Assembly (NCBI RefSeq): GCF_012931685.1
Contig: NZ_JABANC010000001.1
Location: forward strand, 868,001 to 932,000
DNA length: 64,000 nucleotides
Direction: 5' to 3'
DNA from: Hanstruepera ponticola
Lineage (GTDB): Bacteria; Bacteroidota; Bacteroidia; Flavobacteriales; Flavobacteriaceae
Notes under the pieces: model-generated
The model's input: the letters and a program-made list of their open reading frames with translations, nothing else
Told to the model about the DNA's origin: nothing
The model's database searches: none
Position numbers and translations under genes: made by a program
Shown here: positions 1 to 64,000 of the stretch, piece after piece
Position numbering within the stretch: the stretch's first letter is position 1
Layout of the letters: each line of letters starts with the position of its first letter

Positions 1-1
1 A

Positions 2-2926
2 TCCATAAAATCTGTCATTTGATGTAGTACCAGTTTCTAAATACACACATTCAATATCTGGATGTATTCTAGATACTCTAGTCCCTCCAGCATTTCCAGC
101 AACTGAAAACGGCTGAAAATTTCCTTTGGTTTGTAAACCACCTAAAACAACGCCATTAAATGTTCTAAAATTATCTGGATCTGAATCTGCTGTATCTGGG
201 CCATCAGGTTCAGAATTTACATCAGTGAAAGTACCTTGCATTAACCAAATAGCATCTGGACTAGAGGTGCTAATATTTCCAGCAAGGTTATCATTATCGT
301 GTGATGGATTATCAAGTACAGTAAAATCACTTGTAGCATCAACACCGTTTACCGTGATTGAAGAAATATAGGCAGGAAAACTATTAGTTTCAAGGCAAAT
401 AATGGAACCTTTTGGAATATCGGAACAACCGTTATACTGCAAAGTAGCATAAGGAGGTTCTCCAGCTTCATCAAAATCATCATTACAATCATACCATCTT
501 CCAGTACTTATACCAGCAGGAGCGTTGTATTCGTATAATAAATTAGCCATTGTGAATTCAGTTCCAACACCAATATCGACCATATTCAAAATGGAAAATC
601 TATCTATTCCTCTGTTGGTAGATGGACCAGCGTAACTATCAAACCCTACAAAAACTAAATCACCAGGGATGAATGTTGTTGGACCAGAACCTCCTGAACT
701 AACAGCAGTAGCTGAAGAGGTTATACCTGAACTCCAAGAAGTTCCAATCCGTGTAAAAATTTTAAAATGGTAGGTAACACCATTAGTAAGACCAGTTATG
801 GTTTCTGGAGGGGTTGTACCTTTAAAAACGACCTTTCCTGATAAAAGGTTAGAGCCAGTTCCAGCAAAATTAGGATCTGATGTATAGGAAGTCCCGTCTC
901 CAGTTGGCGTTCCTGCTGCAACAGGATTATTGGCCCTAGCCACTACTAAAACCTCATCATAACAGACAGGAAGTGACCATGTCAGGGCAATATCGCCACA
1001 ACTGTTATAACTACTAAAAGAGGCTACATTATCAACATTCAGATTGGCAGTTTCAAAATCAGAAATACCAGTACTCCACATAGTGCCAACTCTTGAAAAA
1101 ATAGTAAAATGATACGTGTTACCATTAGATAAGCCAGTAATAGTTGCAGAAATACCCGTACCTTTGTAAACAGCGAATTGACCAGCTAGAATGGCTGTAC
1201 CATTACCAAATTGTGTGTCTGCGGTGTAGGCAGTTCCATCTCCAGTTGGTGAAGCTGTTACGGCATTTGTTTGCCTAGCAACAATTAAAACTTCATCGGC
1301 ACAGGCAGGCAAATCCCAACTCAAATCTATTCCAGTACAGCCACTTGTTGCTGTAAATGATGCAGTATCACTAGGAGAACTACAAGAAAAACAGGTCCAA
1401 CTTAAATTATTAATGAGTGTCCTGTTGCCACTATTTCTTAATTCTACATCTATAAAACCAGAAACGTTCACAGTTGTACTAAAGGTGGATGAACTGGTGT
1501 TGCTAACAGTAATATCGCCACCATATTGGATGCCATTTATCCACACTTGTAAAGTGGAATTACCTGTATAAATTCTAGCATAATCAAACGTTATAACACC
1601 ACATCCGTTTGGGAAAGAAGTAACATTCGTAAGAGATCCATTTCTTAACATCACGGCTTCTTGTCCATTAAGGTCTTGATCAGTTCTTGAATCGGTTGCT
1701 GTCCAATCAATACCATCATCGCCAGTCCAAGTTTCAGTGCCATAAGAACTGCTATTTCCTGAATTAACAAAAGATTCACTAGCACATGGTCCAACAAAAA
1801 CATCCCATTGGGCATATAATGTAATGTCAGAAGAAAAATTATAAACAGAACCATCAGCATAGGTTGTACCACTGCCATCAGCTGCCGTATTCCAACTGTT
1901 AAAGGTAAAACCAGAGAAGGTAAACGAGTTAGTGTCTAAATTAGTAGGAGCACAATTTATTTGATCTGGCATTGTGCCTGATCCTCCATTACTATTAAAA
2001 GTCACGGTATTTCCAGTTGCTAACCATTGAGCATATAATGTTGTATTTAAGCTTATACTAAAGGTATTTCCAGCGACATAGCTGGTTCCTGAACCATCAG
2101 CTGCCGTATTCCAACCATTAAATGTGCTGCATATATTTGTTAATGAACCTGTGTTTCCTAAAACTGTAACCGTGTCACCAGAATTATATGTATTTCCATC
2201 AACAGGAACACTTCCTCCTGTGCTACCGTTTCCATCATATGTTACAGAATAGGTTGGAGTACCGCCAACTTCTGTAATAGTAATGTTGTCAAAATAAACC
2301 CCTTCATCTGTACTTGTTAATGCTGTAAACTCTATTGTTATATCTAAAGTGGAATTTCCAGAAAGCGGGATTGTAGAGGATGAGAAAGTTGCAAAGTTAC
2401 TAGAGGAGGTTGTACAAGATGAAGAGGTCCCTGTCACTAAACTTGGCAACGTAGTATTTATACCACAATCACCTTGACCATCAAAGTCAGTATCAATCGC
2501 TGCTGGAGCATTAAAACCTCCAGAAGTATCTACGCTTTCAATCCAAAGCAAATTTTGTTGTGCGCCTCCATCTAAACTGTAATAAACCCTCATTTGGTCA
2601 CCACCATCCCAATCGTCATAATGAGGTGTCGTCATGTCAATTGAGAAAGTAAATGAAGTAGATCCAGAAACATCAATTTGATCAAGACTTATTGAAGGGT
2701 CTGTAACCGCTAAATCCTCAACGGCCCAATAATAACCATCCTCATTTGTTACATTTGGTAGTTGGGAATTAGTTCTATTAAACACATCCGTAATCCCAGT
2801 TCCATCTGTAACAGATGGGGTATAACCAGCACCATCAACTTCAAAATCAATTACCGTAACCTGCCCAAAAGCAAAGGCTACAAAACATAAGAAAGTTAAA
2901 AATACTAGTGAGTACTTCTTAATCAT
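2..2926 (-). CDS. Large secreted repeat protein, N-terminal part (probable T9SS cargo)
   Basis: The reading frame is open from the ATG at 2926 to the left edge, so at least 975 residues are present and the C-terminus is missing. It starts MIKKYSLVFLTFLCFVAFAFGQ, a clear Sec signal peptide ending in a typical flavobacterial FGQ. A jelly-roll-like region with 'DNITI' follows. Next come two InlB/Listeria-Bacteroides-type B repeats, each holding FNGWNTAADGSGT or FNSWNTAADGSGT and ending TLYAQW (about 2255-1800). After another possible carbohydrate-binding-like segment come two fibronectin III-like repeats (about 1380-700) sharing DEVLIVAR/DEVLVVAR and TYHFTIFSR/TYHFKIFTR. The region nearest the edge, rich in Asp, Gly and Cys, was not recognised. 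A T9SS sorting tail is expected beyond the edge but is not seen. The role is inferred to be a surface or secreted adhesin or enzyme scaffold. Confidence 0.85.
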   Translation of the reverse strand, partial: MIKKYSLVFLTFLCFVAFAFGQVTVIDFEVDGAGYTPSVTDGTGITDVFNRTNSQLPNVTNEDGYYWAVEDLAVTDPSISLDQIDVSGSTSFTFSIDMTTPHYDDWDGGDQMRVYYSLDGGAQQNLLWIESVDTSGGFNAPAAIDTDFDGQGDCGINTTLPSLVTGTSSSCTTSSSNFATFSSSTIPLSGNSTLDITIEFTALTSTDEGVYFDNITITEVGGTPTYSVTYDGNGSTGGSVPVDGNTYNSGDTVTVLGNTGSLTNICSTFNGWNTAADGSGTSYVAGNTFSISLNTTLYAQWLATGNTVTFNSNGGSGTMPDQINCAPTNLDTNSFTFSGFTFNSWNTAADGSGTTYADGSVYNFSSDITLYAQWDVFVGPCASESFVNSGNSSSYGTETWTGDDGIDWTATDSRTDQDLNGQEAVMLRNGSLTNVTSFPNGCGVITFDYARIYTGNSTLQVWINGIQYGGDITVSNTSSSTFSTTVNVSGFIDVELRNSGNRTLINNLSWTCFSCSSPSDTASFTATSGCTGIDLSWDLPACADEVLIVARQTNAVTASPTGDGTAYTADTQFGNGTAILAGQFAVYKGTGISATITGLSNGNTYHFTIFSRVGTMWSTGISDFETANLNVDNVASFSSYNSCGDIALTWSLPVCYDEVLVVARANNPVAAGTPTGDGTSYTSDPNFAGTGSNLLSGKVVFKGTTPPETITGLTNGVTYHFKIFTRIGTSWSSGITSSATAVSSGGSGPTTFIPGDLVFVGFDSYAGPSTNRGIDRFSILNMVDIGVGTEFTMANLLYEYNAPAGISTGRWYDCNDDFDEAGEPPYATLQYNGCSDIPKGSIICLETNSFPAYISSITVNGVDATSDFTVLDNPSHDNDNLAGNISTSSPDAIWLMQGTFTDVNSEPDGPDTADSDPDNFRTFNGVVLGGLQTKGNFQPFSVAGNAGGTRVSRIHPDIECVYLETGTTSNDRFYG

Positions 2927-2963
2927 AATGTAAAATTCATTTTTAACGCTTAAAAGCAGCCTA

Positions 2964-2993
2964 CAAATATACGGTAAAAGACGGATAAAACAA
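2964..2993 (-). promoter_or_regulatory. Flavobacterial promoter of the large secreted protein
   Basis: Read on the minus strand, TTG (2993-2991) is followed after 19 bases by TATATTTG (2971-2964). This is an exact match to the Bacteroidota consensus TTG-N17-23-TAnnTTTG. The predicted start of transcription lies about 30 bases before the ATG at 2926. Confidence 0.75.
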
Positions 2994-3041
2994 TGGTTTA
3001 CAGTTTCTTACTTGTTAACAAATTGTTACTATATTGTGCAC

Positions 3042-3515
3042 ATGAATCAGGTTAAAACATATACGGTAGAGGAAGCTAAGCGAACGCTTGAAAACTATTG
3101 TGTTTATCAAGAGCGCTGCCATAAGGAGGTACGAGAAAAGTTAATAAAAATGCGTATGATTCCAGAAGCCATCGATTTGGTAATTGTTCACCTGTTGGAG
3201 CATGATTTTTTGAACGAAACCCGATTTGCTAAAGCGTTTACTTCTGGAAAGTTTCGAGTAAAAAAATGGGGACGCAAGCGCATAGAAATGGAACTAAAAA
3301 AACGAGATATTAGCACTTACAATATCAAGGAAGCATTCAAGGATATTTCAGATTCAGATTATTTAAACACATTTCAAGAATTGGCTCAAAAAAAAGCGGA
3401 CACAATCACCGAAACCAATGTTTGGAAAAAACGTAAAAAACTAGCTGATTATTTACTATATCGCGGCTGGGAAAGCCATTTGATTTATGAAGCGACCAAC
3501 CAATTAATAAAATAA
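3042..3515 (+). CDS. recX: Regulatory protein RecX
   Basis: RecX binds RecA filaments and limits RecA activity in recombination and the SOS-like response. The 157-residue product is all helical in character and shows the RecX pattern: an N-terminal 'YTVEEAKRTLENYCVYQERCHKEVREKL' type repeat, then 'LNETRFAKAFTSGKFRVKKWG', then a third helical repeat ending 'LADYLLYRGWESHLIYEA'. The ATG at 3042 is chosen over a TTG at 3012, because the TTG sits in a palindrome TTGTTAACAA and adds ten residues with no family counterpart. The gene stands alone between the secreted protein (divergent) and a convergent outer-membrane gene. RecA itself is not in the window. Confidence 0.9.
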   Translation: MNQVKTYTVEEAKRTLENYCVYQERCHKEVREKLIKMRMIPEAIDLVIVHLLEHDFLNETRFAKAFTSGKFRVKKWGRKRIEMELKKRDISTYNIKEAFKDISDSDYLNTFQELAQKKADTITETNVWKKRKKLADYLLYRGWESHLIYEATNQLIK

Positions 3516-3626
3516 TTATAAACAGATTTTTTATATAGGTTTCGTCTAAAAATTGCTAATAAAAAGTTCGTTAAACTGCTCTATACAAGATTAAATCTTA
3601 AATGATTCTCAAATAAATAGATCTGA

Positions 3627-4157
3627 TTAAAGATTGAATACAGCGCCTACATTTACAGCAAATTGATTATTTATTTTTTCAGCTGGTGTTAAGGAATCTG
3701 TATTGTATTTCGCAATTGGGAATAACGCTTCAGTAAATATGCCAAAGCCAGATGTAAAGAAGTAACGCGCTCCAACATGACCCCCAAAATTCTTTAGACT
3801 AAAACTCAATCCAGGATATAAATCAAAATTTTCATCAATATTTAAAACATTTCCAATGTTTGCATTAAACCTAGCTTTAAGATCAAAACGATCAGTAAAA
3901 TCTGCTTTCTCGACAACTTTTTGTCCTCCAACATAAACGTCATCTTTTAAGTCACCTGAAATACCAAGTGCATAGGTTGATGAAACACCAATTGAAATAT
4001 TATCGCCTAAACCATAGTCAAAACTCATGTTGAGTCCGGTTGCATTGTTTTGGAAATTGGCACCAATTTGTAATTTTTGATCACCTTTTCCTGAAAAAGC
4101 TTGAGCATTTGCAAAAGAAACGGTAAGCACTAAAACTATAAATAATAAATTTTTCAT
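3627..4157 (-). CDS. Outer-membrane beta-barrel protein, DUF6646-like
   Basis: A 176-residue secreted protein with signal peptide MKNLLFIVLVLTVSFANAQ. The mature part alternates hydrophobic and polar residues and ends in a terminal aromatic-flanked strand (FAVNVGAVFNL), as in small outer-membrane barrels with about eight strands. The repeated glycine/aromatic strands 'LQIGANF', 'LNMSFDYGLGDNISIGVSSTYALGIS' and 'VGARYFFTSGFGIFTEALF' support this. It resembles the flavobacterial DUF6646 family; no enzymatic function is known. A perfect -7 box lies at 4178-4185, so it is probably transcribed from its own promoter although the cupin gene lies just upstream. Confidence 0.75.
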   Translation of the reverse strand: MKNLLFIVLVLTVSFANAQAFSGKGDQKLQIGANFQNNATGLNMSFDYGLGDNISIGVSSTYALGISGDLKDDVYVGGQKVVEKADFTDRFDLKARFNANIGNVLNIDENFDLYPGLSFSLKNFGGHVGARYFFTSGFGIFTEALFPIAKYNTDSLTPAEKINNQFAVNVGAVFNL

Positions 4158-4177
4158 TTGTTTTATTTTTTAAGTGA

Positions 4178-4185
4178 CAAAGATA
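4178..4185 (-). promoter_or_regulatory. -7 element of the DUF6646-like gene
   Basis: TATCTTTG on the minus strand matches TAnnTTTG exactly, 20 bases before the ATG at 4157 and directly after the stop of the upstream cupin gene. No good TTG -33 element was found at the expected distance. Confidence 0.55.
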
Positions 4186-5049
4186 CTATAAAATGTATTT
4201 GTTAGTTCTTAAAATTGCTTGTTCATTTTTCCAGTCAATCCACTTTTGTCCTTTTATTCTGCGCATTAAATTGTCAAAATTTCTCATAAAAAAAACATTG
4301 TAAACTGCTCTACCAAGATTTTTTGGATTTTTTGGAATGGATCTTAAACTCATTGAAAAACCAGGAGTTTTATATTTCATATAATGCCAGTAGCCTTCTG
4401 GCATATAAAGCGTTTCGCCGTGTTTTAGAATAGTTTTGTAACCTTTTGCACGTTTTAGAGCTGGCCATTTTTTTAAATCTGGATCTGAAAAATTAATATC
4501 CTCTCTGGTAATCAGTGCGTGAGGTACTTTGTATAAAAAATCATTCTGATTTTGGTCAAACAAGATAATTTCTTTTTCACCTTGAAAATGAAAATGGAAG
4601 ATATTTGCTAAATCAATATCGTAATGCATGAAGGTATGCGAGTCTTTTCCTCCAAAAAACAACATAGGAAGTCCTTTAATAAATTTTAATCCCAATTCAG
4701 GAAATCTATAGTCTTGCTGAAGTTCAGGTACTTCTTTTAGTATGTTCCAGAGGAAAATACGATATTTAGTTGGTTTAGATTTAAGTAAGTCAATATAATC
4801 ACTCATCTTCATTTTGGCATGAGCTTCATTAAAACCTTCCTTGTAGTCTACAGGTCTGTCATCGTATAACGGAACAGTTTTATGACCTGCAACACCATTC
4901 ATATAGTCTAAACTCCATTTTGAAAAGGCCGGCCAATTGAAGGTAAGTTCCTCAATAACTACAGGTTTTTGTGGCTTGTAATAATTCTTAATAAAATCCT
5001 CCTTGGAAATTGTTTTTACGCGAGGAATATCTTGAAGGTTTAATGCCAA
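4186..5049 (-). CDS. Cupin-like (JmjC-type) Fe(II)/2-oxoglutarate dioxygenase
   Basis: A member of the cupin_8/JmjC-like hydroxylase group, which uses Fe(II) and 2-oxoglutarate to hydroxylate a protein or small substrate. The iron triad is visible: HYD (His142, Asp144, counted from the start used here) in 'SHTFMHYDIDLANIFHFHFQG', and the distal His222 in 'LYMPEGYWHYMKY'. The N-terminal 'PVVIEELTFNWPAF' is the usual entry motif of this family. A TTG at 5073 could also serve as start, but it lies within a perfect -7 element (TAAATTTG, 5071-5078). The TTG at 5049 (ALNLQDIPRVKTI) is therefore preferred, giving 287 residues. It lies downstream of bioB, 75 bases away; substrate unknown. Confidence 0.8.
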   Translation of the reverse strand: MALNLQDIPRVKTISKEDFIKNYYKPQKPVVIEELTFNWPAFSKWSLDYMNGVAGHKTVPLYDDRPVDYKEGFNEAHAKMKMSDYIDLLKSKPTKYRIFLWNILKEVPELQQDYRFPELGLKFIKGLPMLFFGGKDSHTFMHYDIDLANIFHFHFQGEKEIILFDQNQNDFLYKVPHALITREDINFSDPDLKKWPALKRAKGYKTILKHGETLYMPEGYWHYMKYKTPGFSMSLRSIPKNPKNLGRAVYNVFFMRNFDNLMRRIKGQKWIDWKNEQAILRTNKYIL

Positions 5050-5070
5050 GGTGGTTATAGTATTAATTGT

Positions 5071-5078
5071 CAAATTTA
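5071..5078 (-). promoter_or_regulatory. -7 element of the cupin gene
   Basis: TAAATTTG on the minus strand is an exact TAnnTTTG match. Its last bases include the TTG that could otherwise be read as a start codon, so it argues for translation starting further in, at 5049. No clear TTG -33 element was found. Confidence 0.45.
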
Positions 5079-5124
5079 ATTAAATAGAAAAGAAATACTT
5101 AATATCTTAAGCATTCAATAAAAA

Positions 5125-6225
5125 CTATCGCAAAGTTTTGACTTTTTCTTTTGCTTCTTCGTTTCTTTCAATTTTATGTTCTGGTCTTGACCACTTAGGT
5201 TTTTCACCTAAATCTTGAAATTTTGAATCTTCAGCCTCAACTGTATTTGGCTGCATTTTTTTGATGAATGGCTTCTGCGGATTCAGTCCAAGCATTTTAA
5301 ACATCTCCATATCTTCATTCACGTCTGGATTTGGTGTGGTTAATAATTTATCACCAGCAAAAATAGAATTGGCTCCAGCAAAGAAACACATAGCCTGGCC
5401 TTCACGACTCATTTGTGTTCTACCAGCACTTAACCGTACTTGAGTTTCAGGCATCACAATGCGTGTGGTAGCAACCATACGAACCATATCCCAAATAGAA
5501 ACTGGTTCTTGATCTTCAAGAGGTGTACCATCTACTGCGACCAAGGCGTTAATAGGCACTGACTCTGGTTGCGGATTTAAAGTTGCTAAAGCAACAAGCA
5601 TACCTGCTCTATCTTCTGTTTTTTCACCCATTCCAATAATGCCACCAGAGCAAACGGTTACATTCGTTTTTCTCACATTATCAATGGTTTGGAGGCGATC
5701 TTCAAAACCACGTGTTGAAATGACTTCTTTATAATATTCTTCTGAAGAATCTAAATTATGATTATAAGCATATAAGCCTGCTTCGGCTAATCTATGTGCC
5801 TGATTTTCTGTAAGCATACCTAATGTACAACAAACTTCCATGTCTAGTTTATTAATAGTACGCACCATTTCTAAAACATCATCAAATTCTTGACCGTCTT
5901 TCACATTTCGCCAAGCGGCACCCATACACACACGGGAGCTTCCTGAAGCTTTGGCGCGAAGCGCTTGTGCTTTCACCTGTTGAACAGACATTAGGTCGTT
6001 ACCTTCAACATCTGTGTGGTAACGCGCTGCTTGAGGGCAATAGCCACAATCTTCAGGACAACCTCCTGTTTTTATTGATAGCAATGTGGACACTTGAACT
6101 GTATTTGGGTCATGGTATTTTCTATGTACAGTCGCTGCTTCATAAAGCAGTTCCATAAAGGGTTTGTTATAAATATCTAGAATTTCTTCTTTTGTCCAAT
6201 TGTGTCTTGTATTACTCATAGTCAT
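5125..6225 (-). CDS. bioB: Biotin synthase
   Basis: A radical-SAM enzyme that inserts sulfur into dethiobiotin in the last step of biotin synthesis. The SAM iron-sulfur motif CxxxCxxC is seen at Cys56, Cys60 and Cys63 (GGCPEDCGYCPQ). The 'ASGSSRVCMGAAWRN', 'YNHNLDSSEEYY' and 'RLSAGRTQM' motifs hold the further cysteine, asparagine and arginine positions of the active site and second cluster. At 366 residues it is slightly longer than the E. coli enzyme because of a charged C-terminal tail (HKIERNEEAKEKVKTLR). Start: ATG at 6225, with a second ATG two codons later also possible. It is separated from the other bio genes by an nfeD-flotillin operon and a terminator, and has its own -7 element. 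Confidence 0.97.
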   Translation of the reverse strand: MTMSNTRHNWTKEEILDIYNKPFMELLYEAATVHRKYHDPNTVQVSTLLSIKTGGCPEDCGYCPQAARYHTDVEGNDLMSVQQVKAQALRAKASGSSRVCMGAAWRNVKDGQEFDDVLEMVRTINKLDMEVCCTLGMLTENQAHRLAEAGLYAYNHNLDSSEEYYKEVISTRGFEDRLQTIDNVRKTNVTVCSGGIIGMGEKTEDRAGMLVALATLNPQPESVPINALVAVDGTPLEDQEPVSIWDMVRMVATTRIVMPETQVRLSAGRTQMSREGQAMCFFAGANSIFAGDKLLTTPNPDVNEDMEMFKMLGLNPQKPFIKKMQPNTVEAEDSKFQDLGEKPKWSRPEHKIERNEEAKEKVKTLR

Positions 6226-6235
6226 ATTAAAGTTG

Positions 6236-6243
6236 TAAAAGTA
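6236..6243 (-). promoter_or_regulatory. Probable -7 element of bioB
   Basis: TACTTTTA on the minus strand matches seven of eight positions of TAnnTTTG, 10 bases before the bioB ATG. It abuts the flotillin terminator, so bioB is likely transcribed separately with a very short leader. Confidence 0.4.
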
Positions 6244-6272
6244 GAAAATTCCGCAGCTACTGCGGAATTTTC
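6244..6272 (-). terminator. Hairpin terminator of the nfeD-flotillin operon
   Basis: A perfect 13-base-pair stem (GAAAATTCCGCAG / CTGCGGAATTTTC, 6244-6256 and 6260-6272) with a 3-base loop follows the flotillin stop codon. The T-run after it is short. Confidence 0.7.
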
Positions 6273-6278
6273 GTTCTA

Positions 6279-7700
6279 TTATTTATCCTCGGAATTATCA
6301 ACATCTTCAGTTGATGACTTTTCTAAATCGTCAGGCTTTTTGCCTTTTAAATATTCAGGTAATTCCATACCAGCCATATTAAACATTTCTTGTAATGGTG
6401 GAACCGATTTGTACATGCCTGATAAGAAATTGGCCGTTGACGATTTACCATCTTTACCATTCCCGTTTTCCCAAACAGTCACTTTATCAATCTTAATGTT
6501 TTTAATAGCTTCAGATTGCATTTTGACTAGCTCTGGTAATTTATCCGCAATTAAAAGTAACACAGCATCTTTAGAATTATTACCAGCTGCCTTTACAATT
6601 TGATCAAGACCAGCTGCTTGCTTGGTTAGTACCTCATAAATACCTTGAGCTTCAGCTTGAGCTTTAAAGAGAATGGCATCTGCTTCACCTTTAGCGCGAC
6701 GTCTAATTTGCTCGGCTTCAGCTTCGGCATCTATTTCAACTTTTTTCTTATCAATTTCTGCAGGTACGATAATATCAGCCATTTGGGATGAGCGTTCACG
6801 TTCTGCTCTTGCTGTTTCTGCCTCTTTTTCAGCAGCATAAGACTCTTCTAAAGCTTTTGCACTTTGAACCTTTTCTGATGCTATTGCAACACGTTCCGCT
6901 TCTGCTTCACGTTGACGTCTTAAAGAATCTGAATTCGCAACTGCAATTTTTGCCGTGTTTTCACCCTCAACGGCTTGAGCATTAGCAGCAGCTACCTGCG
7001 TACGTTCATCTTGTACAGCATTAGCTTCACCAATAGATCCATCTCTATTTTTTTCAGCAACCGATTTACGAGCCGCATTAATAGCATGCGCAGCAGCTTC
7101 TTTTCCCAAAGCCTCAATATAACCGGATTCATCAACAATATCGGTAATATTTACGTTGATTAATTTTAAACCTACTTTTTTTAATTCGGTTTCAACACTT
7201 TGCGAGATATTGGTAAGGAACTTGTCACGATCATTATTAATTTCTTCTATATCCATTGATGCAACAACTAAACGTAGTTGACCAAAAATAATTTCTTTGG
7301 CAAGCTCTTGAATATCTGGTAAAGCAAGTCCCAACAAACGTTCGGCAGCATTTTGCATCACACCAGGCTCTGTAGAAACACCAATTGTAAATCGTGATGG
7401 TACATTTACACGAATATTTTGTTTACTTAAGGCATTGATCAAGTTAACCTCTATAGAAATAGGCGTTAAGTCTAAAAATTCATAATCTTGAATAACCGGT
7501 AAAATAAAAGCTGCACCACCATGAATACATTTAGCAGATTGACCACCACCTACTTTTCCATATACAACTAAAATACGGTCTGAAGGGCAACGCTTGTAAC
7601 GCCTGATTAATACAATTAAAAAGATGAATATAAACAGCACACCAAAAATGAGTGCCATAGGCAAGCCCAAATCGAAGGCTTCTTGAGTTATTAGTAACAT
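6279..7700 (-). CDS. Flotillin-like SPFH-domain membrane scaffold protein
   Basis: Flotillins organise functional membrane microdomains. This 473-residue protein has one N-terminal membrane helix (about residues 14-33, LPMALIFGVLFIFIFLIVLI) followed by RRYKRCPSD. An SPFH/band-7 domain spans about residues 35-200 and includes 'LAKEIIFGQLRLVVASMDIEEIN' and 'ELKKVGLKLINVNITDI'. A long Ala/Glu-rich coiled coil (about 210-360, with KEAETARAERERS and EAEAEQIRRRAKGEADA) precedes an acidic tail (STEDVDNSEDK). This is the FloT/YuaG layout. It starts 5 bases after the nfeD-like gene, the standard NfeD-flotillin operon. Confidence 0.93.
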   Translation of the reverse strand: MLLITQEAFDLGLPMALIFGVLFIFIFLIVLIRRYKRCPSDRILVVYGKVGGGQSAKCIHGGAAFILPVIQDYEFLDLTPISIEVNLINALSKQNIRVNVPSRFTIGVSTEPGVMQNAAERLLGLALPDIQELAKEIIFGQLRLVVASMDIEEINNDRDKFLTNISQSVETELKKVGLKLINVNITDIVDESGYIEALGKEAAAHAINAARKSVAEKNRDGSIGEANAVQDERTQVAAANAQAVEGENTAKIAVANSDSLRRQREAEAERVAIASEKVQSAKALEESYAAEKEAETARAERERSSQMADIIVPAEIDKKKVEIDAEAEAEQIRRRAKGEADAILFKAQAEAQGIYEVLTKQAAGLDQIVKAAGNNSKDAVLLLIADKLPELVKMQSEAIKNIKIDKVTVWENGNGKDGKSSTANFLSGMYKSVPPLQEMFNMAGMELPEYLKGKKPDDLEKSSTEDVDNSEDK

Positions 7701-7705
7701 AAGTA

Positions 7706-8281
7706 TTATTTATTTAATGGTTCTACGATTAATATTCCGTTATCGGTTACATCTTTAACCTTAATAACGGTTCCTGATTTTAAATCTATTTCAGAATCTG
7801 TTAATGCTTCAAGCTCACGCAAAGCACCTTGAATTCGCACATGGGCTTTGCCCATTTTACTTCGGTTGGCTCCAATGGTTAAATACACTTCCCCAACGGC
7901 ATTCTTGGCGTTGTTAAAATCTAAAGTGCCACTATCATTAAGTTTTCGCATATAATAAAACATGGCAGCCATGATGGTCATCATGATGAGTCCACATATA
8001 ATTGAAATAATAATTGTAATGGGTTTAGTTAAGCCTGCGTCTATACATGCAATACCACTCCATCCAAAGATTGTAAAAAACCCAACAAGATTTTTAAAGG
8101 TGATAAACTGAAAGCCAATTCCAGTATCGCTTTCAATATCTGTGTCAACATCGCCTATGTCATCAACATCACCACCAATAAACGTTAAGATTAATGTAAT
8201 AACTAAAATTAAAGAGCCTACTAAAGCAATGCTCCAATAAATTTTAGGAAAGAATTCTAAATTTGAAAACCATTCTAGCAT
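7706..8281 (-). CDS. NfeD-like membrane protein (flotillin partner, YuaF type)
   Basis: A 191-residue protein with three predicted membrane segments (about 15-36, 65-85 and 88-111). The C-terminal soluble domain (about 120-190, GEVYLTIGANRSKMGKAHVRIQG...GTVIKVKDVTDNGILIVEP) has the OB-fold character of the NfeD family. It lacks the N-terminal ClpP-like protease domain of long NfeD proteins, so it is the short, non-proteolytic form. An acidic stretch GGDVDDIGDVDTDIESD follows the first helix. It is immediately upstream of the flotillin gene and has its own promoter (8306-8336). Confidence 0.85.
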   Translation of the reverse strand: MLEWFSNLEFFPKIYWSIALVGSLILVITLILTFIGGDVDDIGDVDTDIESDTGIGFQFITFKNLVGFFTIFGWSGIACIDAGLTKPITIIISIICGLIMMTIMAAMFYYMRKLNDSGTLDFNNAKNAVGEVYLTIGANRSKMGKAHVRIQGALRELEALTDSEIDLKSGTVIKVKDVTDNGILIVEPLNK

Positions 8282-8305
8282 CGTGTTGAAGTTTTAAAAG
8301 TTTAT

Positions 8306-8336
8306 GAAATATATGACCTTTATCATTGTCATACAA
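8306..8336 (-). promoter_or_regulatory. Promoter of the nfeD-flotillin operon
   Basis: On the minus strand, TTG (8336-8334), a 20-base spacer, then TATATTTC (8313-8306), seven of eight matches to the -7 consensus, 25 bases before the ATG. This separates the operon from the synthase gene upstream. Confidence 0.6.
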
Positions 8337-8339
8337 TAT

Positions 8340-9479
8340 TTATTTTGAAAGTAAAATGCTTACTGCATTGCCTCCAAATCCAACAGCATTGACTAGTATT
8401 TTGTTAATGGATTGTGGTATAGTACTTTCAATAAAAGGAACAGAAAGGAATTGCTGTTTATTTAACATGTGAATTGCCATTTCTATGCTCAACATACCTG
8501 AAGCGCCTAGTGTATGTCCAACCTTCCACTTATTAGTAGTCAATGAAGGAATTTTGTTACAAAATATTTTTTGTATAGCATTAACTTCTGCTTTGTCGCC
8601 TTTAATTGTTCCTGGTGTATGAGTAATTATAATATCAATATCATTTGGATAAAAATCACCAATTGCCATTGACATAGAACGTTGAAAACAAAGAGCATCT
8701 GCAGATAATGAAGCGTTATGTTCTAAAACTTCGGTAGCATAACCTATACCAATTATTTTAGCTAAAGCATGCAGCGAGTTTCCTGATTCTAAACAAGCCA
8801 TGGATGCGCCTTCACCTAGAATCATGGTATTTCTTTTTTTGTGAGGATCTAATGCTAGACAGGGAAAGTCGGTAGATTTTTTTGCATAAATTTTCAGGGC
8901 TTGCATTTGTGCTATTGTAAAAGGCGTTATTGGAGCTTCACTTCCACCTACTAAAAATTTTTCACACATACCAGCGTTTATCCAAGCAACACCATTAAGC
9001 ATGGCGTGCAAGGCTGTTGAGCAGGTAATAGAATGACTAATTTCAGGACCTTGTGTTTGCAAATCGTGGGCAACCCACGATGAAATATTTCCCAATGTAG
9101 TTGTTGGCGAACTTAATGGTTGTGTTTTCTCTTTATCTAGAAACTCTTTATAATAATTTTCGAATAGTGTGGTAGCTCCACGTGAAGAACCTATATTAAT
9201 CCCGAAATTATCTGAAGCTTTCCAATGCGCTTGTTCAACAGCTTTTCGAGAACAATAAATGGCAAAAAGAACACTGTCATCCAATGATTTATATTTACTA
9301 TCAGATAATCGTAACTTATTAATTTCTTCTTGAGATTCCTTTGCCAAGCGCGCAACTAAATTCCCTTTTTCTTCAGAAAAATAATGTTGATTATTTTGAT
9401 AGGATTGCCAACTTTCCTCTGGTGATTTTCCTAGTGGAGAAATGGACTGAAGCGCAATAATGGATATGGGTTTTTGCAA
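8340..9479 (-). CDS. Stand-alone beta-ketoacyl synthase (FabB/FabF class) in the biotin region
   Basis: A 379-residue condensing enzyme that would join an acyl chain to malonyl-ACP. The Cys-His-His triad of FabB/FabF-type synthases is intact: Cys153 (SITCSTALHAM), His287 (ITHTPGTIKGDKAE) and His322 (WKVGHTLGASGML); the C-terminal VNAVGFGGNAVSILL is also typical. It is more divergent than housekeeping FabF. The longest frame begins at a TTG at 9524, but that TTG is the -33 element of a promoter (-7 box 9496-9503). The TTG at 9479 (QKPISIIALQSISPLG) is therefore the likelier start. Placed between bioA and bioB, it may make the pimeloyl precursor; this is inference. Confidence 0.85.
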   Translation of the reverse strand: MQKPISIIALQSISPLGKSPEESWQSYQNNQHYFSEEKGNLVARLAKESQEEINKLRLSDSKYKSLDDSVLFAIYCSRKAVEQAHWKASDNFGINIGSSRGATTLFENYYKEFLDKEKTQPLSSPTTTLGNISSWVAHDLQTQGPEISHSITCSTALHAMLNGVAWINAGMCEKFLVGGSEAPITPFTIAQMQALKIYAKKSTDFPCLALDPHKKRNTMILGEGASMACLESGNSLHALAKIIGIGYATEVLEHNASLSADALCFQRSMSMAIGDFYPNDIDIIITHTPGTIKGDKAEVNAIQKIFCNKIPSLTTNKWKVGHTLGASGMLSIEMAIHMLNKQQFLSVPFIESTIPQSINKILVNAVGFGGNAVSILLSK

Positions 9480-9495
9480 GAAAAAAAGCTTTTGA

Positions 9496-9524
9496 CAAAA
9501 GTAAGTTTTATTGAAATGTAACAA
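9496..9524 (-). promoter_or_regulatory. Promoter of the beta-ketoacyl synthase gene
   Basis: On the minus strand, TTG (9524-9522), 18 bases, then TACTTTTG (9503-9496), an exact match to TAnnTTTG. Transcription would start near 9492, inside the longest reading frame, which supports the internal TTG start at 9479 with a very short leader. Confidence 0.65.
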
Positions 9525-9566
9525 AAGCTAATTTCTAAATACTTATATTTAATAAAGCCAAGAAAT

Positions 9567-9998
9567 ATGGAAACAGTAAAACAAAAGAGTTGGTTCGCAA
9601 GAAATTGGCCATGGGTCATTCCAGTAGGAGGCTGTTTAACTGTAATTTTACTATTTGTGTTTGGAGTTGGTGCAGCTATTTTTGGAGTTAGTAAAGCTTT
9701 AAAAAACAGCACACCATATACATATGCTATTGAATTGGCAAATAATAACACAGAAGTGGTTGCTTTGCTTGGTGAAGATATTCAGTCAGACGGAATGTTT
9801 AAAGGCGATATTTCCTTAAAGAATAATACAGGACATGCGGATTTAAAGATTCCAATTAAAGGTGAGAAAGGAAAAGGCATTATTGTATTAAAAGGCGATA
9901 AATATGATGGCGACTGGAGTTATGATGAACTTTATGTCATTATAAAAGAGACACAAGAAGAAATCAATTTATTAGATAAATCTTTAGAGGGAATCTAA
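9567..9998 (+). CDS. Coa1-like single-pass membrane protein
   Basis: A 143-residue protein with a cytoplasmic N-terminus (METVKQKSWFARNWPW), one membrane helix (about residues 16-40, VIPVGGCLTVILLFVFGVGAAIF) and a small soluble domain ending 'GDWSYDELYVIIKETQEEINLL'. The layout and the 'GDISLKNNTGHADLKIPIKGEKGKGIIVLKGDKYDGDWSYDEL' type domain resemble the cytochrome oxidase assembly factor Coa1 family found in many Flavobacteriia. It is the only plus-strand gene in the biotin region, and its end overlaps the end of bioA by 15 bases (convergent). Function in this lineage is unproven. Confidence 0.75.
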   Translation: METVKQKSWFARNWPWVIPVGGCLTVILLFVFGVGAAIFGVSKALKNSTPYTYAIELANNNTEVVALLGEDIQSDGMFKGDISLKNNTGHADLKIPIKGEKGKGIIVLKGDKYDGDWSYDELYVIIKETQEEINLLDKSLEGI

Positions 9999-11249
9999 AG
10001 CTTCTATAATTACAGAATAAACTTTTTCCAATTCAGTCTTTGAAATTACATAAGGCACTTGAATGTATATAGTATTTCCTAAAGGTCTTAAAAAGACACC
10101 ACGTTCCATAAAAAACTTTAATAGTTTATCGCGTAAACTACCATATCGCTCCATTTTAGTGTCAAGGTCTAGCGCATAAACAACACCTAGTTGTCTTGTA
10201 GATTTTACTTTTGGATGCGACTTGATTGTGTTATTAAAAGCACGATGTGACTTAATTATTTCCTTAATATTATTTTGAATAGCTTCAGATTGTAACAGTT
10301 CTATTCCTGCAAGTGCAGTGGCACAGGCTATAGGATTTCCCGAATAGGTATGGCAATGAAAAAAACCTTTAGCCATGTTATCACTTAAAAAGGCATCGTA
10401 AATATCTTGCGTACATGATGTTATAGCCATTGGAATTAATCCAGCAGTCAAGGCTTTACTTAAACACATAATATCCGGTTTGGTCTCAATATAATCTGAA
10501 GCAAAATTCTTTCCAGTTTTACCAAATCCAGTCATGACTTCGTCGGCAATAGTCAGAATGTTTTGCTCTTTAAAGAATTTTAAAATGTCGTTTAAACCAT
10601 TGGTATCATGAATGGTCATACCTGCCGCACCTTGTAGTAAGGGTTCGTAAATAAATGCAGCTACTTGATGATTAGTAGTTATCTCTTTAAGTTTGTTTAA
10701 AATTATCTCGTGATTTTCTCCATTGGGTGTAGGAATACGTATGACATCAATTAAGAAATCTTCAAAAGGACCATTGTAAACCGATAAGCCAGACACACTC
10801 ATGGCTCCAAAGGTATCGCCATGAAAACCGTTTTCAAAAGCAATAAAAGTTGACCGTTTTTCGCCCTTATTAAAGTAATACTGTAAAGCCATTTTTATAC
10901 CAGCTTCAACTGCTGTAGAACCATTGTCGTTAAAGAAAATTTTATTTTGACCCTTTGGAAGAATTTTAATGAGTTCTTCCGATAATTTAACAGCTGACTC
11001 ATGTGTAAAATCGCTAAACATAATTTGGTCTAGCTGTTGCATTTGAGCATAAGTTTTTTCAATAATATAATCGTTGCAATGCCCATACATACAGGTGTAC
11101 CAAGATGAAATGGCATCAATGTATTCATTACCATTTTCATCTGTTAATATGCAGCCTTTGGCTTTTACAATGGCAATGCTTTCAGGCTGTAACTGATGCT
11201 GCTTTAAAGGGTGCCAAAGGTGTTTTTTATCGCGTTCTTGTAAGCTCAT
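9984..11249 (-). CDS. bioA: Adenosylmethionine-8-amino-7-oxononanoate aminotransferase
   Basis: A PLP-dependent class III aminotransferase that turns KAPA into DAPA using S-adenosylmethionine. Landmarks: N-terminal HLWHPLKQ, substrate-site Trp50-Tyr51 (SSWYTC, as in BioA rather than other class III enzymes), 'NDNGSTAVEAGIKMALQYY', 'IADEVMTGFGKTG' with the PLP aspartate, and the Schiff-base Lys265 in CLSKALTAG. Its 421 residues are the usual length. The start at 11249 gives the conserved N-terminus. A GIY-YIG cassette lies between it and bioD, and the hairpin at 11261-11291 falls directly upstream of its start. Confidence 0.96.
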   Translation of the reverse strand: MSLQERDKKHLWHPLKQHQLQPESIAIVKAKGCILTDENGNEYIDAISSWYTCMYGHCNDYIIEKTYAQMQQLDQIMFSDFTHESAVKLSEELIKILPKGQNKIFFNDNGSTAVEAGIKMALQYYFNKGEKRSTFIAFENGFHGDTFGAMSVSGLSVYNGPFEDFLIDVIRIPTPNGENHEIILNKLKEITTNHQVAAFIYEPLLQGAAGMTIHDTNGLNDILKFFKEQNILTIADEVMTGFGKTGKNFASDYIETKPDIMCLSKALTAGLIPMAITSCTQDIYDAFLSDNMAKGFFHCHTYSGNPIACATALAGIELLQSEAIQNNIKEIIKSHRAFNNTIKSHPKVKSTRQLGVVYALDLDTKMERYGSLRDKLLKFFMERGVFLRPLGNTIYIQVPYVISKTELEKVYSVIIEALDSL

Positions 11250-11260
11250 AGTTATACTGT

Positions 11261-11291
11261 CGTCATTCCGAACTTGTTTCGGAATCTCATC
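11261..11291 (+). repeat. REP-like hairpin, left flank of the GIY-YIG cassette
   Basis: An 8-bp inverted repeat ATTCCGAA/TTCGGAAT (11265-11272 and 11278-11285) around the loop CTTGT, within a unit that begins CGTCA and ends TCTCATC. A related unit in opposite orientation lies at 11618-11647. A second, weaker inverted repeat ATCTCA/TGAGAT overlaps its right side (11284-11303). It sits between bioA and the GIY-YIG gene. Confidence 0.7.
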
Positions 11292-11332
11292 TGTTTGTGA
11301 GATACAGGAATAAATTCATCATCTCATTTATG

Positions 11333-11611
11333 TTAGTAATCTAATGTTTTTAAAGTAGGATTAATTGTTTTTACTAAATTCAACTTCCATTCTTTATGCC
11401 AGTTCTTAAGTTGTTTTTCTCTAGCTATAGCTTGTTCAATATCAGAAAATGTTTCAAAATAAATAAGGTCTTTAGTTTTATATTTTTTGGTGAATTTTGA
11501 AGCAGTATCATCATAATGTTCTTCTAGTCTTTTATGTAAATTAGCCGTTACACCAATATAGAAAGTTGTTCTATATTTATTAGTTAATATGTAAACATAA
11601 CTTGTTTTCAT
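11333..11611 (-). CDS. Small GIY-YIG nuclease-domain protein
   Basis: A 92-residue protein consisting of little more than a GIY-YIG domain: YVYILTN (GIY equivalent), FYIGVTANLHKRLEEH (YIG plus the catalytic Arg), 'YFETFSDIEQAIAREKQLKNW' with the conserved Glu of the active site, and NPTLKTLDY. This is the UPF0213/YhbQ-like class of single-domain GIY-YIG proteins, whose in vivo target is unknown. It interrupts the biotin operon between bioD and bioA and is flanked by two related hairpins in inverted orientation, which suggests a mobile cassette rather than a biotin gene. Start: ATG at 11611. Confidence 0.88.
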   Translation of the reverse strand: MKTSYVYILTNKYRTTFYIGVTANLHKRLEEHYDDTASKFTKKYKTKDLIYFETFSDIEQAIAREKQLKNWHKEWKLNLVKTINPTLKTLDY

Positions 11612-11617
11612 TATTTT

Positions 11618-11647
11618 GTGTGACCCTGAAACTAGTTCAGGGTGACG
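11618..11647 (-). repeat. REP-like hairpin, right flank of the GIY-YIG cassette
   Basis: An 8-bp inverted repeat ACCCTGAA/TTCAGGGT (11623-11630 and 11636-11643). Read on the minus strand the unit begins CGTCACCCTGAACTAG, which parallels the CGTCATTCCGAACTTG of the left unit; stem bases differ but are compensated on both arms. It lies directly upstream of the GIY-YIG start and 7 bases before the bioD stop. Confidence 0.7.
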
Positions 11648-11654
11648 ATGACAA

Positions 11655-12272
11655 CTATAATTTTTCTAATTCAACTTTAAATTGATTGGCATATTCCTTA
11701 ACCACATTTTTATCAAAATAAGGTTCTTCAGCTATACGTCCTATGACTTTTACTCCAGTCATTTTTTGAATGATATCTTCGGTTGTTTCATGTTTATTAC
11801 CACTGTAGATTATTGAAACATCAAACCCTTTCTCTTTTAACAGATTAACCGTTAACAACGTATGATTAATACTACCTAAATAGTGTCTAGAAACCACAAT
11901 CACTTTATAATCAAGCTGTATTAAATCAAAAATGGTTTGTTTCTTATTAAAAGGAACTAATAAACCGCCAGCACCTTCAATAACTAAATGGTTTTTTGTT
12001 TTTGGTTCACTTATATCTGATAAATTTATTTTCAATCCATCAATTTCAGCCGCAGCATGCGGACTCATAGGTGTGTTTAAAGCAAAGCTATTATCAAAGA
12101 ACTTTGATTTTGAATTAGAAACTAGCCTTTGTACTTTTTTAGTATCGCAGTTATTTAAATCGCCAGCTTGAATGGGCTTCCAATAGTCGGCTTCTAAAGC
12201 TTCAGTAATTATTGCAGAAGCAATGGTTTTGCCAACATCAGTTGATATACCAGTTATAAATAGTTTTTTCAT
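11655..12272 (-). CDS. bioD: Dethiobiotin synthetase
   Basis: An ATP-dependent carboxylase that closes the ureido ring of DAPA to give dethiobiotin. It shows the P-loop 'FITGISTDVGKTIASA' near residue 5, 'YWKPIQAGD' for substrate binding, 'MSPHAAAE' and 'VIEGAGGLLVPF'. At 205 residues it is of usual or slightly short length. Its ATG overlaps the stop codon of the DUF2007 gene by four bases (ATGA), implying translational coupling in the order bioF, DUF2007 gene, bioD. Confidence 0.95.
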   Translation of the reverse strand: MKKLFITGISTDVGKTIASAIITEALEADYWKPIQAGDLNNCDTKKVQRLVSNSKSKFFDNSFALNTPMSPHAAAEIDGLKINLSDISEPKTKNHLVIEGAGGLLVPFNKKQTIFDLIQLDYKVIVVSRHYLGSINHTLLTVNLLKEKGFDVSIIYSGNKHETTEDIIQKMTGVKVIGRIAEEPYFDKNVVKEYANQFKVELEKL

Positions 12273-12682
12273 TTAATAGGAAACTCGGTCTTACAATTTT
12301 CACATTTATAATTATGTCGTGTATGAAATGGTAATGTTCCAAATACAAATCCGAAAATAAAGGCGAAAAAAGCCTTTGCATCTTTAATGGTTGAAAATAG
12401 TTCGATTTTATCACTTTTACATTCTGGACAAACAATCGGATTGCCATCATCATCCAATGAATATTGGTTAATGGAATTTAAAATGTGTTTAGCTTTCAAT
12501 ACATCTTGAGTTAAAACTTTTAGTTTCACACCTCCAATAGCATTACTAACCAACGGATCAGTATCGATTGTTAAATGATCTTGTAGAAACACCTCAATAC
12601 CTTCGGCTTCTAAACGACCTTTTATAATTTGCGCTTCTGAAGAATATTGAAATCTTGCTATGGTTTTAAACATGTCACTCAT
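12269..12682 (-). CDS. DUF2007-type protein with a zinc-ribbon-like tail, embedded in the biotin operon
   Basis: A 137-residue protein. The N-terminal part (about residues 1-70, FKTIARFQYSSEAQIIKGRLEAEGIEVFLQD...GGVKLKVLTQDVLKAKHIL) matches the DUF2007 putative signal-transducing fold. A CPEC pair (about residue 84) and a CENC pair (about residue 128) form a likely zinc ribbon, separated by a hydrophobic stretch AFFAFIFGFVFGTLPF. It overlaps bioF and bioD by four bases each (ATGA junctions), so its level is tied to biotin enzymes. No role in biotin synthesis is established; it may be a passenger or a regulatory factor. Confidence 0.85.
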   Translation of the reverse strand: MSDMFKTIARFQYSSEAQIIKGRLEAEGIEVFLQDHLTIDTDPLVSNAIGGVKLKVLTQDVLKAKHILNSINQYSLDDDGNPIVCPECKSDKIELFSTIKDAKAFFAFIFGFVFGTLPFHTRHNYKCENCKTEFPIK

Positions 12683-13836
12683 ACACGTGCAAAAGTAGCG
12701 AACACCTTTAAGACTTCCGAGATTTCTTGTTTAGAATTATAACTATGAATGCAGAATCGTAAGCGCTCTTGGCCATTAGGAACCGTAGGCGATAGTATGG
12801 GTTTTATGTTAAATCCTTTTTCACGAATTTCATGAGCGATTTGTTTAATTGTTTCGTTACCAGGAATTATAGCGCAATGAATAGCAGAATTACTAGGAAT
12901 AAAATAAGTCTCTAAATCGTGATTTTTGACTTCAGTTATAAAATGATTAATATTTTCATGTAGTTTTTTTGTTGCATCTGTTTTAATTAATTCAAGGTAT
13001 GACGCATTAATAGTTGCTAAAGCATGCGGAGGCAGAGCGGTTGTGTAAATAAGACTACGTGAAAAGTTTATTAAATAAGATTTTAATTGACTGCTACCTA
13101 AAATAGCTGCGCCATGAGCACCTAAAGCTTTACCAAAGGTTATAATCCTAGCAAATACTTGGCGTTCAAGCTCGAGTTTTTGAACAATCCCTTTCCCTTG
13201 ATCACCAAATACACCTACTGCATGAGCTTCATCAATAATTAAGTGGGCATGATAATTTGTACAAAGTTGTGCGAGAGTCTCCAAATGAGGCGAGTCGCCA
13301 TCCATTGAAAACACAGATTCTGTAACTACATAGATAGATATACTGGAATCGATTACGGAATCTGAATACTTTTTTAATAATGTATCCAATTCACTTAAAT
13401 CGTTATGTCCAAATTTGAAAGCATTGGCATGGCTCATACTTATACCATCTCTAATAGAGGCATGAACATATTCGTCGTAAAGTATGATATCGTGTCGCTG
13501 TGGAACACAAGAAAAGAATCCAATATTTGCATCGTAACCAGAATTAAATACTAATGCGGCTTCTGATTGATGAAATTCACATAAAACCGTTTCTACAAGA
13601 TGGTATAAATTGTGATTACCAGATAATAATCGCGAACCAGTTGCACCATTATGTTTGATATTATGGCCAACTAAATAGTCATGTGTTTCGTTAAAAATGT
13701 TTTCGTTTTTTGAAAACCCTAGGTAGTCATTTGATGAAAAATCTACTAATTGATCTTGATTATTAAGTTGTCGCAAAGCATGTTCTTCTTCACGTTTTTT
13801 AAGTTTTTCGGTAAGTCGTTTTGGGAAGGTTTTCAT
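12679..13836 (-). CDS. bioF: 8-amino-7-oxononanoate synthase (KAPA synthase)
   Basis: A PLP-dependent alpha-oxoamine synthase that condenses pimeloyl-ACP or -CoA with L-alanine, the first step of ring assembly. Visible motifs: 'DFSSNDYLGF', 'GATGSRLLSGN', 'FNSGYDANIGF', 'IIDEAHAVGVFG' with the PLP aspartate, and the Schiff-base Lys236 in 'ITFGKALGAHGAA'. Its 385 residues are normal for BioF. It is the first gene of the biotin operon, and a -7 box and a palindrome lie in the short region shared with umuC. BioC and BioH, the usual suppliers of its pimeloyl substrate, are not found in the window. Confidence 0.96.
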   Translation of the reverse strand: MKTFPKRLTEKLKKREEEHALRQLNNQDQLVDFSSNDYLGFSKNENIFNETHDYLVGHNIKHNGATGSRLLSGNHNLYHLVETVLCEFHQSEAALVFNSGYDANIGFFSCVPQRHDIILYDEYVHASIRDGISMSHANAFKFGHNDLSELDTLLKKYSDSVIDSSISIYVVTESVFSMDGDSPHLETLAQLCTNYHAHLIIDEAHAVGVFGDQGKGIVQKLELERQVFARIITFGKALGAHGAAILGSSQLKSYLINFSRSLIYTTALPPHALATINASYLELIKTDATKKLHENINHFITEVKNHDLETYFIPSNSAIHCAIIPGNETIKQIAHEIREKGFNIKPILSPTVPNGQERLRFCIHSYNSKQEISEVLKVFATFARV

Positions 13837-13851
13837 TTCTTAAAGAAAAAG

Positions 13852-13865
13852 TTTGTTCAAACAAA
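13852..13865. promoter_or_regulatory. Palindrome between bioF and umuC (candidate operator)
   Basis: TTTGTT-CA-AACAAA, perfect 6-bp arms with a 2-base centre. It overlaps the 3' end of the bioF -7 element, the right place for a repressor of the biotin operon. It does not match the wide-spaced BirA operator known from other phyla. Confidence 0.4.
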
Positions 13866-13869
13866 TATA
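13862..13869 (-). promoter_or_regulatory. -7 element of the bioF operon
   Basis: TATATTTG on the minus strand, an exact TAnnTTTG match 26 bases before the bioF ATG. No TTG lies at a usual distance upstream. Confidence 0.5.
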
Positions 13870-13902
13870 AATAATCACACAACATTTAAAACCGTTTTGT
13901 TT

Positions 13903-13910
13903 TATCTTTA
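13903..13910 (+). promoter_or_regulatory. Probable -7 element of umuC
   Basis: TATCTTTA matches seven of eight consensus positions and ends five bases before the ATG at 13916. A transcript from here would have almost no leader and would exclude the ATG at 13910. Confidence 0.4.
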
Positions 13911-13915
13911 TGCAC

Positions 13916-15175
13916 ATGTATGCGTTAGTCGATTGTAATAATTTTTATGCCTCTTGTGAACGGGTTTTTAATCCTAATTTGCAAGGCAAACCTGTGGCTA
14001 TTTTGAGCAATAATGATGGCTGTGTGATTTCAATGAGTGATGAAGCCAAAGCTATTGAATTACCTTTTGGCGCACCTATTTTTAAGTGGGATGGTTTTTG
14101 TAAAGCTAATAATATTCAGGTTCTATCTTCTAATTATCCGCTGTATGGCGATATGAGTTCTCGTGTTATGGAAATACTTAAACAATACACGCCAGATGTT
14201 GAGGTATATAGTATAGACGAAGCGTTTTTACAGTTTAAAGGTTTTGAAAATTATGATTTTAATGACTACGGAATTCAAATTCGAAAGCGCATTCTAAAAT
14301 GGACAGGTGTTCCCGTTTGTGTTGGTATAGCACCAACTAAAGCCTTGAGTAAAGTAGCTAATAAAATTGCACGAAAATTTCCTAATGAAACCAAAGGGGT
14401 ATATGTTATTGATTCTGAAGAAAGTCGTATAAAAGCCTTAAAATGGATAAAGATTGATGCTGTTTGGGGAATAGGCTACCGTTTAGGCAAGCGACTAAAA
14501 GCTAAAGGTTGTAAAACAGCCTATGATTTCACACAATTGTCAGATGATTGGGTTCGCAAGACATTTTCAATTACTGAATGGAAATTGAAAAAAGATTTAG
14601 AAGGCAATGCTAAAATATTGTTAGACGAGCCTAAAAATAAACGCGCCATTGCAACTACAAGAAGTTTTGATTACACGTATGATGATGTAAATTATATAAA
14701 AGAACGTGTGTCAACCTTTGCAACAAGTTGTGCTGAAAAATTACGCAAACAAAAATCCAGTTGCCACGTAATTATTGTAAGTTTGAGTAGCGATAGACAT
14801 AAAAAAGACTTACAACAACATAGAGCAAGTAGATATATAAGTTTACCATATCCTACAGATTCATCATTAATAATAAGCAGTGAAGCTGTAAAGGCAGTGA
14901 CAACTATTTTTAAACCAGGCATTAAGTATAAGCGGGCAGGAGTTATTGTAGCAGGAATAGTGCCTAAAGATAATTATCAGTTAGACATGTTTGCATATGA
15001 AAACCCTAAACATAAACCACTCATGTCTGCTATAGATCATATTAATAAAAAGTATCGAGCCGATAAAATTAAATTAGGCAGTCAAGATTTAGAACGCACA
15101 TGGAAAATGCGCCAAGAGCGTTTGTCTCCAAGATACACAACAAATATTAACGATATAATTAAAGTAAAATGCTAG
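13916..15175 (+). CDS. umuC: Y-family DNA polymerase UmuC (Pol V catalytic subunit)
   Basis: A translesion DNA polymerase acting on damaged template. The Y-family signature starts at once: MYALVDCNNFYASCERVF with the metal-binding Asp6; the second catalytic pair is in 'VYSIDEAFL'. 'GVPVCVGIAPTKALSKVANKIARKF' (palm and fingers), a helix-hairpin-helix 'AVWGIGYRLGKRLKAKG', the little-finger domain and a DUF4113-like C-terminal 'YRADKIKLGSQDLERTWKMRQERLSPRYTT' follow. The 419 residues match full-length UmuC. The second ATG (13916) is chosen because the family begins with MYALVDCN and the -7 element overlaps the first. It overlaps umuD by 7 bases, with the catalytic gene first. Confidence 0.95.
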   Translation: MYALVDCNNFYASCERVFNPNLQGKPVAILSNNDGCVISMSDEAKAIELPFGAPIFKWDGFCKANNIQVLSSNYPLYGDMSSRVMEILKQYTPDVEVYSIDEAFLQFKGFENYDFNDYGIQIRKRILKWTGVPVCVGIAPTKALSKVANKIARKFPNETKGVYVIDSEESRIKALKWIKIDAVWGIGYRLGKRLKAKGCKTAYDFTQLSDDWVRKTFSITEWKLKKDLEGNAKILLDEPKNKRAIATTRSFDYTYDDVNYIKERVSTFATSCAEKLRKQKSSCHVIIVSLSSDRHKKDLQQHRASRYISLPYPTDSSLIISSEAVKAVTTIFKPGIKYKRAGVIVAGIVPKDNYQLDMFAYENPKHKPLMSAIDHINKKYRADKIKLGSQDLERTWKMRQERLSPRYTTNINDIIKVKC

Positions 15176-15612
15176 TAAAAGAATCCAAAAAATTAACCTT
15201 TTTTATTCCAGAATTTTTAGATGATTCTGGAGCGCTTTTTGTCGATACAGGAATATCGGCAGGATTTCCGTCGCCAGCTGAAGATTTTAAAGAAGAACGC
15301 CTGTCATTAGACGATATGCTAGTAAAGAATAGGTTAGCTACATTTTATGCGCGCGTAAGTGGACAAAGTATGATAGATGCAGGCCTGGATGACAACGACT
15401 TATTGGTCATAGATAGAAGTTTACAACCTGAACACAATAAAATAGCTGTTTGCTTTCTTGATGGCGAGTTTACCGTAAAACGCTTACGTGTAGAAAAAGA
15501 TGGTGTCTGGTTACAACCTGAAAATGCCAATTATAATCCTATTAAAATAACAGAAGAAAACGAATTTGTGATTTGGGGTATTGTAACCAATGTGATTAAA
15601 AAAGTATATTAG
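15169..15612 (+). CDS. umuD: UmuD, self-cleaving subunit of DNA polymerase V
   Basis: A LexA/UmuD-type serine-lysine autoprotease of 147 residues. The cleavage site is Ala31-Gly32 in 'SAGFPSPAEDF' (E. coli UmuD has Cys-Gly here; LexA has Ala-Gly). The catalytic Ser67 lies in 'RVSGQSMIDAGL' and Lys104 in 'DGEFTVKRL'. RecA-stimulated cleavage would give UmuD', which joins UmuC. Unlike E. coli, umuD follows umuC and its start overlaps the umuC stop by 7 bases. No LexA gene or recognisable SOS box was seen. Confidence 0.93.
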   Translation: MLVKESKKLTFFIPEFLDDSGALFVDTGISAGFPSPAEDFKEERLSLDDMLVKNRLATFYARVSGQSMIDAGLDDNDLLVIDRSLQPEHNKIAVCFLDGEFTVKRLRVEKDGVWLQPENANYNPIKITEENEFVIWGIVTNVIKKVY

Positions 15613-15661
15613 AGAGTAATCAAAAAATACTATCTTACAGTCAAAATTAACTAACTAAAAA

Positions 15662-17320
15662 ATGACTGAACAGAAAAACTATAAACAAGCACTGTATACT
15701 TTGGTTACAGTGTTTTTCTTTTGGGGCTTTATTGCTGCATCAAATGGTGTTTTCATTCCATTTTGTAAAACCTATTTTGAGATTGATCAATTTCAATCAC
15801 AATTAGTCGATTTTGCCTTTTATGGCGCCTATTACTTTGGGGCACTCTTTCTATTTGTAATATCTAACACAAAGGGGAAAGACATTATGAATAGTTGGGG
15901 TTATAAAAACGGTATTATTTATGGACTATTATTAAGTGCTTTAGGCGCAGTAGTTATGTTTCCAGCCATAGAAGGTGCACAACCAGGCGATTCTAATGTA
16001 TTTTATTATGTACTAGGAGCGTTGTTTATAGTTGGTTTAGGTTTTTCGTTACAACAAACAGCTGCTAATCCTTTTGCCATTGCATTAGGTGATCCAGAAA
16101 AAGGAGCACATCGATTAAATTTGGCAGGAGGCGTAAACTCCTTTGGAACGACTATAGGACCTATTGTAATTGCTTTAATCTTATTCGGTTCTACACCAAA
16201 GTCCGGTTCAGAATTACAAGAAATGATAGCCAATCAAACCATTACCTTATCTACTGTTCAATATTTATATTTGGCTGTAGGCGGCTTGTTTTTAGCAGCA
16301 GCAGCATTGTTTTATTTTTCGAAAAAACTACCACAAGCTAAGGCCAATCCAGAAATTATTAAAGCACCAAAAGCGGTTGGTGCCTTGAGTATAATGACAA
16401 TTCTTTTGGCGGTTTGTTTTTATTTAATTTTTGATCAATACAAAGGAACACCAGATAATGATTTTATCTTAAAATTATCAATAGTTGGGTTAATTGTTGT
16501 TGTTGGTGTGTTACTATTATCAAATATGCTAGCCAAAAAGAACCAAGAGGGTTGGGGTGCTATGCGTTATCCGCAATTGGTTTTAGGCATGCTGGCTATA
16601 TTCACTTATGTAGGTGTGGAAGTGACTATACAAAGTAATTTAGGAGAATTATTAAAGTATGTAACCGAAACAATTAATGGTATAGACTATAATGCTTTGG
16701 GTATGCCTGCTATGAGTGATTCGCAAATAGCACCACTAATCTCATTGTATTGGGGCGGACTCATGATAGGGCGTTGGGCAGGTGCTATTGCTGTATTCAA
16801 TCCTGCAGATAAATGGAAAACGTGGCTGTACATTATAGTTCCTTATGTAGCATTTGGTGTGGTGTTATTTGTAAACTATATATCTGGATTTGATGTTAGT
16901 AGTTTATTTTTGTTTGCTTTTTGTATTGCTATACAAATAGGTGGCTTTTTTTTAGGGAAAGAAAAACCTGCATTAACGTTAAAAATATTTGGACTACTTG
17001 GAACGATTTCTGTTTTAATAGGGTTATTTACAACCGGACAGTTAGCGTTATTTGCTTTTATTAGTGGTGGTTTATTTTGCTCAATAATGTGGCCTTGCAT
17101 TTTCGCTTTGAGTATTCAAGGCTTAGGAAAATATACCTCACAAGGGTCATCCTTTTTAATTATGATGATTTTGGGAGGTGCTATTATTCCGCCAATACAA
17201 GGAAAACTTGCAGATATTATTGGAATTCACCCTTCGTATTGGGTAGCAGCATTATGTTTCTTGTATTTAGTGTTTTTTGCCCAACGCGTGCAAGGAATAT
17301 TAAAGGCGCAAACAGTTTAA
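15662..17320 (+). CDS. FucP-type sugar:proton symporter of the major facilitator superfamily
   Basis: A 552-residue inner-membrane protein with about 12-14 hydrophobic helices. The FucP/HexP-family hallmarks are visible near the N-terminus: '[43 protein letters not shown]' and '[43 protein letters not shown]'. It is longer than E. coli FucP (about 440 residues), with the extra length in the central and C-terminal hydrophobic part (about residues 210-290 and 390-470). The substrate is probably a monosaccharide such as fucose, glucose or galactose; it cannot be named from sequence alone. Monocistronic, ending at a bidirectional terminator. Confidence 0.88.
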
Positions 17321-17324
17321 CAAC

Positions 17325-17353
17325 AACCCTTCAAGTTTTATTCTTGAAGGGTT
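17325..17353. terminator. Bidirectional terminator between the sugar transporter and the giant T9SS protein
   Basis: An 11-bp perfect stem AACCCTTCAAG/CTTGAAGGGTT with a 7-base loop, followed by TTTTT on the plus strand. The two genes converge here. Confidence 0.8.
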
Positions 17354-17358
17354 TTTAT

Positions 17359-20300
17359 TTAGAATATAATCTTTTTATAAATCGTTTTTTCATTACTCAA
17401 GGTAATTTTGAGTAATAATATAGCATTAGATTTTTTGATGGAATCTATTTCAAATGATTGATTGTTTATATTATTAGTATCGGTTATCCTTCTTCCTAAC
17501 ACATCGTAAACAACAACTTGATTCAGATTTTCTTTAACAGATTGGATATGAATTTTATCTTTTCCGCTTATGGTAATACCGTTTGAAAAAACTTCGATAT
17601 CTTCGGTTGAAAGAGCAGCATCGTTGAATCTCAATACGAAGCGATTATTAATTTCACCAGATTCAGAATAGAAAATGTAGGGCGCTTCAGAAATATTATT
17701 AAATGTATTTTGTAAAAGGTCTTGTAAATAAACATCGTGTTCCGTAAAGAGACCCTCTACATCATGGATTGAAATGTAATAATTCCCATTAACAGGAATA
17801 TTAATGCCAATTGGAATGATATCATCAACAGAGAATGGTAATCCAAAAGCTTGAATAGCCATTTTATCAGCTTCAATGAATGAATAAATTTTTTGAGAAC
17901 CATCATCTACTCTGGTTACTGCATCATAAAGTCTGTCTTTAAAATCAGTAGCTTCATTTAGATAAGCAATAAGTGTTCTTTCTGAAGCACCTTCTTCATT
18001 GGATAAATTTAACCACAATCTGTCAAGTTCTTCATTTTGTGAAGACCTATAAAATTGATTATTAGCATAGGATTTATCACGAAGCGAATTATTGAAAGTG
18101 AGATTATCTGTTAAGGTAGAACCATCGTTCATAAGTACCATAAACCCTTGTCCTCCAGCAATAAGACCATTAAATCCATTTGGACCACTTACTGTCCCAG
18201 TACCATTATGAACTATGTAATCAGATGGAGAATAACTAGTAGCAAAATTACCATAAAAGGAGTCTGCGTTTGAAGAGCTTGGTAATGTACCATGTGTCCA
18301 TATTCTTATAGCTCCTTCAATTATTGAACTATTTAAGTTTAAAAAATCAAGCGTATTTATTGCTGAAGGGTATGGATTACCAACCAAATTCCAATTATCA
18401 TCAAATCTTGTAATAGTTACTGCGTTATTTCCTGAATAATCTGCACCAGTATGACTCCCACGAGAAATAGGGACAGTTATTAAACCATTATTTGGTTTTC
18501 CATTTTGAAATTCTGCAGTAAAATCTTGAGGGGTGCTGTTGTAATTGCTTGGTCCACGTACAATATACCCTTTGCCAGATACCATTAGTTCAGAGGGTGT
18601 ATTGATCCAATTACCTTGACCTCCATTAGCATTGGCAACAATAGGATCCCATTTATAAATTAATCCAGTTGGTGTGTTTGTTGATATATTGGCTACATCA
18701 AATCCTTGAATAGGCGACGACCAATAAACATAGTCTAATTGTCTTATCGACGCTGTTCGTTTAAAATTTATTGTGCCAACATTCACGGCATTATCATCTA
18801 CTTGAATAAGAGAACCGTTATTTTCAATAGTTAGAGTCCCATTGTTTGTGAGGTTATTATCAATAGAGATATAATCTGAATCATTAATTATAACTTCTCT
18901 ACCCGCATTAACTAATAAAGTACAACATTCAAAGCTACCATGCATGCTAGTGTCATAATTTCCGTTAATAGTAACACTTTTGCTTAACGAAGGTGCTCCA
19001 CTACTCCAAGAACTACCATCCCAAACTGTGACTGAACATCCTAATGCTGTAAACTTAATGTCATCTATAGCAATATCACTACTCCACCCATTTCCTGTAA
19101 TACCTCGTACTCTTATTTTTATAGTTTTTCCAACATAAGCTGAAAGGTCAACTAGTAAATCACTCCAAGAATTACCTTGATTACCAGAAATTGCAGTTAC
19201 AATATCCTCTTGCCAAGAACCATCATTGAATAAATCAATGTGTAAGCTACCAACGTCAGTCCCATACATATGATAACCGACAGTGAAATTATACGCTTGA
19301 TCAATAATTATACAATCACTTTCTAATATTGCAGTATTATTTGTACAACCACCTGAAGCTTCTAAATAAGCATAATTTCCACTACTGGAACCAGGATTGT
19401 AATCTACTGATGGACCAGTATCGGCTGATGGTGTGCCTCCTTCATCTATACGCCAATCAATATCATCATCAGAACCATTGGTTAAATTTGTCCAAAGCCC
19501 TGTAAGTCCACAAACGGTCGACCCACAGTTATTAGTAGTAGCACAAAGAGTTTCGCTTTCAAAATCTTCATCAAAACTAGACGCCAACGTTCCATTGGAA
19601 ATAGTAATATAGGCAGTTTTAGTTTCAGTATCCGAACCATATGCGTTTGTTACGGTCAATGCTATTGTATATGCTCCTGCATTATTAAACGTAACTTCAG
19701 GATTTTGTGATGTAGCTGTAGTACTGTTTATATATGAAAATGTGTTAGGAGTTATTGTCCAGGACCATGAGGTTGGACTATAATCTGAATTATCTGTTAA
19801 TGTAAACTCATTGCCAACACAGCCATCAGTAGTACTAGCTTCAAAACAGGCTATTGGAGCCACGTTACCTGGATCTTTTAAATCACTAATCCATAATCCT
19901 TGACCATAGGTTGCTGCATAGATTTTACCTTTACAATCAGTTCCATAATGAATTTCTAATTCAGTAACCTCTAAATTAGGAAAACCATTTGAATAGGATA
20001 CCCAATCAGATAAACTACTGTCCTTATAATAAATTCCTACATCCATACCTACATACATACCGTCAACAGGGCTTGTTTCATCTATAATGATGCTGTTTAG
20101 CGATATGTTTGGAAGAGTTCCTGAAATATCAGACCAACTATTTCCACTATCATTAGATTCGTAAATATTATTGTTTAATGCAATAAACAAATGAGTTGGG
20201 TCATTAGGGTCTATTTCAATATCAATAGGTTCGTTGGCAACGGGTAAATTACCTGTTAAATTTGTCCAAGTTGGAGAGCCACTGGTTGCATTATTTGTTC

Positions 20301-22152
20301 TGCGAAAGCTATTATCGTAACGAGAAACATAAATAACATCACTATTCGAGGGAGCAATTGCCAAATCACGAATATTGCTTGTGCCTCCAAAACTTGAAAT
20401 TTGCGTCCAAGTTGTTCCAGTTTTTACAGCATCATTTCTCCAAATATTATCATACCCTGCAAACATCCTATTCGCATTATTTGGATCTAACTTATAAGGA
20501 GTAACCCAGCCACCAGTTTCTGTAATACCTGTCGTTATTGCAGAAAAACTGCTACCGTTATTAGTAGATCTTCTAATATCACCATAATATAGTGCACCAT
20601 ACATGTAATTCTCATCAGTGGGATCAATAATACACTCCATGCCATCTCCACCAATTTCGGTGATAAAAGTATCGCTACGGCTTATTGCTGTACCGTTATC
20701 TTGATAACCATTTATTACTAATTCAGCGGCTGTTTGAGATACACCGATTTTATAAATTTGGGCAATTGCTAAACCACTACTAATATCGGTCCAATTTGTG
20801 CCATTATTAGCAGAATAATAAACGCCTCCATCATTACCATTAAAAAGATTATTATCATGTGGGGAAAATTCCAATGCGTGTTGGTCGGCGTGCACTCCAT
20901 CAATTGATCCACTTGCTCCAACCCAATAGGATACACAACTCATATTTGCACCTCCATCAGTCGATCTCCATAAGTTAACTCCTCCAGTATAAATAGTATT
21001 GGCATCCGTAGGATCTGCAGCGATAACCAAATCATACCATGCTTGACTTCCAGTACCTGATCCATCTGTATTCCATCCTAAAATATTAGGCGTTGTTGAT
21101 CTCGTTGAAAATGAAGTTCCACTATCAGTTGAACGGTAAACTCCCACTAATCCGTTACCATCACCTGCTAAAAGATAAACCCAATCAGGTTCATCTACAG
21201 AGACTGCTAATGCAATTCGTTGAACTGAACTAGGGACACCACTGGTTATTTGTGTAAATGAACTACCTCCATCAGTTGATTTATGAAATAATGTGCCAGA
21301 AGCATATACTATATTTGAGTTTGTTGGATGATAAGCAATGTCTTTGGCATTTTGACCAATTGATGTTGCACTCCAACTAGCACCTCCATTAGTTGTTTTA
21401 TAAATACGATTGCCGGAAGTAGAAGCTACCATAATATTTGAGTCTGAAGGATCCATAATAATCTCATAAACCGTACGATTACCCATTCCTGAATTTCTAG
21501 AAGCCCAAGTAACTCCACCATCGGTACTACGCCAAACACCATAACCTGGTGCATCACCACCATCTCGATCACCTGTTCCAATATAAATAATATCAGGGTT
21601 GGATGGATTAATTACGATGCTCGATATGCCAAGACGAACTAGGCCATTTAAATGGTCTATCCAAGTGTTCCCGCCATCAGTTGTTTTCCAAAAACCACCT
21701 GATGGAGCCCCAACATAAATGGTATTCGCATCTGTTGGGTGAAAAGCAATACAATTTATTCGACCATTACCATTTAGTTGTCCAGTACCATTATTAGGCA
21801 GACTTACTGGCCCAACAATTTCCCAGTTACCTGAACCAGTGGTATATCTTTGATTATTTGAATGATAATCTCTGTAACGGTTGATTTCTTCAAGTAAATA
21901 CCCATTATTAGGAAAGTTTCCATTCTCATCAACGCGACTTTCCCAATAATATTCCCAGCGTTTAAACTGCTTGATACCTTTACCTTTTGGAAGTTCTCTT
22001 GAATTGGATACTATATTGCTGTAGTAGCGCTCAAAATCGGCTTTAATGTCGTAAAAATTTGCGTCTTTATCGAACATCATTTGTTGCCATTTGTCTTGGG
22101 AGTAAGACATAGCAGCCAACATAAGAAATAGAGATAGTAGTGTTTTTTTCAT
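17359..22152 (-). CDS. Giant T9SS-exported protein with Asp-box beta-propellers and PKD domain
   Basis: A 1597-residue secreted protein. The signal peptide MKKTLLSLFLMLAAMSYSQ fixes the start at 22152; a longer frame up to 22215 adds an unlikely leader. About ten Asp-box (BNR) motifs follow, such as KTTDGGNTW, RSTDGGVTW, KSTDGGSSF, RSTNNGSSF and ESNDSGNSW (residues about 130-740), typical of sortilin/VPS10 or glycosyl-hydrolase-like propellers. Then a PKD domain (about 770-860), a Cys-rich MAM-like segment (about 880-1050), and a beta-rich region. The C-terminal 80 residues, from 'EDIEVFSNGITISG' to the terminal KKIIF with 'VVVYDVLGRRI', are a type A T9SS sorting domain. No enzymatic activity is assured. 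Confidence 0.92.
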   Translation of the reverse strand: MKKTLLSLFLMLAAMSYSQDKWQQMMFDKDANFYDIKADFERYYSNIVSNSRELPKGKGIKQFKRWEYYWESRVDENGNFPNNGYLLEEINRYRDYHSNNQRYTTGSGNWEIVGPVSLPNNGTGQLNGNGRINCIAFHPTDANTIYVGAPSGGFWKTTDGGNTWIDHLNGLVRLGISSIVINPSNPDIIYIGTGDRDGGDAPGYGVWRSTDGGVTWASRNSGMGNRTVYEIIMDPSDSNIMVASTSGNRIYKTTNGGASWSATSIGQNAKDIAYHPTNSNIVYASGTLFHKSTDGGSSFTQITSGVPSSVQRIALAVSVDEPDWVYLLAGDGNGLVGVYRSTDSGTSFSTRSTTPNILGWNTDGSGTGSQAWYDLVIAADPTDANTIYTGGVNLWRSTDGGANMSCVSYWVGASGSIDGVHADQHALEFSPHDNNLFNGNDGGVYYSANNGTNWTDISSGLAIAQIYKIGVSQTAAELVINGYQDNGTAISRSDTFITEIGGDGMECIIDPTDENYMYGALYYGDIRRSTNNGSSFSAITTGITETGGWVTPYKLDPNNANRMFAGYDNIWRNDAVKTGTTWTQISSFGGTSNIRDLAIAPSNSDVIYVSRYDNSFRRTNNATSGSPTWTNLTGNLPVANEPIDIEIDPNDPTHLFIALNNNIYESNDSGNSWSDISGTLPNISLNSIIIDETSPVDGMYVGMDVGIYYKDSSLSDWVSYSNGFPNLEVTELEIHYGTDCKGKIYAATYGQGLWISDLKDPGNVAPIACFEASTTDGCVGNEFTLTDNSDYSPTSWSWTITPNTFSYINSTTATSQNPEVTFNNAGAYTIALTVTNAYGSDTETKTAYITISNGTLASSFDEDFESETLCATTNNCGSTVCGLTGLWTNLTNGSDDDIDWRIDEGGTPSADTGPSVDYNPGSSSGNYAYLEASGGCTNNTAILESDCIIIDQAYNFTVGYHMYGTDVGSLHIDLFNDGSWQEDIVTAISGNQGNSWSDLLVDLSAYVGKTIKIRVRGITGNGWSSDIAIDDIKFTALGCSVTVWDGSSWSSGAPSLSKSVTINGNYDTSMHGSFECCTLLVNAGREVIINDSDYISIDNNLTNNGTLTIENNGSLIQVDDNAVNVGTINFKRTASIRQLDYVYWSSPIQGFDVANISTNTPTGLIYKWDPIVANANGGQGNWINTPSELMVSGKGYIVRGPSNYNSTPQDFTAEFQNGKPNNGLITVPISRGSHTGADYSGNNAVTITRFDDNWNLVGNPYPSAINTLDFLNLNSSIIEGAIRIWTHGTLPSSSNADSFYGNFATSYSPSDYIVHNGTGTVSGPNGFNGLIAGGQGFMVLMNDGSTLTDNLTFNNSLRDKSYANNQFYRSSQNEELDRLWLNLSNEEGASERTLIAYLNEATDFKDRLYDAVTRVDDGSQKIYSFIEADKMAIQAFGLPFSVDDIIPIGINIPVNGNYYISIHDVEGLFTEHDVYLQDLLQNTFNNISEAPYIFYSESGEINNRFVLRFNDAALSTEDIEVFSNGITISGKDKIHIQSVKENLNQVVVYDVLGRRITDTNNINNQSFEIDSIKKSNAILLLKITLSNEKTIYKKIIF

Positions 22153-22202
22153 TGAAATCAAGATTTGGGATATTGATAACGCAGTAAATATAAGTAAAAA
22201 AA

Positions 22203-22230
22203 ATAAGCCTCTCATATTTGAGAGGCTTAT
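22203..22230 (-). terminator. Terminator of the atpD-atpC operon
   Basis: A perfect 12-bp stem ATAAGCCTCTCA/TGAGAGGCTTAT with a 4-base loop. On the minus strand it is followed by a run of T, the layout of a rho-independent terminator after atpC. Confidence 0.85.
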
Positions 22231-22263
22231 AATTATTTCATTTATAGTATTTTAACCTAAATT

Positions 22264-22548
22264 TTAATCAGCTAAAACAATAACTTTATTGTCTTTCATC
22301 TCTAAAGTACCTGAATTTATAGCTAACCAAATACCATTATCATCTCCTTTTGAAAACTGGTCTTGAACCTCTTCTTCTAAAGTAATGTTACCATATATCT
22401 TAACGTTACCTGCTTTTAATAAAGACACAATAGGAGCGTGATCTTTTAACATTTGGAATTCACCATTAACACCAGGAACGGCTATACTAGTTACTTCTCC
22501 GCTAAATAAAGTTAATTCTGGTGATACAATTTCTAAATACATAGTCAT
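22264..22548 (-). CDS. atpC: ATP synthase F1 epsilon subunit
   Basis: The epsilon subunit links the F1 rotor to the c-ring. The 94-residue product covers only the N-terminal beta-sandwich (LEIVSPELTLFSGEVTSIAVPGVNGEFQMLKDHAPIVSLLKAGNVKI...GTLEMKDNKVIVLAD). The C-terminal helical hairpin that inhibits ATP hydrolysis in E. coli (full length about 139 residues) is missing, a common state in Bacteroidota. It follows atpD, with a small repeat in the 72-base gap between them. Confidence 0.95.
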   Translation of the reverse strand: MTMYLEIVSPELTLFSGEVTSIAVPGVNGEFQMLKDHAPIVSLLKAGNVKIYGNITLEEEVQDQFSKGDDNGIWLAINSGTLEMKDNKVIVLAD

Positions 22549-22549
22549 T

Positions 22550-22580
22550 CAGTATTTGGTATTCAGTATTCGGTATTCAG
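22550..22580. repeat. Tandem repeat between atpD and atpC
   Basis: Two 14-base copies, CAGTATTTGGTATT and CAGTATTCGGTATT, differing at one position, followed by a partial third copy CAG. The next 40 bases hold AACTGTAACTGAAAACTG. Such CAGTATT/AACTG runs resemble short dispersed intergenic repeats of Flavobacteriia. It lies in the mRNA linking the two subunits. Confidence 0.65.
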
Positions 22581-22620
22581 AGCATAAATGCAAACTGTAA
22601 CTGAAAACTGCCTACTAGTT

Positions 22621-24132
<1,512 letters not shown>

Positions 24133-24191
24133 TTATCTGTTTTTATTTTGCTAAATTTTTAATCCGAAAAAACACCTCGTTTTTCGCGCTG

Positions 24192-24225
24192 CAAAGATAT
24201 TATTTTAATTTAAAAACTAAAGCAA
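24192..24225 (-). promoter_or_regulatory. Promoter of atpD-atpC
   Basis: On the minus strand, TTG (24225-24223), 23 bases, then TATCTTTG (24199-24192), an exact -7 match. The leader before the atpD ATG is about 60 bases. Confidence 0.6.
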
Positions 24226-24250
24226 TTTTGTGGGGATTTTTAGGTATAAA

Positions 24251-24277
24251 AAAATGCCCTCTCAACAAGGGCATTTT
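24251..24277 (-). terminator. Terminator of the TonB receptor/SGNH lipoprotein operon
   Basis: Stem AAAATGCCC/GGGCATTTT with a 9-base loop, 22 bases after the SGNH gene, followed on the minus strand by a T-run. Confidence 0.8.
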
Positions 24278-24298
24278 AAATTTTTAATTTCGTCTAAT

Positions 24299-25816
24299 TT
24301 ATTGAAGGGTAGGCGAATAATTTGTTGGGTATTGACCAACATCTACAAAATTTCCAGAAGCCTCAAAGTTTGATCCATAAGAGTCATCAATTACCTTCAT
24401 AAACTCATTAGCCATAACTGCGTACCCTCTAGCTGTTAAATGTATACCATCTAAACTAACTAAACCTCCAAGAACTAAATCAGTGGTTAGAATAAAATTG
24501 CCATAAGAAATTCCAGTAGTTGATGCTTCTTCTAAAATTCCTTTGAAATCAACTACAGGTAACCCTTTTGAGGAAGCAACAGACTGTATAGCTGCATTGT
24601 ATGCATCAGTAGCATTTAGGACACTCATCTGTTCTTCAGGCGTCAAAACCCATTGATCTCCTAAAGGTATAGCTACCCCATTCACGGTTAATGGATTTCC
24701 GGGTATAGCTTCTGTGCCAATAAACGATGATGAAGGCAATACCAATAAATCTTCAGCAGTAGCTTGTCTGTAATTAGGTAAACCTAATCCAGATAAATCA
24801 GTAAGATCTTCGTCTTCTATAACAACAGCATTGGTTTCAGATGCCTCAAACATTATTGTTCTATATTCAGCCTCATCAGCTGAAATTAATCCACCTGCAA
24901 CTGCTAATTGTAGTCCACCATTGTACTGGGCGTAGGCATTATTTACTGCACCAGCTGTGGCAGCATCTAAAGGTACTGGATTGAAAGGCACTGTGGTAAA
25001 GTAAGGTAAATTGGTAATGTAAGGTACATTTGCCAGAACACCTTGCGCACCATTTGCAGTAAGCTGATCTACAATTGTTGTAAAAATTTGACCAAATACT
25101 GTTGGGTCGGTTATATCATTAAAGCCATATGTTGCTGGGTTAAAATTTCCAGTTTGATCAACACCAACACCCCCTGAAGTTGCATAAGCCAAAACATCAT
25201 TACCTCCAATTTCAGACAAGGTGAAAAATGTTGGGTTTTGATTAGCTGCATCACCCAGCATAGTAGCACCAGCTGAAGACGCCATTCTCCCAAAATATGG
25301 ATTTAAAGAGCCATATCCTGGTGTTACCAAATGAAAACTTTTTGCGCCCGGCACACCAACATTGTTGAAAGTACTTCCCAAATTTACGGTAGCATCTGTT
25401 GTGATTGGTGGTACAGGAGCTCCTATATCTTGTAAAAACTCATTTAGGCGTTCAGGACCTTCACCATTAAATACCAATCTATAAGCAGCGACTGGAACCG
25501 CACCTGCAACCATACCTCCAGTATTATCATTCATAAGAGGTTGTGTAAAACTACCACCTCCTGCAAGTGAGAATTGTTGTGATAAGATATTCGGGAACGA
25601 GTTATTTTGTCCGGCAATAAATAGGGCGCCATCTGTATATCCTGCTGTAAATGATGCTCCTATTGACACGTAGTTTGAAAGATTAGCATCACCAGCTGTC
25701 AATGGCGGAAGTGGTTCAATGGCACTTGTTGAGTCATCATCGCTTTCACATGCTGTAAAACCTAATAAGATTACCAGCAACCATAAATATTTTGTGTTCA
25801 TAATTATCTTTTTCAT
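24299..25816 (-). CDS. SGNH/GDSL-family lipoprotein hydrolase
   Basis: A 505-residue probable outer-membrane lipoprotein: hydrophobic leader and lipobox LGFTAC (Cys23) followed by ESDDD. SGNH blocks are visible: block I 'SIGASFTAGY' with Ser55 (GAS instead of GDS), block III 'EIGGNDVLAYA', and block V 'DGIHLTARGY' with Asp456 and His459 as catalytic partners. The enzyme would be an esterase or lipase acting at the cell surface. It starts 4 bases after the TonB receptor gene, so the two are co-expressed; this pair suggests ester cleavage coupled to uptake. Start: ATG at 25816, or the ATG five codons later. Confidence 0.88.
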   Translation of the reverse strand: MKKIIMNTKYLWLLVILLGFTACESDDDSTSAIEPLPPLTAGDANLSNYVSIGASFTAGYTDGALFIAGQNNSFPNILSQQFSLAGGGSFTQPLMNDNTGGMVAGAVPVAAYRLVFNGEGPERLNEFLQDIGAPVPPITTDATVNLGSTFNNVGVPGAKSFHLVTPGYGSLNPYFGRMASSAGATMLGDAANQNPTFFTLSEIGGNDVLAYATSGGVGVDQTGNFNPATYGFNDITDPTVFGQIFTTIVDQLTANGAQGVLANVPYITNLPYFTTVPFNPVPLDAATAGAVNNAYAQYNGGLQLAVAGGLISADEAEYRTIMFEASETNAVVIEDEDLTDLSGLGLPNYRQATAEDLLVLPSSSFIGTEAIPGNPLTVNGVAIPLGDQWVLTPEEQMSVLNATDAYNAAIQSVASSKGLPVVDFKGILEEASTTGISYGNFILTTDLVLGGLVSLDGIHLTARGYAVMANEFMKVIDDSYGSNFEASGNFVDVGQYPTNYSPTLQ

Positions 25817-25820
25817 GTTC

Positions 25821-28574
25821 TTATAAATTATTGATTACTATTGATGCATAATACATAGATCCAATATATCCAGTACCAATGGCGGTAAAATATTCATCGC
25901 CTAACATATTGGTTGCACCAACTTTGATTACAGATTTTAGTTTAGGGATGGTATAACTTAATTGAGCATCAAGTGTATGATAAGCTGGAATATCACCATC
26001 ACCAAAAGTGGCTTGCCAGAAATAAGCATCACTCCATCTCCATGCTACATTAAATCCAAAATTCTTGAAGAGATCCGTATTTCCAAAACTCAATTTTACT
26101 TTGTGCTCAGGTGTATTAAAACTTGTTCTAAAATCAGGATCTGCTGCTTGATCAAAATCCTGTTTAGCAAAGGTATAATTCGCACCTAAATCAAAATCTC
26201 CTAACACTTTGGTTGTTAGTCCAATAGATGCGCCGTAAGAATTTACATTAGCATCAGAATTAGTATAAGTTTGATATTCTTGAGTGTCATCAAAATTAAT
26301 AGCATCAATAGACAAACTATTATCACCTACTTGACCATATAATGGTGCAATAACACTTTCATTGGATATAAAATTCTTGTAAGAGTTATAATATACACTA
26401 GCATCAACAATTAAACGATTTAATTTTCCACGATAACCTACTTCGAATGAAGTTACCTGTTCAGGTTTTACAACTTCTGAATTACCAATTTTCAATAGGC
26501 TAGCATCTCTCGTTCCAGGTGTATTACCACTGGCTAAATAAGCATCCACAGACGCTTTAGAGAAAGAATTGGTATATGCATTTCCAGCAGATTGATTTAT
26601 TGAATTAGCTTGAGCAGGGTTATTTACGCTATATGGTCTAACATAACGGTCTAAATTGGCTTCTGCAGAACCAATCAATACATAAGGACCAGCATCTAAA
26701 CCAATAAATAAATCTTGAGTCGTTGGGTTTCTAAATCCAGTTTGAAAGGAACCGCGGATATTGTGATTCTCATTGACCGTAAAACCAGCAGCTAATCTTG
26801 GAGATAAAAAACCATCAAATAATTCTGATTTATCATAACGAATTGACCCCGTTAATTTTAAATCAATACTTTCAGATAATTCCAAGTCTTTTTGAATTTG
26901 TGTGTAAATTCCGTATTCAGAATATTCGATAGGTCCATCAGAGTCCGTATAAATAGTTCCTGAAGAGTTTAGGCTATATTGTCTAAAAGAACCTCCAACT
27001 TGAATTTCAGCCCAGTCAACTAAATGACTAAAATTGTAATTACCATCGGCATGGTAATATTTTGAGGCATCTTGAAATTTTGAACCTGTAGCTAATTCAG
27101 GGTCGTTGATACTACGATTAAAAGCAGCTTGAAACTCTGGAGTTCCAGGAAGGTATCTTCCAGATTCAGCGGCAGCTCTTGCTGCAGCATGTGCTTGTTC
27201 TTCAGTAGCACCACCTAAAGTCGCTCCAGCAAATGTGTTTATATAGTCACCAAACCAATCTTCATCGCTTTTCCATGCTCTGTTGATTTGAATACCAGTT
27301 ACAGTCATGTCATAAGAATCACCAGCTTTGTCTGCAACAACATAACCTCTTAAGAAGAAATTATTGTTTCTAACCTCAATTTTATGCTGTTGTTGCGTGA
27401 AACCATTAATGTAATAGCGGTTAGATCCTTGATAAATTGTAGATCCTGTTCCAATTTTTCCAACGTAAGCAATTTCAAAATCATTAGCCCAAGGTCTTAA
27501 ATATAATCCCCAATCTGCTTTTATACTTTCAGCATTATAGTCAGTTAAGTCACTTTCATTATAACCTGTTCTACTCACTGTTACATCAGGGATAATACCT
27601 AGACCACCAGAAGCAGCTCGTATGTTAGTTGCAACCTCATCACCAAAAACATTATAACCATCATATCCTAAACTAGCACGTGTTGCTCCTGTTCCTGGCT
27701 TACCAGCATAATTATCAGCAACCCAATCAGTACCTTTTAACCAACCAAAGTTAACTTTGGCAGCAAAATGATCTGTAAATTTATGAGCCATTCTAATACC
27801 TACGTCTGTATAGCTATTATCACCAGCTGCATCTTGAGATGTAATACCTTGTTTAATGTAGCCACTAATACCTTCAAAGTCAAACGGATTTTTACTACGC
27901 ATGAATAAAATACCATTAAAAGCATTGGCTCCGTAAAGTGCTGAAGCTGCTCCAGGTAGTAATTCTACGCTTAACACATCAGTTTCAACCATTCCTACTA
28001 AATTTCCAATAGGGAAGTTTAAAGCTGGTGTAGAGTTGTCCATACCATCTACCAATTGCATAAAACGGTTATTAGCAAATGTTGCAAAACCTCTAGTATT
28101 AATAGATTTAAAAGTTAAACTGTTAGTGTTTACATCAACACCTTTTAAGTTTTCTAGACCGTCGTAAAAGTCGGCTGAAGCGGTGTTTTTAATTTCTTTT
28201 AAACCAAAACGTTCAACAGTTACAGGTGATTCAAATATGCGTTCTGGTGTTCTTGAAGCAGAAATAACGACTTCGTCTAGAGCTGTTCCTTCAGTCAAAA
28301 CCAGTTTAATTACATCTGAACTTGAAGTTACTTCGAGTGTTGCAGTTTCAAACCCAACACTACTCGCTTGAATGCTAAATGGAGGCGTTAAATCTGTAGT
28401 AATTGTAAAGCCACCATCAAAATCGGTAATATTTCCTGTTGAAGTCCCTACAATTATTACATTGGCCCCTGGAACAGGTTGTTCATTGTCATCCACAACT
28501 GTTCCCGAAATTGTTGTTTGAGCAAATGTAAAAGCGCCACAAAACAACAATAGAATTGAAAGAATTGATCTCAT
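25821..28574 (-). CDS. TonB-dependent outer-membrane receptor
   Basis: A 917-residue receptor with signal peptide MRSILSILLLFCGAFTFAQ. A carboxypeptidase-regulatory-like domain (about residues 20-105, 'ISGTVVDDNEQPVPGANVIIVGTSTGNITDFDGGFTI') precedes the plug (about 115-235, 'DEVVISASRTPERIFESPVTVERF', 'LLPGAASALYGANAFNGILFM') and the 22-strand barrel, ending in a short terminal strand. It is translated 4 bases before the SGNH lipoprotein. No SusD partner is adjacent, so it is not a classical SusCD glycan system; the ligand may be a lipid or ester. Confidence 0.93.
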   Translation of the reverse strand: MRSILSILLLFCGAFTFAQTTISGTVVDDNEQPVPGANVIIVGTSTGNITDFDGGFTITTDLTPPFSIQASSVGFETATLEVTSSSDVIKLVLTEGTALDEVVISASRTPERIFESPVTVERFGLKEIKNTASADFYDGLENLKGVDVNTNSLTFKSINTRGFATFANNRFMQLVDGMDNSTPALNFPIGNLVGMVETDVLSVELLPGAASALYGANAFNGILFMRSKNPFDFEGISGYIKQGITSQDAAGDNSYTDVGIRMAHKFTDHFAAKVNFGWLKGTDWVADNYAGKPGTGATRASLGYDGYNVFGDEVATNIRAASGGLGIIPDVTVSRTGYNESDLTDYNAESIKADWGLYLRPWANDFEIAYVGKIGTGSTIYQGSNRYYINGFTQQQHKIEVRNNNFFLRGYVVADKAGDSYDMTVTGIQINRAWKSDEDWFGDYINTFAGATLGGATEEQAHAAARAAAESGRYLPGTPEFQAAFNRSINDPELATGSKFQDASKYYHADGNYNFSHLVDWAEIQVGGSFRQYSLNSSGTIYTDSDGPIEYSEYGIYTQIQKDLELSESIDLKLTGSIRYDKSELFDGFLSPRLAAGFTVNENHNIRGSFQTGFRNPTTQDLFIGLDAGPYVLIGSAEANLDRYVRPYSVNNPAQANSINQSAGNAYTNSFSKASVDAYLASGNTPGTRDASLLKIGNSEVVKPEQVTSFEVGYRGKLNRLIVDASVYYNSYKNFISNESVIAPLYGQVGDNSLSIDAINFDDTQEYQTYTNSDANVNSYGASIGLTTKVLGDFDLGANYTFAKQDFDQAADPDFRTSFNTPEHKVKLSFGNTDLFKNFGFNVAWRWSDAYFWQATFGDGDIPAYHTLDAQLSYTIPKLKSVIKVGATNMLGDEYFTAIGTGYIGSMYYASIVINNL

Positions 28575-28648
28575 TTTTTAGTTTTAGTTAATTATTATGA
28601 TAGCAATATATATAAATCTACGAAAACTGAATGAAATTTTCTTAAAAA

Positions 28649-28664
28649 ATTATGCGTGCATAAT
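28649..28664. repeat. Palindrome between glmS and the TonB receptor gene
   Basis: ATTATGC-GT-GCATAAT, perfect 7-bp arms. On the minus strand it is followed by TTTTTTAAG, so it could be a short terminator for glmS. As it lies about 75 bases before the receptor start it could also be an operator. The sequence does not decide. Confidence 0.5.
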
Positions 28665-28725
28665 ATAAATTAACAAAATAAGACTAGAAAAATTGATAAA
28701 ATGATAATTTTTTGAATAAAACCTT

Positions 28726-30573
28726 TTATTCTACGGTTACAGATTTTGCAAGATTTCTTGGTTGATCTACATTCTTACCTAACATCACAGCAATATGATA
28801 AGATAATAGCTGTAAAGGAATAGTTGTAAGTAGTGGTGATAATGGTTCAAGTGTTTCAGGCACTTCAATGATGTGGTCCGCTAACTCTTTCACATTTATA
28901 TCTCCTTCAGTAACAATTCCAATTATTTTACCTTTACGAGATTTTATTTCTTGGATATTACTTACCACTTTTTCATAATGACCTTTTTTTGTAGCGATAA
29001 CAATAACAGGCATTTGTTCATCAATTAGAGCAATTGGACCATGTTTCATTTCAGCTGCAGGATAACCTTCAGCATGTATATAAGATATTTCTTTTAATTT
29101 AAGAGCTCCCTCTAATGCTACTGGAAAATTATAACCACGACCTAAATAAAGGCAATTTCGAGCATTTTTATAGATATCAGCAACTGCTTTTATATGTTCG
29201 TCAGATTTTAAAGCTTTCGAAACTTTATCAGGTATTAATTCTAATTCTTGAAGGTGGTAGCGATAGTCCGAGTTTGAAATTGACCCTTTAGCTTTGGCTA
29301 ATTTTAGTGCAATGAGTGTTAAAACAGTAATTTGTGTTGTGAATGCTTTAGTTGAAGCTACCCCAATTTCGGGTCCAGCATGTGTATAAGCACCTGCATT
29401 TGTTTCTCTAGCAATAGAAGATCCTACAACGTTACAAACGCCAAAAACAAAAGCACCATTAGCTTTCGCTAGTTTTATGGCAGCCAATGTATCGGCAGTT
29501 TCACCTGATTGTGAAATAGCAATAACAATATCATTAGGGGTAATTACAGGATTACGATATCTGAATTCAGAGGCATATTCTACCTCAACAGGAATGCGAG
29601 CCAAATCTTCAAAAATATACTCTGCTACCAGCCCAGCATGCCATGATGTACCACAAGCTACAACAATTATTCGATTGGCATTTAGGAATTTTTCGATATT
29701 GTCATCAATTCCAGACATTCTAATAATACCATCCTTAACCAATAAACGACCACGATAAGTGTCTTTTATGGCATTGGGTTGCTCGTGAATTTCCTTCAAC
29801 ATAAAATGTTCGTAACCTCCTTTTTCAATTTGCTCAAGATTCATTTGTAATTCTTGAACGTAGGGGTCAACAAGCGTATCGTCTTTTATTTTTCGGATTT
29901 TAATGTCTTTATTTACCCTTAAAATTGCCATTTCTTCATCTTCTAAGTAGACGGCATTTTTTGTGTATTCAATAAAAGGAGAGGCATCACTGGCAATAAA
30001 AAATTCATTATCACCAATACCAACAGCCAAAGGGCTTCCTAGTCTGGCTATTACTATTTCATCGGGTTTATTTTTATCAAAAACGGCAATAGAATACGCT
30101 CCAATAACTTGATTTAATGCTATTTGAACAGCTTTCCCTAGCTTCACATTCTCTTTTAATTTTACATCCTCAATTAAGTTTATAAGAACTTCAGTATCGG
30201 TATCAGATTTAAAGGTGTATCCTCGAGCAGTCAACTCTTTTTTTAGAGCGTCATAGTTTTCTATAATACCATTGTGGATTATAACAAGGTTTCCTGAATT
30301 GGAATAATGAGGATGTGCATTAATGTCATTGGGAACTCCGTGAGTAGCCCATCTAGTATGACCGATTCCTAATTTGGCATTGGTAGAAATTTCAGTAGCA
30401 ACACGATTTTCTAAATCTACTACTTTCCCTTTTGTTTTAGATACTTTAAGGTCTGTACCATCAAATAGTGCAATACCAGCACTGTCATAACCTCTATATT
30501 CAAGACGCTTTAAGCCTTCTATAATAATAGGATAGGCCTCTCTGTGCCCAATATAGCCTACAATGCCACACAT
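28726..30573 (-). CDS. glmS: Glutamine--fructose-6-phosphate aminotransferase (isomerizing)
   Basis: Makes glucosamine-6-phosphate from fructose-6-phosphate and glutamine, the entry to peptidoglycan and lipopolysaccharide amino sugars. The N-terminal nucleophile amidotransferase starts MCGIVGYIGHREAYPIIIEGLKRLEYRGYDSAG, with Cys2 exposed after removal of Met. The two SIS domains carry 'ACGTSWHAGLVAEYIFE', 'SQSGETADTLAAIKLAK' and 'GRGYNFPVALEGALKLKEISYIHAEGYPAAEMKHGP'; the C-terminus is DQPRNLAKSVTVE. Length 615, normal. It is the last gene of a minus-strand group with DUF4270 (6-base gap) and the glycogen-synthase-like gene. Confidence 0.98.
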   Translation of the reverse strand: MCGIVGYIGHREAYPIIIEGLKRLEYRGYDSAGIALFDGTDLKVSKTKGKVVDLENRVATEISTNAKLGIGHTRWATHGVPNDINAHPHYSNSGNLVIIHNGIIENYDALKKELTARGYTFKSDTDTEVLINLIEDVKLKENVKLGKAVQIALNQVIGAYSIAVFDKNKPDEIVIARLGSPLAVGIGDNEFFIASDASPFIEYTKNAVYLEDEEMAILRVNKDIKIRKIKDDTLVDPYVQELQMNLEQIEKGGYEHFMLKEIHEQPNAIKDTYRGRLLVKDGIIRMSGIDDNIEKFLNANRIIVVACGTSWHAGLVAEYIFEDLARIPVEVEYASEFRYRNPVITPNDIVIAISQSGETADTLAAIKLAKANGAFVFGVCNVVGSSIARETNAGAYTHAGPEIGVASTKAFTTQITVLTLIALKLAKAKGSISNSDYRYHLQELELIPDKVSKALKSDEHIKAVADIYKNARNCLYLGRGYNFPVALEGALKLKEISYIHAEGYPAAEMKHGPIALIDEQMPVIVIATKKGHYEKVVSNIQEIKSRKGKIIGIVTEGDINVKELADHIIEVPETLEPLSPLLTTIPLQLLSYHIAVMLGKNVDQPRNLAKSVTVE

Positions 30574-30579
30574 ATTTTT

Positions 30580-32175
30580 TTAATTATTTGGTTCGGTAAA
30601 ATAGATTTCAAATTGTACTTTTTTGTCACTAGGAACATTTTGACTTGTTCCATATAATGCAGTTCCACGAGGTGATAATACAGTTCCTGATGGTGCATAT
30701 TCATCAGGTGAATTTAATACATCTGCCCTTTGGATATCATTAACATTGGTGGATACATATAAACCTAGGTTTACATTCAAGGAGTCTCGAAGCAAAATAT
30801 TATTCAAATGTTCAGTTAGACGAAGTTTATATTTTACACCGTTATCATCATCATCACGTTCTAGCCTTCTAGAATATAAAATTTTTGAATTTATAGGATT
30901 CGAATTGTTAGTTGAAGAGTCAAAAAAGTAGTCAACTATGGGTAAATTATTTTTTAAATCATACAGAATCACGCGATCAGGTTCTTGTCCCTCAACAATT
31001 GTTTGATCAACGTAAAAATACAAATTAGCCTCGTTTATTAACCATGTATTCTTTTTAGCTTTAAAATATTCAAATGCATCAACCATATCGCCATTCTCGT
31101 CTTGCATTTCTCCGTTAAATAGGTCAATAACAGCAAAAGAGCCTTCACCTCCTTTAAGATATAGGGCATCATCTCCATCTATCGGATTTGCATTGGCATT
31201 GGCGTCTTCAATTATAGTATTGTCAGGATCGTTTTCCAAAATATTTAATCTATTTCCTGTAAAATTCATTCTAAAAAAACGTTGATCCCTAACATCAACT
31301 ACATCACCAGTTTCTTCGTCTATTTCAGTTCCAGTAACATAACTGTAATAAACCAAAACATAAGCTTGAGGAAAATTCATCATTGTCATATTTCCATCAG
31401 AGTCAGATAATTTTTCAGCTTTAAAATAAAGTCCTCTAAAATGATCTTTAAAATTGTTCTGATTACTTAATTCTGGTCTCGAGCCTGGATCATCCTCTCC
31501 AAAGAAAAATAAATTATCCCAAAAATTTGAGGCATTTGAAAGTTCTATGTGCAAGCCAGGAGCGGCTGTTTGTTCATCTGTTACATTTAATTCTCGATTA
31601 CTAGGAGTAAAATTTTCATTTTCATAAAATAACACACCAGTATGATTATTAAAATTAATAGTTTCATTAGAATTGCTGTAATAGCGCTGCGACTCTTCTA
31701 AATTTGTTTCGGGGTCAAAATCTCGTAAAAAGTAATTGTTCTGAAAGATTGATAGCTTTACTTTTTCAGATCCAAAAACAGAATCCAATTCATAAAGGTT
31801 TGTACCTTCACCATCTGCTCCAAGTGATTTGGAATAATAAGGTACGATTAGAATGACTGAATCAATTTCTGGGCTGTCACCAAAATTAAAATCGAATGAT
31901 GTCGGTAACACTTGACTAACAACGCTTGCTATTGTATTGCCATATATAGGGTCATTATAAACACCAAGAAGATTTGAAGAAAGGCCGTTCGTTTGAACTG
32001 GGTTAAGTTGCCTATTGTAGGCAACTACTGGGAATTCCCTAGAATTATTTTCAAAATTTTTGATGCCTTCAATATCACTTTCTATAGACGTGAAATCGCG
32101 GTCACATGCGTACAATGACAACATTATCACTGAAACAAACAACACTGATTTAAATATATTAAATGTATTTTTCAT
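30580..32175 (-). CDS. DUF4270 family lipoprotein
   Basis: A 531-residue probable outer-membrane or surface lipoprotein: leader 'NIFKSVLFVSVIMLSLYAC' with lipobox LYAC (about Cys24) and DRDF after it. The mature part is Asp/Asn-rich and beta-rich, without recognised catalytic motifs; 'LGVYNDPIYGNTIASVVSQVLPTSFDFNFGDSPEIDSVILIVPYY' is the family's recognisable N-terminal region. The position between a glycogen-synthase-like gene and glmS looks like a conserved flavobacterial arrangement, which suggests a link to envelope polysaccharide, but the function is unknown. Confidence 0.85.
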   Translation of the reverse strand: MKNTFNIFKSVLFVSVIMLSLYACDRDFTSIESDIEGIKNFENNSREFPVVAYNRQLNPVQTNGLSSNLLGVYNDPIYGNTIASVVSQVLPTSFDFNFGDSPEIDSVILIVPYYSKSLGADGEGTNLYELDSVFGSEKVKLSIFQNNYFLRDFDPETNLEESQRYYSNSNETINFNNHTGVLFYENENFTPSNRELNVTDEQTAAPGLHIELSNASNFWDNLFFFGEDDPGSRPELSNQNNFKDHFRGLYFKAEKLSDSDGNMTMMNFPQAYVLVYYSYVTGTEIDEETGDVVDVRDQRFFRMNFTGNRLNILENDPDNTIIEDANANANPIDGDDALYLKGGEGSFAVIDLFNGEMQDENGDMVDAFEYFKAKKNTWLINEANLYFYVDQTIVEGQEPDRVILYDLKNNLPIVDYFFDSSTNNSNPINSKILYSRRLERDDDDNGVKYKLRLTEHLNNILLRDSLNVNLGLYVSTNVNDIQRADVLNSPDEYAPSGTVLSPRGTALYGTSQNVPSDKKVQFEIYFTEPNN

Positions 32176-32199
32176 AGATTTTTTTGAGACAATTGAGGT

Positions 32200-33009
32200 T
32201 TAGCCTAATACTTTGGTATTGTAGAATTCGGTGTAGGCTTCACTAAATTCATCTTTCGACTTGTAATCTAATACAGGTTTTTCAGAATTTTGTAAATGAT
32301 TTGTTAATTCTTCTGGAAGTTCTTCAGAACCTATAATTAAAGCATCAGAATAATCAATAGCAACCTTCATTAGGTTGTTGTATGTTGGTTTATTCAAGGA
32401 CTCAATTGCAGCATCATCAATATTATCAAATTTAATCTTACTGTGCATATCTTTATTTAACGAGCCATCAAAACTTTGATTGTATATAGATGTTACTATT
32501 TTACTTTCGTTAAAAAGAGGTTCATCCTTATAATATTCTTTTAAGTACAATGGTAATAAGGAAGCTAGCCACCCATGGACATGAATAATATCTGGTGACC
32601 AATTCAGTTTTTTAACTGTTTCAATGACACCTTTAGCAAAAAATATAGCTCTTTCATCATTGTCTGAAAACAAGTTTCCATCTTCATCAGTTAATGTCGC
32701 TTTTCTTTTAAAGTATTCGTCATTATCTATAAAATATACTTGAATACGTTCTTTGGGAATTGAAGCTACTTTTATAATCAAAGGCATATCGAGGTCATTT
32801 ATTACCAAATTAATTCCTGATAGTCTAATAACTTCATGCAATTGATGCCTTCTTTCATTTATATTGCCATATCTAGGCATGAAAATTCTGATTTGACCAC
32901 CAAGTTGATTAACCATTCTTGGTGCTTCAAATGACATAGATGAAATTTCAGTTTCTGGTAAATAAGGCACTACTTCAGATGATACGTATAATATCCTCTT
33001 ATCTTTCAT
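32200..33009 (-). CDS. Short glycogen/starch-synthase-like protein (N-terminal GT-B half only)
   Basis: A 269-residue protein matching only the N-terminal GT5-type domain: 'RILYVSSEVVPYLPETEISSMSFEAPRMVNQLGGQIRIFMPRYGNINER', 'ERAIFFAKGVIETVKKLNWSPDIIHVHGWLASLLPLYLKEYY' and 'VAIDYSDALIIGSEELPEEL'. Full-length glycogen synthases are about 480 residues; the C-terminal nucleotide-sugar-binding half is absent, and the gene ends cleanly with no remnant downstream. The usual KxGG ADP-glucose motif near the start is replaced by PETEIS, so activity as a synthase is doubtful. Start: the ATG at 33009, with a -7 box at 33049-33056. Confidence 0.85.
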   Translation of the reverse strand: MKDKRILYVSSEVVPYLPETEISSMSFEAPRMVNQLGGQIRIFMPRYGNINERRHQLHEVIRLSGINLVINDLDMPLIIKVASIPKERIQVYFIDNDEYFKRKATLTDEDGNLFSDNDERAIFFAKGVIETVKKLNWSPDIIHVHGWLASLLPLYLKEYYKDEPLFNESKIVTSIYNQSFDGSLNKDMHSKIKFDNIDDAAIESLNKPTYNNLMKVAIDYSDALIIGSEELPEELTNHLQNSEKPVLDYKSKDEFSEAYTEFYNTKVLG

Positions 33010-33048
33010 ATGGTATATTGCTTTTGAAGATTCAAAATAAAAAACACG

Positions 33049-33056
33049 CAAAAGTA
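33049..33056 (-). promoter_or_regulatory. -7 element of the glycogen-synthase-like operon
   Basis: TACTTTTG on the minus strand, an exact consensus match 40 bases before the ATG at 33009. No TTG at the usual distance. Confidence 0.5.
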
Positions 33057-33087
33057 CAAAAATTTATGCAAATTGCCTTTAAAATAT

Positions 33088-33095
33088 TAAGTTTG
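33088..33095 (+). promoter_or_regulatory. -7 element of the panC operon
   Basis: TAAGTTTG, an exact TAnnTTTG match, 24 bases before the panC GTG start. It faces the divergent -7 element at 33049-33056 within the same short region. Confidence 0.5.
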
Positions 33096-33119
33096 CACCC
33101 GTTAATTTTTTATTAAAAG

Positions 33120-33968
33120 GTGAGAGTCTTTACAGAAAAAAAGCTGATTCAAAAACAGTTACAACAATTTAAAGCTAAAAAACAAACCATAGGGTTTGTA
33201 CCAACAATGGGTGCATTGCACTTAGGACATGTCTCATTGGTTAAAAAAGCATTGGAGAATAATGCTGTGGTTGTTGTAAGTATATTTGTGAATCCTACTC
33301 AATTTGATAATAGTGAAGATCTAAAAAATTACCCAAGAACATTAGAAAGAGACACTAATTTATTAAATGCAGTGTCGTCAAGTATTATAATTTATGCACC
33401 TTCAGTTGATGATATTTATGAAGGAAACACAAAGTCTCAAAAGTTTTCATTTGGAGGATTGGAGTTTGAGATGGAAGGGAAGTTTAGGGTAGGACATTTT
33501 GACGGTGTTGGTACAATTGTAAAGCGATTATTTGAAATTATTAAGCCTGATAACGCTTATTTTGGAGAAAAAGACTTTCAACAATTGGCTATAATTAAAG
33601 CTATGGTAAAAAACCATAATATTCCTGTAAATGTTGTTGGCTGCCCAATTCATAGAGAAACCAATGGGTTAGCAATGAGTTCACGCAATGAACGTTTAAA
33701 ACCAAAATATAAAAAAGTGGCACCTTTCATTTTTAAAACGTTAAAGACTGCCAAGAAAAAATTTGGCACAAAAAGTGCTAGTAAAGTGACAGAATGGGTT
33801 GAAAAACAGTTTGATAATCAAGAATTATTGGAATTGGAATATTTTATAATTGCTGATGTTGAAAGTTTAAAGCCTGTGAAACGTAAATCAAATAAAAAAG
33901 AATATAGAGCCTTTATAGCAGCCTATGCTGATGATATTAGACTAATAGATAATATCGCTCTAAATTAA
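33120..33968 (+). CDS. panC: Pantothenate synthetase
   Basis: Joins pantoate and beta-alanine with ATP. Motifs: '[23 protein letters not shown]' (ATP-binding HxGH type), '[28 protein letters not shown]', '[37 protein letters not shown]' and '[17 protein letters not shown]' (KMSKS equivalent). 282 residues, normal. The start codon is GTG at 33120, supported by the family N-terminus (RVFTEKK) and the -7 box upstream. panD follows after 13 bases. Confidence 0.97.
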
Positions 33969-33969
33969 T

Positions 33970-33977
33970 TATCTTTG
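33970..33977 (+). promoter_or_regulatory. -7 element of panD, almost touching its ATG
   Basis: TATCTTTG, an exact match starting two bases after the panC stop, with only four bases between it and the panD ATG. A transcript from here would be essentially leaderless. Confidence 0.5.
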
Positions 33978-33981
33978 CCGC

Positions 33982-34332
33982 ATGCAAATTCAAGTAGTAA
34001 AATCGAAAATTCACAGAGTAAAATGTACAGGTGCAGACCTTAATTACATTGGTAGTATCACTATTGATGAAGACTTAATGGATGCTGCCAATATTATTCA
34101 AGGTGAAAAAGTTCAAATAGTAAATAATGATAATGGCGAGCGACTGGAAACCTATTGTATCCCTGGTCCACGAAATAGTGGTGAAATCACTTTAAATGGT
34201 GCTGCTGCAAGAAAAGTTTCAGTTGGAGATACCTTGATACTAATTACTTATGCTTTTATGGACATGGAAGAAGCCAAAGTATTTAAACCATCGTTAGTTT
34301 TTCCTGATGAAGCTACTAATAAGCTTATATAA
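33982..34332 (+). CDS. panD: Aspartate 1-decarboxylase
   Basis: A pyruvoyl enzyme that makes beta-alanine for pantothenate. The self-processing site Gly24-Ser25 is clear in '[17 protein letters not shown]'; Ser25 becomes the pyruvoyl group. '[36 protein letters not shown]' is the conserved core with the substrate-binding Arg and Tyr. 116 residues, normal. It lies between panC and a membrane protein gene, with 2 bases to the latter. Confidence 0.97.
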
Positions 34333-34334
34333 AT

Positions 34335-35291
34335 TTGAAACCATCAATTAAGAGAATATTAAAAATTACACTCCCGATTTTATTGGGAGTTTTTTTAATT
34401 TGGTATTCTTTATCTAAAGTTTCCTTTTCTGAATTATTGGTTTATTTTAAAAATGCTGATTATTTCTGGATTGTACTCGGAATGTTTTTTGGCTTATTGA
34501 GTCATTTGTCAAGGGCACACAGATGGCGCTTCCAATTAGAACCCATGGGCTACCATATTAAATTACCTAACAGTATTATGGCTGTTTTTGCAACCTACCT
34601 TATAAATTATACCATTCCACGAGCAGGAGAAGTTGCTAGAGCATCTATTTTAACGACTTACGAAGGCGTCCCATTCGAAAAAGGTTTTGGAACCATTGTG
34701 GCTGAACGTGTGGCAGATTTAATAGTGGTTTTTGCAATAATTGCGTTAACATTATTCCTTCAGTTTGATTTCATATTATCATTTTTAACCAAATCCTTCA
34801 ACCCAAAAAGTATAGTGATAGGGCTTTTAATATTTTTAATCGCTATCCTAATATTTGTTTTTTACATAAGAAAAGGAACTTCTGGAATCGCCTTAAAAAT
34901 TAAAACTTTTATTAAAGGGTTGACAGAAGGAGTCTTGAGTATTTTTAAAATGGAGAAAAAATGGGCTTTTATTTTTCATACCCTTTTTATTTGGACTATG
35001 TACGTACTCATGTTTTATGTAACCTCATTTTCAGTTGCTGAACTTGATGGCATTCCTTTTGGAGCAATATTGATAGGATTTATTTCTGCTAGTTTTAGTA
35101 TAGCTGCAACTAATGGAGGAATAGGGTCTTATCCGATTGCAGTTTATGCAGCTTTTTCAATTTTTGGAATACCAGAAGATCCAAGTATTGCTTTTGGTTG
35201 GATTGTCTGGACATCACAAACACTAGTTCTTGTAGTGCTTGGAGGTTTGTCATTATTGCTTCTACCCATCTACAACAAAGTCAAGGGGTAA
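34335..35291 (+). CDS. Lysylphosphatidylglycerol-synthase-like/UPF0104 membrane protein
   Basis: A 318-residue integral membrane protein with about 8 helices of the UPF0104/YbhN or LPG synthase transmembrane family (flippase-like). Conserved 'LSRAHRWRFQLEPMGYHIKLPNSIMAVFATYLINYTIPRAGEVARASILTTYEGVPFEKGFGTIVAERVADLI' and 'AATNGGIGSYPIAVYAAFSIFGI' regions are seen. It lacks the C-terminal lysyl-transferase domain of MprF. Start: TTG at 34335, 2 bases after the panD stop, so it belongs to the pan operon by position although its substrate is likely a lipid. Confidence 0.85.
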   Translation: MKPSIKRILKITLPILLGVFLIWYSLSKVSFSELLVYFKNADYFWIVLGMFFGLLSHLSRAHRWRFQLEPMGYHIKLPNSIMAVFATYLINYTIPRAGEVARASILTTYEGVPFEKGFGTIVAERVADLIVVFAIIALTLFLQFDFILSFLTKSFNPKSIVIGLLIFLIAILIFVFYIRKGTSGIALKIKTFIKGLTEGVLSIFKMEKKWAFIFHTLFIWTMYVLMFYVTSFSVAELDGIPFGAILIGFISASFSIAATNGGIGSYPIAVYAAFSIFGIPEDPSIAFGWIVWTSQTLVLVVLGGLSLLLLPIYNKVKG

Positions 35292-35381
35292 AAATTTTAA
35301 AAAGTGTCTAATTACTAGAAATTATTTCTTTTAAACTTTAGCCTTTATTTCATAACTTGCCATAAATATTTCAATTTAAAA

Positions 35382-36518
35382 ATGAAAAAACTAGCCTTCT
35401 TTCTCACTACTATATTTGTGTTACAATCTGTTACATCTCAGGTAAATTTTGAGTCTTTTCAATCTTCAAAACTAGGAGAAACCAGAGATTTAAAAATTCT
35501 TCTTCCTAGAGGCTATAATCCTGAAGAGAAAACCGAATATCCTTTGGTTATTGTATTAGATGGTGATTATCTTTTTGAACCAGTAATTGGAAATATAGAT
35601 TACCAGTCTTATTGGGATGACATGCCAGAATGTGTGGTTGTAGGAGTAAAACAAGCCGATACGAGGACGCTCGATTTTTCGTTTAGTGATGAAACCTTTC
35701 TGCCTTCATATGATGGTGCCAGTTTTTTTGAATTTATTGGAATGGAACTCATTCCCTATATTGAGGATTCTTACAGTGTTTCTGATTTTAGGATTGTAAT
35801 TGGCCATGATTTAAGTGCCAATTTTATTAATTATTACCTGTTCAAGGAATATCCGTTATTTAGAGCCTACATTTCTTTAAGTCCAGATTTAGCACCTCAA
35901 ATGGACATTCGTCTTCAGGAAAAATTACCTTCTTTACAAGAAGACACGTTTTATTATTTAGCAACTGCCGATGATGATATAAAGGCATTACATGCTAAAA
36001 TTGTTTCAGCTAATGATTTGTTGAAAACTATTGATAATCCAAAACTGCATTATAGATTTGACAATTTTGAAGATGCTAACCATTATTCTCTGGTAGGTTT
36101 AGGTATTCCGAAAGCCATTAATGAAATATTTACACTTTATAAACCTATCAACCGATTGGAATATCAAGAAAAGGTTTTAACGTATGAAGAAGGTCCTTTT
36201 GCTTATTTGGAAAAAAAATATGAAGATATCAAGACGTTTTATGGTTTTGAGAAAAAACCTATAGAGAATGATTTTAGAGCTGTTGCGGCAGCCGCCAAGA
36301 AGCTTAATGATTTAGAGTCATTAGAAAGTTTATCTAAAATGGCTAGAAAAGAATATCCTGAATCTATGATTAGTGCCTATTATACAGGGATGTATTTTGA
36401 AGAAAAAGGAAATATTAAAAAAGCATTGCAATACTACAATAGCGGTCTTTTATTAACGCCATCAGAGTTTATTGACAAAGAAATGCTTTTGGAAAAAACC
36501 TATGAACTTCAAGATTAA
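35382..36518 (+). CDS. Secreted alpha/beta-hydrolase-fold pseudo-esterase with helical tail (copy 1)
   Basis: A 378-residue exported protein with signal peptide MKKLAFFLTTIFVLQSVTSQ. The first 250 residues follow the putative-esterase (EstD/Fes-like) fold: 'LKILLPRGYNPEEKTEYPLVIVLDGDYLF', 'ELIPYIEDSYSVSDFRIVIGH' and 'DNFEDANHYSLV' with His234. At the nucleophile elbow, where G-x-S-x-G is expected, it reads GHDLSAN: the serine is Asp143. The C-terminal 120 residues are helical with a TPR-like motif (ISAYYTGMYFEEKGNIKKALQYYNSGL). It is probably not a normal serine esterase; see the paralogue at 36606. Confidence 0.85.
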   Translation: MKKLAFFLTTIFVLQSVTSQVNFESFQSSKLGETRDLKILLPRGYNPEEKTEYPLVIVLDGDYLFEPVIGNIDYQSYWDDMPECVVVGVKQADTRTLDFSFSDETFLPSYDGASFFEFIGMELIPYIEDSYSVSDFRIVIGHDLSANFINYYLFKEYPLFRAYISLSPDLAPQMDIRLQEKLPSLQEDTFYYLATADDDIKALHAKIVSANDLLKTIDNPKLHYRFDNFEDANHYSLVGLGIPKAINEIFTLYKPINRLEYQEKVLTYEEGPFAYLEKKYEDIKTFYGFEKKPIENDFRAVAAAAKKLNDLESLESLSKMARKEYPESMISAYYTGMYFEEKGNIKKALQYYNSGLLLTPSEFIDKEMLLEKTYELQD

Positions 36519-36520
36519 AT

Positions 36521-36553
36521 TTGAAAAATAGTGCATTTCATCGAATATATTTG
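36521..36553 (+). promoter_or_regulatory. Promoter of the second pseudo-esterase gene
   Basis: TTG (36521-36523), 22 bases, then TATATTTG (36546-36553), an exact -7 match, about 52 bases before the ATG at 36606. The two paralogues can thus be expressed separately. Confidence 0.55.
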
Positions 36554-36605
36554 CACTTTAAAGAATAATTAGTACTTTTATAGCCCAAATCTTAACCTAC
36601 TAATT

Positions 36606-37814
36606 ATGAAAAGAGCTGTACTTATTACGCTGTTTTTAACTTTTTTTGTGTCGTTGTTTGCTCAAACAACTATTAAAGAATTTAAATCAGGAAAGTTAAA
36701 TTCCACAAGACAATTAAAAATTAAGCTTCCTAAAGATTATGATGATACTTCAACAATAAAATATCCGTTAATAATTGTATTTGATGGCGATTATCTCTTT
36801 GGTCCTGTAGTTGGGCAAACACAATTTCAAACTTATTTTGATGAAATGCCAGGCTGTATTGTTGTAGGTATTTCCCAAGGTAAAGAAAGACCATACGATA
36901 GTCTGGTTGACGAAGTTACGGGTCTGCCTTTTGAGTCAGGAGCTCGTTTTTTTGAGTTTATTGGTCAGGAATTAATACCTTATTTAGATGCAAAATATAA
37001 TACAAGCAAGTTCCGTGTAGCGGTTGGTCATAATATAATGGGGAATTTTATTAATTCTTTTATGATGAAAGATCTTCCGCTATTTCATGCTTATGTAAAT
37101 TTGAGTCCTGATTTGGTTGGTTCTATGGGTGAGAATATTTCAAATCGTTTGGAGTGGGCAAAGAGTGATGTGTTTTATTACATGGCTACGAGTTCTAAAG
37201 ATAAAAAGCGATTGAGAGAAGAAATTTTAGAAACAAATGAAAGAATCAAAGCGTTAGATAATCCTAAACTCACCTATTATTTTGATGATTTTGAAGGAGA
37301 ATCCCATTACACATTAGTAACTGGAGCCGTTTCTAAAGCTTTTGATAAAATCTTTGAAATGTATAAACCACTTCACGAAAAGGAACTTACCGAAAAGGTA
37401 CTTCCTTTTGATGGTACTCTGGATGAATATTTAGTTTCACGTTATGACCGTATTGAAGAGCTTTTCGGTATTGTAAAACCTATATCAGAAGAAGAGTTTC
37501 AAAAGGTAGTTGCTGTTGCTGATGAAAGAGAAGATATTGAGTCATTACAAAAATTGGGTAAGTTGGCAAACAAGCAAAACCCAGATTTACTGCTTGGTAA
37601 TTACTATTTGGCATTACATGCTGAAAAAACAGAAAAGCCTAAAAAAGCAGTTAAATTTTATGAAGCGGCTTTAGCACTAAATGAAACTGAGGCAATAAAA
37701 AAGGATCTTATTCAAACTAATATGGATGCTTTATTGACTCAAATTTCTAAAAGCAAAGAAAAGGACAAGGACAAAGAGATTGAAGAAAGTGAAGTTGTAG
37801 CTGAATCAGACTAA
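36606..37814 (+). CDS. Secreted alpha/beta-hydrolase-fold pseudo-esterase with helical tail (copy 2)
   Basis: A 402-residue paralogue of the preceding protein, aligning without gaps through the first 240 residues (YPLIIVFDGDYLFGPVVG; ELIPYLDAKYN; DFEGESHYTLV). The signal peptide is MKRAVLITLFLTFFVSLFAQ. The nucleophile elbow reads GHNIMGN, with Asn143 in place of Ser; His234 is kept. A helical/TPR-like tail (LLLGNYYLALHAEKTEKPKKAVKFYEAALALNE) and a charged C-terminus (SKEKDKDKEIEESEVVAESD) follow. It arose by tandem duplication. Loss of the serine in both copies, by different substitutions, suggests that binding rather than hydrolysis is conserved. Confidence 0.85.
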   Translation: MKRAVLITLFLTFFVSLFAQTTIKEFKSGKLNSTRQLKIKLPKDYDDTSTIKYPLIIVFDGDYLFGPVVGQTQFQTYFDEMPGCIVVGISQGKERPYDSLVDEVTGLPFESGARFFEFIGQELIPYLDAKYNTSKFRVAVGHNIMGNFINSFMMKDLPLFHAYVNLSPDLVGSMGENISNRLEWAKSDVFYYMATSSKDKKRLREEILETNERIKALDNPKLTYYFDDFEGESHYTLVTGAVSKAFDKIFEMYKPLHEKELTEKVLPFDGTLDEYLVSRYDRIEELFGIVKPISEEEFQKVVAVADEREDIESLQKLGKLANKQNPDLLLGNYYLALHAEKTEKPKKAVKFYEAALALNETEAIKKDLIQTNMDALLTQISKSKEKDKDKEIEESEVVAESD

Positions 37815-37885
37815 CAAAAACTCTTAAAAACTATTTGCATTTACAATAGAATAATAATTACTTTAGCCTAAATAAATTATATTTT

Positions 37886-39247
37886 TTGGCTAAAGTAAAA
37901 ACAACCTTTTATTGTCAGAATTGTGGATCGCAATATGCCAAATGGCAAGGTCAGTGCAATGCCTGTAAAGAGTGGAATACCATTGCCGAAGAGGTCATTC
38001 AAAAACCTGAAAAAAGCGATTGGAAATCTACCTCTTCAGCTAAATCGAAACGCACTTCTAAACCGCTATTAATTAATGAAATTGATGCTTCGCAAGATGC
38101 TAGGATGCAAACCAACGATGCCGAATTTAACCGTGTTTTAGGTGGAGGCATTGTTCCGGGTTCATTAAGCCTTTTAGGAGGTGAACCTGGTATTGGAAAA
38201 AGTACCTTGCTATTGCAGATAGCTTTAAAACTGCCATACAAAACACTGTATGTTTCAGGAGAAGAAAGCCAAAAGCAAATAAAAATGCGTGCCGAACGTA
38301 TCAATCCCAATAATAACAACTGCTACATTCTTACAGAAACTAAAACTCAAAATATTTTCAAACAAATTGAGGATTTAGAACCAGATATTGTGGTAGTCGA
38401 TTCTATTCAAACACTTCATAGCGATTATATTGAATCGTCTTCCGGAAGTATTTCTCAAATAAAAGAATGTACTACCGAACTTATAAAATTTGCTAAAGAA
38501 ACCGCAACGCCTGTTCTATTAATTGGTCATATTACTAAAGATGGCAATATTGCTGGGCCGAAAATTTTAGAGCATATGGTCGATACGGTATTGCAATTTG
38601 AGGGTGACCGCAACCATGTGTTTAGAATTCTACGTGCCAACAAAAACCGTTTTGGCTCCACCAACGAATTAGGCATTTATGAAATGCAAGGTTCAGGTCT
38701 TCGAGAGGTTTCTAATCCTTCAGAAATTTTGATTTCGAAAAAAGACGAAGAATTATCAGGAAATGCCATTGCAGCCACTTTAGAAGGTATGCGACCACTC
38801 ATGATTGAAGTTCAAGCGCTAGTTAGTACGGCCGTTTATGGAACGCCTCAACGTTCTGCAACTGGTTTTAACGCTAAACGATTAAATATGTTACTGGCTG
38901 TTTTAGAAAAACGAGCAGGCTTCAGACTTGGAGCTAAAGATGTTTTTCTAAATATTACTGGAGGTATAACTGTTGATGATCCAGCTATAGATTTGGCAGT
39001 AGTTGCAGCCATATTATCTTCGAATGAAGATGAAGCGTTACAAAAAGATTATTGCTTTGCCGCAGAAGTAGGTTTGTCGGGAGAAATTCGTCCTGTGCAA
39101 CGTGTTGAGCAGCGCATTCTAGAAGCTGAAAAACTTGGGTTTTCTACCATTTTTGTATCTAAATACAATAAAATAGCTTTAAAAAATACAGTTATCAAAA
39201 TTCAAATGATTTCCAAAATTGAGGATTTGGTAAGTTTTATTGTTTAA
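37886..39247 (+). CDS. radA: DNA repair protein RadA (Sms)
   Basis: A RecA-related branch-migration helicase acting in recombinational repair. N-terminal zinc finger 'FYCQNCGSQYAKWQGQCNACKEW' (four Cys), Walker A 'LGGEPGIGKSTLL', 'YVSGEES', the RadA-specific KNRFG motif in 'RANKNRFGSTNE', and the C-terminal Lon-like domain ('RLNMLLAVLEKRAGF...DVFLNITGGITVDDPAIDLAV') are all present. 453 residues, normal. Translation starts at TTG (37886), which gives the family's exact N-terminus AKVKTTFYC; no ATG is available nearby. Confidence 0.97.
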   Translation: MAKVKTTFYCQNCGSQYAKWQGQCNACKEWNTIAEEVIQKPEKSDWKSTSSAKSKRTSKPLLINEIDASQDARMQTNDAEFNRVLGGGIVPGSLSLLGGEPGIGKSTLLLQIALKLPYKTLYVSGEESQKQIKMRAERINPNNNNCYILTETKTQNIFKQIEDLEPDIVVVDSIQTLHSDYIESSSGSISQIKECTTELIKFAKETATPVLLIGHITKDGNIAGPKILEHMVDTVLQFEGDRNHVFRILRANKNRFGSTNELGIYEMQGSGLREVSNPSEILISKKDEELSGNAIAATLEGMRPLMIEVQALVSTAVYGTPQRSATGFNAKRLNMLLAVLEKRAGFRLGAKDVFLNITGGITVDDPAIDLAVVAAILSSNEDEALQKDYCFAAEVGLSGEIRPVQRVEQRILEAEKLGFSTIFVSKYNKIALKNTVIKIQMISKIEDLVSFIV

Positions 39248-39317
39248 AAAGCTCTAAACCAAAGGCTATTTTATCAAAATTCATTAATTTCGCAGGTCGA
39301 AAAGAATGAATGTACTC

Positions 39318-42300
39318 ATGAGCACGAAATTTCCTGAATATAAAGGACTTGACTTGCCAAAAGTAGCTGAAGAAATTCACAACTATTGGGAAGAACATAA
39401 TGTATTTGAAAAAAGCGTTACTACACGAGAAGGTCACAAACCGTATGTGTTTTTTGAAGGACCACCTTCAGCAAACGGTTTACCTGGTGTACACCACGTA
39501 TTAGCACGTGCCATTAAAGATATTTTCCCACGTTACAAAACCATGAAAGGTTACCAAGTAAAGCGCAAAGCTGGATGGGATACCCACGGATTACCTATTG
39601 AATTAGGTGTGGAGAAAGAGTTGGGAATTACCAAAGAAGATATTGGTAAAACCATTTCGGTTGAAGATTACAACGCAGCCTGCCGTAAAGCGGTTATGCG
39701 ATATACTGATGTTTGGAACGACCTCACTCAAAAAATGGGTTATTGGGTAGATATGGACGACCCATACATTACCTACGAGCCAAAATACATGGAGTCGGTT
39801 TGGTGGTTATTAAAACAGATATATAACAAAAGTTTGTTGTATAAAGGCTATACTATTCAACCCTATTCTCCAAAAGCTGGTACAGGATTAAGTTCTCATG
39901 AGCTAAACCAACCTGGAACCTATCAAGATGTAACAGATACAACGGTTGTAGCACAGTTTAAAGCTAATGAAGCATCGCTTCCAGACTTTTTAAAAGATGA
40001 AGGAACTATTTATTTCTTGGCTTGGACAACCACACCTTGGACTTTGCCAAGTAATACAGCATTAACAGTTGGACCAAAAATAGAATACGTTTTAGTTGAA
40101 ACTTATAATCAATATACATTTGAACCTATGAACGTGGTATTGGCTAAAAAACTAGTCAATTATCAATTTTCAGGAAAGTTCAATCGAGTTGAAGCTAAGT
40201 CAGAGTTATTAGATTATAAATCTGGTGATAAGAAGATTCCATATTACGTTGTAAAAGAGTTTTTGGGTAAAGATTTAGTAGGCATCACTTACGAGCAGTT
40301 ATTGCCATACGCCTTACCACATGACAATCCGGAACATGCGTTTAGAGTCATTGCGGGTGATTTTGTAACAACTGAAGACGGAACAGGAATTGTTCATACA
40401 GCACCAACCTTTGGTGCAGACGATGCCTTGGTTGCTAAACAAGCTACTCCAGAAGTACCACCAATGTTAGTGAAAGACGACAATGGGAATTTAGTACCAT
40501 TGGTTGATTTACAAGGAAAATTCAGGCCAGAAATGGGTGAATTTGCAGGTAAGTATGTAAAAAACGAATATTACAATGATGGTGAGGCACCAGAAAAATC
40601 TGTTGATGTTGAGTTGGCCATCAAATTAAAAACCGAAAATAAAGCCTTTAAGGTTGAAAAATATAAGCATAGCTATCCTAACTGCTGGCGAACTGATAAG
40701 CCAATTCTTTACTATCCATTAGATTCTTGGTTTATTAAAGTAACCGATGTAAAGGACAGAATGTTTGAATTGAATGAAACCATTAACTGGAAACCAAAAG
40801 CAACTGGAACTGGTCGTTTTGGAAATTGGCTTGCCAATGCTAATGATTGGAATTTGTCTCGCTCACGTTATTGGGGAATTCCGTTGCCAATTTGGAGAAC
40901 CGAAGATGGTAAAGAAGAAATATGCATTGGTTCGGTTGAAGAATTAAAAACAGAAATGGCAAAAGCCGTTGAAGCAGGTATCTTATCAAAAGATATTTTC
41001 GAAGATTTTGAAGTCGGAAATATGTCTGATGAGAATTATGCTACCATTGATTTACATAAAAACATTGTAGATGAGATTGTTTTAGTTTCACCTTCAGGAC
41101 AACCTATGAAGCGTGAAGCAGATTTAATTGATGTGTGGTTCGATTCTGGATCCATGCCTTATGCGCAATGGCATTATCCATTTGAAAACAAAGATAAAAT
41201 TGACGAAAACAAATCATTTCCAGCCGATTTTATTGCAGAAGGTGTAGACCAAACTAGAGGTTGGTTCTATACGCTACATGCTATTGGAACTATGGTGTTT
41301 GATTCGGTTGCTTATAAAAACGTGGTGTCTAATGGATTGGTTCTTGACAAAAACGGACAGAAAATGTCTAAACGTCTTGGAAATGCTACAGACCCATTTG
41401 AAACCTTATCAACTTATGGTGCCGATGCCACACGTTGGTACATGATTTCAAACGCAAATCCTTGGGATAACCTAAAATTTGATGTAGATGGCATTGAGGA
41501 AGTAAAACGCAAATTCTTCGGAACACTTTACAATACCTACTCATTTTTCAGTTTATATACCAATTTAGATAAGTTTAATTACAGTGAGGCTGATATTCCA
41601 TTGCAAGAACGTCCAGAGTTAGATCGTTGGATTTTATCAGAATTACACACCTTAATTCAAAAAGTAGACACATTCTATGCAGAATACGAGCCTACTAAAG
41701 CAGCCAGAGCTATTTCAGACTATACACAAGAGTATTTGAGTAACTGGTATGTGCGTTTAAGTAGAAGACGTTTTTGGAAAGGCGATTATCAAACCGATAA
41801 AATTTCGGCTTATCAAACGCTTTACACCTGTATGGTCACTATCGCAAAGTTAGGAGCACCAATTGCACCTTTCTTTATGGATAAACTGTATTTAGATTTA
41901 AACTCGGTTACCAACAAAGAATCGTTTGAGAGTATCCATCTTGCCGATTTCCCAGTCTTTGATGAGACTTATATAGATAAGAGTTTAGAACGTAAAATGG
42001 AAGCGGCTCAAACAATTTCATCTTTAGTATTGTCGTTAAGGGCTAAAGAAAAGATTAAGGTACGTCAACCGTTACAAAAGATTATGATTCCTATTGATTC
42101 AAATCAGCAAAAAGAAGAGATTTTGGCGGTAGCTGATTTAATTAAACATGAAGTTAACATAAAAGATATTGAACTTTTAGAAGACGCTTCAGATATTTTG
42201 GTGAAACAGATTAAACCTAATTTTAAAGTATTAGGTCCACGTTTTGGGAAGGATATGAAGGCCGTTTCTGCTGAAATTCAAAAGTTTAATGCTGAAGACA

Positions 42301-42722
42301 TAAAAAAAATCGAGCAAAATGGTGTTTTAGACGTTGAAGTTAACGGAAAAAATATTACTTTAGAACTCGAAGATGTTGAGATTACATCACAAGACATCGA
42401 AGGTTGGTTAGTTGCTAATGAAGGTGCATTAACTGTTGCTCTAGATGTCACAATTTCTGAAGATTTACGCAGAGAAGGGATTGCTCGTGAGCTCGTAAAT
42501 CGTATTCAAAATTTACGTAAAGATTCAGGATTTGAAGTCACAGACAGAATTGATGTGATGCTTCAAAAAGAAGACAATATTGTTAATGCAGTCCGAGCTA
42601 ATATGGAATATATAAAAGCGGAGACTTTAACGGAAGAATTAGAAATTAAAGATCAAATAAATAGTGGTATTGAAATCGCTTTTGATGATATAAATACCAA
42701 GTTGTTTATTCAAAAACATTAA
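39318..42722 (+). CDS. ileS: Isoleucyl-tRNA synthetase
   Basis: A class I synthetase that charges tRNA-Ile. The HIGH-type motif is 'PSANGLPGVHHVLARAIKD' (GVHHV) and the KMSKS motif is 'GQKMSKRLGNATDPF'. The editing (CP1) domain includes 'YFLAWTTTPWTLPSNTALTVGP' and 'VAGDFVTTEDGTGIVHTAPTFGADD'-like parts. At 1134 residues it is of the long type usual in Bacteroidota, with an extended C-terminal region (DVTISEDLRREGIARELVNRIQNLRKDSGF). The ATG at 39318 (STKFPEYKGLDLPKVAEEI) is preferred over an ATG four codons earlier. dksA-like follows after 4 bases. Confidence 0.97.
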   Translation: MSTKFPEYKGLDLPKVAEEIHNYWEEHNVFEKSVTTREGHKPYVFFEGPPSANGLPGVHHVLARAIKDIFPRYKTMKGYQVKRKAGWDTHGLPIELGVEKELGITKEDIGKTISVEDYNAACRKAVMRYTDVWNDLTQKMGYWVDMDDPYITYEPKYMESVWWLLKQIYNKSLLYKGYTIQPYSPKAGTGLSSHELNQPGTYQDVTDTTVVAQFKANEASLPDFLKDEGTIYFLAWTTTPWTLPSNTALTVGPKIEYVLVETYNQYTFEPMNVVLAKKLVNYQFSGKFNRVEAKSELLDYKSGDKKIPYYVVKEFLGKDLVGITYEQLLPYALPHDNPEHAFRVIAGDFVTTEDGTGIVHTAPTFGADDALVAKQATPEVPPMLVKDDNGNLVPLVDLQGKFRPEMGEFAGKYVKNEYYNDGEAPEKSVDVELAIKLKTENKAFKVEKYKHSYPNCWRTDKPILYYPLDSWFIKVTDVKDRMFELNETINWKPKATGTGRFGNWLANANDWNLSRSRYWGIPLPIWRTEDGKEEICIGSVEELKTEMAKAVEAGILSKDIFEDFEVGNMSDENYATIDLHKNIVDEIVLVSPSGQPMKREADLIDVWFDSGSMPYAQWHYPFENKDKIDENKSFPADFIAEGVDQTRGWFYTLHAIGTMVFDSVAYKNVVSNGLVLDKNGQKMSKRLGNATDPFETLSTYGADATRWYMISNANPWDNLKFDVDGIEEVKRKFFGTLYNTYSFFSLYTNLDKFNYSEADIPLQERPELDRWILSELHTLIQKVDTFYAEYEPTKAARAISDYTQEYLSNWYVRLSRRRFWKGDYQTDKISAYQTLYTCMVTIAKLGAPIAPFFMDKLYLDLNSVTNKESFESIHLADFPVFDETYIDKSLERKMEAAQTISSLVLSLRAKEKIKVRQPLQKIMIPIDSNQQKEEILAVADLIKHEVNIKDIELLEDASDILVKQIKPNFKVLGPRFGKDMKAVSAEIQKFNAEDIKKIEQNGVLDVEVNGKNITLELEDVEITSQDIEGWLVANEGALTVALDVTISEDLRREGIARELVNRIQNLRKDSGFEVTDRIDVMLQKEDNIVNAVRANMEYIKAETLTEELEIKDQINSGIEIAFDDINTKLFIQKH

Positions 42723-42726
42723 AATT

Positions 42727-43110
42727 ATGGCAGTAGATTCAAATGTAAGATATTCAGATAAGGATTTAGCAGAATTTAAGGAGCTAATACAAGAGAAGAT
42801 AAAAAAAGCACAGCACGATTTAGAGCTTATTAAAAGTGCCTATATGAATGACCTTAACAATGGAACTGATGATACATCACCCACATTTAAGGCATTTGAA
42901 GAGGGCAGTGAAACCATGAGTAAAGAAGCGAATTCACAGCTGGCAATTCGTCAAGAAAAGTTTATTCGAGACCTTAAAAATGCGTTAATTAGAATTGAAA
43001 ACAAAACGTATGGTGTTTGTCGTGTAACAGGTAAACTTATAAGTAAGGAACGTTTAAAACTAGTTCCTCATGCTACACTGAGTATTGAAGCTAAAAATAT
43101 GCAGCAATAA
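42727..43110 (+). CDS. TraR/DksA-family protein with degenerate zinc finger
   Basis: A 127-residue protein of the DksA/TraR family, which binds the RNA polymerase secondary channel. A long coiled coil (about residues 10-90, DKDLAEFKELIQEKIKKAQHDLELIK...FIRDLKNALIRIENKTYG) is followed by the finger region 'YGVCRVTGKLISKERLKLVPHATLSIEAK'. Only the first of the four canonical zinc cysteines is kept (Cys98); the others are Thr, Pro/His and similar. It is translated from the ileS mRNA (4-base gap), and a terminator follows. Whether it still modulates RNA polymerase with ppGpp is not known. Confidence 0.9.
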   Translation: MAVDSNVRYSDKDLAEFKELIQEKIKKAQHDLELIKSAYMNDLNNGTDDTSPTFKAFEEGSETMSKEANSQLAIRQEKFIRDLKNALIRIENKTYGVCRVTGKLISKERLKLVPHATLSIEAKNMQQ

Positions 43111-43131
43111 ATTTGAATCAGATAAAATTTT

Positions 43132-43165
43132 AAAACGCTTCAAAACATCCTTGGAGCGTTTTTTT
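43132..43165 (+). terminator. Terminator of the ileS-dksA-like operon
   Basis: Stem AAAACGCTTC/GGAGCGTTTT with one G-T pair and an 11-base loop, ending in a T-run. The next gene starts only 4 bases later, at 43169, so it must rely on another promoter or on read-through. Confidence 0.75.
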
Positions 43166-43168
43166 ATT

Positions 43169-43792
43169 ATGAAGTATTATTTTACCGTTTTTTTATTAAT
43201 TGTTATATCATGGCAAGCTTGTGCGCAAAAACATATAGCAAAAAATCTTGATGCATCTCACATTTCAAACATTAAGATTAATGGAAATAATTTGTTTAAA
43301 ATCAATATTACTTCCCAAGCAACTAGCAATATTGATATGCTATTGAAAGTAGAGGGAGAAGATAATGAACAGATATTACTTCTTTCACGGGTTCAAAATG
43401 ACACACTATATCTAGCAAGCTCTTATCAACCTTTATTTACACCACCAGACAACAAATCCAGTGCTCATAAACAAGTATCCATAGAGTTGGTATTGCAGAT
43501 TCCCGAAAATGTCAATTTATTTTTAGAAAGTGATATTGCTTCTGTTTTTATTTCGGGAAATTATCATGATGTACTCATTGAACTATTAAATGGGCATTTT
43601 AAAACAAGTCAGTTTTTGGGTAACCTAGTTGTCAATACCTTACTGGGAGATATTTATGTTGAAACCAATTATGCCGTACTTGATTGCTATACAAGAAAAG
43701 GTGCTGTTTTTCAGGAAAAATTGGTTGCTGGAGTAAATCAAATTTCGTTAAATTCAGTTAATGGCGACATAACCGTAACTAAAACTGAATAA
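43169..43792 (+). CDS. Secreted DUF4097-like beta-helix protein (putative)
   Basis: A 207-residue exported protein: leader MKYYFTVFLLIVISWQACAQK, cleaved after AQ or lipidated at Cys (WQAC is a poor lipobox). The rest is a series of short beta-strands such as 'ISNIKINGNNLFKINI', 'VSIELVLQIPENVNLFLESDIASVFISGNYHDVLIELLNGHFKTSQFLGNLVVNTLLGDIYVETN' and 'ISLNSVNGDITVTKTE', which resembles the DUF4097/DUF2807-like adhesin fold. The start is placed at 43169; a longer frame from 43085 would run through the terminator. Function unknown. lspA begins about 90 bases later. Confidence 0.7.
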   Translation: MKYYFTVFLLIVISWQACAQKHIAKNLDASHISNIKINGNNLFKINITSQATSNIDMLLKVEGEDNEQILLLSRVQNDTLYLASSYQPLFTPPDNKSSAHKQVSIELVLQIPENVNLFLESDIASVFISGNYHDVLIELLNGHFKTSQFLGNLVVNTLLGDIYVETNYAVLDCYTRKGAVFQEKLVAGVNQISLNSVNGDITVTKTE

Positions 43793-43884
43793 TATTTCTA
43801 TTTTTGTGCTTCATTTTCAAATCAATGGCTTCAATTTAAGCCCAAATATAAATTTAAAAGATTGCCACTTTCTTGGTGAAGATT

Positions 43885-44505
43885 ATGTCCCTAAAAAAAT
43901 CCATTCTTTTTATTATTATTATTTTATTGATTGATCAGATTAGTAAAATTTATATAAAAACACATTTTGTGTTAGGAGAAGATGTTGAAGTCTTTTCTTG
44001 GTTCAAGCTATATTTTGTGGAAAATGACGGTATGGCTTGGGGAACAAAAATTAGTGATTTCATCTCTTTTATTAGTGACCGTAAGGCAAAAATTGCCTTA
44101 ACTGTCTTTAGAATTATAGCCATATGTGGAATAGGATATTGGCTTTATGATGCAACAAAAAAACAAAATTCAAGAGTTTTGATTTGGGCTGTAGCATTAA
44201 TATTTGCTGGTGCTATGGGTAATATTATTGACTCTGTGTTTTACGGTGTGTTGTTTAATGATAGTCATGGGCAAGTCGCTTCATTTTTGCCCAAAGCAGG
44301 TGGTTATGATAGTTTGTTACACGGAAAAGTAGTTGATATGCTCTATTTTCCATTATGGAAAGGTTATTTGCCAGACTGGTTACCATTTTATGGTGGTAAA
44401 TATTTTACGTTTTTTGAGCCTGTTTTTAATATAGCAGATGTAGCCATAAGTACAGGTTTTGGGTTACTAATAGTTTTTAATAAAAGGGCTTTTAAAAGTA
44501 ATTAA
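43885..44505 (+). CDS. lspA: Lipoprotein signal peptidase (SPase II)
   Basis: Cleaves the signal peptide of lipid-modified prolipoproteins in the inner membrane. Four membrane helices and the two catalytic aspartates are visible: 'GAMGNIIDSVFYGVLF' and 'FEPVFNIADVAISTGFGLL'. The N-terminal 'LLIDQISKIYIKTHF' with its Asp, and 'FVENDGMAWG', are also family hallmarks. At 206 residues it is longer than the E. coli enzyme (164) because of an insert between the catalytic motifs (about residues 125-180), as usual in Bacteroidota. The start is the ATG at 43885; a TTG four codons earlier is less likely. It ends convergent with the cyclo-ligase gene, overlapping by 4 bases. Confidence 0.95.
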   Translation: MSLKKSILFIIIILLIDQISKIYIKTHFVLGEDVEVFSWFKLYFVENDGMAWGTKISDFISFISDRKAKIALTVFRIIAICGIGYWLYDATKKQNSRVLIWAVALIFAGAMGNIIDSVFYGVLFNDSHGQVASFLPKAGGYDSLLHGKVVDMLYFPLWKGYLPDWLPFYGGKYFTFFEPVFNIADVAISTGFGLLIVFNKRAFKSN

Positions 44506-45065
44506 AACTTATAAGTTTTGTCAGGTGTTGCACAGTAGTCCAAGCGAATGTCACTTTCAAAAACATCTTTAATATCTTCTTCAGCTTCAAAAAAAGACAA
44601 TCCAATTTTTAAGGCTTCAGGTTTGCACGTAGCTAAAAATTTATCATAAAACCCTTTGCCATAACCTACTCGGTGACCTTGCTTATCAAATGCTAAAAGC
44701 GGTACAAATACAACGTCTATTTTTTCAGCAGGAACTTCAATGCCATCTAATGGTTCTGGAATATTGTATTTGTTTTTTTTTATGGTTGTATTATCTGTTA
44801 GTAAATAATGAGTCATTGAAAAGTCACCGAAATCAGATTTTGAAATGGCAATATTCTTATCTTTTCCAGATAGAATATTTAATAAGTAATCACTATTAAC
44901 TTCATTTTGTTCAGTAATAGATAAAAAAACATGGTAAAATGAAGCGTCCCAAATATTCAATTGAAGCAGTCTATTAGCTATTTTTAAGCTCAAATCATCC
45001 ACGGTCGCTTGACTTAAAGCCTTACGCTTGGATTTGTAGATGTTCCGAAGTTCAGATTTAGTCAT
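44502..45065 (-). CDS. 5-formyltetrahydrofolate cyclo-ligase
   Basis: Converts 5-formyl-THF to 5,10-methenyl-THF with ATP. The N-terminal basic 'KSELRNIYKSKRKALS' and the signature 'PLLAFDKQGHRVGYGKGFYDKFLA' with the catalytic/ATP site are clear; 'LDYCATPDKTY' ends the protein. 187 residues, normal (Fau/YgfA family). Its ATG overlaps the stop of the AstE/AspA-like gene (ATGA), so it is the last gene of the RimB-RimK operon. Confidence 0.95.
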   Translation of the reverse strand: MTKSELRNIYKSKRKALSQATVDDLSLKIANRLLQLNIWDASFYHVFLSITEQNEVNSDYLLNILSGKDKNIAISKSDFGDFSMTHYLLTDNTTIKKNKYNIPEPLDGIEVPAEKIDVVFVPLLAFDKQGHRVGYGKGFYDKFLATCKPEALKIGLSFFEAEEDIKDVFESDIRLDYCATPDKTYKF

Positions 45066-46024
45066 TTTAATTTAGTAGTAATATGGAAAAGCGCATCACC
45101 TTGATATACTATAGGTGATTCGTTTACATTTATGACATAACCAGAATGAGCTGCTTTTACAAAATGATTAAATTTACCATAAGGGTCTGTTATATTCCCA
45201 ATGATATCATCTTTTTCAACTTGAGAATTGATGGCTATTGAGGCCTTGAACATCCCAGAATAATTAGCGCGATGCCATTTGCTTTGTGAAATAAAAACAC
45301 AATCTTTTTTAGGTTTTGTTACTTTGAATTTTGAGCCTAACATCCCAAAGTCATGCAAAATACGTTTGGCACCATTTACACCTGTATTGGTTACGTTTGC
45401 ATCAATGTAATAAGATTTTCCACCTTCAAAAAGTAACATCGGAATCCCTAGTTTATAGCAGGTATTCCTGAAGGATTTTTTAAGGTTTTTCGAGTATAAA
45501 ACAAAAGGTGCGCCAAAGGTTTTTGCCCAGGCATCCAGTTTAGGATTGTTTTTAGCAATCCGTATTTGAGGTGCATTAAAACGTCCAGATCCACCAGTGT
45601 GAAAGTCCATAACGAAATCTACTTGCGTGACCACTTCATTTACCAGTTTATAAGCTACTCGACTTGCCAGCGAACCTCTTTTAATTCCCGGAAAGACCCT
45701 ATTTAAATCACGACCATCTGGAAACTCACGTTTCATATTTATAAAACCAAAAATATTGATGACTGGAATACAAATAATAGTACCACATTTTGGCTTATTG
45801 ATACCTTTAGCAATCAATTGCCTCACGATTTCTACACCATTAACTTCATCACCATGAATACCGGCAGTAAATAAAATAGTTGGACCAGGTTTTTTGGAAC
45901 GTTCCACAATGATAGGGACATCTATAGCTGAAGCCGTATGTAGTTTGGCAACATCAAAATTGAGCTCATAACTTTTGCCAGGTAGAATGGGCGTTCCTAA
46001 AATAGTAATTGGTTTTACTGGCAT
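45062..46024 (-). CDS. AstE/AspA-like zinc hydrolase in the RimK operon
   Basis: A member of the succinylglutamate desuccinylase/aspartoacylase family (M14-like zinc metalloenzymes that cut N-acyl-amino acids). The metal-binding motif 'GIHGDEVNGVEI' (His and Glu) and the third ligand His in 'DFHTGG' are present; 'DLNRVFPG' supplies the conserved Asn-Arg. 320 residues. It is translated 6 bases after rimK and 4 bases overlap the cyclo-ligase. With a glutamate ligase beside it, it may remove the added glutamates; this is inference. Confidence 0.88.
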   Translation of the reverse strand: MPVKPITILGTPILPGKSYELNFDVAKLHTASAIDVPIIVERSKKPGPTILFTAGIHGDEVNGVEIVRQLIAKGINKPKCGTIICIPVINIFGFINMKREFPDGRDLNRVFPGIKRGSLASRVAYKLVNEVVTQVDFVMDFHTGGSGRFNAPQIRIAKNNPKLDAWAKTFGAPFVLYSKNLKKSFRNTCYKLGIPMLLFEGGKSYYIDANVTNTGVNGAKRILHDFGMLGSKFKVTKPKKDCVFISQSKWHRANYSGMFKASIAINSQVEKDDIIGNITDPYGKFNHFVKAAHSGYVINVNESPIVYQGDALFHITTKLK

Positions 46025-46030
46025 AATATT

Positions 46031-46903
46031 TTACCTATTTCGTTCTATAAAAGTAATAATGGCTCTCGCAATATTTTTGTGTGTAGCGCCTTCAATACCT
46101 TCTAATCCGGGTGTTGAATTTACTTCAAGTAATAAAGGACCTCTTGCAGATTGTAACATATCAACTCCACATACAGGAAGTTTTAGCGCTTTTGAAGCGT
46201 TCATTGCCAAACGCAGCTCATCTTCATTCAATTTTATAATATTAGCTGAACCACCACGATGTAAATTTGAACGAAATTCACCTTCTTTACCTTGTCGTTT
46301 CATGGCGCCAACTACTTGACCATCTACTATTAGTGCGCGAATATCGGCACCTTTGGCTTCTTTTATAAATTCTTGTACAATTACGCGAGCTTCTAATCCA
46401 TTAAAAGCTTCCAAAACCGATTCGGCAGCATTTTTGGTTTCAGCTAAAACAACGCCAAGACCTTGAGTACCTTCTAATAGTTTAATAATTACTGGAACAC
46501 CACCAACATGCTCAATAACTTCTTCAACATCACGAGAATAATTGGTAAAAACCGTTTTTGGCATTCCAATTCCCGCTTTACTTAAACGTTGTAAGCTTCG
46601 TAACTTGTCACGAGAGCGTTGAATGGCATCAGAAGTTACAATAGTAAAGACATTCATCATTTCAAATTGTCTAACTACAGCACAACCGTAAAAAGTGACT
46701 GAAGAACCAATTCTAGGAATAATGGCATCAACATAATCTAAATAACGATCTTTATAATAAATAGTTGGCTTTTCCTTTTCAATGATAATATCACATTTTA
46801 AAGGATCAATCACTTCCATTTTATGGTTGCGTTTTTCACCTTCTTCAACTAGACGTTGGGTTGAGTACAAATTTGGATTTCTGGAAAGAATAACAATGTT
46901 CAT
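46031..46903 (-). CDS. rimK: Ribosomal protein S6 modification ATP-grasp ligase RimK
   Basis: An ATP-grasp enzyme that adds glutamate residues to the C-terminus of ribosomal protein S6. It shows an N-terminal '[25 protein letters not shown]', '[23 protein letters not shown]', the ATP-grasp lysine region '[20 protein letters not shown]' and the metal-binding end '[26 protein letters not shown]' (Asp, Glu, Asn). 290 residues, as in E. coli RimK. The upstream rimB-like gene overlaps it by 4 bases. Confidence 0.95.
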
Positions 46904-47325
46904 GCTTGCTTTTTGTTAAATGAAATATTTTGCTCGTCAACATCAACCAGAAATTTTTTGTTTAAAAACTGTCTGCCAATAAGAACAGGAAACTTCATAT
47001 CATCCCGAGTGCTTAAAGTTAAGTTAATCTTATACGTTTTTCCAAAGAATATGACTTCAGATTTTATTTTAAACCTATTTTCTTTGTAACCATTACTACT
47101 TTTTACATCTGTTCTCGAATACTGTTTAAAAACAACTTCCTTACCACTAAAGTTTGGATGTCCCTTACTATAAAAGGTACATTTTAGGCCAGCTTCCTCT
47201 TCAATTATCTGCGAACAATGAATGGCCGATGTATAAGCACCAGTGTCTATTTTAGCATCAATATTAAATAAATCCAATTTTGGAAAGTCGATTTTATCAA
47301 CGCGTCCAACAATTTGTTTTGTCAT
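46900..47325 (-). CDS. RimB-like retropepsin-type protease
   Basis: A 141-residue protein of the family first called 'ATP-dependent zinc protease' (PF05618), now regarded as retropepsin-like aspartic proteases. The catalytic DTGA motif lies at residues 27-30 ([15 protein letters not shown]). '[19 protein letters not shown]' is the conserved C-terminal hydrophobic core (family GRxFL). The ATG at 47325 gives the family N-terminus ([14 protein letters not shown]). In pseudomonads RimB acts together with RimK to control S6 modification; the overlap with rimK here supports the same. Confidence 0.9.
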
Positions 47326-47433
47326 TAAAAAAATTTTAAAAAAGTGGCGCAAGGTAGGAAATTGAAACTAGTAAAAGCATACTTTTATTATAAAAGTTTA
47401 CCTGTAATTAATCTGCTACAAAATAGAAATAAT

Positions 47434-47441
47434 TACCTTTG
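47434..47441 (+). promoter_or_regulatory. -7 element of uvrC, almost touching its ATG
   Basis: TACCTTTG, an exact match, with only five bases to the ATG at 47447. It implies a leaderless or nearly leaderless uvrC transcript. Confidence 0.5.
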
Positions 47442-47446
47442 AGGTA

Positions 47447-49240
47447 ATGCCAAAAAGAGAGTTAGACATACAATTAAAAACCCTACCAAACGAGCCTGGT
47501 GTTTACCAGTATTTCGATAAGGAAGGTGCTATTTTATACGTTGGAAAGGCTAAAAATTTAAAAAAGCGTGTAAGCTCCTATTTCACCAAACAGCATGACA
47601 ATGGTAAGACACGAGTTTTGGTAAAAAAGATTGCAGATATAAAGCACATAGTGGTTAACACTGAAACCGATGCGCTTTTACTAGAAAATAATCTTATCAA
47701 GAAACACAGGCCACGCTATAATGTGTTGTTGAAAGATGATAAGTCATATCCTTGGATTTGTATAAAAAAAGAGCGATTCCCTCGTGTGTTTTCAACGAGA
47801 CGTATAATAAAGGATGGATCAGAATATTTTGGTCCTTATACCAGTATGAAAACGGTTTCAACTTTATTGGATTTAATTAGAGGCCTGTTTTTGTTGCGAA
47901 CCTGCAATTACGACTTATCACAGGATAAAATTGATGCCGGAAAATATAAGGTTTGTCTGGAATATCATCTGGGAAATTGTAAAGGCCCTTGCGAAGGTTT
48001 TGAAACCGAAGCAGAATATCATGGAAATATTGAATCAATTAGAGAGATTTTAAAAGGAAATTTTAAAACATCTCTTAATCAGTTTAAAGCACAAATGCAT
48101 GTTTATGCCGAAGCTATGCGCTTTGAAGATGCCCAAAAAATAAAGGAAAAAATAGATGTTTTAGAAAACTATCAAGCCAAGTCAACAATCGTAAATCCAA
48201 AGATTAGTAATGTCGATGTATTTTCGGTTGTGAGTGATGAAAGCTATGCTTATATTAATTTTTTGCAACTATCATATGGCTCCATTATTCGCTCACATAC
48301 ATTAGAAATTAAAAAAAAACTGGATGAAACCGATAAGGAGCTTTTGGAGTTGGCTATAACTGAAATCAGACAGCGTTTTCATTCTAATTCTAAAGAAATT
48401 TATGTGCCGTTTAAAGTGGATTTAGGTGAAGATTTAAAAGTCACTATTCCAAAATTAGGCGATAAAAAACGTATTTTAGAGCTGTCGGTTCGCAATGCCA
48501 AATATTACCGTTTGGAGCAGTTAAAACAAGTTAAAATTGTAGACCCAGACCGTCATACCAATAGAATTATGGCGCAAATGAAGTCTGATTTACGATTATC
48601 TGAAGAGCCACGACATATTGAGTGTTTTGACAATTCCAACATACAAGGAACTAATCCTGTTGCAGCTTGTGTGGTGTTTAAAAACGGGAAGCCTTCTAAA
48701 AAAGATTACAGACATTTTAATATTAAAACAGTCGAAGGCCCAGATGATTTCGCATCTATGGAAGAAGTGGTTTATAGACGTTATAAAAGATTACTTGATG
48801 AAGAGCAACCGTTGCCACAACTAATAATAATTGATGGAGGCAAAGGGCAATTATCTTCTGCGTTAAAAAGTTTAGATGCACTTGAATTACGTGGTAAAAT
48901 TGCGATAATCGGAATTGCAAAGCGTTTAGAAGAATTATTTTATCCAGACGACCCAATTCCTTTATATTTAGATAAGAAAAGTGAAACGCTTAAGATTATT
49001 CAGCAATTACGAAATGAAGCACACCGATTTGGAATTGAACACCACAGAAATAAACGTAGTAAAAGCGCGTTAAACACAGAATTGGAAACCATTCCAGGTA
49101 TAGGAGAGAAAACAGTTGTTGAATTATTAAAACAATTTAAATCTGTAAAACGTATTTCAAAAGCTACCTTAAAAGAATTAGAGACCGTTGTTGGATTGTC
49201 AAGAGCACAAAAAATACATAGTTATTACAACAAAAAATGA
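47447..49240 (+). CDS. uvrC: Excinuclease ABC subunit C
   Basis: The nuclease subunit of nucleotide excision repair, making both incisions. N-terminal GIY-YIG domain ('PGVYQYFDKEGAILYVGKAKNLKKRVSSYFT'), Cys-rich 'CLEYHLGNCKGPCEG', a UVR helix-pair region 'EAMRFEDAQKIKEKIDVLENY', the RNase H-like 3'/5' nuclease 'ECFDNSNIQGTNPVAACVVFKNGKPSKKDYRHF' and the C-terminal helix-hairpin-helix 'LETIPGIGEKTVVELLKQFKSVKRI'. 597 residues, normal. The following patatin gene overlaps by 4 bases. Confidence 0.98.
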   Translation: MPKRELDIQLKTLPNEPGVYQYFDKEGAILYVGKAKNLKKRVSSYFTKQHDNGKTRVLVKKIADIKHIVVNTETDALLLENNLIKKHRPRYNVLLKDDKSYPWICIKKERFPRVFSTRRIIKDGSEYFGPYTSMKTVSTLLDLIRGLFLLRTCNYDLSQDKIDAGKYKVCLEYHLGNCKGPCEGFETEAEYHGNIESIREILKGNFKTSLNQFKAQMHVYAEAMRFEDAQKIKEKIDVLENYQAKSTIVNPKISNVDVFSVVSDESYAYINFLQLSYGSIIRSHTLEIKKKLDETDKELLELAITEIRQRFHSNSKEIYVPFKVDLGEDLKVTIPKLGDKKRILELSVRNAKYYRLEQLKQVKIVDPDRHTNRIMAQMKSDLRLSEEPRHIECFDNSNIQGTNPVAACVVFKNGKPSKKDYRHFNIKTVEGPDDFASMEEVVYRRYKRLLDEEQPLPQLIIIDGGKGQLSSALKSLDALELRGKIAIIGIAKRLEELFYPDDPIPLYLDKKSETLKIIQQLRNEAHRFGIEHHRNKRSKSALNTELETIPGIGEKTVVELLKQFKSVKRISKATLKELETVVGLSRAQKIHSYYNKK

Positions 49241-51465
49241 AGCAACTACTATTACTTATATTATTCTTTTTTACTCTTGTCGGTTTTTCACAGGAAACAA
49301 ACCAACAAGAAGTAAAAGTTGGTTTGGTCTTAAGTGGTGGTGGTGCTAAAGGGTTGGCACATATTGGTGTTCTTAAGGTTATTGATAGTTTGGAAATTAA
49401 AGTAGATTATATTGCTGGTACCAGTATGGGAGCAATAGTAGGCTCACTATATGCATCTGGTTATTCAGGAAAAGATATTGATTCAATTTTTGAGGATGTA
49501 GATTTTGACAAGATTATTAATGACAATCTACCACGAGCAGCCAAAACATTTTATGAGCGAGATAATTCTGAAAAATATGCTGTTACCCTTCCCTTTGATA
49601 AGTTTAAGCTAAAATTGCCTTCAGCACTATCGCGTGGTCAAAACACTTTGAGCCTATTGTCGAAATTAACATTGCATGTTTGTGATATTGAAGATTTCAG
49701 TAAACTACCTATTCCGTTTTTTTGTATCGCAACTAATGTTGAAACTGGAAAGGCCGTTATTCTGGATAAAGGAAGTTTGCCCCAAGCTATAACGGCAAGT
49801 GGAGCTTTTCCATCGCTTTTTCAACCTGTAATTATTGACGACCAAATTTTAATTGATGGTGGTGTGGTAAATAACTATCCAATTGACGAGTTGAAAGCGA
49901 AAGGGATGAATGTTATCATTGGAGTAGATGTTCAGGATGATTTAGCAACGCGAGATGAACTTAAATCGGCACCAGATATTCTACTTCAAATCAATAACTA
50001 CAGAACCATCAATGATATGAAGGAAAAAGCCAAGAAAACAGATGTTTATATTAAACCAGATATCACCGAGTACACAGTTATTTCCTTTAATGATGGTGAT
50101 AAAATAATTAAAAATGGTGAGTTGGCTGCCATAAAGAAAAGAGATGCTTTGGGTAAAATAGCATCCATGCAAACTCAAAAAATGGAATCTTTTGAGACTA
50201 TAAAGCCAATAGACAGTGTAAAAATCAATTCTATAATAATAGATGGAAATGAAAAGTACACCAGAGCCTACGTTTTGGGAAAGTTAAAGTTTAAGCAAGA
50301 AGAAACTATAGAATATTCAAGACTTGTTGAAGGGGTAAATAATTTATCGGCAACAAATAATTTTGAGAGTGTTATTCATCAATTAAAAACCTCTTCAGAT
50401 AAAAGTGGCTATGATTTGTATTTTACCCTTAAAGAAAGTTCTCAAAGAACTTTTTTAAAACTAGGAATTCATTATGATGATTTATACAAAAGTGCAGCAT
50501 TAATAAACCTTACCAGAAAACAATTATTGTTCAATAACGATGTGGTTTCATTTGATTTTATTTTGGGAGATAACATTCGTTATAATTTTGAATATTATAT
50601 TGACAAGGGATTTTATTGGAGTATTGGTTTACTATCAAGATTTAATCAATTTGAAAAAAACATACCAGTTTCTGCATTGTTAACTGATGAAGATTTAGCT
50701 GATATTGATGTTAATAAACTAGATGTTGAATTAAATGATTTTACCAATCAATTCTATTTACAAACCTTGTTTAGAAAAGACTTTGCTTTAACCCTTGGAG
50801 CCGAACATAAGCGTCTTAAAATCTTATCTGAAACCATTACCCCTAATGCCAATGATGATGAGACGATATTTGAAAATAGTGATTATTTGAGCTTATTTGG
50901 TAAACTGAAATTTGACACTTATGACAACAAGTACTTTCCCAATGAAGGTATGTTGTTTGATGGTGACTTTCATCTATATCTATATTCATCAGATTTTAAT
51001 AATAACTTTAGCGAATACTCAATAGCCAAAGCAACTATTGGATATACACATAGTTTTGGAAATTTTTCGACTAATTTAACAACTCAAGGCGGTTTTACTA
51101 TTGGCGAAGACACGTCACCATATTTAAATTTTGTATTAGGAGGCTATGGAAATAACCTGATAAATAATTTCAAATCATTTTACGGATATGATTATTTGTC
51201 TATTCCAGGAAATAGTTTTGTAAAAGGTGTTATTACTTTTGATTATGAATTGTTTAAAAAACACCATATTAATTTTGCGGCCAATTATGCCAATGTAGCC
51301 GATAATATTTTTGATACCGGAGAATGGATAACCTCTCCCAATTATTCGGGCTACGCTTTAGGGTATTCTTTAGAAACATTTTTAGGTCCAATAGAGGCAA
51401 AATACTCATGGTCACCTGAAGTAAAAACCGGAATATGGTATTTTAATTTAGGGTTTTGGTTTTAG
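49237..51465 (+). CDS. Patatin-like phospholipase fused to an outer-membrane barrel (type Vd/PlpD-like)
   Basis: A 742-residue exported protein with signal peptide MKQLLLLILFFFTLVGFSQ. The patatin domain (about residues 25-310) has the oxyanion hole 'LSGGGAKGLAHIGVL', the catalytic Ser63 in GTSMGAIVGS and Asp207 in 'LIDGGVVNNYP'. A POTRA-like segment ('VKINSIIIDGNEKYTRAYVLGKLKF', about 330-400) joins it to a C-terminal beta-barrel of about 16 strands ending 'KTGIWYFNLGFWF' with a terminal aromatic residue. This is the layout of PlpD/type Vd autotransporters; the passenger may act at the cell surface as a phospholipase A1. Confidence 0.93.
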   Translation: MKQLLLLILFFFTLVGFSQETNQQEVKVGLVLSGGGAKGLAHIGVLKVIDSLEIKVDYIAGTSMGAIVGSLYASGYSGKDIDSIFEDVDFDKIINDNLPRAAKTFYERDNSEKYAVTLPFDKFKLKLPSALSRGQNTLSLLSKLTLHVCDIEDFSKLPIPFFCIATNVETGKAVILDKGSLPQAITASGAFPSLFQPVIIDDQILIDGGVVNNYPIDELKAKGMNVIIGVDVQDDLATRDELKSAPDILLQINNYRTINDMKEKAKKTDVYIKPDITEYTVISFNDGDKIIKNGELAAIKKRDALGKIASMQTQKMESFETIKPIDSVKINSIIIDGNEKYTRAYVLGKLKFKQEETIEYSRLVEGVNNLSATNNFESVIHQLKTSSDKSGYDLYFTLKESSQRTFLKLGIHYDDLYKSAALINLTRKQLLFNNDVVSFDFILGDNIRYNFEYYIDKGFYWSIGLLSRFNQFEKNIPVSALLTDEDLADIDVNKLDVELNDFTNQFYLQTLFRKDFALTLGAEHKRLKILSETITPNANDDETIFENSDYLSLFGKLKFDTYDNKYFPNEGMLFDGDFHLYLYSSDFNNNFSEYSIAKATIGYTHSFGNFSTNLTTQGGFTIGEDTSPYLNFVLGGYGNNLINNFKSFYGYDYLSIPGNSFVKGVITFDYELFKKHHINFAANYANVADNIFDTGEWITSPNYSGYALGYSLETFLGPIEAKYSWSPEVKTGIWYFNLGFWF

Positions 51466-51647
51466 TAGGTTTCGTTTAAAAATCTTAATGCTAACTCATA
51501 ATTTTTCACGATATTTGTACATATATGAAACTTTTTTGGCAAGATTTATTAACTGTTTTAAAATTTCTAATAAAAAGAAATCCTGAATGATAACCCATCA
51601 TTTCTTTGATTTAGAAAAAACCCTTATTTTAATTAAAACTACACATT

Positions 51648-52805
51648 ATGCCATTTTATCATAAATTAGGAAAAATACCTCCTAAAAGACATATTCAATT
51701 TAGAAAAAAAGATGGGAGTTTGTATTACGAACAACTCTTTGGGACTATAGGTTTTGACGGTATGTCAACCAATAGCTATCATGAGCAGAGACCAACACAG
51801 GTTAAAGAAATTAAAAAGCAGTATAGCATTGCTCCAAAAGTTGCAAAAATTAACAATATTCAATCATACCGTTTTCATGGATTCAAAGTTCCACAAGTAA
51901 ACGATTATTTAGAAAGCAGAAAGGTTGTATTAACTAATAGCGATTGTAATATTATTCTAGCTGCTCCCAAAAAATCAACAAAAGACTATTTTTATAAAAA
52001 CACAGATGCTGATGAATTAATTTTTGTACATCGTGGAACAGGCAAATTACGAACCATGCTAGGTAATCTTGATTTTAAATATGGTGATTACTTGCTAGTT
52101 CCTAGAGGGATCATCTATAAAATAGATTTTGATACGGAAGATAATAGACTTTTTATAGTTGAATCGTATTCGCCTATTTACACACCTAAACGATACCGGA
52201 ATTGGTTTGGGCAGTTACTTGAGCATTCTCCTTTCTGTGAACGCGATATTAGACAGCCTTATGAATTAGAGACCAATAACGAAAATGGAGATTTTTTAAT
52301 TAAAGTAAAAAAACAAAATGATATTATCGAAATGGTTTATGCCTCACATCCTTTTGATGTGGTAGGATATGACGGATTTAATTATCCATATGCCTTTTCA
52401 ATTCATGATTTTGAACCTATCACTGGAAGAATACATCAGCCACCACCAGTACACCAAACTTTTGAAACCAATGCCTTTGTGGTGTGCAGTTTTGTGCCAA
52501 GATTATATGATTACCATCCAGAGTCAATACCAGCACCTTACAATCACAGTAATATAGATAGTGATGAAGTTTTGTATTATGTTGATGGCGATTTTATGAG
52601 TCGAAATGATATTGATGCTGGTCACATTTCATTGCATCCAGCAGGTATTCCTCATGGTCCTCACCCTGGAGCTACTGAACGCAGTATAGGTAAGGTGAAA
52701 ACAGACGAATTAGCAGTAATGGTTGATACATTTAAGCCATTGAAAGTAACAGAAGAAGCTTTAAAAATAGCAGATGAAGATTATTTTAAATCTTGGTTGG
52801 AATAG
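51648..52805 (+). CDS. hmgA: Homogentisate 1,2-dioxygenase
   Basis: A non-heme Fe(II) ring-cleavage enzyme that opens homogentisate to maleylacetoacetate, in tyrosine and phenylalanine breakdown. The C-terminal iron region 'YNHSNIDSDEVLYYVDGDFMSRNDIDAGHISLHPAGIPHGPHPGATERSIG' holds the candidate His and Glu ligands. The N-terminal 'MPFYHKLGKIPPKRHIQFRK' and 'ELIFVHRGTGKLRTMLGNLDFKYGDYLLVPRGIIYKI' cupin strands are typical of the shorter bacterial form (385 residues, compared with about 430-445 for human/fungal enzymes). It is followed after 15 bases by the HPPD gene, which makes its substrate. Confidence 0.95.
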   Translation: MPFYHKLGKIPPKRHIQFRKKDGSLYYEQLFGTIGFDGMSTNSYHEQRPTQVKEIKKQYSIAPKVAKINNIQSYRFHGFKVPQVNDYLESRKVVLTNSDCNIILAAPKKSTKDYFYKNTDADELIFVHRGTGKLRTMLGNLDFKYGDYLLVPRGIIYKIDFDTEDNRLFIVESYSPIYTPKRYRNWFGQLLEHSPFCERDIRQPYELETNNENGDFLIKVKKQNDIIEMVYASHPFDVVGYDGFNYPYAFSIHDFEPITGRIHQPPPVHQTFETNAFVVCSFVPRLYDYHPESIPAPYNHSNIDSDEVLYYVDGDFMSRNDIDAGHISLHPAGIPHGPHPGATERSIGKVKTDELAVMVDTFKPLKVTEEALKIADEDYFKSWLE

Positions 52806-52820
52806 TAAAATTTAAATAAG

Positions 52821-53981
52821 ATGAGTAAAGAAATAAAATCCGTAGAGTACGGACTTGAAAAAATATTTGAAGGAGCAGAAGATTTTCTACCTTTATTGGG
52901 AACAGACTATGTGGAATTTTATGTGGGAAATGCCAAGCAAGCAGCCCATTTTTATAAAACGGCATTTGGTTTTCAGTCTTATGCATACAAAGGGTTAGAA
53001 ACAGGTTCAAGAGAAGCCGTTAGTTATGTTTTAAAACAAGACAAAATCCGTTTGGTACTAACAACGCCATTATCAAGTAAATCACCAATTAATGATCATA
53101 TTGTTAAGCATGGAGATGGTGTAAAAGTTGTCGCGCTTTGGGTAGAGGATGCTCGTAGTGCTTATGAGGAAACTACAAAACGTGGTGCTAAATCTTACAT
53201 GGAGCCAACTGTGGAAAAAGATGATCACGGTGAAGTAGTACGTGCTGGTATATATACTTATGGCGAAACAGTCCATATGTTTGTTGAGCGTAAAAACTAC
53301 AACGGGCAATTCATGCCTGGATTTGTAAAATGGGTATCTGATTATAATCCAAAACCAACAGGCTTAAAATATATTGACCATATGGTTGGCAATGTAGGTT
53401 GGGGTGAAATGAATACTTGGGTTAAATGGTATGAAGATGTTATGGGATTTGTAAACTTTTTATCATTTGATGACAAACAAATTCATACCGAATATTCAGC
53501 TTTAATGAGTAAGGTAATGAGTAATGGTAACGGTCGTATAAAGTTTCCTATCAACGAACCAGCTGAAGGCAAAAAGAAATCACAAATAGAAGAATATTTA
53601 GATTTTTATGAAGGTCCTGGTGTTCAACACATAGCTGTGGCTACTGATGATATTATTTCAACAGTCTCTGATCTGCGTTCTCGTGGTGTAGAGTTCTTAT
53701 CAACACCACCAGAAGAATATTATAAAGCTGTTCCTGGAAGATTAGATGAATTTAGCCATGAACTTCGTGAGGATATTGAAACCTTAAAAGGCCTAGGTAT
53801 AATGATTGATGCTGATGAGGAAGGTTACTTGTTACAAATTTTCACAAAACCAGTTGAAGACAGACCAACATTGTTCTTTGAGATTATTCAGCGTATGGGA
53901 GCAAAAGGCTTTGGAGCAGGTAATTTTAAGGCTTTGTTTGAGTCCATAGAGCGCGAACAAGCATTGAGAGGGACTTTATAA
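52821..53981 (+). CDS. hppD: 4-Hydroxyphenylpyruvate dioxygenase
   Basis: Converts 4-hydroxyphenylpyruvate to homogentisate using Fe(II) and O2. Two vicinal-oxygen-chelate domains; the iron ligands are visible as His in 'LKYIDHMVGNVGWGEM', His in 'PGVQHIAVATDDI' and Glu in 'PTLFFEIIQRMGAKGFGAGNFKALFESIEREQ'. 386 residues, normal. It lies in an operon with hmgA, and a terminator follows at 54007-54037. Confidence 0.97.
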   Translation: MSKEIKSVEYGLEKIFEGAEDFLPLLGTDYVEFYVGNAKQAAHFYKTAFGFQSYAYKGLETGSREAVSYVLKQDKIRLVLTTPLSSKSPINDHIVKHGDGVKVVALWVEDARSAYEETTKRGAKSYMEPTVEKDDHGEVVRAGIYTYGETVHMFVERKNYNGQFMPGFVKWVSDYNPKPTGLKYIDHMVGNVGWGEMNTWVKWYEDVMGFVNFLSFDDKQIHTEYSALMSKVMSNGNGRIKFPINEPAEGKKKSQIEEYLDFYEGPGVQHIAVATDDIISTVSDLRSRGVEFLSTPPEEYYKAVPGRLDEFSHELREDIETLKGLGIMIDADEEGYLLQIFTKPVEDRPTLFFEIIQRMGAKGFGAGNFKALFESIEREQALRGTL

Positions 53982-54006
53982 CAAATATTTAACTAAAATA
54001 AATTTA

Positions 54007-54037
54007 AAAACTCTATCAATCATGTCGATAGAGTTTT
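54007..54037 (+). terminator. Terminator of the hmgA-hppD operon
   Basis: Stem AAAACTCTATC/GATAGAGTTTT with a 9-base loop, ending in a run of T. Confidence 0.85.
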
Positions 54038-54046
54038 TTTGTTTTA

Positions 54047-54054
54047 TACTTTTG
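54047..54054 (+). promoter_or_regulatory. -7 element upstream of the DUF3108 gene
   Basis: TACTTTTG, exact consensus, just after the terminator and 70 bases before the ATG at 54125. No TTG at the usual distance. Confidence 0.4.
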
Positions 54055-54124
54055 GAATAGTAATTGTAATTAAAAGCTTAAACAATAATTTATGCTTGAA
54101 ATTATGAGTGCAAATCAAAAACAT

Positions 54125-54907
54125 ATGAAAAAGAGCTTAACAATAATCGTATTTATATTTTGTGCGCAATTATTGAGTGCACAAAATGAAAGTTCTTATG
54201 ATGTTGGTGAATGGTTTCGTTTTGAAATGAGTTATAGCGGTTGGATGAAAGCAGGAGAAGCTACGCTCACAGTCAACGAAAGTTTTTATAAGAGTAAGCC
54301 AGTTTTTCATGTTGTAGGAAAAGGTTGGACAACAGGTGCTGTTAGTTGGTTTTTTAAAGTTGAAGATCGTTATGAAACGTATATTGACAAGCGAACAAAT
54401 ATGCCTTACAAATTTATTCGAGATATAGATGAAGGCGGTCATACCAAAAACATTGAAATTGAATTTGATCAACAAAAAAACAAAGCCTATGTTCACAATA
54501 TAAAACATAACAAAAAAGGAGTTTTTGATACCAAACCAAATATTCAGGATATGGTATCAACCTTTTATTATTTAAGAAACAACCTTCATGTTGAGAGCTT
54601 AAAAATAGGTGATGAAGTCTTTGTTAATATGTTTTTTGATGAGGAAAATTATGGCTTTAAATTAAAGTATTTAGGAGAAGAAATTATAAAAACTGAATTC
54701 GGAAAAGTGAACACCTTAAAGTTCAGGCCTTATGTTATGGCTGGGCGTGTTTTTAAAGAAGAAGAAAGTTTGACTCTTTGGGTTTCTAATGATAAAAATA
54801 AAATACCTTTACGTGTCAAAGCAGATTTGGCTGTAGGCTCATTGCGTGCAGATTTAGAAGCTTTCAAAGGGTTGAAGCACCCTTTTAAAATAGTTGTTGA
54901 TAATTAA
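54125..54907 (+). CDS. DUF3108 family exported protein
   Basis: A 260-residue protein with signal peptide MKKSLTIIVFIFCAQLLSAQ, which fixes the start at 54125 (a frame from 54092 adds an unlikely leader). The mature part starts 'YDVGEWFRFEMSYSGWMKAGEATLTV' and contains 'FYYLRNNLHVESLKIGDEVFVNMFFDEENYGFKLKYLGEE' and 'LTLWVSNDKNKIPLRVKADLAVGSLRADLEAFKG', the DUF3108 pattern (periplasmic lipocalin-like fold suspected). Function unknown. It is translated 9 bases before the tryptophan dioxygenase gene. Confidence 0.85.
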   Translation: MKKSLTIIVFIFCAQLLSAQNESSYDVGEWFRFEMSYSGWMKAGEATLTVNESFYKSKPVFHVVGKGWTTGAVSWFFKVEDRYETYIDKRTNMPYKFIRDIDEGGHTKNIEIEFDQQKNKAYVHNIKHNKKGVFDTKPNIQDMVSTFYYLRNNLHVESLKIGDEVFVNMFFDEENYGFKLKYLGEEIIKTEFGKVNTLKFRPYVMAGRVFKEEESLTLWVSNDKNKIPLRVKADLAVGSLRADLEAFKGLKHPFKIVVDN

Positions 54908-54916
54908 TTTTTAAAA

Positions 54917-55834
54917 ATGACCAAAGATATAACCAAGCAATTAAAAGAAAAATACGATAATTTAGGGCAAGATTTAGACACTCATTTAGAAGGTTTGCTT
55001 TACAGTAAACCTATTAATTATTGGGATTATATTCAAACAGATGCGCTATTAGACTTGCAAACCCAACGCACTGTTTTACCAGATGAAATGGTTTTTATCA
55101 TGTATCATCAAATAAACGAATTGTTATTTAAGATGATATTATGGGAAATCGAACAAGTTGCCAAAACACAAAAACTCACGGCAGATTTTTTTTCTACCAA
55201 ACTGATGCGTATCAGTCGTTATTTTGATATGCTAACGTCTTCTTTCAATATTATGAGAGAAGGTATGGAAGTTGAGCAATATAATAAATTTAGACTCACT
55301 CTTACACCTGCAAGTGGCTTTCAAAGTGCACAATATCGTAAAATTGAGTTTTCTTCAACGGAACTTATTAATTTAATTGATAATCGTTTTAGAGAAACAA
55401 TTGATAGAAATACTTCTTTTGAACATGCTTTTGAGCATTTATATTGGCAAGCTGCAGGAAAAGATTACAAAACTGGAAAGAAAAGCTATTTATTAACAGT
55501 TTTCGAAGAACGATACAAAGATGAATTTATTAGATTTGCGAAGTTCTATAACACAAACAACCTCTGGACAAAGTTTAAAGAACTTCCAGAGAATGTGAAA
55601 GAAAACAAAGTTTTAATTGATGCCATGAGACACTATGATCACACTGTAAATATCAAATGGGTTATGGCACACTATAATACAGCAAACCACTATTTAAATA
55701 TAGGTGGAAAAACAGCTGAAGCAACAGGAGGAAGCGAATGGGTAAAATATATGCATCCAAAATATCAACGAAGAATATTTTTTCCAGACTTATGGACCAA
55801 ACAAGAATTAGCAGATTGGGGAAAAAATGTATAA
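54917..55834 (+). CDS. Tryptophan 2,3-dioxygenase
   Basis: A heme enzyme that opens the indole ring of tryptophan to N-formylkynurenine. Motifs: 'DEMVFIMYHQINELLFKMILWEIEQV' (substrate site), 'LTPASGFQSAQYRKIEFSS' and the heme/substrate region 'RHYDHTVNIKWVMAHYNTANHYLNIGGKTAEATGGSEWVKYMHPKYQRR', where heme iron is held by a His. 305 residues, normal (TDO/KynA family). Together with hmgA and hppD it makes this an aromatic amino-acid catabolic neighbourhood. The M23 gene overlaps its 3' end. Confidence 0.96.
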   Translation: MTKDITKQLKEKYDNLGQDLDTHLEGLLYSKPINYWDYIQTDALLDLQTQRTVLPDEMVFIMYHQINELLFKMILWEIEQVAKTQKLTADFFSTKLMRISRYFDMLTSSFNIMREGMEVEQYNKFRLTLTPASGFQSAQYRKIEFSSTELINLIDNRFRETIDRNTSFEHAFEHLYWQAAGKDYKTGKKSYLLTVFEERYKDEFIRFAKFYNTNNLWTKFKELPENVKENKVLIDAMRHYDHTVNIKWVMAHYNTANHYLNIGGKTAEATGGSEWVKYMHPKYQRRIFFPDLWTKQELADWGKNV

Positions 55835-57099
55835 CAGTTTTAGTTTTAGCTTTATCATTTTTTAGTTGTAAAAATGATAAGCCAGAACACGAAGTCGTAG
55901 AAGAAGTGGCTGTCATTGAGCCTCAAGACATTTATGAATTTGGGTTTAATCTAAACGATTATATAGTAAAGAGAGATACCATTAGAAAAGGCGATAGCTT
56001 TGGTATCATTATGGAACGTAACAAAATAGGTTATCCCAAAATTTTTCAAATAGCTGAAGGAGCTAAAGATAGTTTTGATATCAGAAAATTACAGATTGGT
56101 AAGCCTTATACCATACTTTGCTCAAAAGATACACTCCAGGAACCTAAGTGCTTTATTTATCAGCCTAATCGGGAAGAATATTATGTTGTCAATTTTAATG
56201 ATTCCATACATGCCTATAAAAGCAGAAAGCCAATAAAATATGTAGAAAAAGAGATATCAGGCGTCATTACTAGTAATATATCTGAAACGTTGGATGAGAA
56301 GGGCATTAGTTTTATCCTAGCCTATAAAATGTCAGATATTTATGCTTGGACTATTGATTTTACAAGACTTCAAAAAGGCGACAATTTTAAGGTAATTTAC
56401 ACTGATAAATATATTGATGATAGTATTTATGCTGGAATTCATGAAATTAAAGCCGCATACTTTGAGCATAAAAACGAACCTTTTTATGCTTTTGAGTTTG
56501 AAACAGATAGTATTAAAGGCTTAAGTGACTATTTCAATGAAGAAGCTAAAAATTTACGTCGTGCTTTTCTTAAAGCTCCAGTCGAGTACAAGCGCATTTC
56601 ATCTAGATATAATTTAAGACGTCGTATAGCCTTATACGGAAACAGAATCAGGCCACATAAAGGAACTGACTTTTCCGCTAATGTGGGAACACCAATACGT
56701 GCGACCGCTAATGGGACTGTAACAAAATCTGCATATACAAGAGGGAATGGTAATTATGTCAAAATACGCCATAATAACACCTATGAAACTCAATATTTGC
56801 ATATGAAAAAGCAGAATGTAAAAGTAGGTCAGTATGTCAAGCAAGGTGATGTGATTGGTTGGGTTGGTATGACAGGAAATACATCTGGCCCTCATGTGTG
56901 TTATCGTTTTTGGAAAAATGGTAAACAGGTAGATCCTTTTAAACAAAAACTTCCAGAGGCCGAGCCTATTTCCGATAGCTTAAGAGTGAGATATCTCGAA
57001 TTTATTAAGCCGTTAAAAAAACAATTAGACGGCATAGGATTTGAAAATGAGATGGATATAGATTTACCTACAAGTTCAGAAATTACAGATTTGCAATAA
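55789..57099 (+). CDS. M23 peptidoglycan endopeptidase lipoprotein
   Basis: A 436-residue lipoprotein: leader 'RISRLGKKCITVLVLALSFFSC' with lipidated Cys27. The C-terminal M23/LytM domain (about residues 280-385) shows 'RPHKGTDFSANVGTPIRATANGTV' (His290, Asp294), 'QYLHM' (His338) and 'GNTSGPHVCYRFW'. In the last motif, His369 of H-x-H is kept but the second His, normally a zinc ligand, is Cys371. It starts within the tryptophan dioxygenase gene: ATG 55789 (46-base overlap), or TTG 55813. It would cut peptide cross-links or activate such enzymes at the envelope. Confidence 0.9.
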   Translation, partial: LMDQTRISRLGKKCITVLVLALSFFSCKNDKPEHEVVEEVAVIEPQDIYEFGFNLNDYIVKRDTIRKGDSFGIIMERNKIGYPKIFQIAEGAKDSFDIRKLQIGKPYTILCSKDTLQEPKCFIYQPNREEYYVVNFNDSIHAYKSRKPIKYVEKEISGVITSNISETLDEKGISFILAYKMSDIYAWTIDFTRLQKGDNFKVIYTDKYIDDSIYAGIHEIKAAYFEHKNEPFYAFEFETDSIKGLSDYFNEEAKNLRRAFLKAPVEYKRISSRYNLRRRIALYGNRIRPHKGTDFSANVGTPIRATANGTVTKSAYTRGNGNYVKIRHNNTYETQYLHMKKQNVKVGQYVKQGDVIGWVGMTGNTSGPHVCYRFWKNGKQVDPFKQKLPEAEPISDSLRVRYLEFIKPLKKQLDGIGFENEMDIDLPTSSEITDLQ

Positions 57100-57102
57100 T
57101 TT

Positions 57103-58746
57103 ATGCCACTACCTAAAATTAATCCAACTACAACAAAGGCTTGGAAAAAACTTCAAGAACATTTTAAAGAAATTGAGCACGTTCATATGAAGGATTTGTT
57201 TGCAAAAGACCCAGAGCGCGCAAACAAATTTACCATTGATTGGCAAGATTTTTATGTAGATTATTCAAAGAATAGGATAACTGAAGAAACAAAAAAATTA
57301 CTAATTGATTTAGCTGACGAGGTTCAACTTGGGCAAGCTATAAAGGACTATTTTTCAGGAGAGATAATAAATGAAACCGAACAAAGGGCTGTTTTACATA
57401 CGGCTTTAAGATCTCCCGCTACTGAAAAAGTAATTGTTGATGGGATTAATGTTATTCCAGATGTTTATAATGTAAAAGAAAAAATCAAGCGATTCACAAA
57501 TCAAATTATCAATGGCAAACTCAAAGGCTTTACAGGTAAGGTTTTTACAGATGTTGTCAATATAGGAATAGGAGGATCAGATTTAGGTCCTGCCATGGTG
57601 GTGGATTCTTTACAATTTTATAAAAATCATTTAAACACACATTTTGTTAGTAATGTTGATGGTGATCATGTGAATGAAATAATCAAGACACTAAATCCTG
57701 AAACAACACTTTTTGTAATAGTTTCAAAAACATTTACAACCCAAGAAACCCTGTCCAATGCTAATACCATTAGAGATTGGTTTTTGCAAACTGCTGATGA
57801 ATTACACGTTTCAAAACATTTTGTGGCGGTTTCAACAAACATTAATAGCGTTCAAGAGTTTGGCATAGATTCAAACAATATTTTTCCAATGTGGGATTGG
57901 GTAGGTGGAAGATTCTCGTTATGGAGCGCTGTTGGCTTATCAATTAGTTTATCAGTGGGATATGACAACTTTGATAAACTATTATCAGGAGCTCATAAAA
58001 TGGATGAACATTTTAAAAACGAACCTTTTAAAGACAACATTCCAGTAATCCTAGCATTATTAAGTGTATGGTATAACAACTTTTTTAAAGCAGAAAGCGA
58101 AGCTATAATTCCATACTCTCAATACCTCAATCAATTTGCAACCTATTTGCAACAAGGTATTATGGAAAGTAATGGGAAAAGTATAGATAGAAACGGAAAA
58201 CCTGTTAATTATCAAACAGGAACTATTATATGGGGAGAACCTGGAACCAACTCGCAACATGCTTTTTTTCAGCTAATACATCAAGGAACAAAATTAATAC
58301 CAGCTGATTTTATTGGTTTCGCTCAATCACTTCATGGAAATCAAGATCATCAAGACAAATTGATTTCTAATTTTATTGCCCAATCCGAAGCTTTATTAAA
58401 CGGTAAATCTCGTGAACAGGTTATTTCTGAATATAATTCTTCAAAAGGAATTACTGATAGCGAACAAAATCAAATACCTTTTAAAATTTTTGAGGGAAAC
58501 AAGCCAACTAATACGATTTTCATTAAAAAACTAACGCCCGAAAGTTTAGGAAAACTTATTGCGCTTTATGAGCATAAAATATTTGTTCAAGGTATTATTT
58601 GGAATATTTTCAGTTTTGACCAGTTTGGAGTAGAACTTGGTAAACAACTGGCAAAAAATATTCTTCATGACATAAAAAATAACATAAATGCAAATCATGA
58701 TGCATCTACTGCCAATATTTTGAACTATTTTCAAAAAAACAACTAA
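57103..58746 (+). CDS. pgi: Glucose-6-phosphate isomerase
   Basis: Interconverts glucose-6-phosphate and fructose-6-phosphate. '[15 protein letters not shown]' and '[17 protein letters not shown]' bind the phosphate; '[17 protein letters not shown]' and '[23 protein letters not shown]' carry the catalytic Glu and His; '[14 protein letters not shown]' holds the catalytic Lys near the C-terminus. 547 residues, normal. It begins 3 bases after the M23 gene, so is likely transcribed with it. Confidence 0.98.
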
Positions 58747-58870
58747 TTAATTGTTGAAAAACCTGTTGATAGGTTTATTTCTTAATTACTTTTCAGACAC
58801 GTTTTATTGTATAACTTCAAGCAACTAAAAATTCTTAACTATAACATAATGCATATATGTTATTAAAAAG

Positions 58871-58878
58871 TAATTTTG
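58871..58878 (+). promoter_or_regulatory. -7 element of the TonB receptor gene at 58911
   Basis: TAATTTTG, exact consensus, 32 bases before the ATG at 58911. It lies inside a longer frame that begins at 58857, so it supports the later start. Confidence 0.5.
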
Positions 58879-58910
58879 CCAAAAATTTAAAAACCAATCT
58901 TATTAATACA

Positions 58911-61463
58911 ATGAAAAAAATTACAAGATTTTTATTTTTAGCAGTAGCGTTTATGTTTACTGGTTTAACATTGGCACAAAGTACTGTATCAGGTACTATT
59001 ATGGATGCCGAAATGAACGCACCACTTCCTGGTGCCAACATCATTGAAAAAGGCACAACTAACGGTGTGTCTTCTGATTTTGATGGGAATTTTACAATTA
59101 CTACAGAAGCTACTTCTGGTCAATTAGTAATCTCTTATGTTGGTTACAGCACTGTAACCGTATCATTTGATGGTAGCACAAATTTAGGAAACATTACTTT
59201 GGCAAGTGACAATACATTGGACGAGGTAGTTATTATTGGGTCTGGAGTTATTGATTTAGCTGAAGACAGAAAAACACCAATAGCTGTTTCTACAATTAAA
59301 GCTAGTGAAATTAGAGAAAAAGCTGGAAATTTTGATCTACCAGTATTATTAAAATCTACACCTTCTGTACAGACAGTTAATGGCGGTAGTTTTGGTGAAG
59401 GGCAAATGTACTTAAGAGGTTTCGACCAAACAAATACAGCATTCTTATTAAATGGACAACCAATTAACGGTATGGAAGATGGTAAAATGTATTGGTCAAA
59501 TTGGCAAGGCGTTACAGAAGTATCTAATGCGATTCAGGTACAGCGTGGTTTAGGAGCTTCAAAATTAGCTATTTCATCTGTTGGTGGTACTGTAAACATT
59601 GTTACCAAAACTATTGATAAAAAAGCTGGTGGTTTTGTTCAGCAAATGGTGGGAAATGACAATTACATTAAATCTACTGCTTATTTTTCAACCGGAGTTA
59701 GTGACAAAGGATGGTCTTTTTCTGGTTTGTTAGGGCATTGGCAAGGTGATGGCTATGTAGATTATACACAAGGTCAAGGTCAAACTTATTTTCTTTCTGT
59801 TGGTTATCAGCCAAACGAAAATCATGCACTTAATTTCTTGTTAACAGGTGCGCCACAATGGCATGCGGTTCAGGGTGGAGCTTCTATTCGTAGTTTTGTA
59901 GAAAGTGATAGATTTAGACGTTTAAACCCTTGGATATATGAAGGTGTAAACAGTCCGAATACCTTACATGGTGAAAACAATGTTTATCCAGGAGGGCGAA
60001 ACATTTATCATAAACCAGTAGCTAACTTAAGTTGGGATTGGACCATTAATGACAAGTCCGAATTATCTACTGTTTTATATGGTTCTATGGGTAGAGGTAG
60101 CTTTGCACAAGCAAGAACTTCAGGAGATGACGTAACCTACGCACGTGGATCCAACAATAATCATAATTGGTACGGTTTAGTAACAAATTATAACAATCAG
60201 TTAAATGAATATTTAAACTTTAACATCGGAGCCGATGTACGATTATATAATGGTATTCACTTTAGAGATGTAAGAGAATTTATTACTGTTGATTCGGTTT
60301 CTAATAGTTCAGGATATAGTGGAGGTGAAACGTACTTTTTAACAGAAGCTGGGGGAATCAATCCATGGGGTGTATTCTTTAATCCTAATACAGATCATTT
60401 ACAACGTTTTGGATATGATTATGAAGAGCAAATTAACTATGCAGGTGTATTTGGTCAATTAGAATACGCAAAAGATAATTTCTCTGCCTTTTTCCAAGGT
60501 GCAGTTTCTAATCAATCTCACGTAAGAACAGAATTCTTAAACACGTCTACTCCTGGACAAGGAGAAGAAGGAGAGAAAGTAAATAACATTGGTTATAACC
60601 TTAAGGCTGGTGCATCATACCAAATTGGTGACATGCACAAGGTTTTTGTGAATGCAGGATACTATTCTCGTCAACCTTTTCATGATTTATTATATGTAAA
60701 TGATAGAGGTAGTAATGAATTATACAATCCAGCTATTGAAAATGAGGAAATTACTGGACTTGAAGCAGGATATCAATTTAATGGTGGCAGAGCTATTTCT
60801 GCGAACTTAAATGTTTATCATACTACTTGGGATAATAGAACTTTAGTTGCTAATAACGGATTAAATGATGACGAATTTAGATCTTTTCAAACCTTTGGAG
60901 TTAAACAAGTACACTACGGTGTGGAGTTAGAAGTTTTTACACGTCCATTAGACAACTTAAGATTAAACGGATTTTTATCTTTAGGCGAATGGCAATTTAA
61001 AGATAATGCTACTCAAAGAACATTTAATCAAGACGGCACCCAAGTGGAACCAGACGAAGAAATAGTTATTGATGGTTTTAATGTTGGTGGAGCTGCACAA
61101 GTTACTGCTGGAATTAATGCTATTTATGAGTTCTTGCCAAGAACAAGTATAGATGCTAATTGGAATTGGTATAATGATATGTACTCAACGGGGTCTTTAG
61201 AACAAGCAACTGTTGCAATGCCTTCTTATGATACTGTAGATGCAGGGTTCTCATATAAAATGCTTTTAGGCGAAGGAAAAAGTTCCCTTCAGTTTCGTGT
61301 TAACGTAAATAACATTTTTGATGAGGTGTATTTAGAATCAGTTAATGGTAACATACAGGCTTCATCTAATCCTGAAGATAATTTTAAAGGGGTAAATATG
61401 GATAACTCTGGAAGATTTGGTTACGGTAGAACTTGGAATACAAGTATCCGCTTAAACTTCTAA
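58911..61463 (+). CDS. TonB-dependent outer-membrane receptor
   Basis: An 850-residue receptor with signal peptide MKKITRFLFLAVAFMFTGLTLAQ. A carboxypeptidase-regulatory-like domain ('VSGTIMDAEMNAPLPGANIIEKGTTNGVSSDFDGNFTI') is followed by the TonB-box-like 'LDEVVIIGSGVIDLAEDRKTPIAVSTIKASEI', the plug ('QMYLRGFDQTNTAFLLNGQPINGMEDGKMYWSNWQGVTEVSNAIQVQRGLGASKLAISSVGGTVNIVTK') and a 22-strand barrel ending 'GRTWNTSIRLNF'. No SusD gene is adjacent; the ligand is unknown. A terminator follows at 61483. Confidence 0.95.
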   Translation: MKKITRFLFLAVAFMFTGLTLAQSTVSGTIMDAEMNAPLPGANIIEKGTTNGVSSDFDGNFTITTEATSGQLVISYVGYSTVTVSFDGSTNLGNITLASDNTLDEVVIIGSGVIDLAEDRKTPIAVSTIKASEIREKAGNFDLPVLLKSTPSVQTVNGGSFGEGQMYLRGFDQTNTAFLLNGQPINGMEDGKMYWSNWQGVTEVSNAIQVQRGLGASKLAISSVGGTVNIVTKTIDKKAGGFVQQMVGNDNYIKSTAYFSTGVSDKGWSFSGLLGHWQGDGYVDYTQGQGQTYFLSVGYQPNENHALNFLLTGAPQWHAVQGGASIRSFVESDRFRRLNPWIYEGVNSPNTLHGENNVYPGGRNIYHKPVANLSWDWTINDKSELSTVLYGSMGRGSFAQARTSGDDVTYARGSNNNHNWYGLVTNYNNQLNEYLNFNIGADVRLYNGIHFRDVREFITVDSVSNSSGYSGGETYFLTEAGGINPWGVFFNPNTDHLQRFGYDYEEQINYAGVFGQLEYAKDNFSAFFQGAVSNQSHVRTEFLNTSTPGQGEEGEKVNNIGYNLKAGASYQIGDMHKVFVNAGYYSRQPFHDLLYVNDRGSNELYNPAIENEEITGLEAGYQFNGGRAISANLNVYHTTWDNRTLVANNGLNDDEFRSFQTFGVKQVHYGVELEVFTRPLDNLRLNGFLSLGEWQFKDNATQRTFNQDGTQVEPDEEIVIDGFNVGGAAQVTAGINAIYEFLPRTSIDANWNWYNDMYSTGSLEQATVAMPSYDTVDAGFSYKMLLGEGKSSLQFRVNVNNIFDEVYLESVNGNIQASSNPEDNFKGVNMDNSGRFGYGRTWNTSIRLNF

Positions 61464-61482
61464 TACTTGTTTTAGAATATAT

Positions 61483-61513
61483 AAAAAACCTCTTCCAAAT
61501 GAAGAGGTTTTTT
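61483..61513 (+). terminator. Terminator of the TonB receptor gene
   Basis: Stem AAAAAACCTCTTC/GAAGAGGTTTTTT with a 5-base loop and T-run. Confidence 0.85.
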
Positions 61514-61529
61514 TATGCACTTTTATTAG

Positions 61530-61537
61530 TACATTTG
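61530..61537 (+). promoter_or_regulatory. -7 element of the small membrane protein gene
   Basis: TACATTTG, exact consensus, 23 bases before the ATG at 61561. No TTG at the usual distance. Confidence 0.45.
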
Positions 61538-61560
61538 TTTAAATTTAAAACAACAATCTC

Positions 61561-62001
61561 ATGTATAATACCATTAAATTACTTCATTCTTATTGGGCTT
61601 ACCTAGTCTTATTTATGTTGATAATTGCAGTTATAAATGCCTTAATAAAAAGATTAGGTGATAAAGAATATGGTGCAAAGGATTTTAGGATTGCACTTTT
61701 CACTTTAATAGTTTCACATATTCAATTACTGTTGGGATTAATATTATATTTTGTTTCTCCTAGATTTAGTCTGTTTAGTGAATCTGGTATGGGTGAGATA
61801 ATGAAAAACGCTGTTGATAGACTCTACTTAGTAGAGCATCCTATAGTAAATATTTTAGCCATAGTTCTCATTACTGTTGGTTATTCAAAGCATAAAAAGA
61901 AACTCATCTCAAAAGCTAAATTCAATACTATTACTGTTTTTTATGTAATAGCACTTGTGTTATTCTTATCTAGAATTCCATGGAATACTTGGATGGCATA
62001 A
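61561..62001 (+). CDS. Small four-helix membrane protein (cytochrome b-like annotation)
   Basis: A 146-residue protein with four membrane helices (about 12-30, 45-68, 90-110 and 122-140). His residues in or next to helices (LLHSYWAYLVLF, VSHIQLLLGLILYF, VEHPIVNILAIVL) could ligate heme, as in the group of small proteins loosely called 'cytochrome b' in Flavobacteriia. No partner dehydrogenase or quinone-binding gene is adjacent, so the role is unassigned. It has its own -7 box and a strong terminator. Confidence 0.7.
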   Translation: MYNTIKLLHSYWAYLVLFMLIIAVINALIKRLGDKEYGAKDFRIALFTLIVSHIQLLLGLILYFVSPRFSLFSESGMGEIMKNAVDRLYLVEHPIVNILAIVLITVGYSKHKKKLISKAKFNTITVFYVIALVLFLSRIPWNTWMA

Positions 62002-62034
62002 AAAAAAGGCGACTAAAACAAGTCGCCTTTTTTT
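62001..62034. terminator. Bidirectional terminator between the membrane protein and EEP nuclease genes
   Basis: Stem AAAAAAAGGCGACT/AGTCGCCTTTTTTT with a 6-base loop; T-runs on both strands. The two genes converge here. Confidence 0.9.
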
Positions 62035-62048
62035 TATTTATAATTTTT

Positions 62049-63104
62049 TCATTCAATTACTTCTTTAATCAAGAAAATATATGATGGGAAGTGGTCACTG
62101 AATCCATCGGTAAAGCCACCGTTTGAAAAACTCCGTTTAGGATATCCTTTCCACCTTCCACGCTTACTAACTAAATAATTTTTATTATAGATATTTGCCT
62201 GATAAAATTGAAAAGAAGAGTAGTCTTTTTCAAGAAATGGCTGTGTTATAATAATTTGGTCAAATAAACTCCATGCATCACGATAGGCATTAGAACCTAA
62301 CCCTGCCCTAAATAAATTTTCATAAGGATTATAAATCTCTTTAAAACCAACATCTTCTCTATCGTTTTTAGTTTTTAAAACCTCTTTCATACTGGCATTT
62401 GTAGGGTCATCGTTAAAATCGCCCATGGAAATTATTTTAGCATAAGGGTCTAAAGTTTGTAACGAATCAATAATTTTCTTGTTAAGCTTTGCAGCAGCCA
62501 CACGTTTTGGTCTGCTTCTTGCTTCACCACCACTTCGAGAAGGCCAGTGGTTTACAATAATATGAATCATTTCACCATCTAATTTCCCACTAACTAGTAA
62601 TTGGTCTCTGGTATAAACTCGTTTTTGAGATTGATCATCAAAAAGTAAGAGTTCATGTGAGCTTGTAAATAAAGGCGTGAATAATTTTTTTTGATATAGC
62701 AAGGCAACATCAATGCCACGTCTATCAGGAGATTCATAATGAACAATCCCATAATCCATGTTTACCAAAGCTGGGTCATTTATCACATCTTCAATAACAT
62801 CTCTATTTTCAACCTCTGAAATTCCAATAATAGCAGGAGAATTTTTAGCTGTATCAGTTCCTATATCAGCCAATACTCGGGCCATATTCCGAACTTTTTT
62901 CTTGTAAATTTCACTTACATCAATTTTCATCTCCATGATTGGGCTTGCCTCATCATTTTTGGTTGGGTCATTGATAGTGTCAAATAGGTTTTCTAAATTA
63001 TAAAAAGCAACAGTATGGATTTTAAATTTTTTAGCTTCTTGAGAATTGGCAGTTATAGCAACACATACAAGTAGTGTTGTAAACCAAAATTTTATATTTT
63101 TCAT
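62049..63104 (-). CDS. Secreted endonuclease/exonuclease/phosphatase (EEP) family protein
   Basis: A 351-residue exported protein with signal peptide MKNIKFWFTTLLVCVAITANSQ. The EEP (DNase I-like) fold is shown by 'TVAFYNLENLFDTIND', 'PAIIGISEVENRDVIEDV' (metal Glu), 'IHIIVNHWPSRSGGEARSRPKRVAAAKL' (catalytic His), 'ISMGDFNDDPTNASM' (Asp/Asn) and the terminal 'FSDHFPSYIFL' with the Asp-His pair. It could cut nucleic acid or a phosphate ester outside the cytoplasm; the exact substrate is unknown. A -7 element lies at 63151-63158. Confidence 0.9.
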   Translation of the reverse strand: MKNIKFWFTTLLVCVAITANSQEAKKFKIHTVAFYNLENLFDTINDPTKNDEASPIMEMKIDVSEIYKKKVRNMARVLADIGTDTAKNSPAIIGISEVENRDVIEDVINDPALVNMDYGIVHYESPDRRGIDVALLYQKKLFTPLFTSSHELLLFDDQSQKRVYTRDQLLVSGKLDGEMIHIIVNHWPSRSGGEARSRPKRVAAAKLNKKIIDSLQTLDPYAKIISMGDFNDDPTNASMKEVLKTKNDREDVGFKEIYNPYENLFRAGLGSNAYRDAWSLFDQIIITQPFLEKDYSSFQFYQANIYNKNYLVSKRGRWKGYPKRSFSNGGFTDGFSDHFPSYIFLIKEVIE

Positions 63105-63150
63105 TAAATTAGAATGTTACGTTTTTGTTATGGTATTACAAATCTTACGC

Positions 63151-63158
63151 CAAAAGTA
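63151..63158 (-). promoter_or_regulatory. -7 element of the EEP gene
   Basis: TACTTTTG on the minus strand, exact consensus, 46 bases before the ATG at 63104. Confidence 0.45.
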
Positions 63159-63178
63159 GATATTTATTAGAAAAAATG

Positions 63179-63186
63179 TAAATTTG
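63179..63186 (+). promoter_or_regulatory. -7 element of the right-edge receptor gene
   Basis: TAAATTTG, exact consensus, 57 bases before the ATG at 63244 and divergent from the EEP promoter. Confidence 0.45.
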
Positions 63187-63243
63187 CAGGCTTAATTAAT
63201 CAAAAATTAATGCAAAATCTATTTTTTAACTATAATTTCTAAC

Positions 63244-64000
63244 ATGAAAAAAAGTTTAATTGTTTTTTTATTTGTAATTTTTTCAGCATTTACTATACAT
63301 GCGCAACAAACTATTGTAACCGGTAGTGTAACAGAATCAATTTCACAAGAACCCATTGCAGATGTTACGGTTGTTATTGAAGGAACGGATTTAATTACTC
63401 AAACAGATGAATTAGGAGCTTTTGAATTTACTTCAAATCTACCTTTGGGAGAACAAATATTAAGAATTTCTAAAGATGGTTATTCTTTTAAAAGATTTCC
63501 TATAGTAATTAATGAAGGTCAAACGGTAAATATCCAAGACATGGCCTTATTAAAAGATTCAGCAGCCGATTTATTTACTATTAGTTTATCTGACGATGAA
63601 TTAAATGATGATGGTGCAGGATTAGATAATATTTCTGGTTTGTTGCAGTCATCTCAAGATGTCTTTCAACGTACAGCTGCATTTGAATTTAGTTCATCAT
63701 TTTTTAGAGTAAGAGGTTTAGATTCTGAAAATGGTTCAGTACTAATAAATGGTATTGAGATGAATAAAATGTTTGATGGTAGACCACAATGGAGTGATTG
63801 GGGAGGATTGAATGATGTATTAAGAAACCAAGAATTAACCACTGGTTTACAACCGTCAAGCTATAATTTTGGTGGAATATTAGGAACTACTAATATGAAT
63901 GTTCGTGCATCACAATATAGAGAAGGTGGTAGAATTACTTACTCTTCCTCTAATAGAAGTTATAGAAATAGAATTATGGCCAGTTACTCTTCAGGATTAT
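63244..64000 (+). CDS. TonB-dependent receptor, N-terminal part (cut by window edge)
   Basis: The first 252 codons of a receptor continuing past the edge. Signal peptide MKKSLIVFLFVIFSAFTIHAQ. A carboxypeptidase-regulatory-like domain follows (VTGSVTESISQEPIADVTVVIEGT...LGAFEFTSNLPLGEQILRISKDGYSF), then an acidic linker (SLSDDELNDDGAGLDNISG) and the start of the plug ('FFRVRGLDSENGSVLINGIEMNKMFDGRPQWSDWGGLNDVLRNQEL'). The 'DDGAG' linker and the lack of a TonB box like that of the preceding receptor mark a different subfamily. The barrel lies beyond the edge. Confidence 0.88.
   Translation, partial: MKKSLIVFLFVIFSAFTIHAQQTIVTGSVTESISQEPIADVTVVIEGTDLITQTDELGAFEFTSNLPLGEQILRISKDGYSFKRFPIVINEGQTVNIQDMALLKDSAADLFTISLSDDELNDDGAGLDNISGLLQSSQDVFQRTAAFEFSSSFFRVRGLDSENGSVLINGIEMNKMFDGRPQWSDWGGLNDVLRNQELTTGLQPSSYNFGGILGTTNMNVRASQYREGGRITYSSSNRSYRNRIMASYSSGL

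Follow-up and report, generated by a model that had tools for sequence, protein, structure and literature searches.

Hairpin repeats that go with an enzyme of their own are known from the REP-RAYT systems and REPINs, in which GTAG REPs accompany a Y1 tyrosine transposase and the hairpins are particular to each RAYT. The GIY-YIG domain is recognised by its conserved residues Y, YIG, R, H and E, which have known roles. A homing endonuclease is carried by an intron or intein and cleaves alleles that lack this insertion, Slx1 cuts branched DNA, and the UPF0213-type stand-alone GIY-YIG proteins are those of the YhbQ type.

A second REP super-family, the CGTC REPs, includes Neisseria dRS3 and Rickettsia RPE-4 and RPE-6. 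As described (Di Nocera et al, 2013; PMC3733652), these repeats have a CGTC, TGTC or CCTC tag, a stem of 8-9 bp that starts almost invariably with A, T, a loop of 4-5 nt and a 3-nt tail that is mostly CCA, and they occur as dispersed dimers. Many REPs are plausibly transcribed, and the CGTC REPs "apparently lack a dedicated transposase" and were possibly moved by a broad spectrum of transposases. Among open-licence papers in PMC, with preprints outside the scope, we found no report that links such hairpins to a GIY-YIG nuclease.

The window, by which we mean the whole 64-kb stretch of DNA that was analysed, comes from a genome of 3.18 Mb that gene content and relatives place in the Flavobacteriaceae. 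An earlier note on it had described a 92-residue GIY-YIG gene between two inverted hairpins, and we found both hairpins at the positions it gave. The features are as follows; the names bioA and bioD are our own assignment from sequence and operon order.

11250..11654, no strand: insert between bioA and bioD, about 405 bp, ends approximate, from comparison with same-genus genomes
11333..11611, minus strand: gene for a 92-aa stand-alone GIY-YIG nuclease of the A3 (hairpin-associated) subfamily, PF01541 at 60.5 bits
11261..11285, plus strand: CGTC hairpin downstream of the nuclease gene, tag outward, CGTC-ATTCCGAA-CTTGT-TTCGGAAT
11623..11647, minus strand: CGTC hairpin upstream of the nuclease gene, tag outward, CGTC-ACCCTGAA-CTAGT-TTCAGGGT
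11655..12272, minus strand: bioD, upstream neighbour of the insert in operon order
9984..11249, minus strand: bioA, downstream neighbour of the insert in operon order
12269..12272, minus strand: overlap of orf137 and bioD, empty in the window; a related cassette is present here in two other loci (L043 and L059)

Each hairpin has eight perfect pairs and a 5-nt loop. The two stems differ at pairs 2, 3 and 5; every change is compensated, as the note had said. Its tag, CGTCA, has to be shortened: CGTC stands, and the A is the first stem base. The ends after the stem, which it called C-rich, are CTCATC and CACACA and are not markedly so. The first and second stem positions are A, T in the hairpin at 11261-11285, and the second position is C in that at 11623-11647. 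A strict hairpin was defined as GTCA and onward, an 8-bp stem with at least 7 pairs, a loop of 3-7 and then C; the 64-kb window holds none besides the two of the cassette. A loose pattern that covers both, and was derived from these same two copies, is expected 0.02 times in shuffles. When folded as ssDNA with flanks, the region of 11623-11647 beat 200 of 200 shuffles, and that of 11261-11285 was equalled by 3 of 200. Rfam gave a single match, under the gathering score, and a phage search gave no match.

The AF2 model of the protein is a bare GIY-YIG domain (pLDDT 93), in which Y7, Y18, G20, R28, H32 and E65 are invariant across the 27 rows of the A3 profile. The nearest solved folds found by Foldseek are UPF0213 (1zg2, E 1e-3) and Slx1 (E 0.03), and the nearest solved relatives by sequence are 1zg2 and 1ywl, both UPF0213-type. 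The median dN/dS over 39 pairs is 0.108, which indicates purifying selection on the enzyme as judged from codon comparison, and the protein is more conserved than BioA and BioD at equal divergence of four-fold sites.

The note likened the hairpins to REP/REPIN elements and held that a lack of further copies would speak against this; they do form a dispersed, REP-like family. Dozens were found in the window's own genome: a window-type pattern with up to 3 mismatches matched 30 places, a second hairpin type, taken from around another GIY-YIG gene (L005), gave 29 matches, and a third gave 11, of which 7 were already among the window-type matches. Reversed-pattern controls for all three types gave 0. 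A strand imbalance was seen for the type GTCATTCCTGCGNANGCAGGNATC, with 21 reverse vs 8 forward copies in contig orientation, which may follow the direction of replication or transcription. The genome has nine GIY-YIG matches, five of them at 114-142 bits to the A3 profile; the window protein, itself a row of that profile, scores 139.7 bits. Strict hairpins bracket three of these five genes (L001, L005 and L006, the last being the window gene). By eye, L003 has a bracketing pair with decayed tags and L007 is bracketed by longer imperfect GTCATTGCGAG-type hairpins. None of the four non-A3 genes (L002, L004, L008 and L009) has a strict hairpin; one of them, a 605-aa UvrC-like GIY-YIG gene inside the window (L008), has two untagged AT-rich 7-bp palindromes.

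We then used a profile of five own-genome proteins to collect relatives and took the best 80 of 552 confirmed ones. These were mostly Bacteroidota and included Ignavibacteriota, Balneolota, candidate phyla, Melainabacteria, a Treponema, Bacillota and alphaproteobacteria. Among these best 80 of 552, strict hairpins lay within 500 bp on both sides of the gene in 59, on one side in 15 and on neither in 6. Hairpin density fell from 7.25 per kb at 0-150 bp from the gene through 1.70, 0.48, 0.16, 0.14, 0.053 and 0.036 to 0.051 per kb at 7-10 kb, and a hairpin was present in 98 of the 120 intergenic gaps beside the gene vs 36 of the 675 other gaps in the same loci. At the two gene ends, the median distance between correctly oriented hairpins and the matched stretch was 29 nt (n = 63) and 31.5 nt (n = 64). 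In the innermost pairs the tags pointed outward in 44 of 58 and the polarity was another in 14. A locus from 12 further genomes, L130, is bracketed by hairpins with their tags inward. A plasmid collection held 33 matching records, of which 10 were fetched. Eight of these had a hairpin on either side of the gene: Azospirillum lipoferum, Neisseria gonorrhoeae (dRS3-like), Sinorhizobium meliloti (CCTC tag), Novosphingobium aromaticivorans (CGTCG), three Sphingobium and an Aeromonas. A Rhizobium had hairpins on a single side, and Planktothrix had none.

Of the GIY-YIG subfamilies compared, one has this link. When all Pfam GIY-YIG matches were pooled the link was weaker, 5 of 29 alphaproteobacterial loci having a strict hairpin nearby. 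The A3 profile consists of 27 hairpin-linked proteins, every row coming from a hairpin-bearing locus and four alphaproteobacterial ones (L153, L156, L169 and L173) having been chosen for that; searched in the same 190 alphaproteobacterial genomes, it gave 97 listed matches above 80 bits and a remainder below 66 bits. We examined the 70 highest-scoring of these 97 (30 returned and 40 fetched). The 40 fetched A3-type loci had a strict hairpin within 500 bp on both sides in 7, on one side in 10 and on neither in 23, that is in 17 of 40, or 16 of 39 without L209, a chosen profile row that recurs among them. At 20 non-A3 loci, these controls being the higher-scoring full-length matches with fragments omitted, there were none. 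At 24 of the 30 returned loci, among which chosen rows recur as L179, L187 and L189 and L119 recurs as L180, the stretch held at least one strict hairpin (1.3 kb away in L204). Part of the 23 strict-negative loci have variant hairpins with a GTCG or GCCA tag and longer stems; at the others none was seen. Any perfect hairpin of at least 8 bp within 300 bp was found at 28 of 40 fetched and 23 of 25 returned A3-type loci vs 3 of 20 non-A3 loci, five of the 30 returned loci being dropped from this count as lying on short contigs and the end of L194 being misplaced by 72 bases. The alphaproteobacterial gap contrast was 11/43 vs 7/159 for A3-type and 0/21 vs 1/61 for non-A3 genes. Across 12 further genomes a strict hairpin lay in the stretch of 12 of 24 short GIY-YIG genes and of none of the 6 long (UvrC-like) ones, L138, with a 400-codon frame, being the L117 gene and counted as short. 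One alphaproteobacterium (G135) has twelve A3-profile matches, and its hairpin types differ at those read.

Gene and hairpins also go together between genomes. We surveyed 149 Flavobacteriaceae genera, one genome each, with a pattern that covers one hairpin type, and called an A3-type match at E below 1e-20, a cut fixed after the list had been viewed and marking a gap less clean than in alphaproteobacteria. Of 1008 hairpins in total, 905 were in the 71 genomes that gave such a match, a few of them from copies that are interrupted by stop codons or match in part (G211, G219), and 103 were in the 78 without; the note had regarded equal abundance in gene-less genomes as evidence against a link, and hairpins were far rarer there. 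At least four hairpins were present in 44 of 71 genomes with the gene vs 7 of 78 without (Fisher 3e-12, the genera not being independent). Seven genera without the gene hold 7-20 hairpins each, and 15 with it hold none of the surveyed type. The note's expectation that hairpins accompany GIY-YIG genes is thus borne out for the A3 subfamily, both locally, in the gaps beside the gene, and across genomes. Several A3-type copies, L088 among them, are split or have stop codons, so copies decay.

That structure is kept while sequence varies, as the note supposed, was seen when matches were anchored on tag and loop only, with no pairing demanded. The 176 anchored matches within 300 bp of 80 genes had 95.0% Watson-Crick stem cells and 131 were perfect; beyond 2 kb, 78 matches occurred in 1.02 Mb and 12 were perfect. 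In the Bacteroidota loci L040-L074 the two stems of a cassette were identical in 0 of 19, where 4.45 would be expected at random (P 0.0024). Of all 44 pairs with the usual polarity 11 were identical, and partners were more alike than random ones. CGTC-2 and -3 REPs favour heterodimers, which was noted without explanation (Di Nocera et al, 2013; PMC3733652). For genomes with several A3-type genes we compared hairpins between paralogues, using 46 fetched loci from 16 genomes with at least two such genes, 41 of the loci having a hairpin of at least 7 bp within 250 bp. The mean edit distance was 5.0 between left and right hairpins of one gene (n = 29) vs 10.5 between those of different genes (n = 73), and 0 of 5000 within-genome permutations reached the observed matching. 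Local duplication of a dimer could also explain hairpins that match their paralogue.

Filled and empty sites could be compared in several lineages. At the bioD-bioA junction, where the note had suggested looking for empty sites, the end of bioD overlaps the start of bioA and the site is empty in all four same-genus genomes (G202-G205). Related cassettes are found at bioD/bioA in eight other fetched loci (L040, L041, L042, L044, L048, L052, L088 and L276, the last of which looks like the same strain as L041). In L043 and L059 the cassette is at the junction upstream of bioD; bioD/bioA is clean in L059, as orf137/bioD is in the window. Seven of the nine bio-operon copies in the tree form one clade (96/88) with L043 and L059 inside and L044 and L048 outside. 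These sequences suggest old residence, one local move and losses; since most bio-operon copies look vertically inherited, the cassette itself would move rarely. Recent horizontal transfer as the source of the 87-89% protein identity to three genera was rejected, because four-fold sites are about as diverged (25-41% identical for these three) as those of bioA/bioD; the identity is explained by constraint. In Azospirillum lipoferum (L330) the unit lies between sufB and sufC of the suf operon, and four relatives are without it; here, as in the bio operon, the cassette separates two adjacent genes that belong to the same operon.

Seven Sphingobium plasmids, at least 95% alike across the region, match the cassette region whole. 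At the same site, in the gap between fnrL and a response regulator gene, TomTYG64 has one symmetric, doubly tagged hairpin, GTCACCCCGGG-TCAAG-CCCGGGGTGAC, which equals a fusion of the outer arm of one cassette hairpin with the remainder of its partner. TomTYG74 has a decayed form of it (the single-hairpin loci are L342 and L343, of which L342 is the decayed one), and two more relatives have neither hairpin nor cassette. Symmetric hairpins are rare elsewhere, with 0 near the gene (loci with 263 strict hairpins) and two places far from it (108). The simplest reading of the single hairpin is a scar, presumably left by a deletion through the stem arms; a pre-insertion target is possible. Empty and filled pairs showed no clear target-site duplication, the junctions having at most short, uncertain repeats.

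Dispersed neighbouring hairpins also mostly show the polarity of the cassette, in 18 of 28 pairs and, in separate counts for two genomes, in 12 of 14 (G351) and 14 of 18 (G341), and form short gene-less dimers of about 70-80 bp. In G341 the conservation of these dimers stops at the tags: L426 and L427 agree to 97% over 72 bp and have 40-bp flanks at background (0.62 and 0.62, against an all-pair mean of 0.57); an A3-type gene lies within 1 kb of them. L432 and L433 agree to 96% and resemble each other in their flanks too, perhaps through segmental duplication. Most G351 dimers are enclosed in a unit that ends in AGGCTGTCT terminal inverted repeats, and in that genome their spread is probably due to another transposase. 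The G351 loci L400-L411 have a nearly constant 28-bp spacer, and the MITE-like unit around them has terminal inverted repeats resembling AGGCTGTCTGAAAAG; it looks as if such an element had taken up a REP dimer. By eye, no transposase-type terminal inverted repeats were noticed outside the hairpins at the window or at the G341 dimers. GC skew sampled in G351 and G341 was too weak to place replichores for a strand-bias test of single hairpins. A RAYT as present mobiliser was rejected for the window's own genome, where the Y1 (RAYT/IS200-type) transposase model PF01797 had no match at E <= 0.001; in four other genomes 0 of 11 Y1 loci had hairpins within 800 bp.

We consider it close to certain that the A3 GIY-YIG subfamily and CGTC-type REPs belong together, and the most economical reading is that the enzyme acts on the hairpins. 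Our preferred interpretation, to which we give a probability of about 0.62, is that the insert is a mobile REP dimer with its tags outward and a GIY-YIG nuclease gene as its spacer, and that the nuclease drives the spread of the hairpins. A nuclease that trims or resolves hairpins and cruciforms in policing or repair, mobilises nothing and stays where it is useful would fit the purifying selection, the conservation of the protein beyond that of BioA and BioD and the closeness of its fold to UPF0213 and the branched-DNA nuclease Slx1. An enzyme acting in trans, however, needs neither two-sided bracketing with a prevailing polarity nor a hairpin type of its own for each paralogue, and we regard this explanation as unlikely, if the least unlikely of the alternatives.

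The hairpins might instead be passive cargo or landing places, spread by other transposases or by recombination with the nuclease gene riding along. The terminal-repeat unit around the G351 dimers speaks for this, as do the broad spectrum of transposases suggested as possible movers of CGTC REPs (Di Nocera et al, 2013; PMC3733652) and the single hairpin at the Sphingobium site, which deletion between stem arms can also explain. It leaves unexplained why other GIY-YIG genes lack the hairpins (0 of 20), why the association recurs in several phyla and why none of 11 Y1 loci is flanked, and the conservation of G341 dimers stops at the tags; we think it improbable. We have little faith in a cis-regulatory role as terminators or mRNA stabilisers for the nuclease gene or its operon neighbours: oriented hairpins close to both gene ends and the plausible transcription of many REPs (PMC3733652) agree with it, but dozens of copies far from the gene, a conserved tag and co-occurrence at the level of genomes are unexpected for a terminator. 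Finally, chance or a common preference for intergenic space would account for hairpins and gene both being intergenic; it is rejected by the contrast between gaps beside the gene and other gaps, and we give it practically no credence.

If the insert is a mobile dimer driven by its nuclease, the protein, whose nearest solved folds are UPF0213 and Slx1, would recognise the hairpin as a branched or cruciform structure and cut near the CGTC foot. Repair or replication of the cut DNA would then place copies of the dimer, which may or may not include the gene, in further intergenic sites, and the gene-less dimers would be non-autonomous relatives, as REPINs are to REP-RAYT. Linkage is what we observed; cutting and mobilisation by the nuclease we infer. 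It is about an even bet that these loci represent a widespread class of mobile element, present from Bacteroidota to alphaproteobacteria, Neisseria and candidate phyla, with a GIY-YIG protein of about 92 residues as sole enzyme and a CGTC-footed hairpin read by structure, and that this enzyme is the missing partner of the CGTC REPs. Which enzyme serves these repeats is a question posed in the paper that described them (PMC3733652), and our data name a concrete candidate in several phyla. If the proposal is true, systems of hairpin repeats have originated two or more times around enzymes that are unrelated, and a mobile element can be driven by a minimal GIY-YIG domain in place of a transposase.

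The hairpins of the window share with CGTC REPs the unpaired CGTC tag, the 8-bp stem, the 5-nt loop and tens of dispersed copies. Their tails, CTC and CAC, differ from the majority CCA, which is found at L001, L005 and many alphaproteobacterial loci. Four of the hosts named in PMC3733652, A. lipoferum, S. meliloti, N. aromaticivorans and Neisseria, carry a hairpin-flanked A3-type gene; that paper describes no dedicated enzyme, whereas here one GIY-YIG subfamily is linked. Non-A3 alphaproteobacterial GIY-YIG proteins, as of the UPF0213/YhbQ type, differ in scoring below 66 bits to the A3 profile and in their lack of strict hairpins at the 20 control loci. The fold of the catalytic domain is common to the window enzyme, I-TevI-type homing endonucleases and Slx1. 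Unlike GIY-YIG homing endonucleases, the window gene is an intergenic insert in which no intron or intein was seen, has no separate DNA-binding domain and has hairpins at both ends. With REP-RAYT systems the locus shares inverted hairpins of a matching type around one enzyme gene, and many gene-less short dimers; there a GTAG tag goes with an HUH/Y1 enzyme, whereas here a CGTC tag goes with a non-homologous GIY-YIG nuclease.
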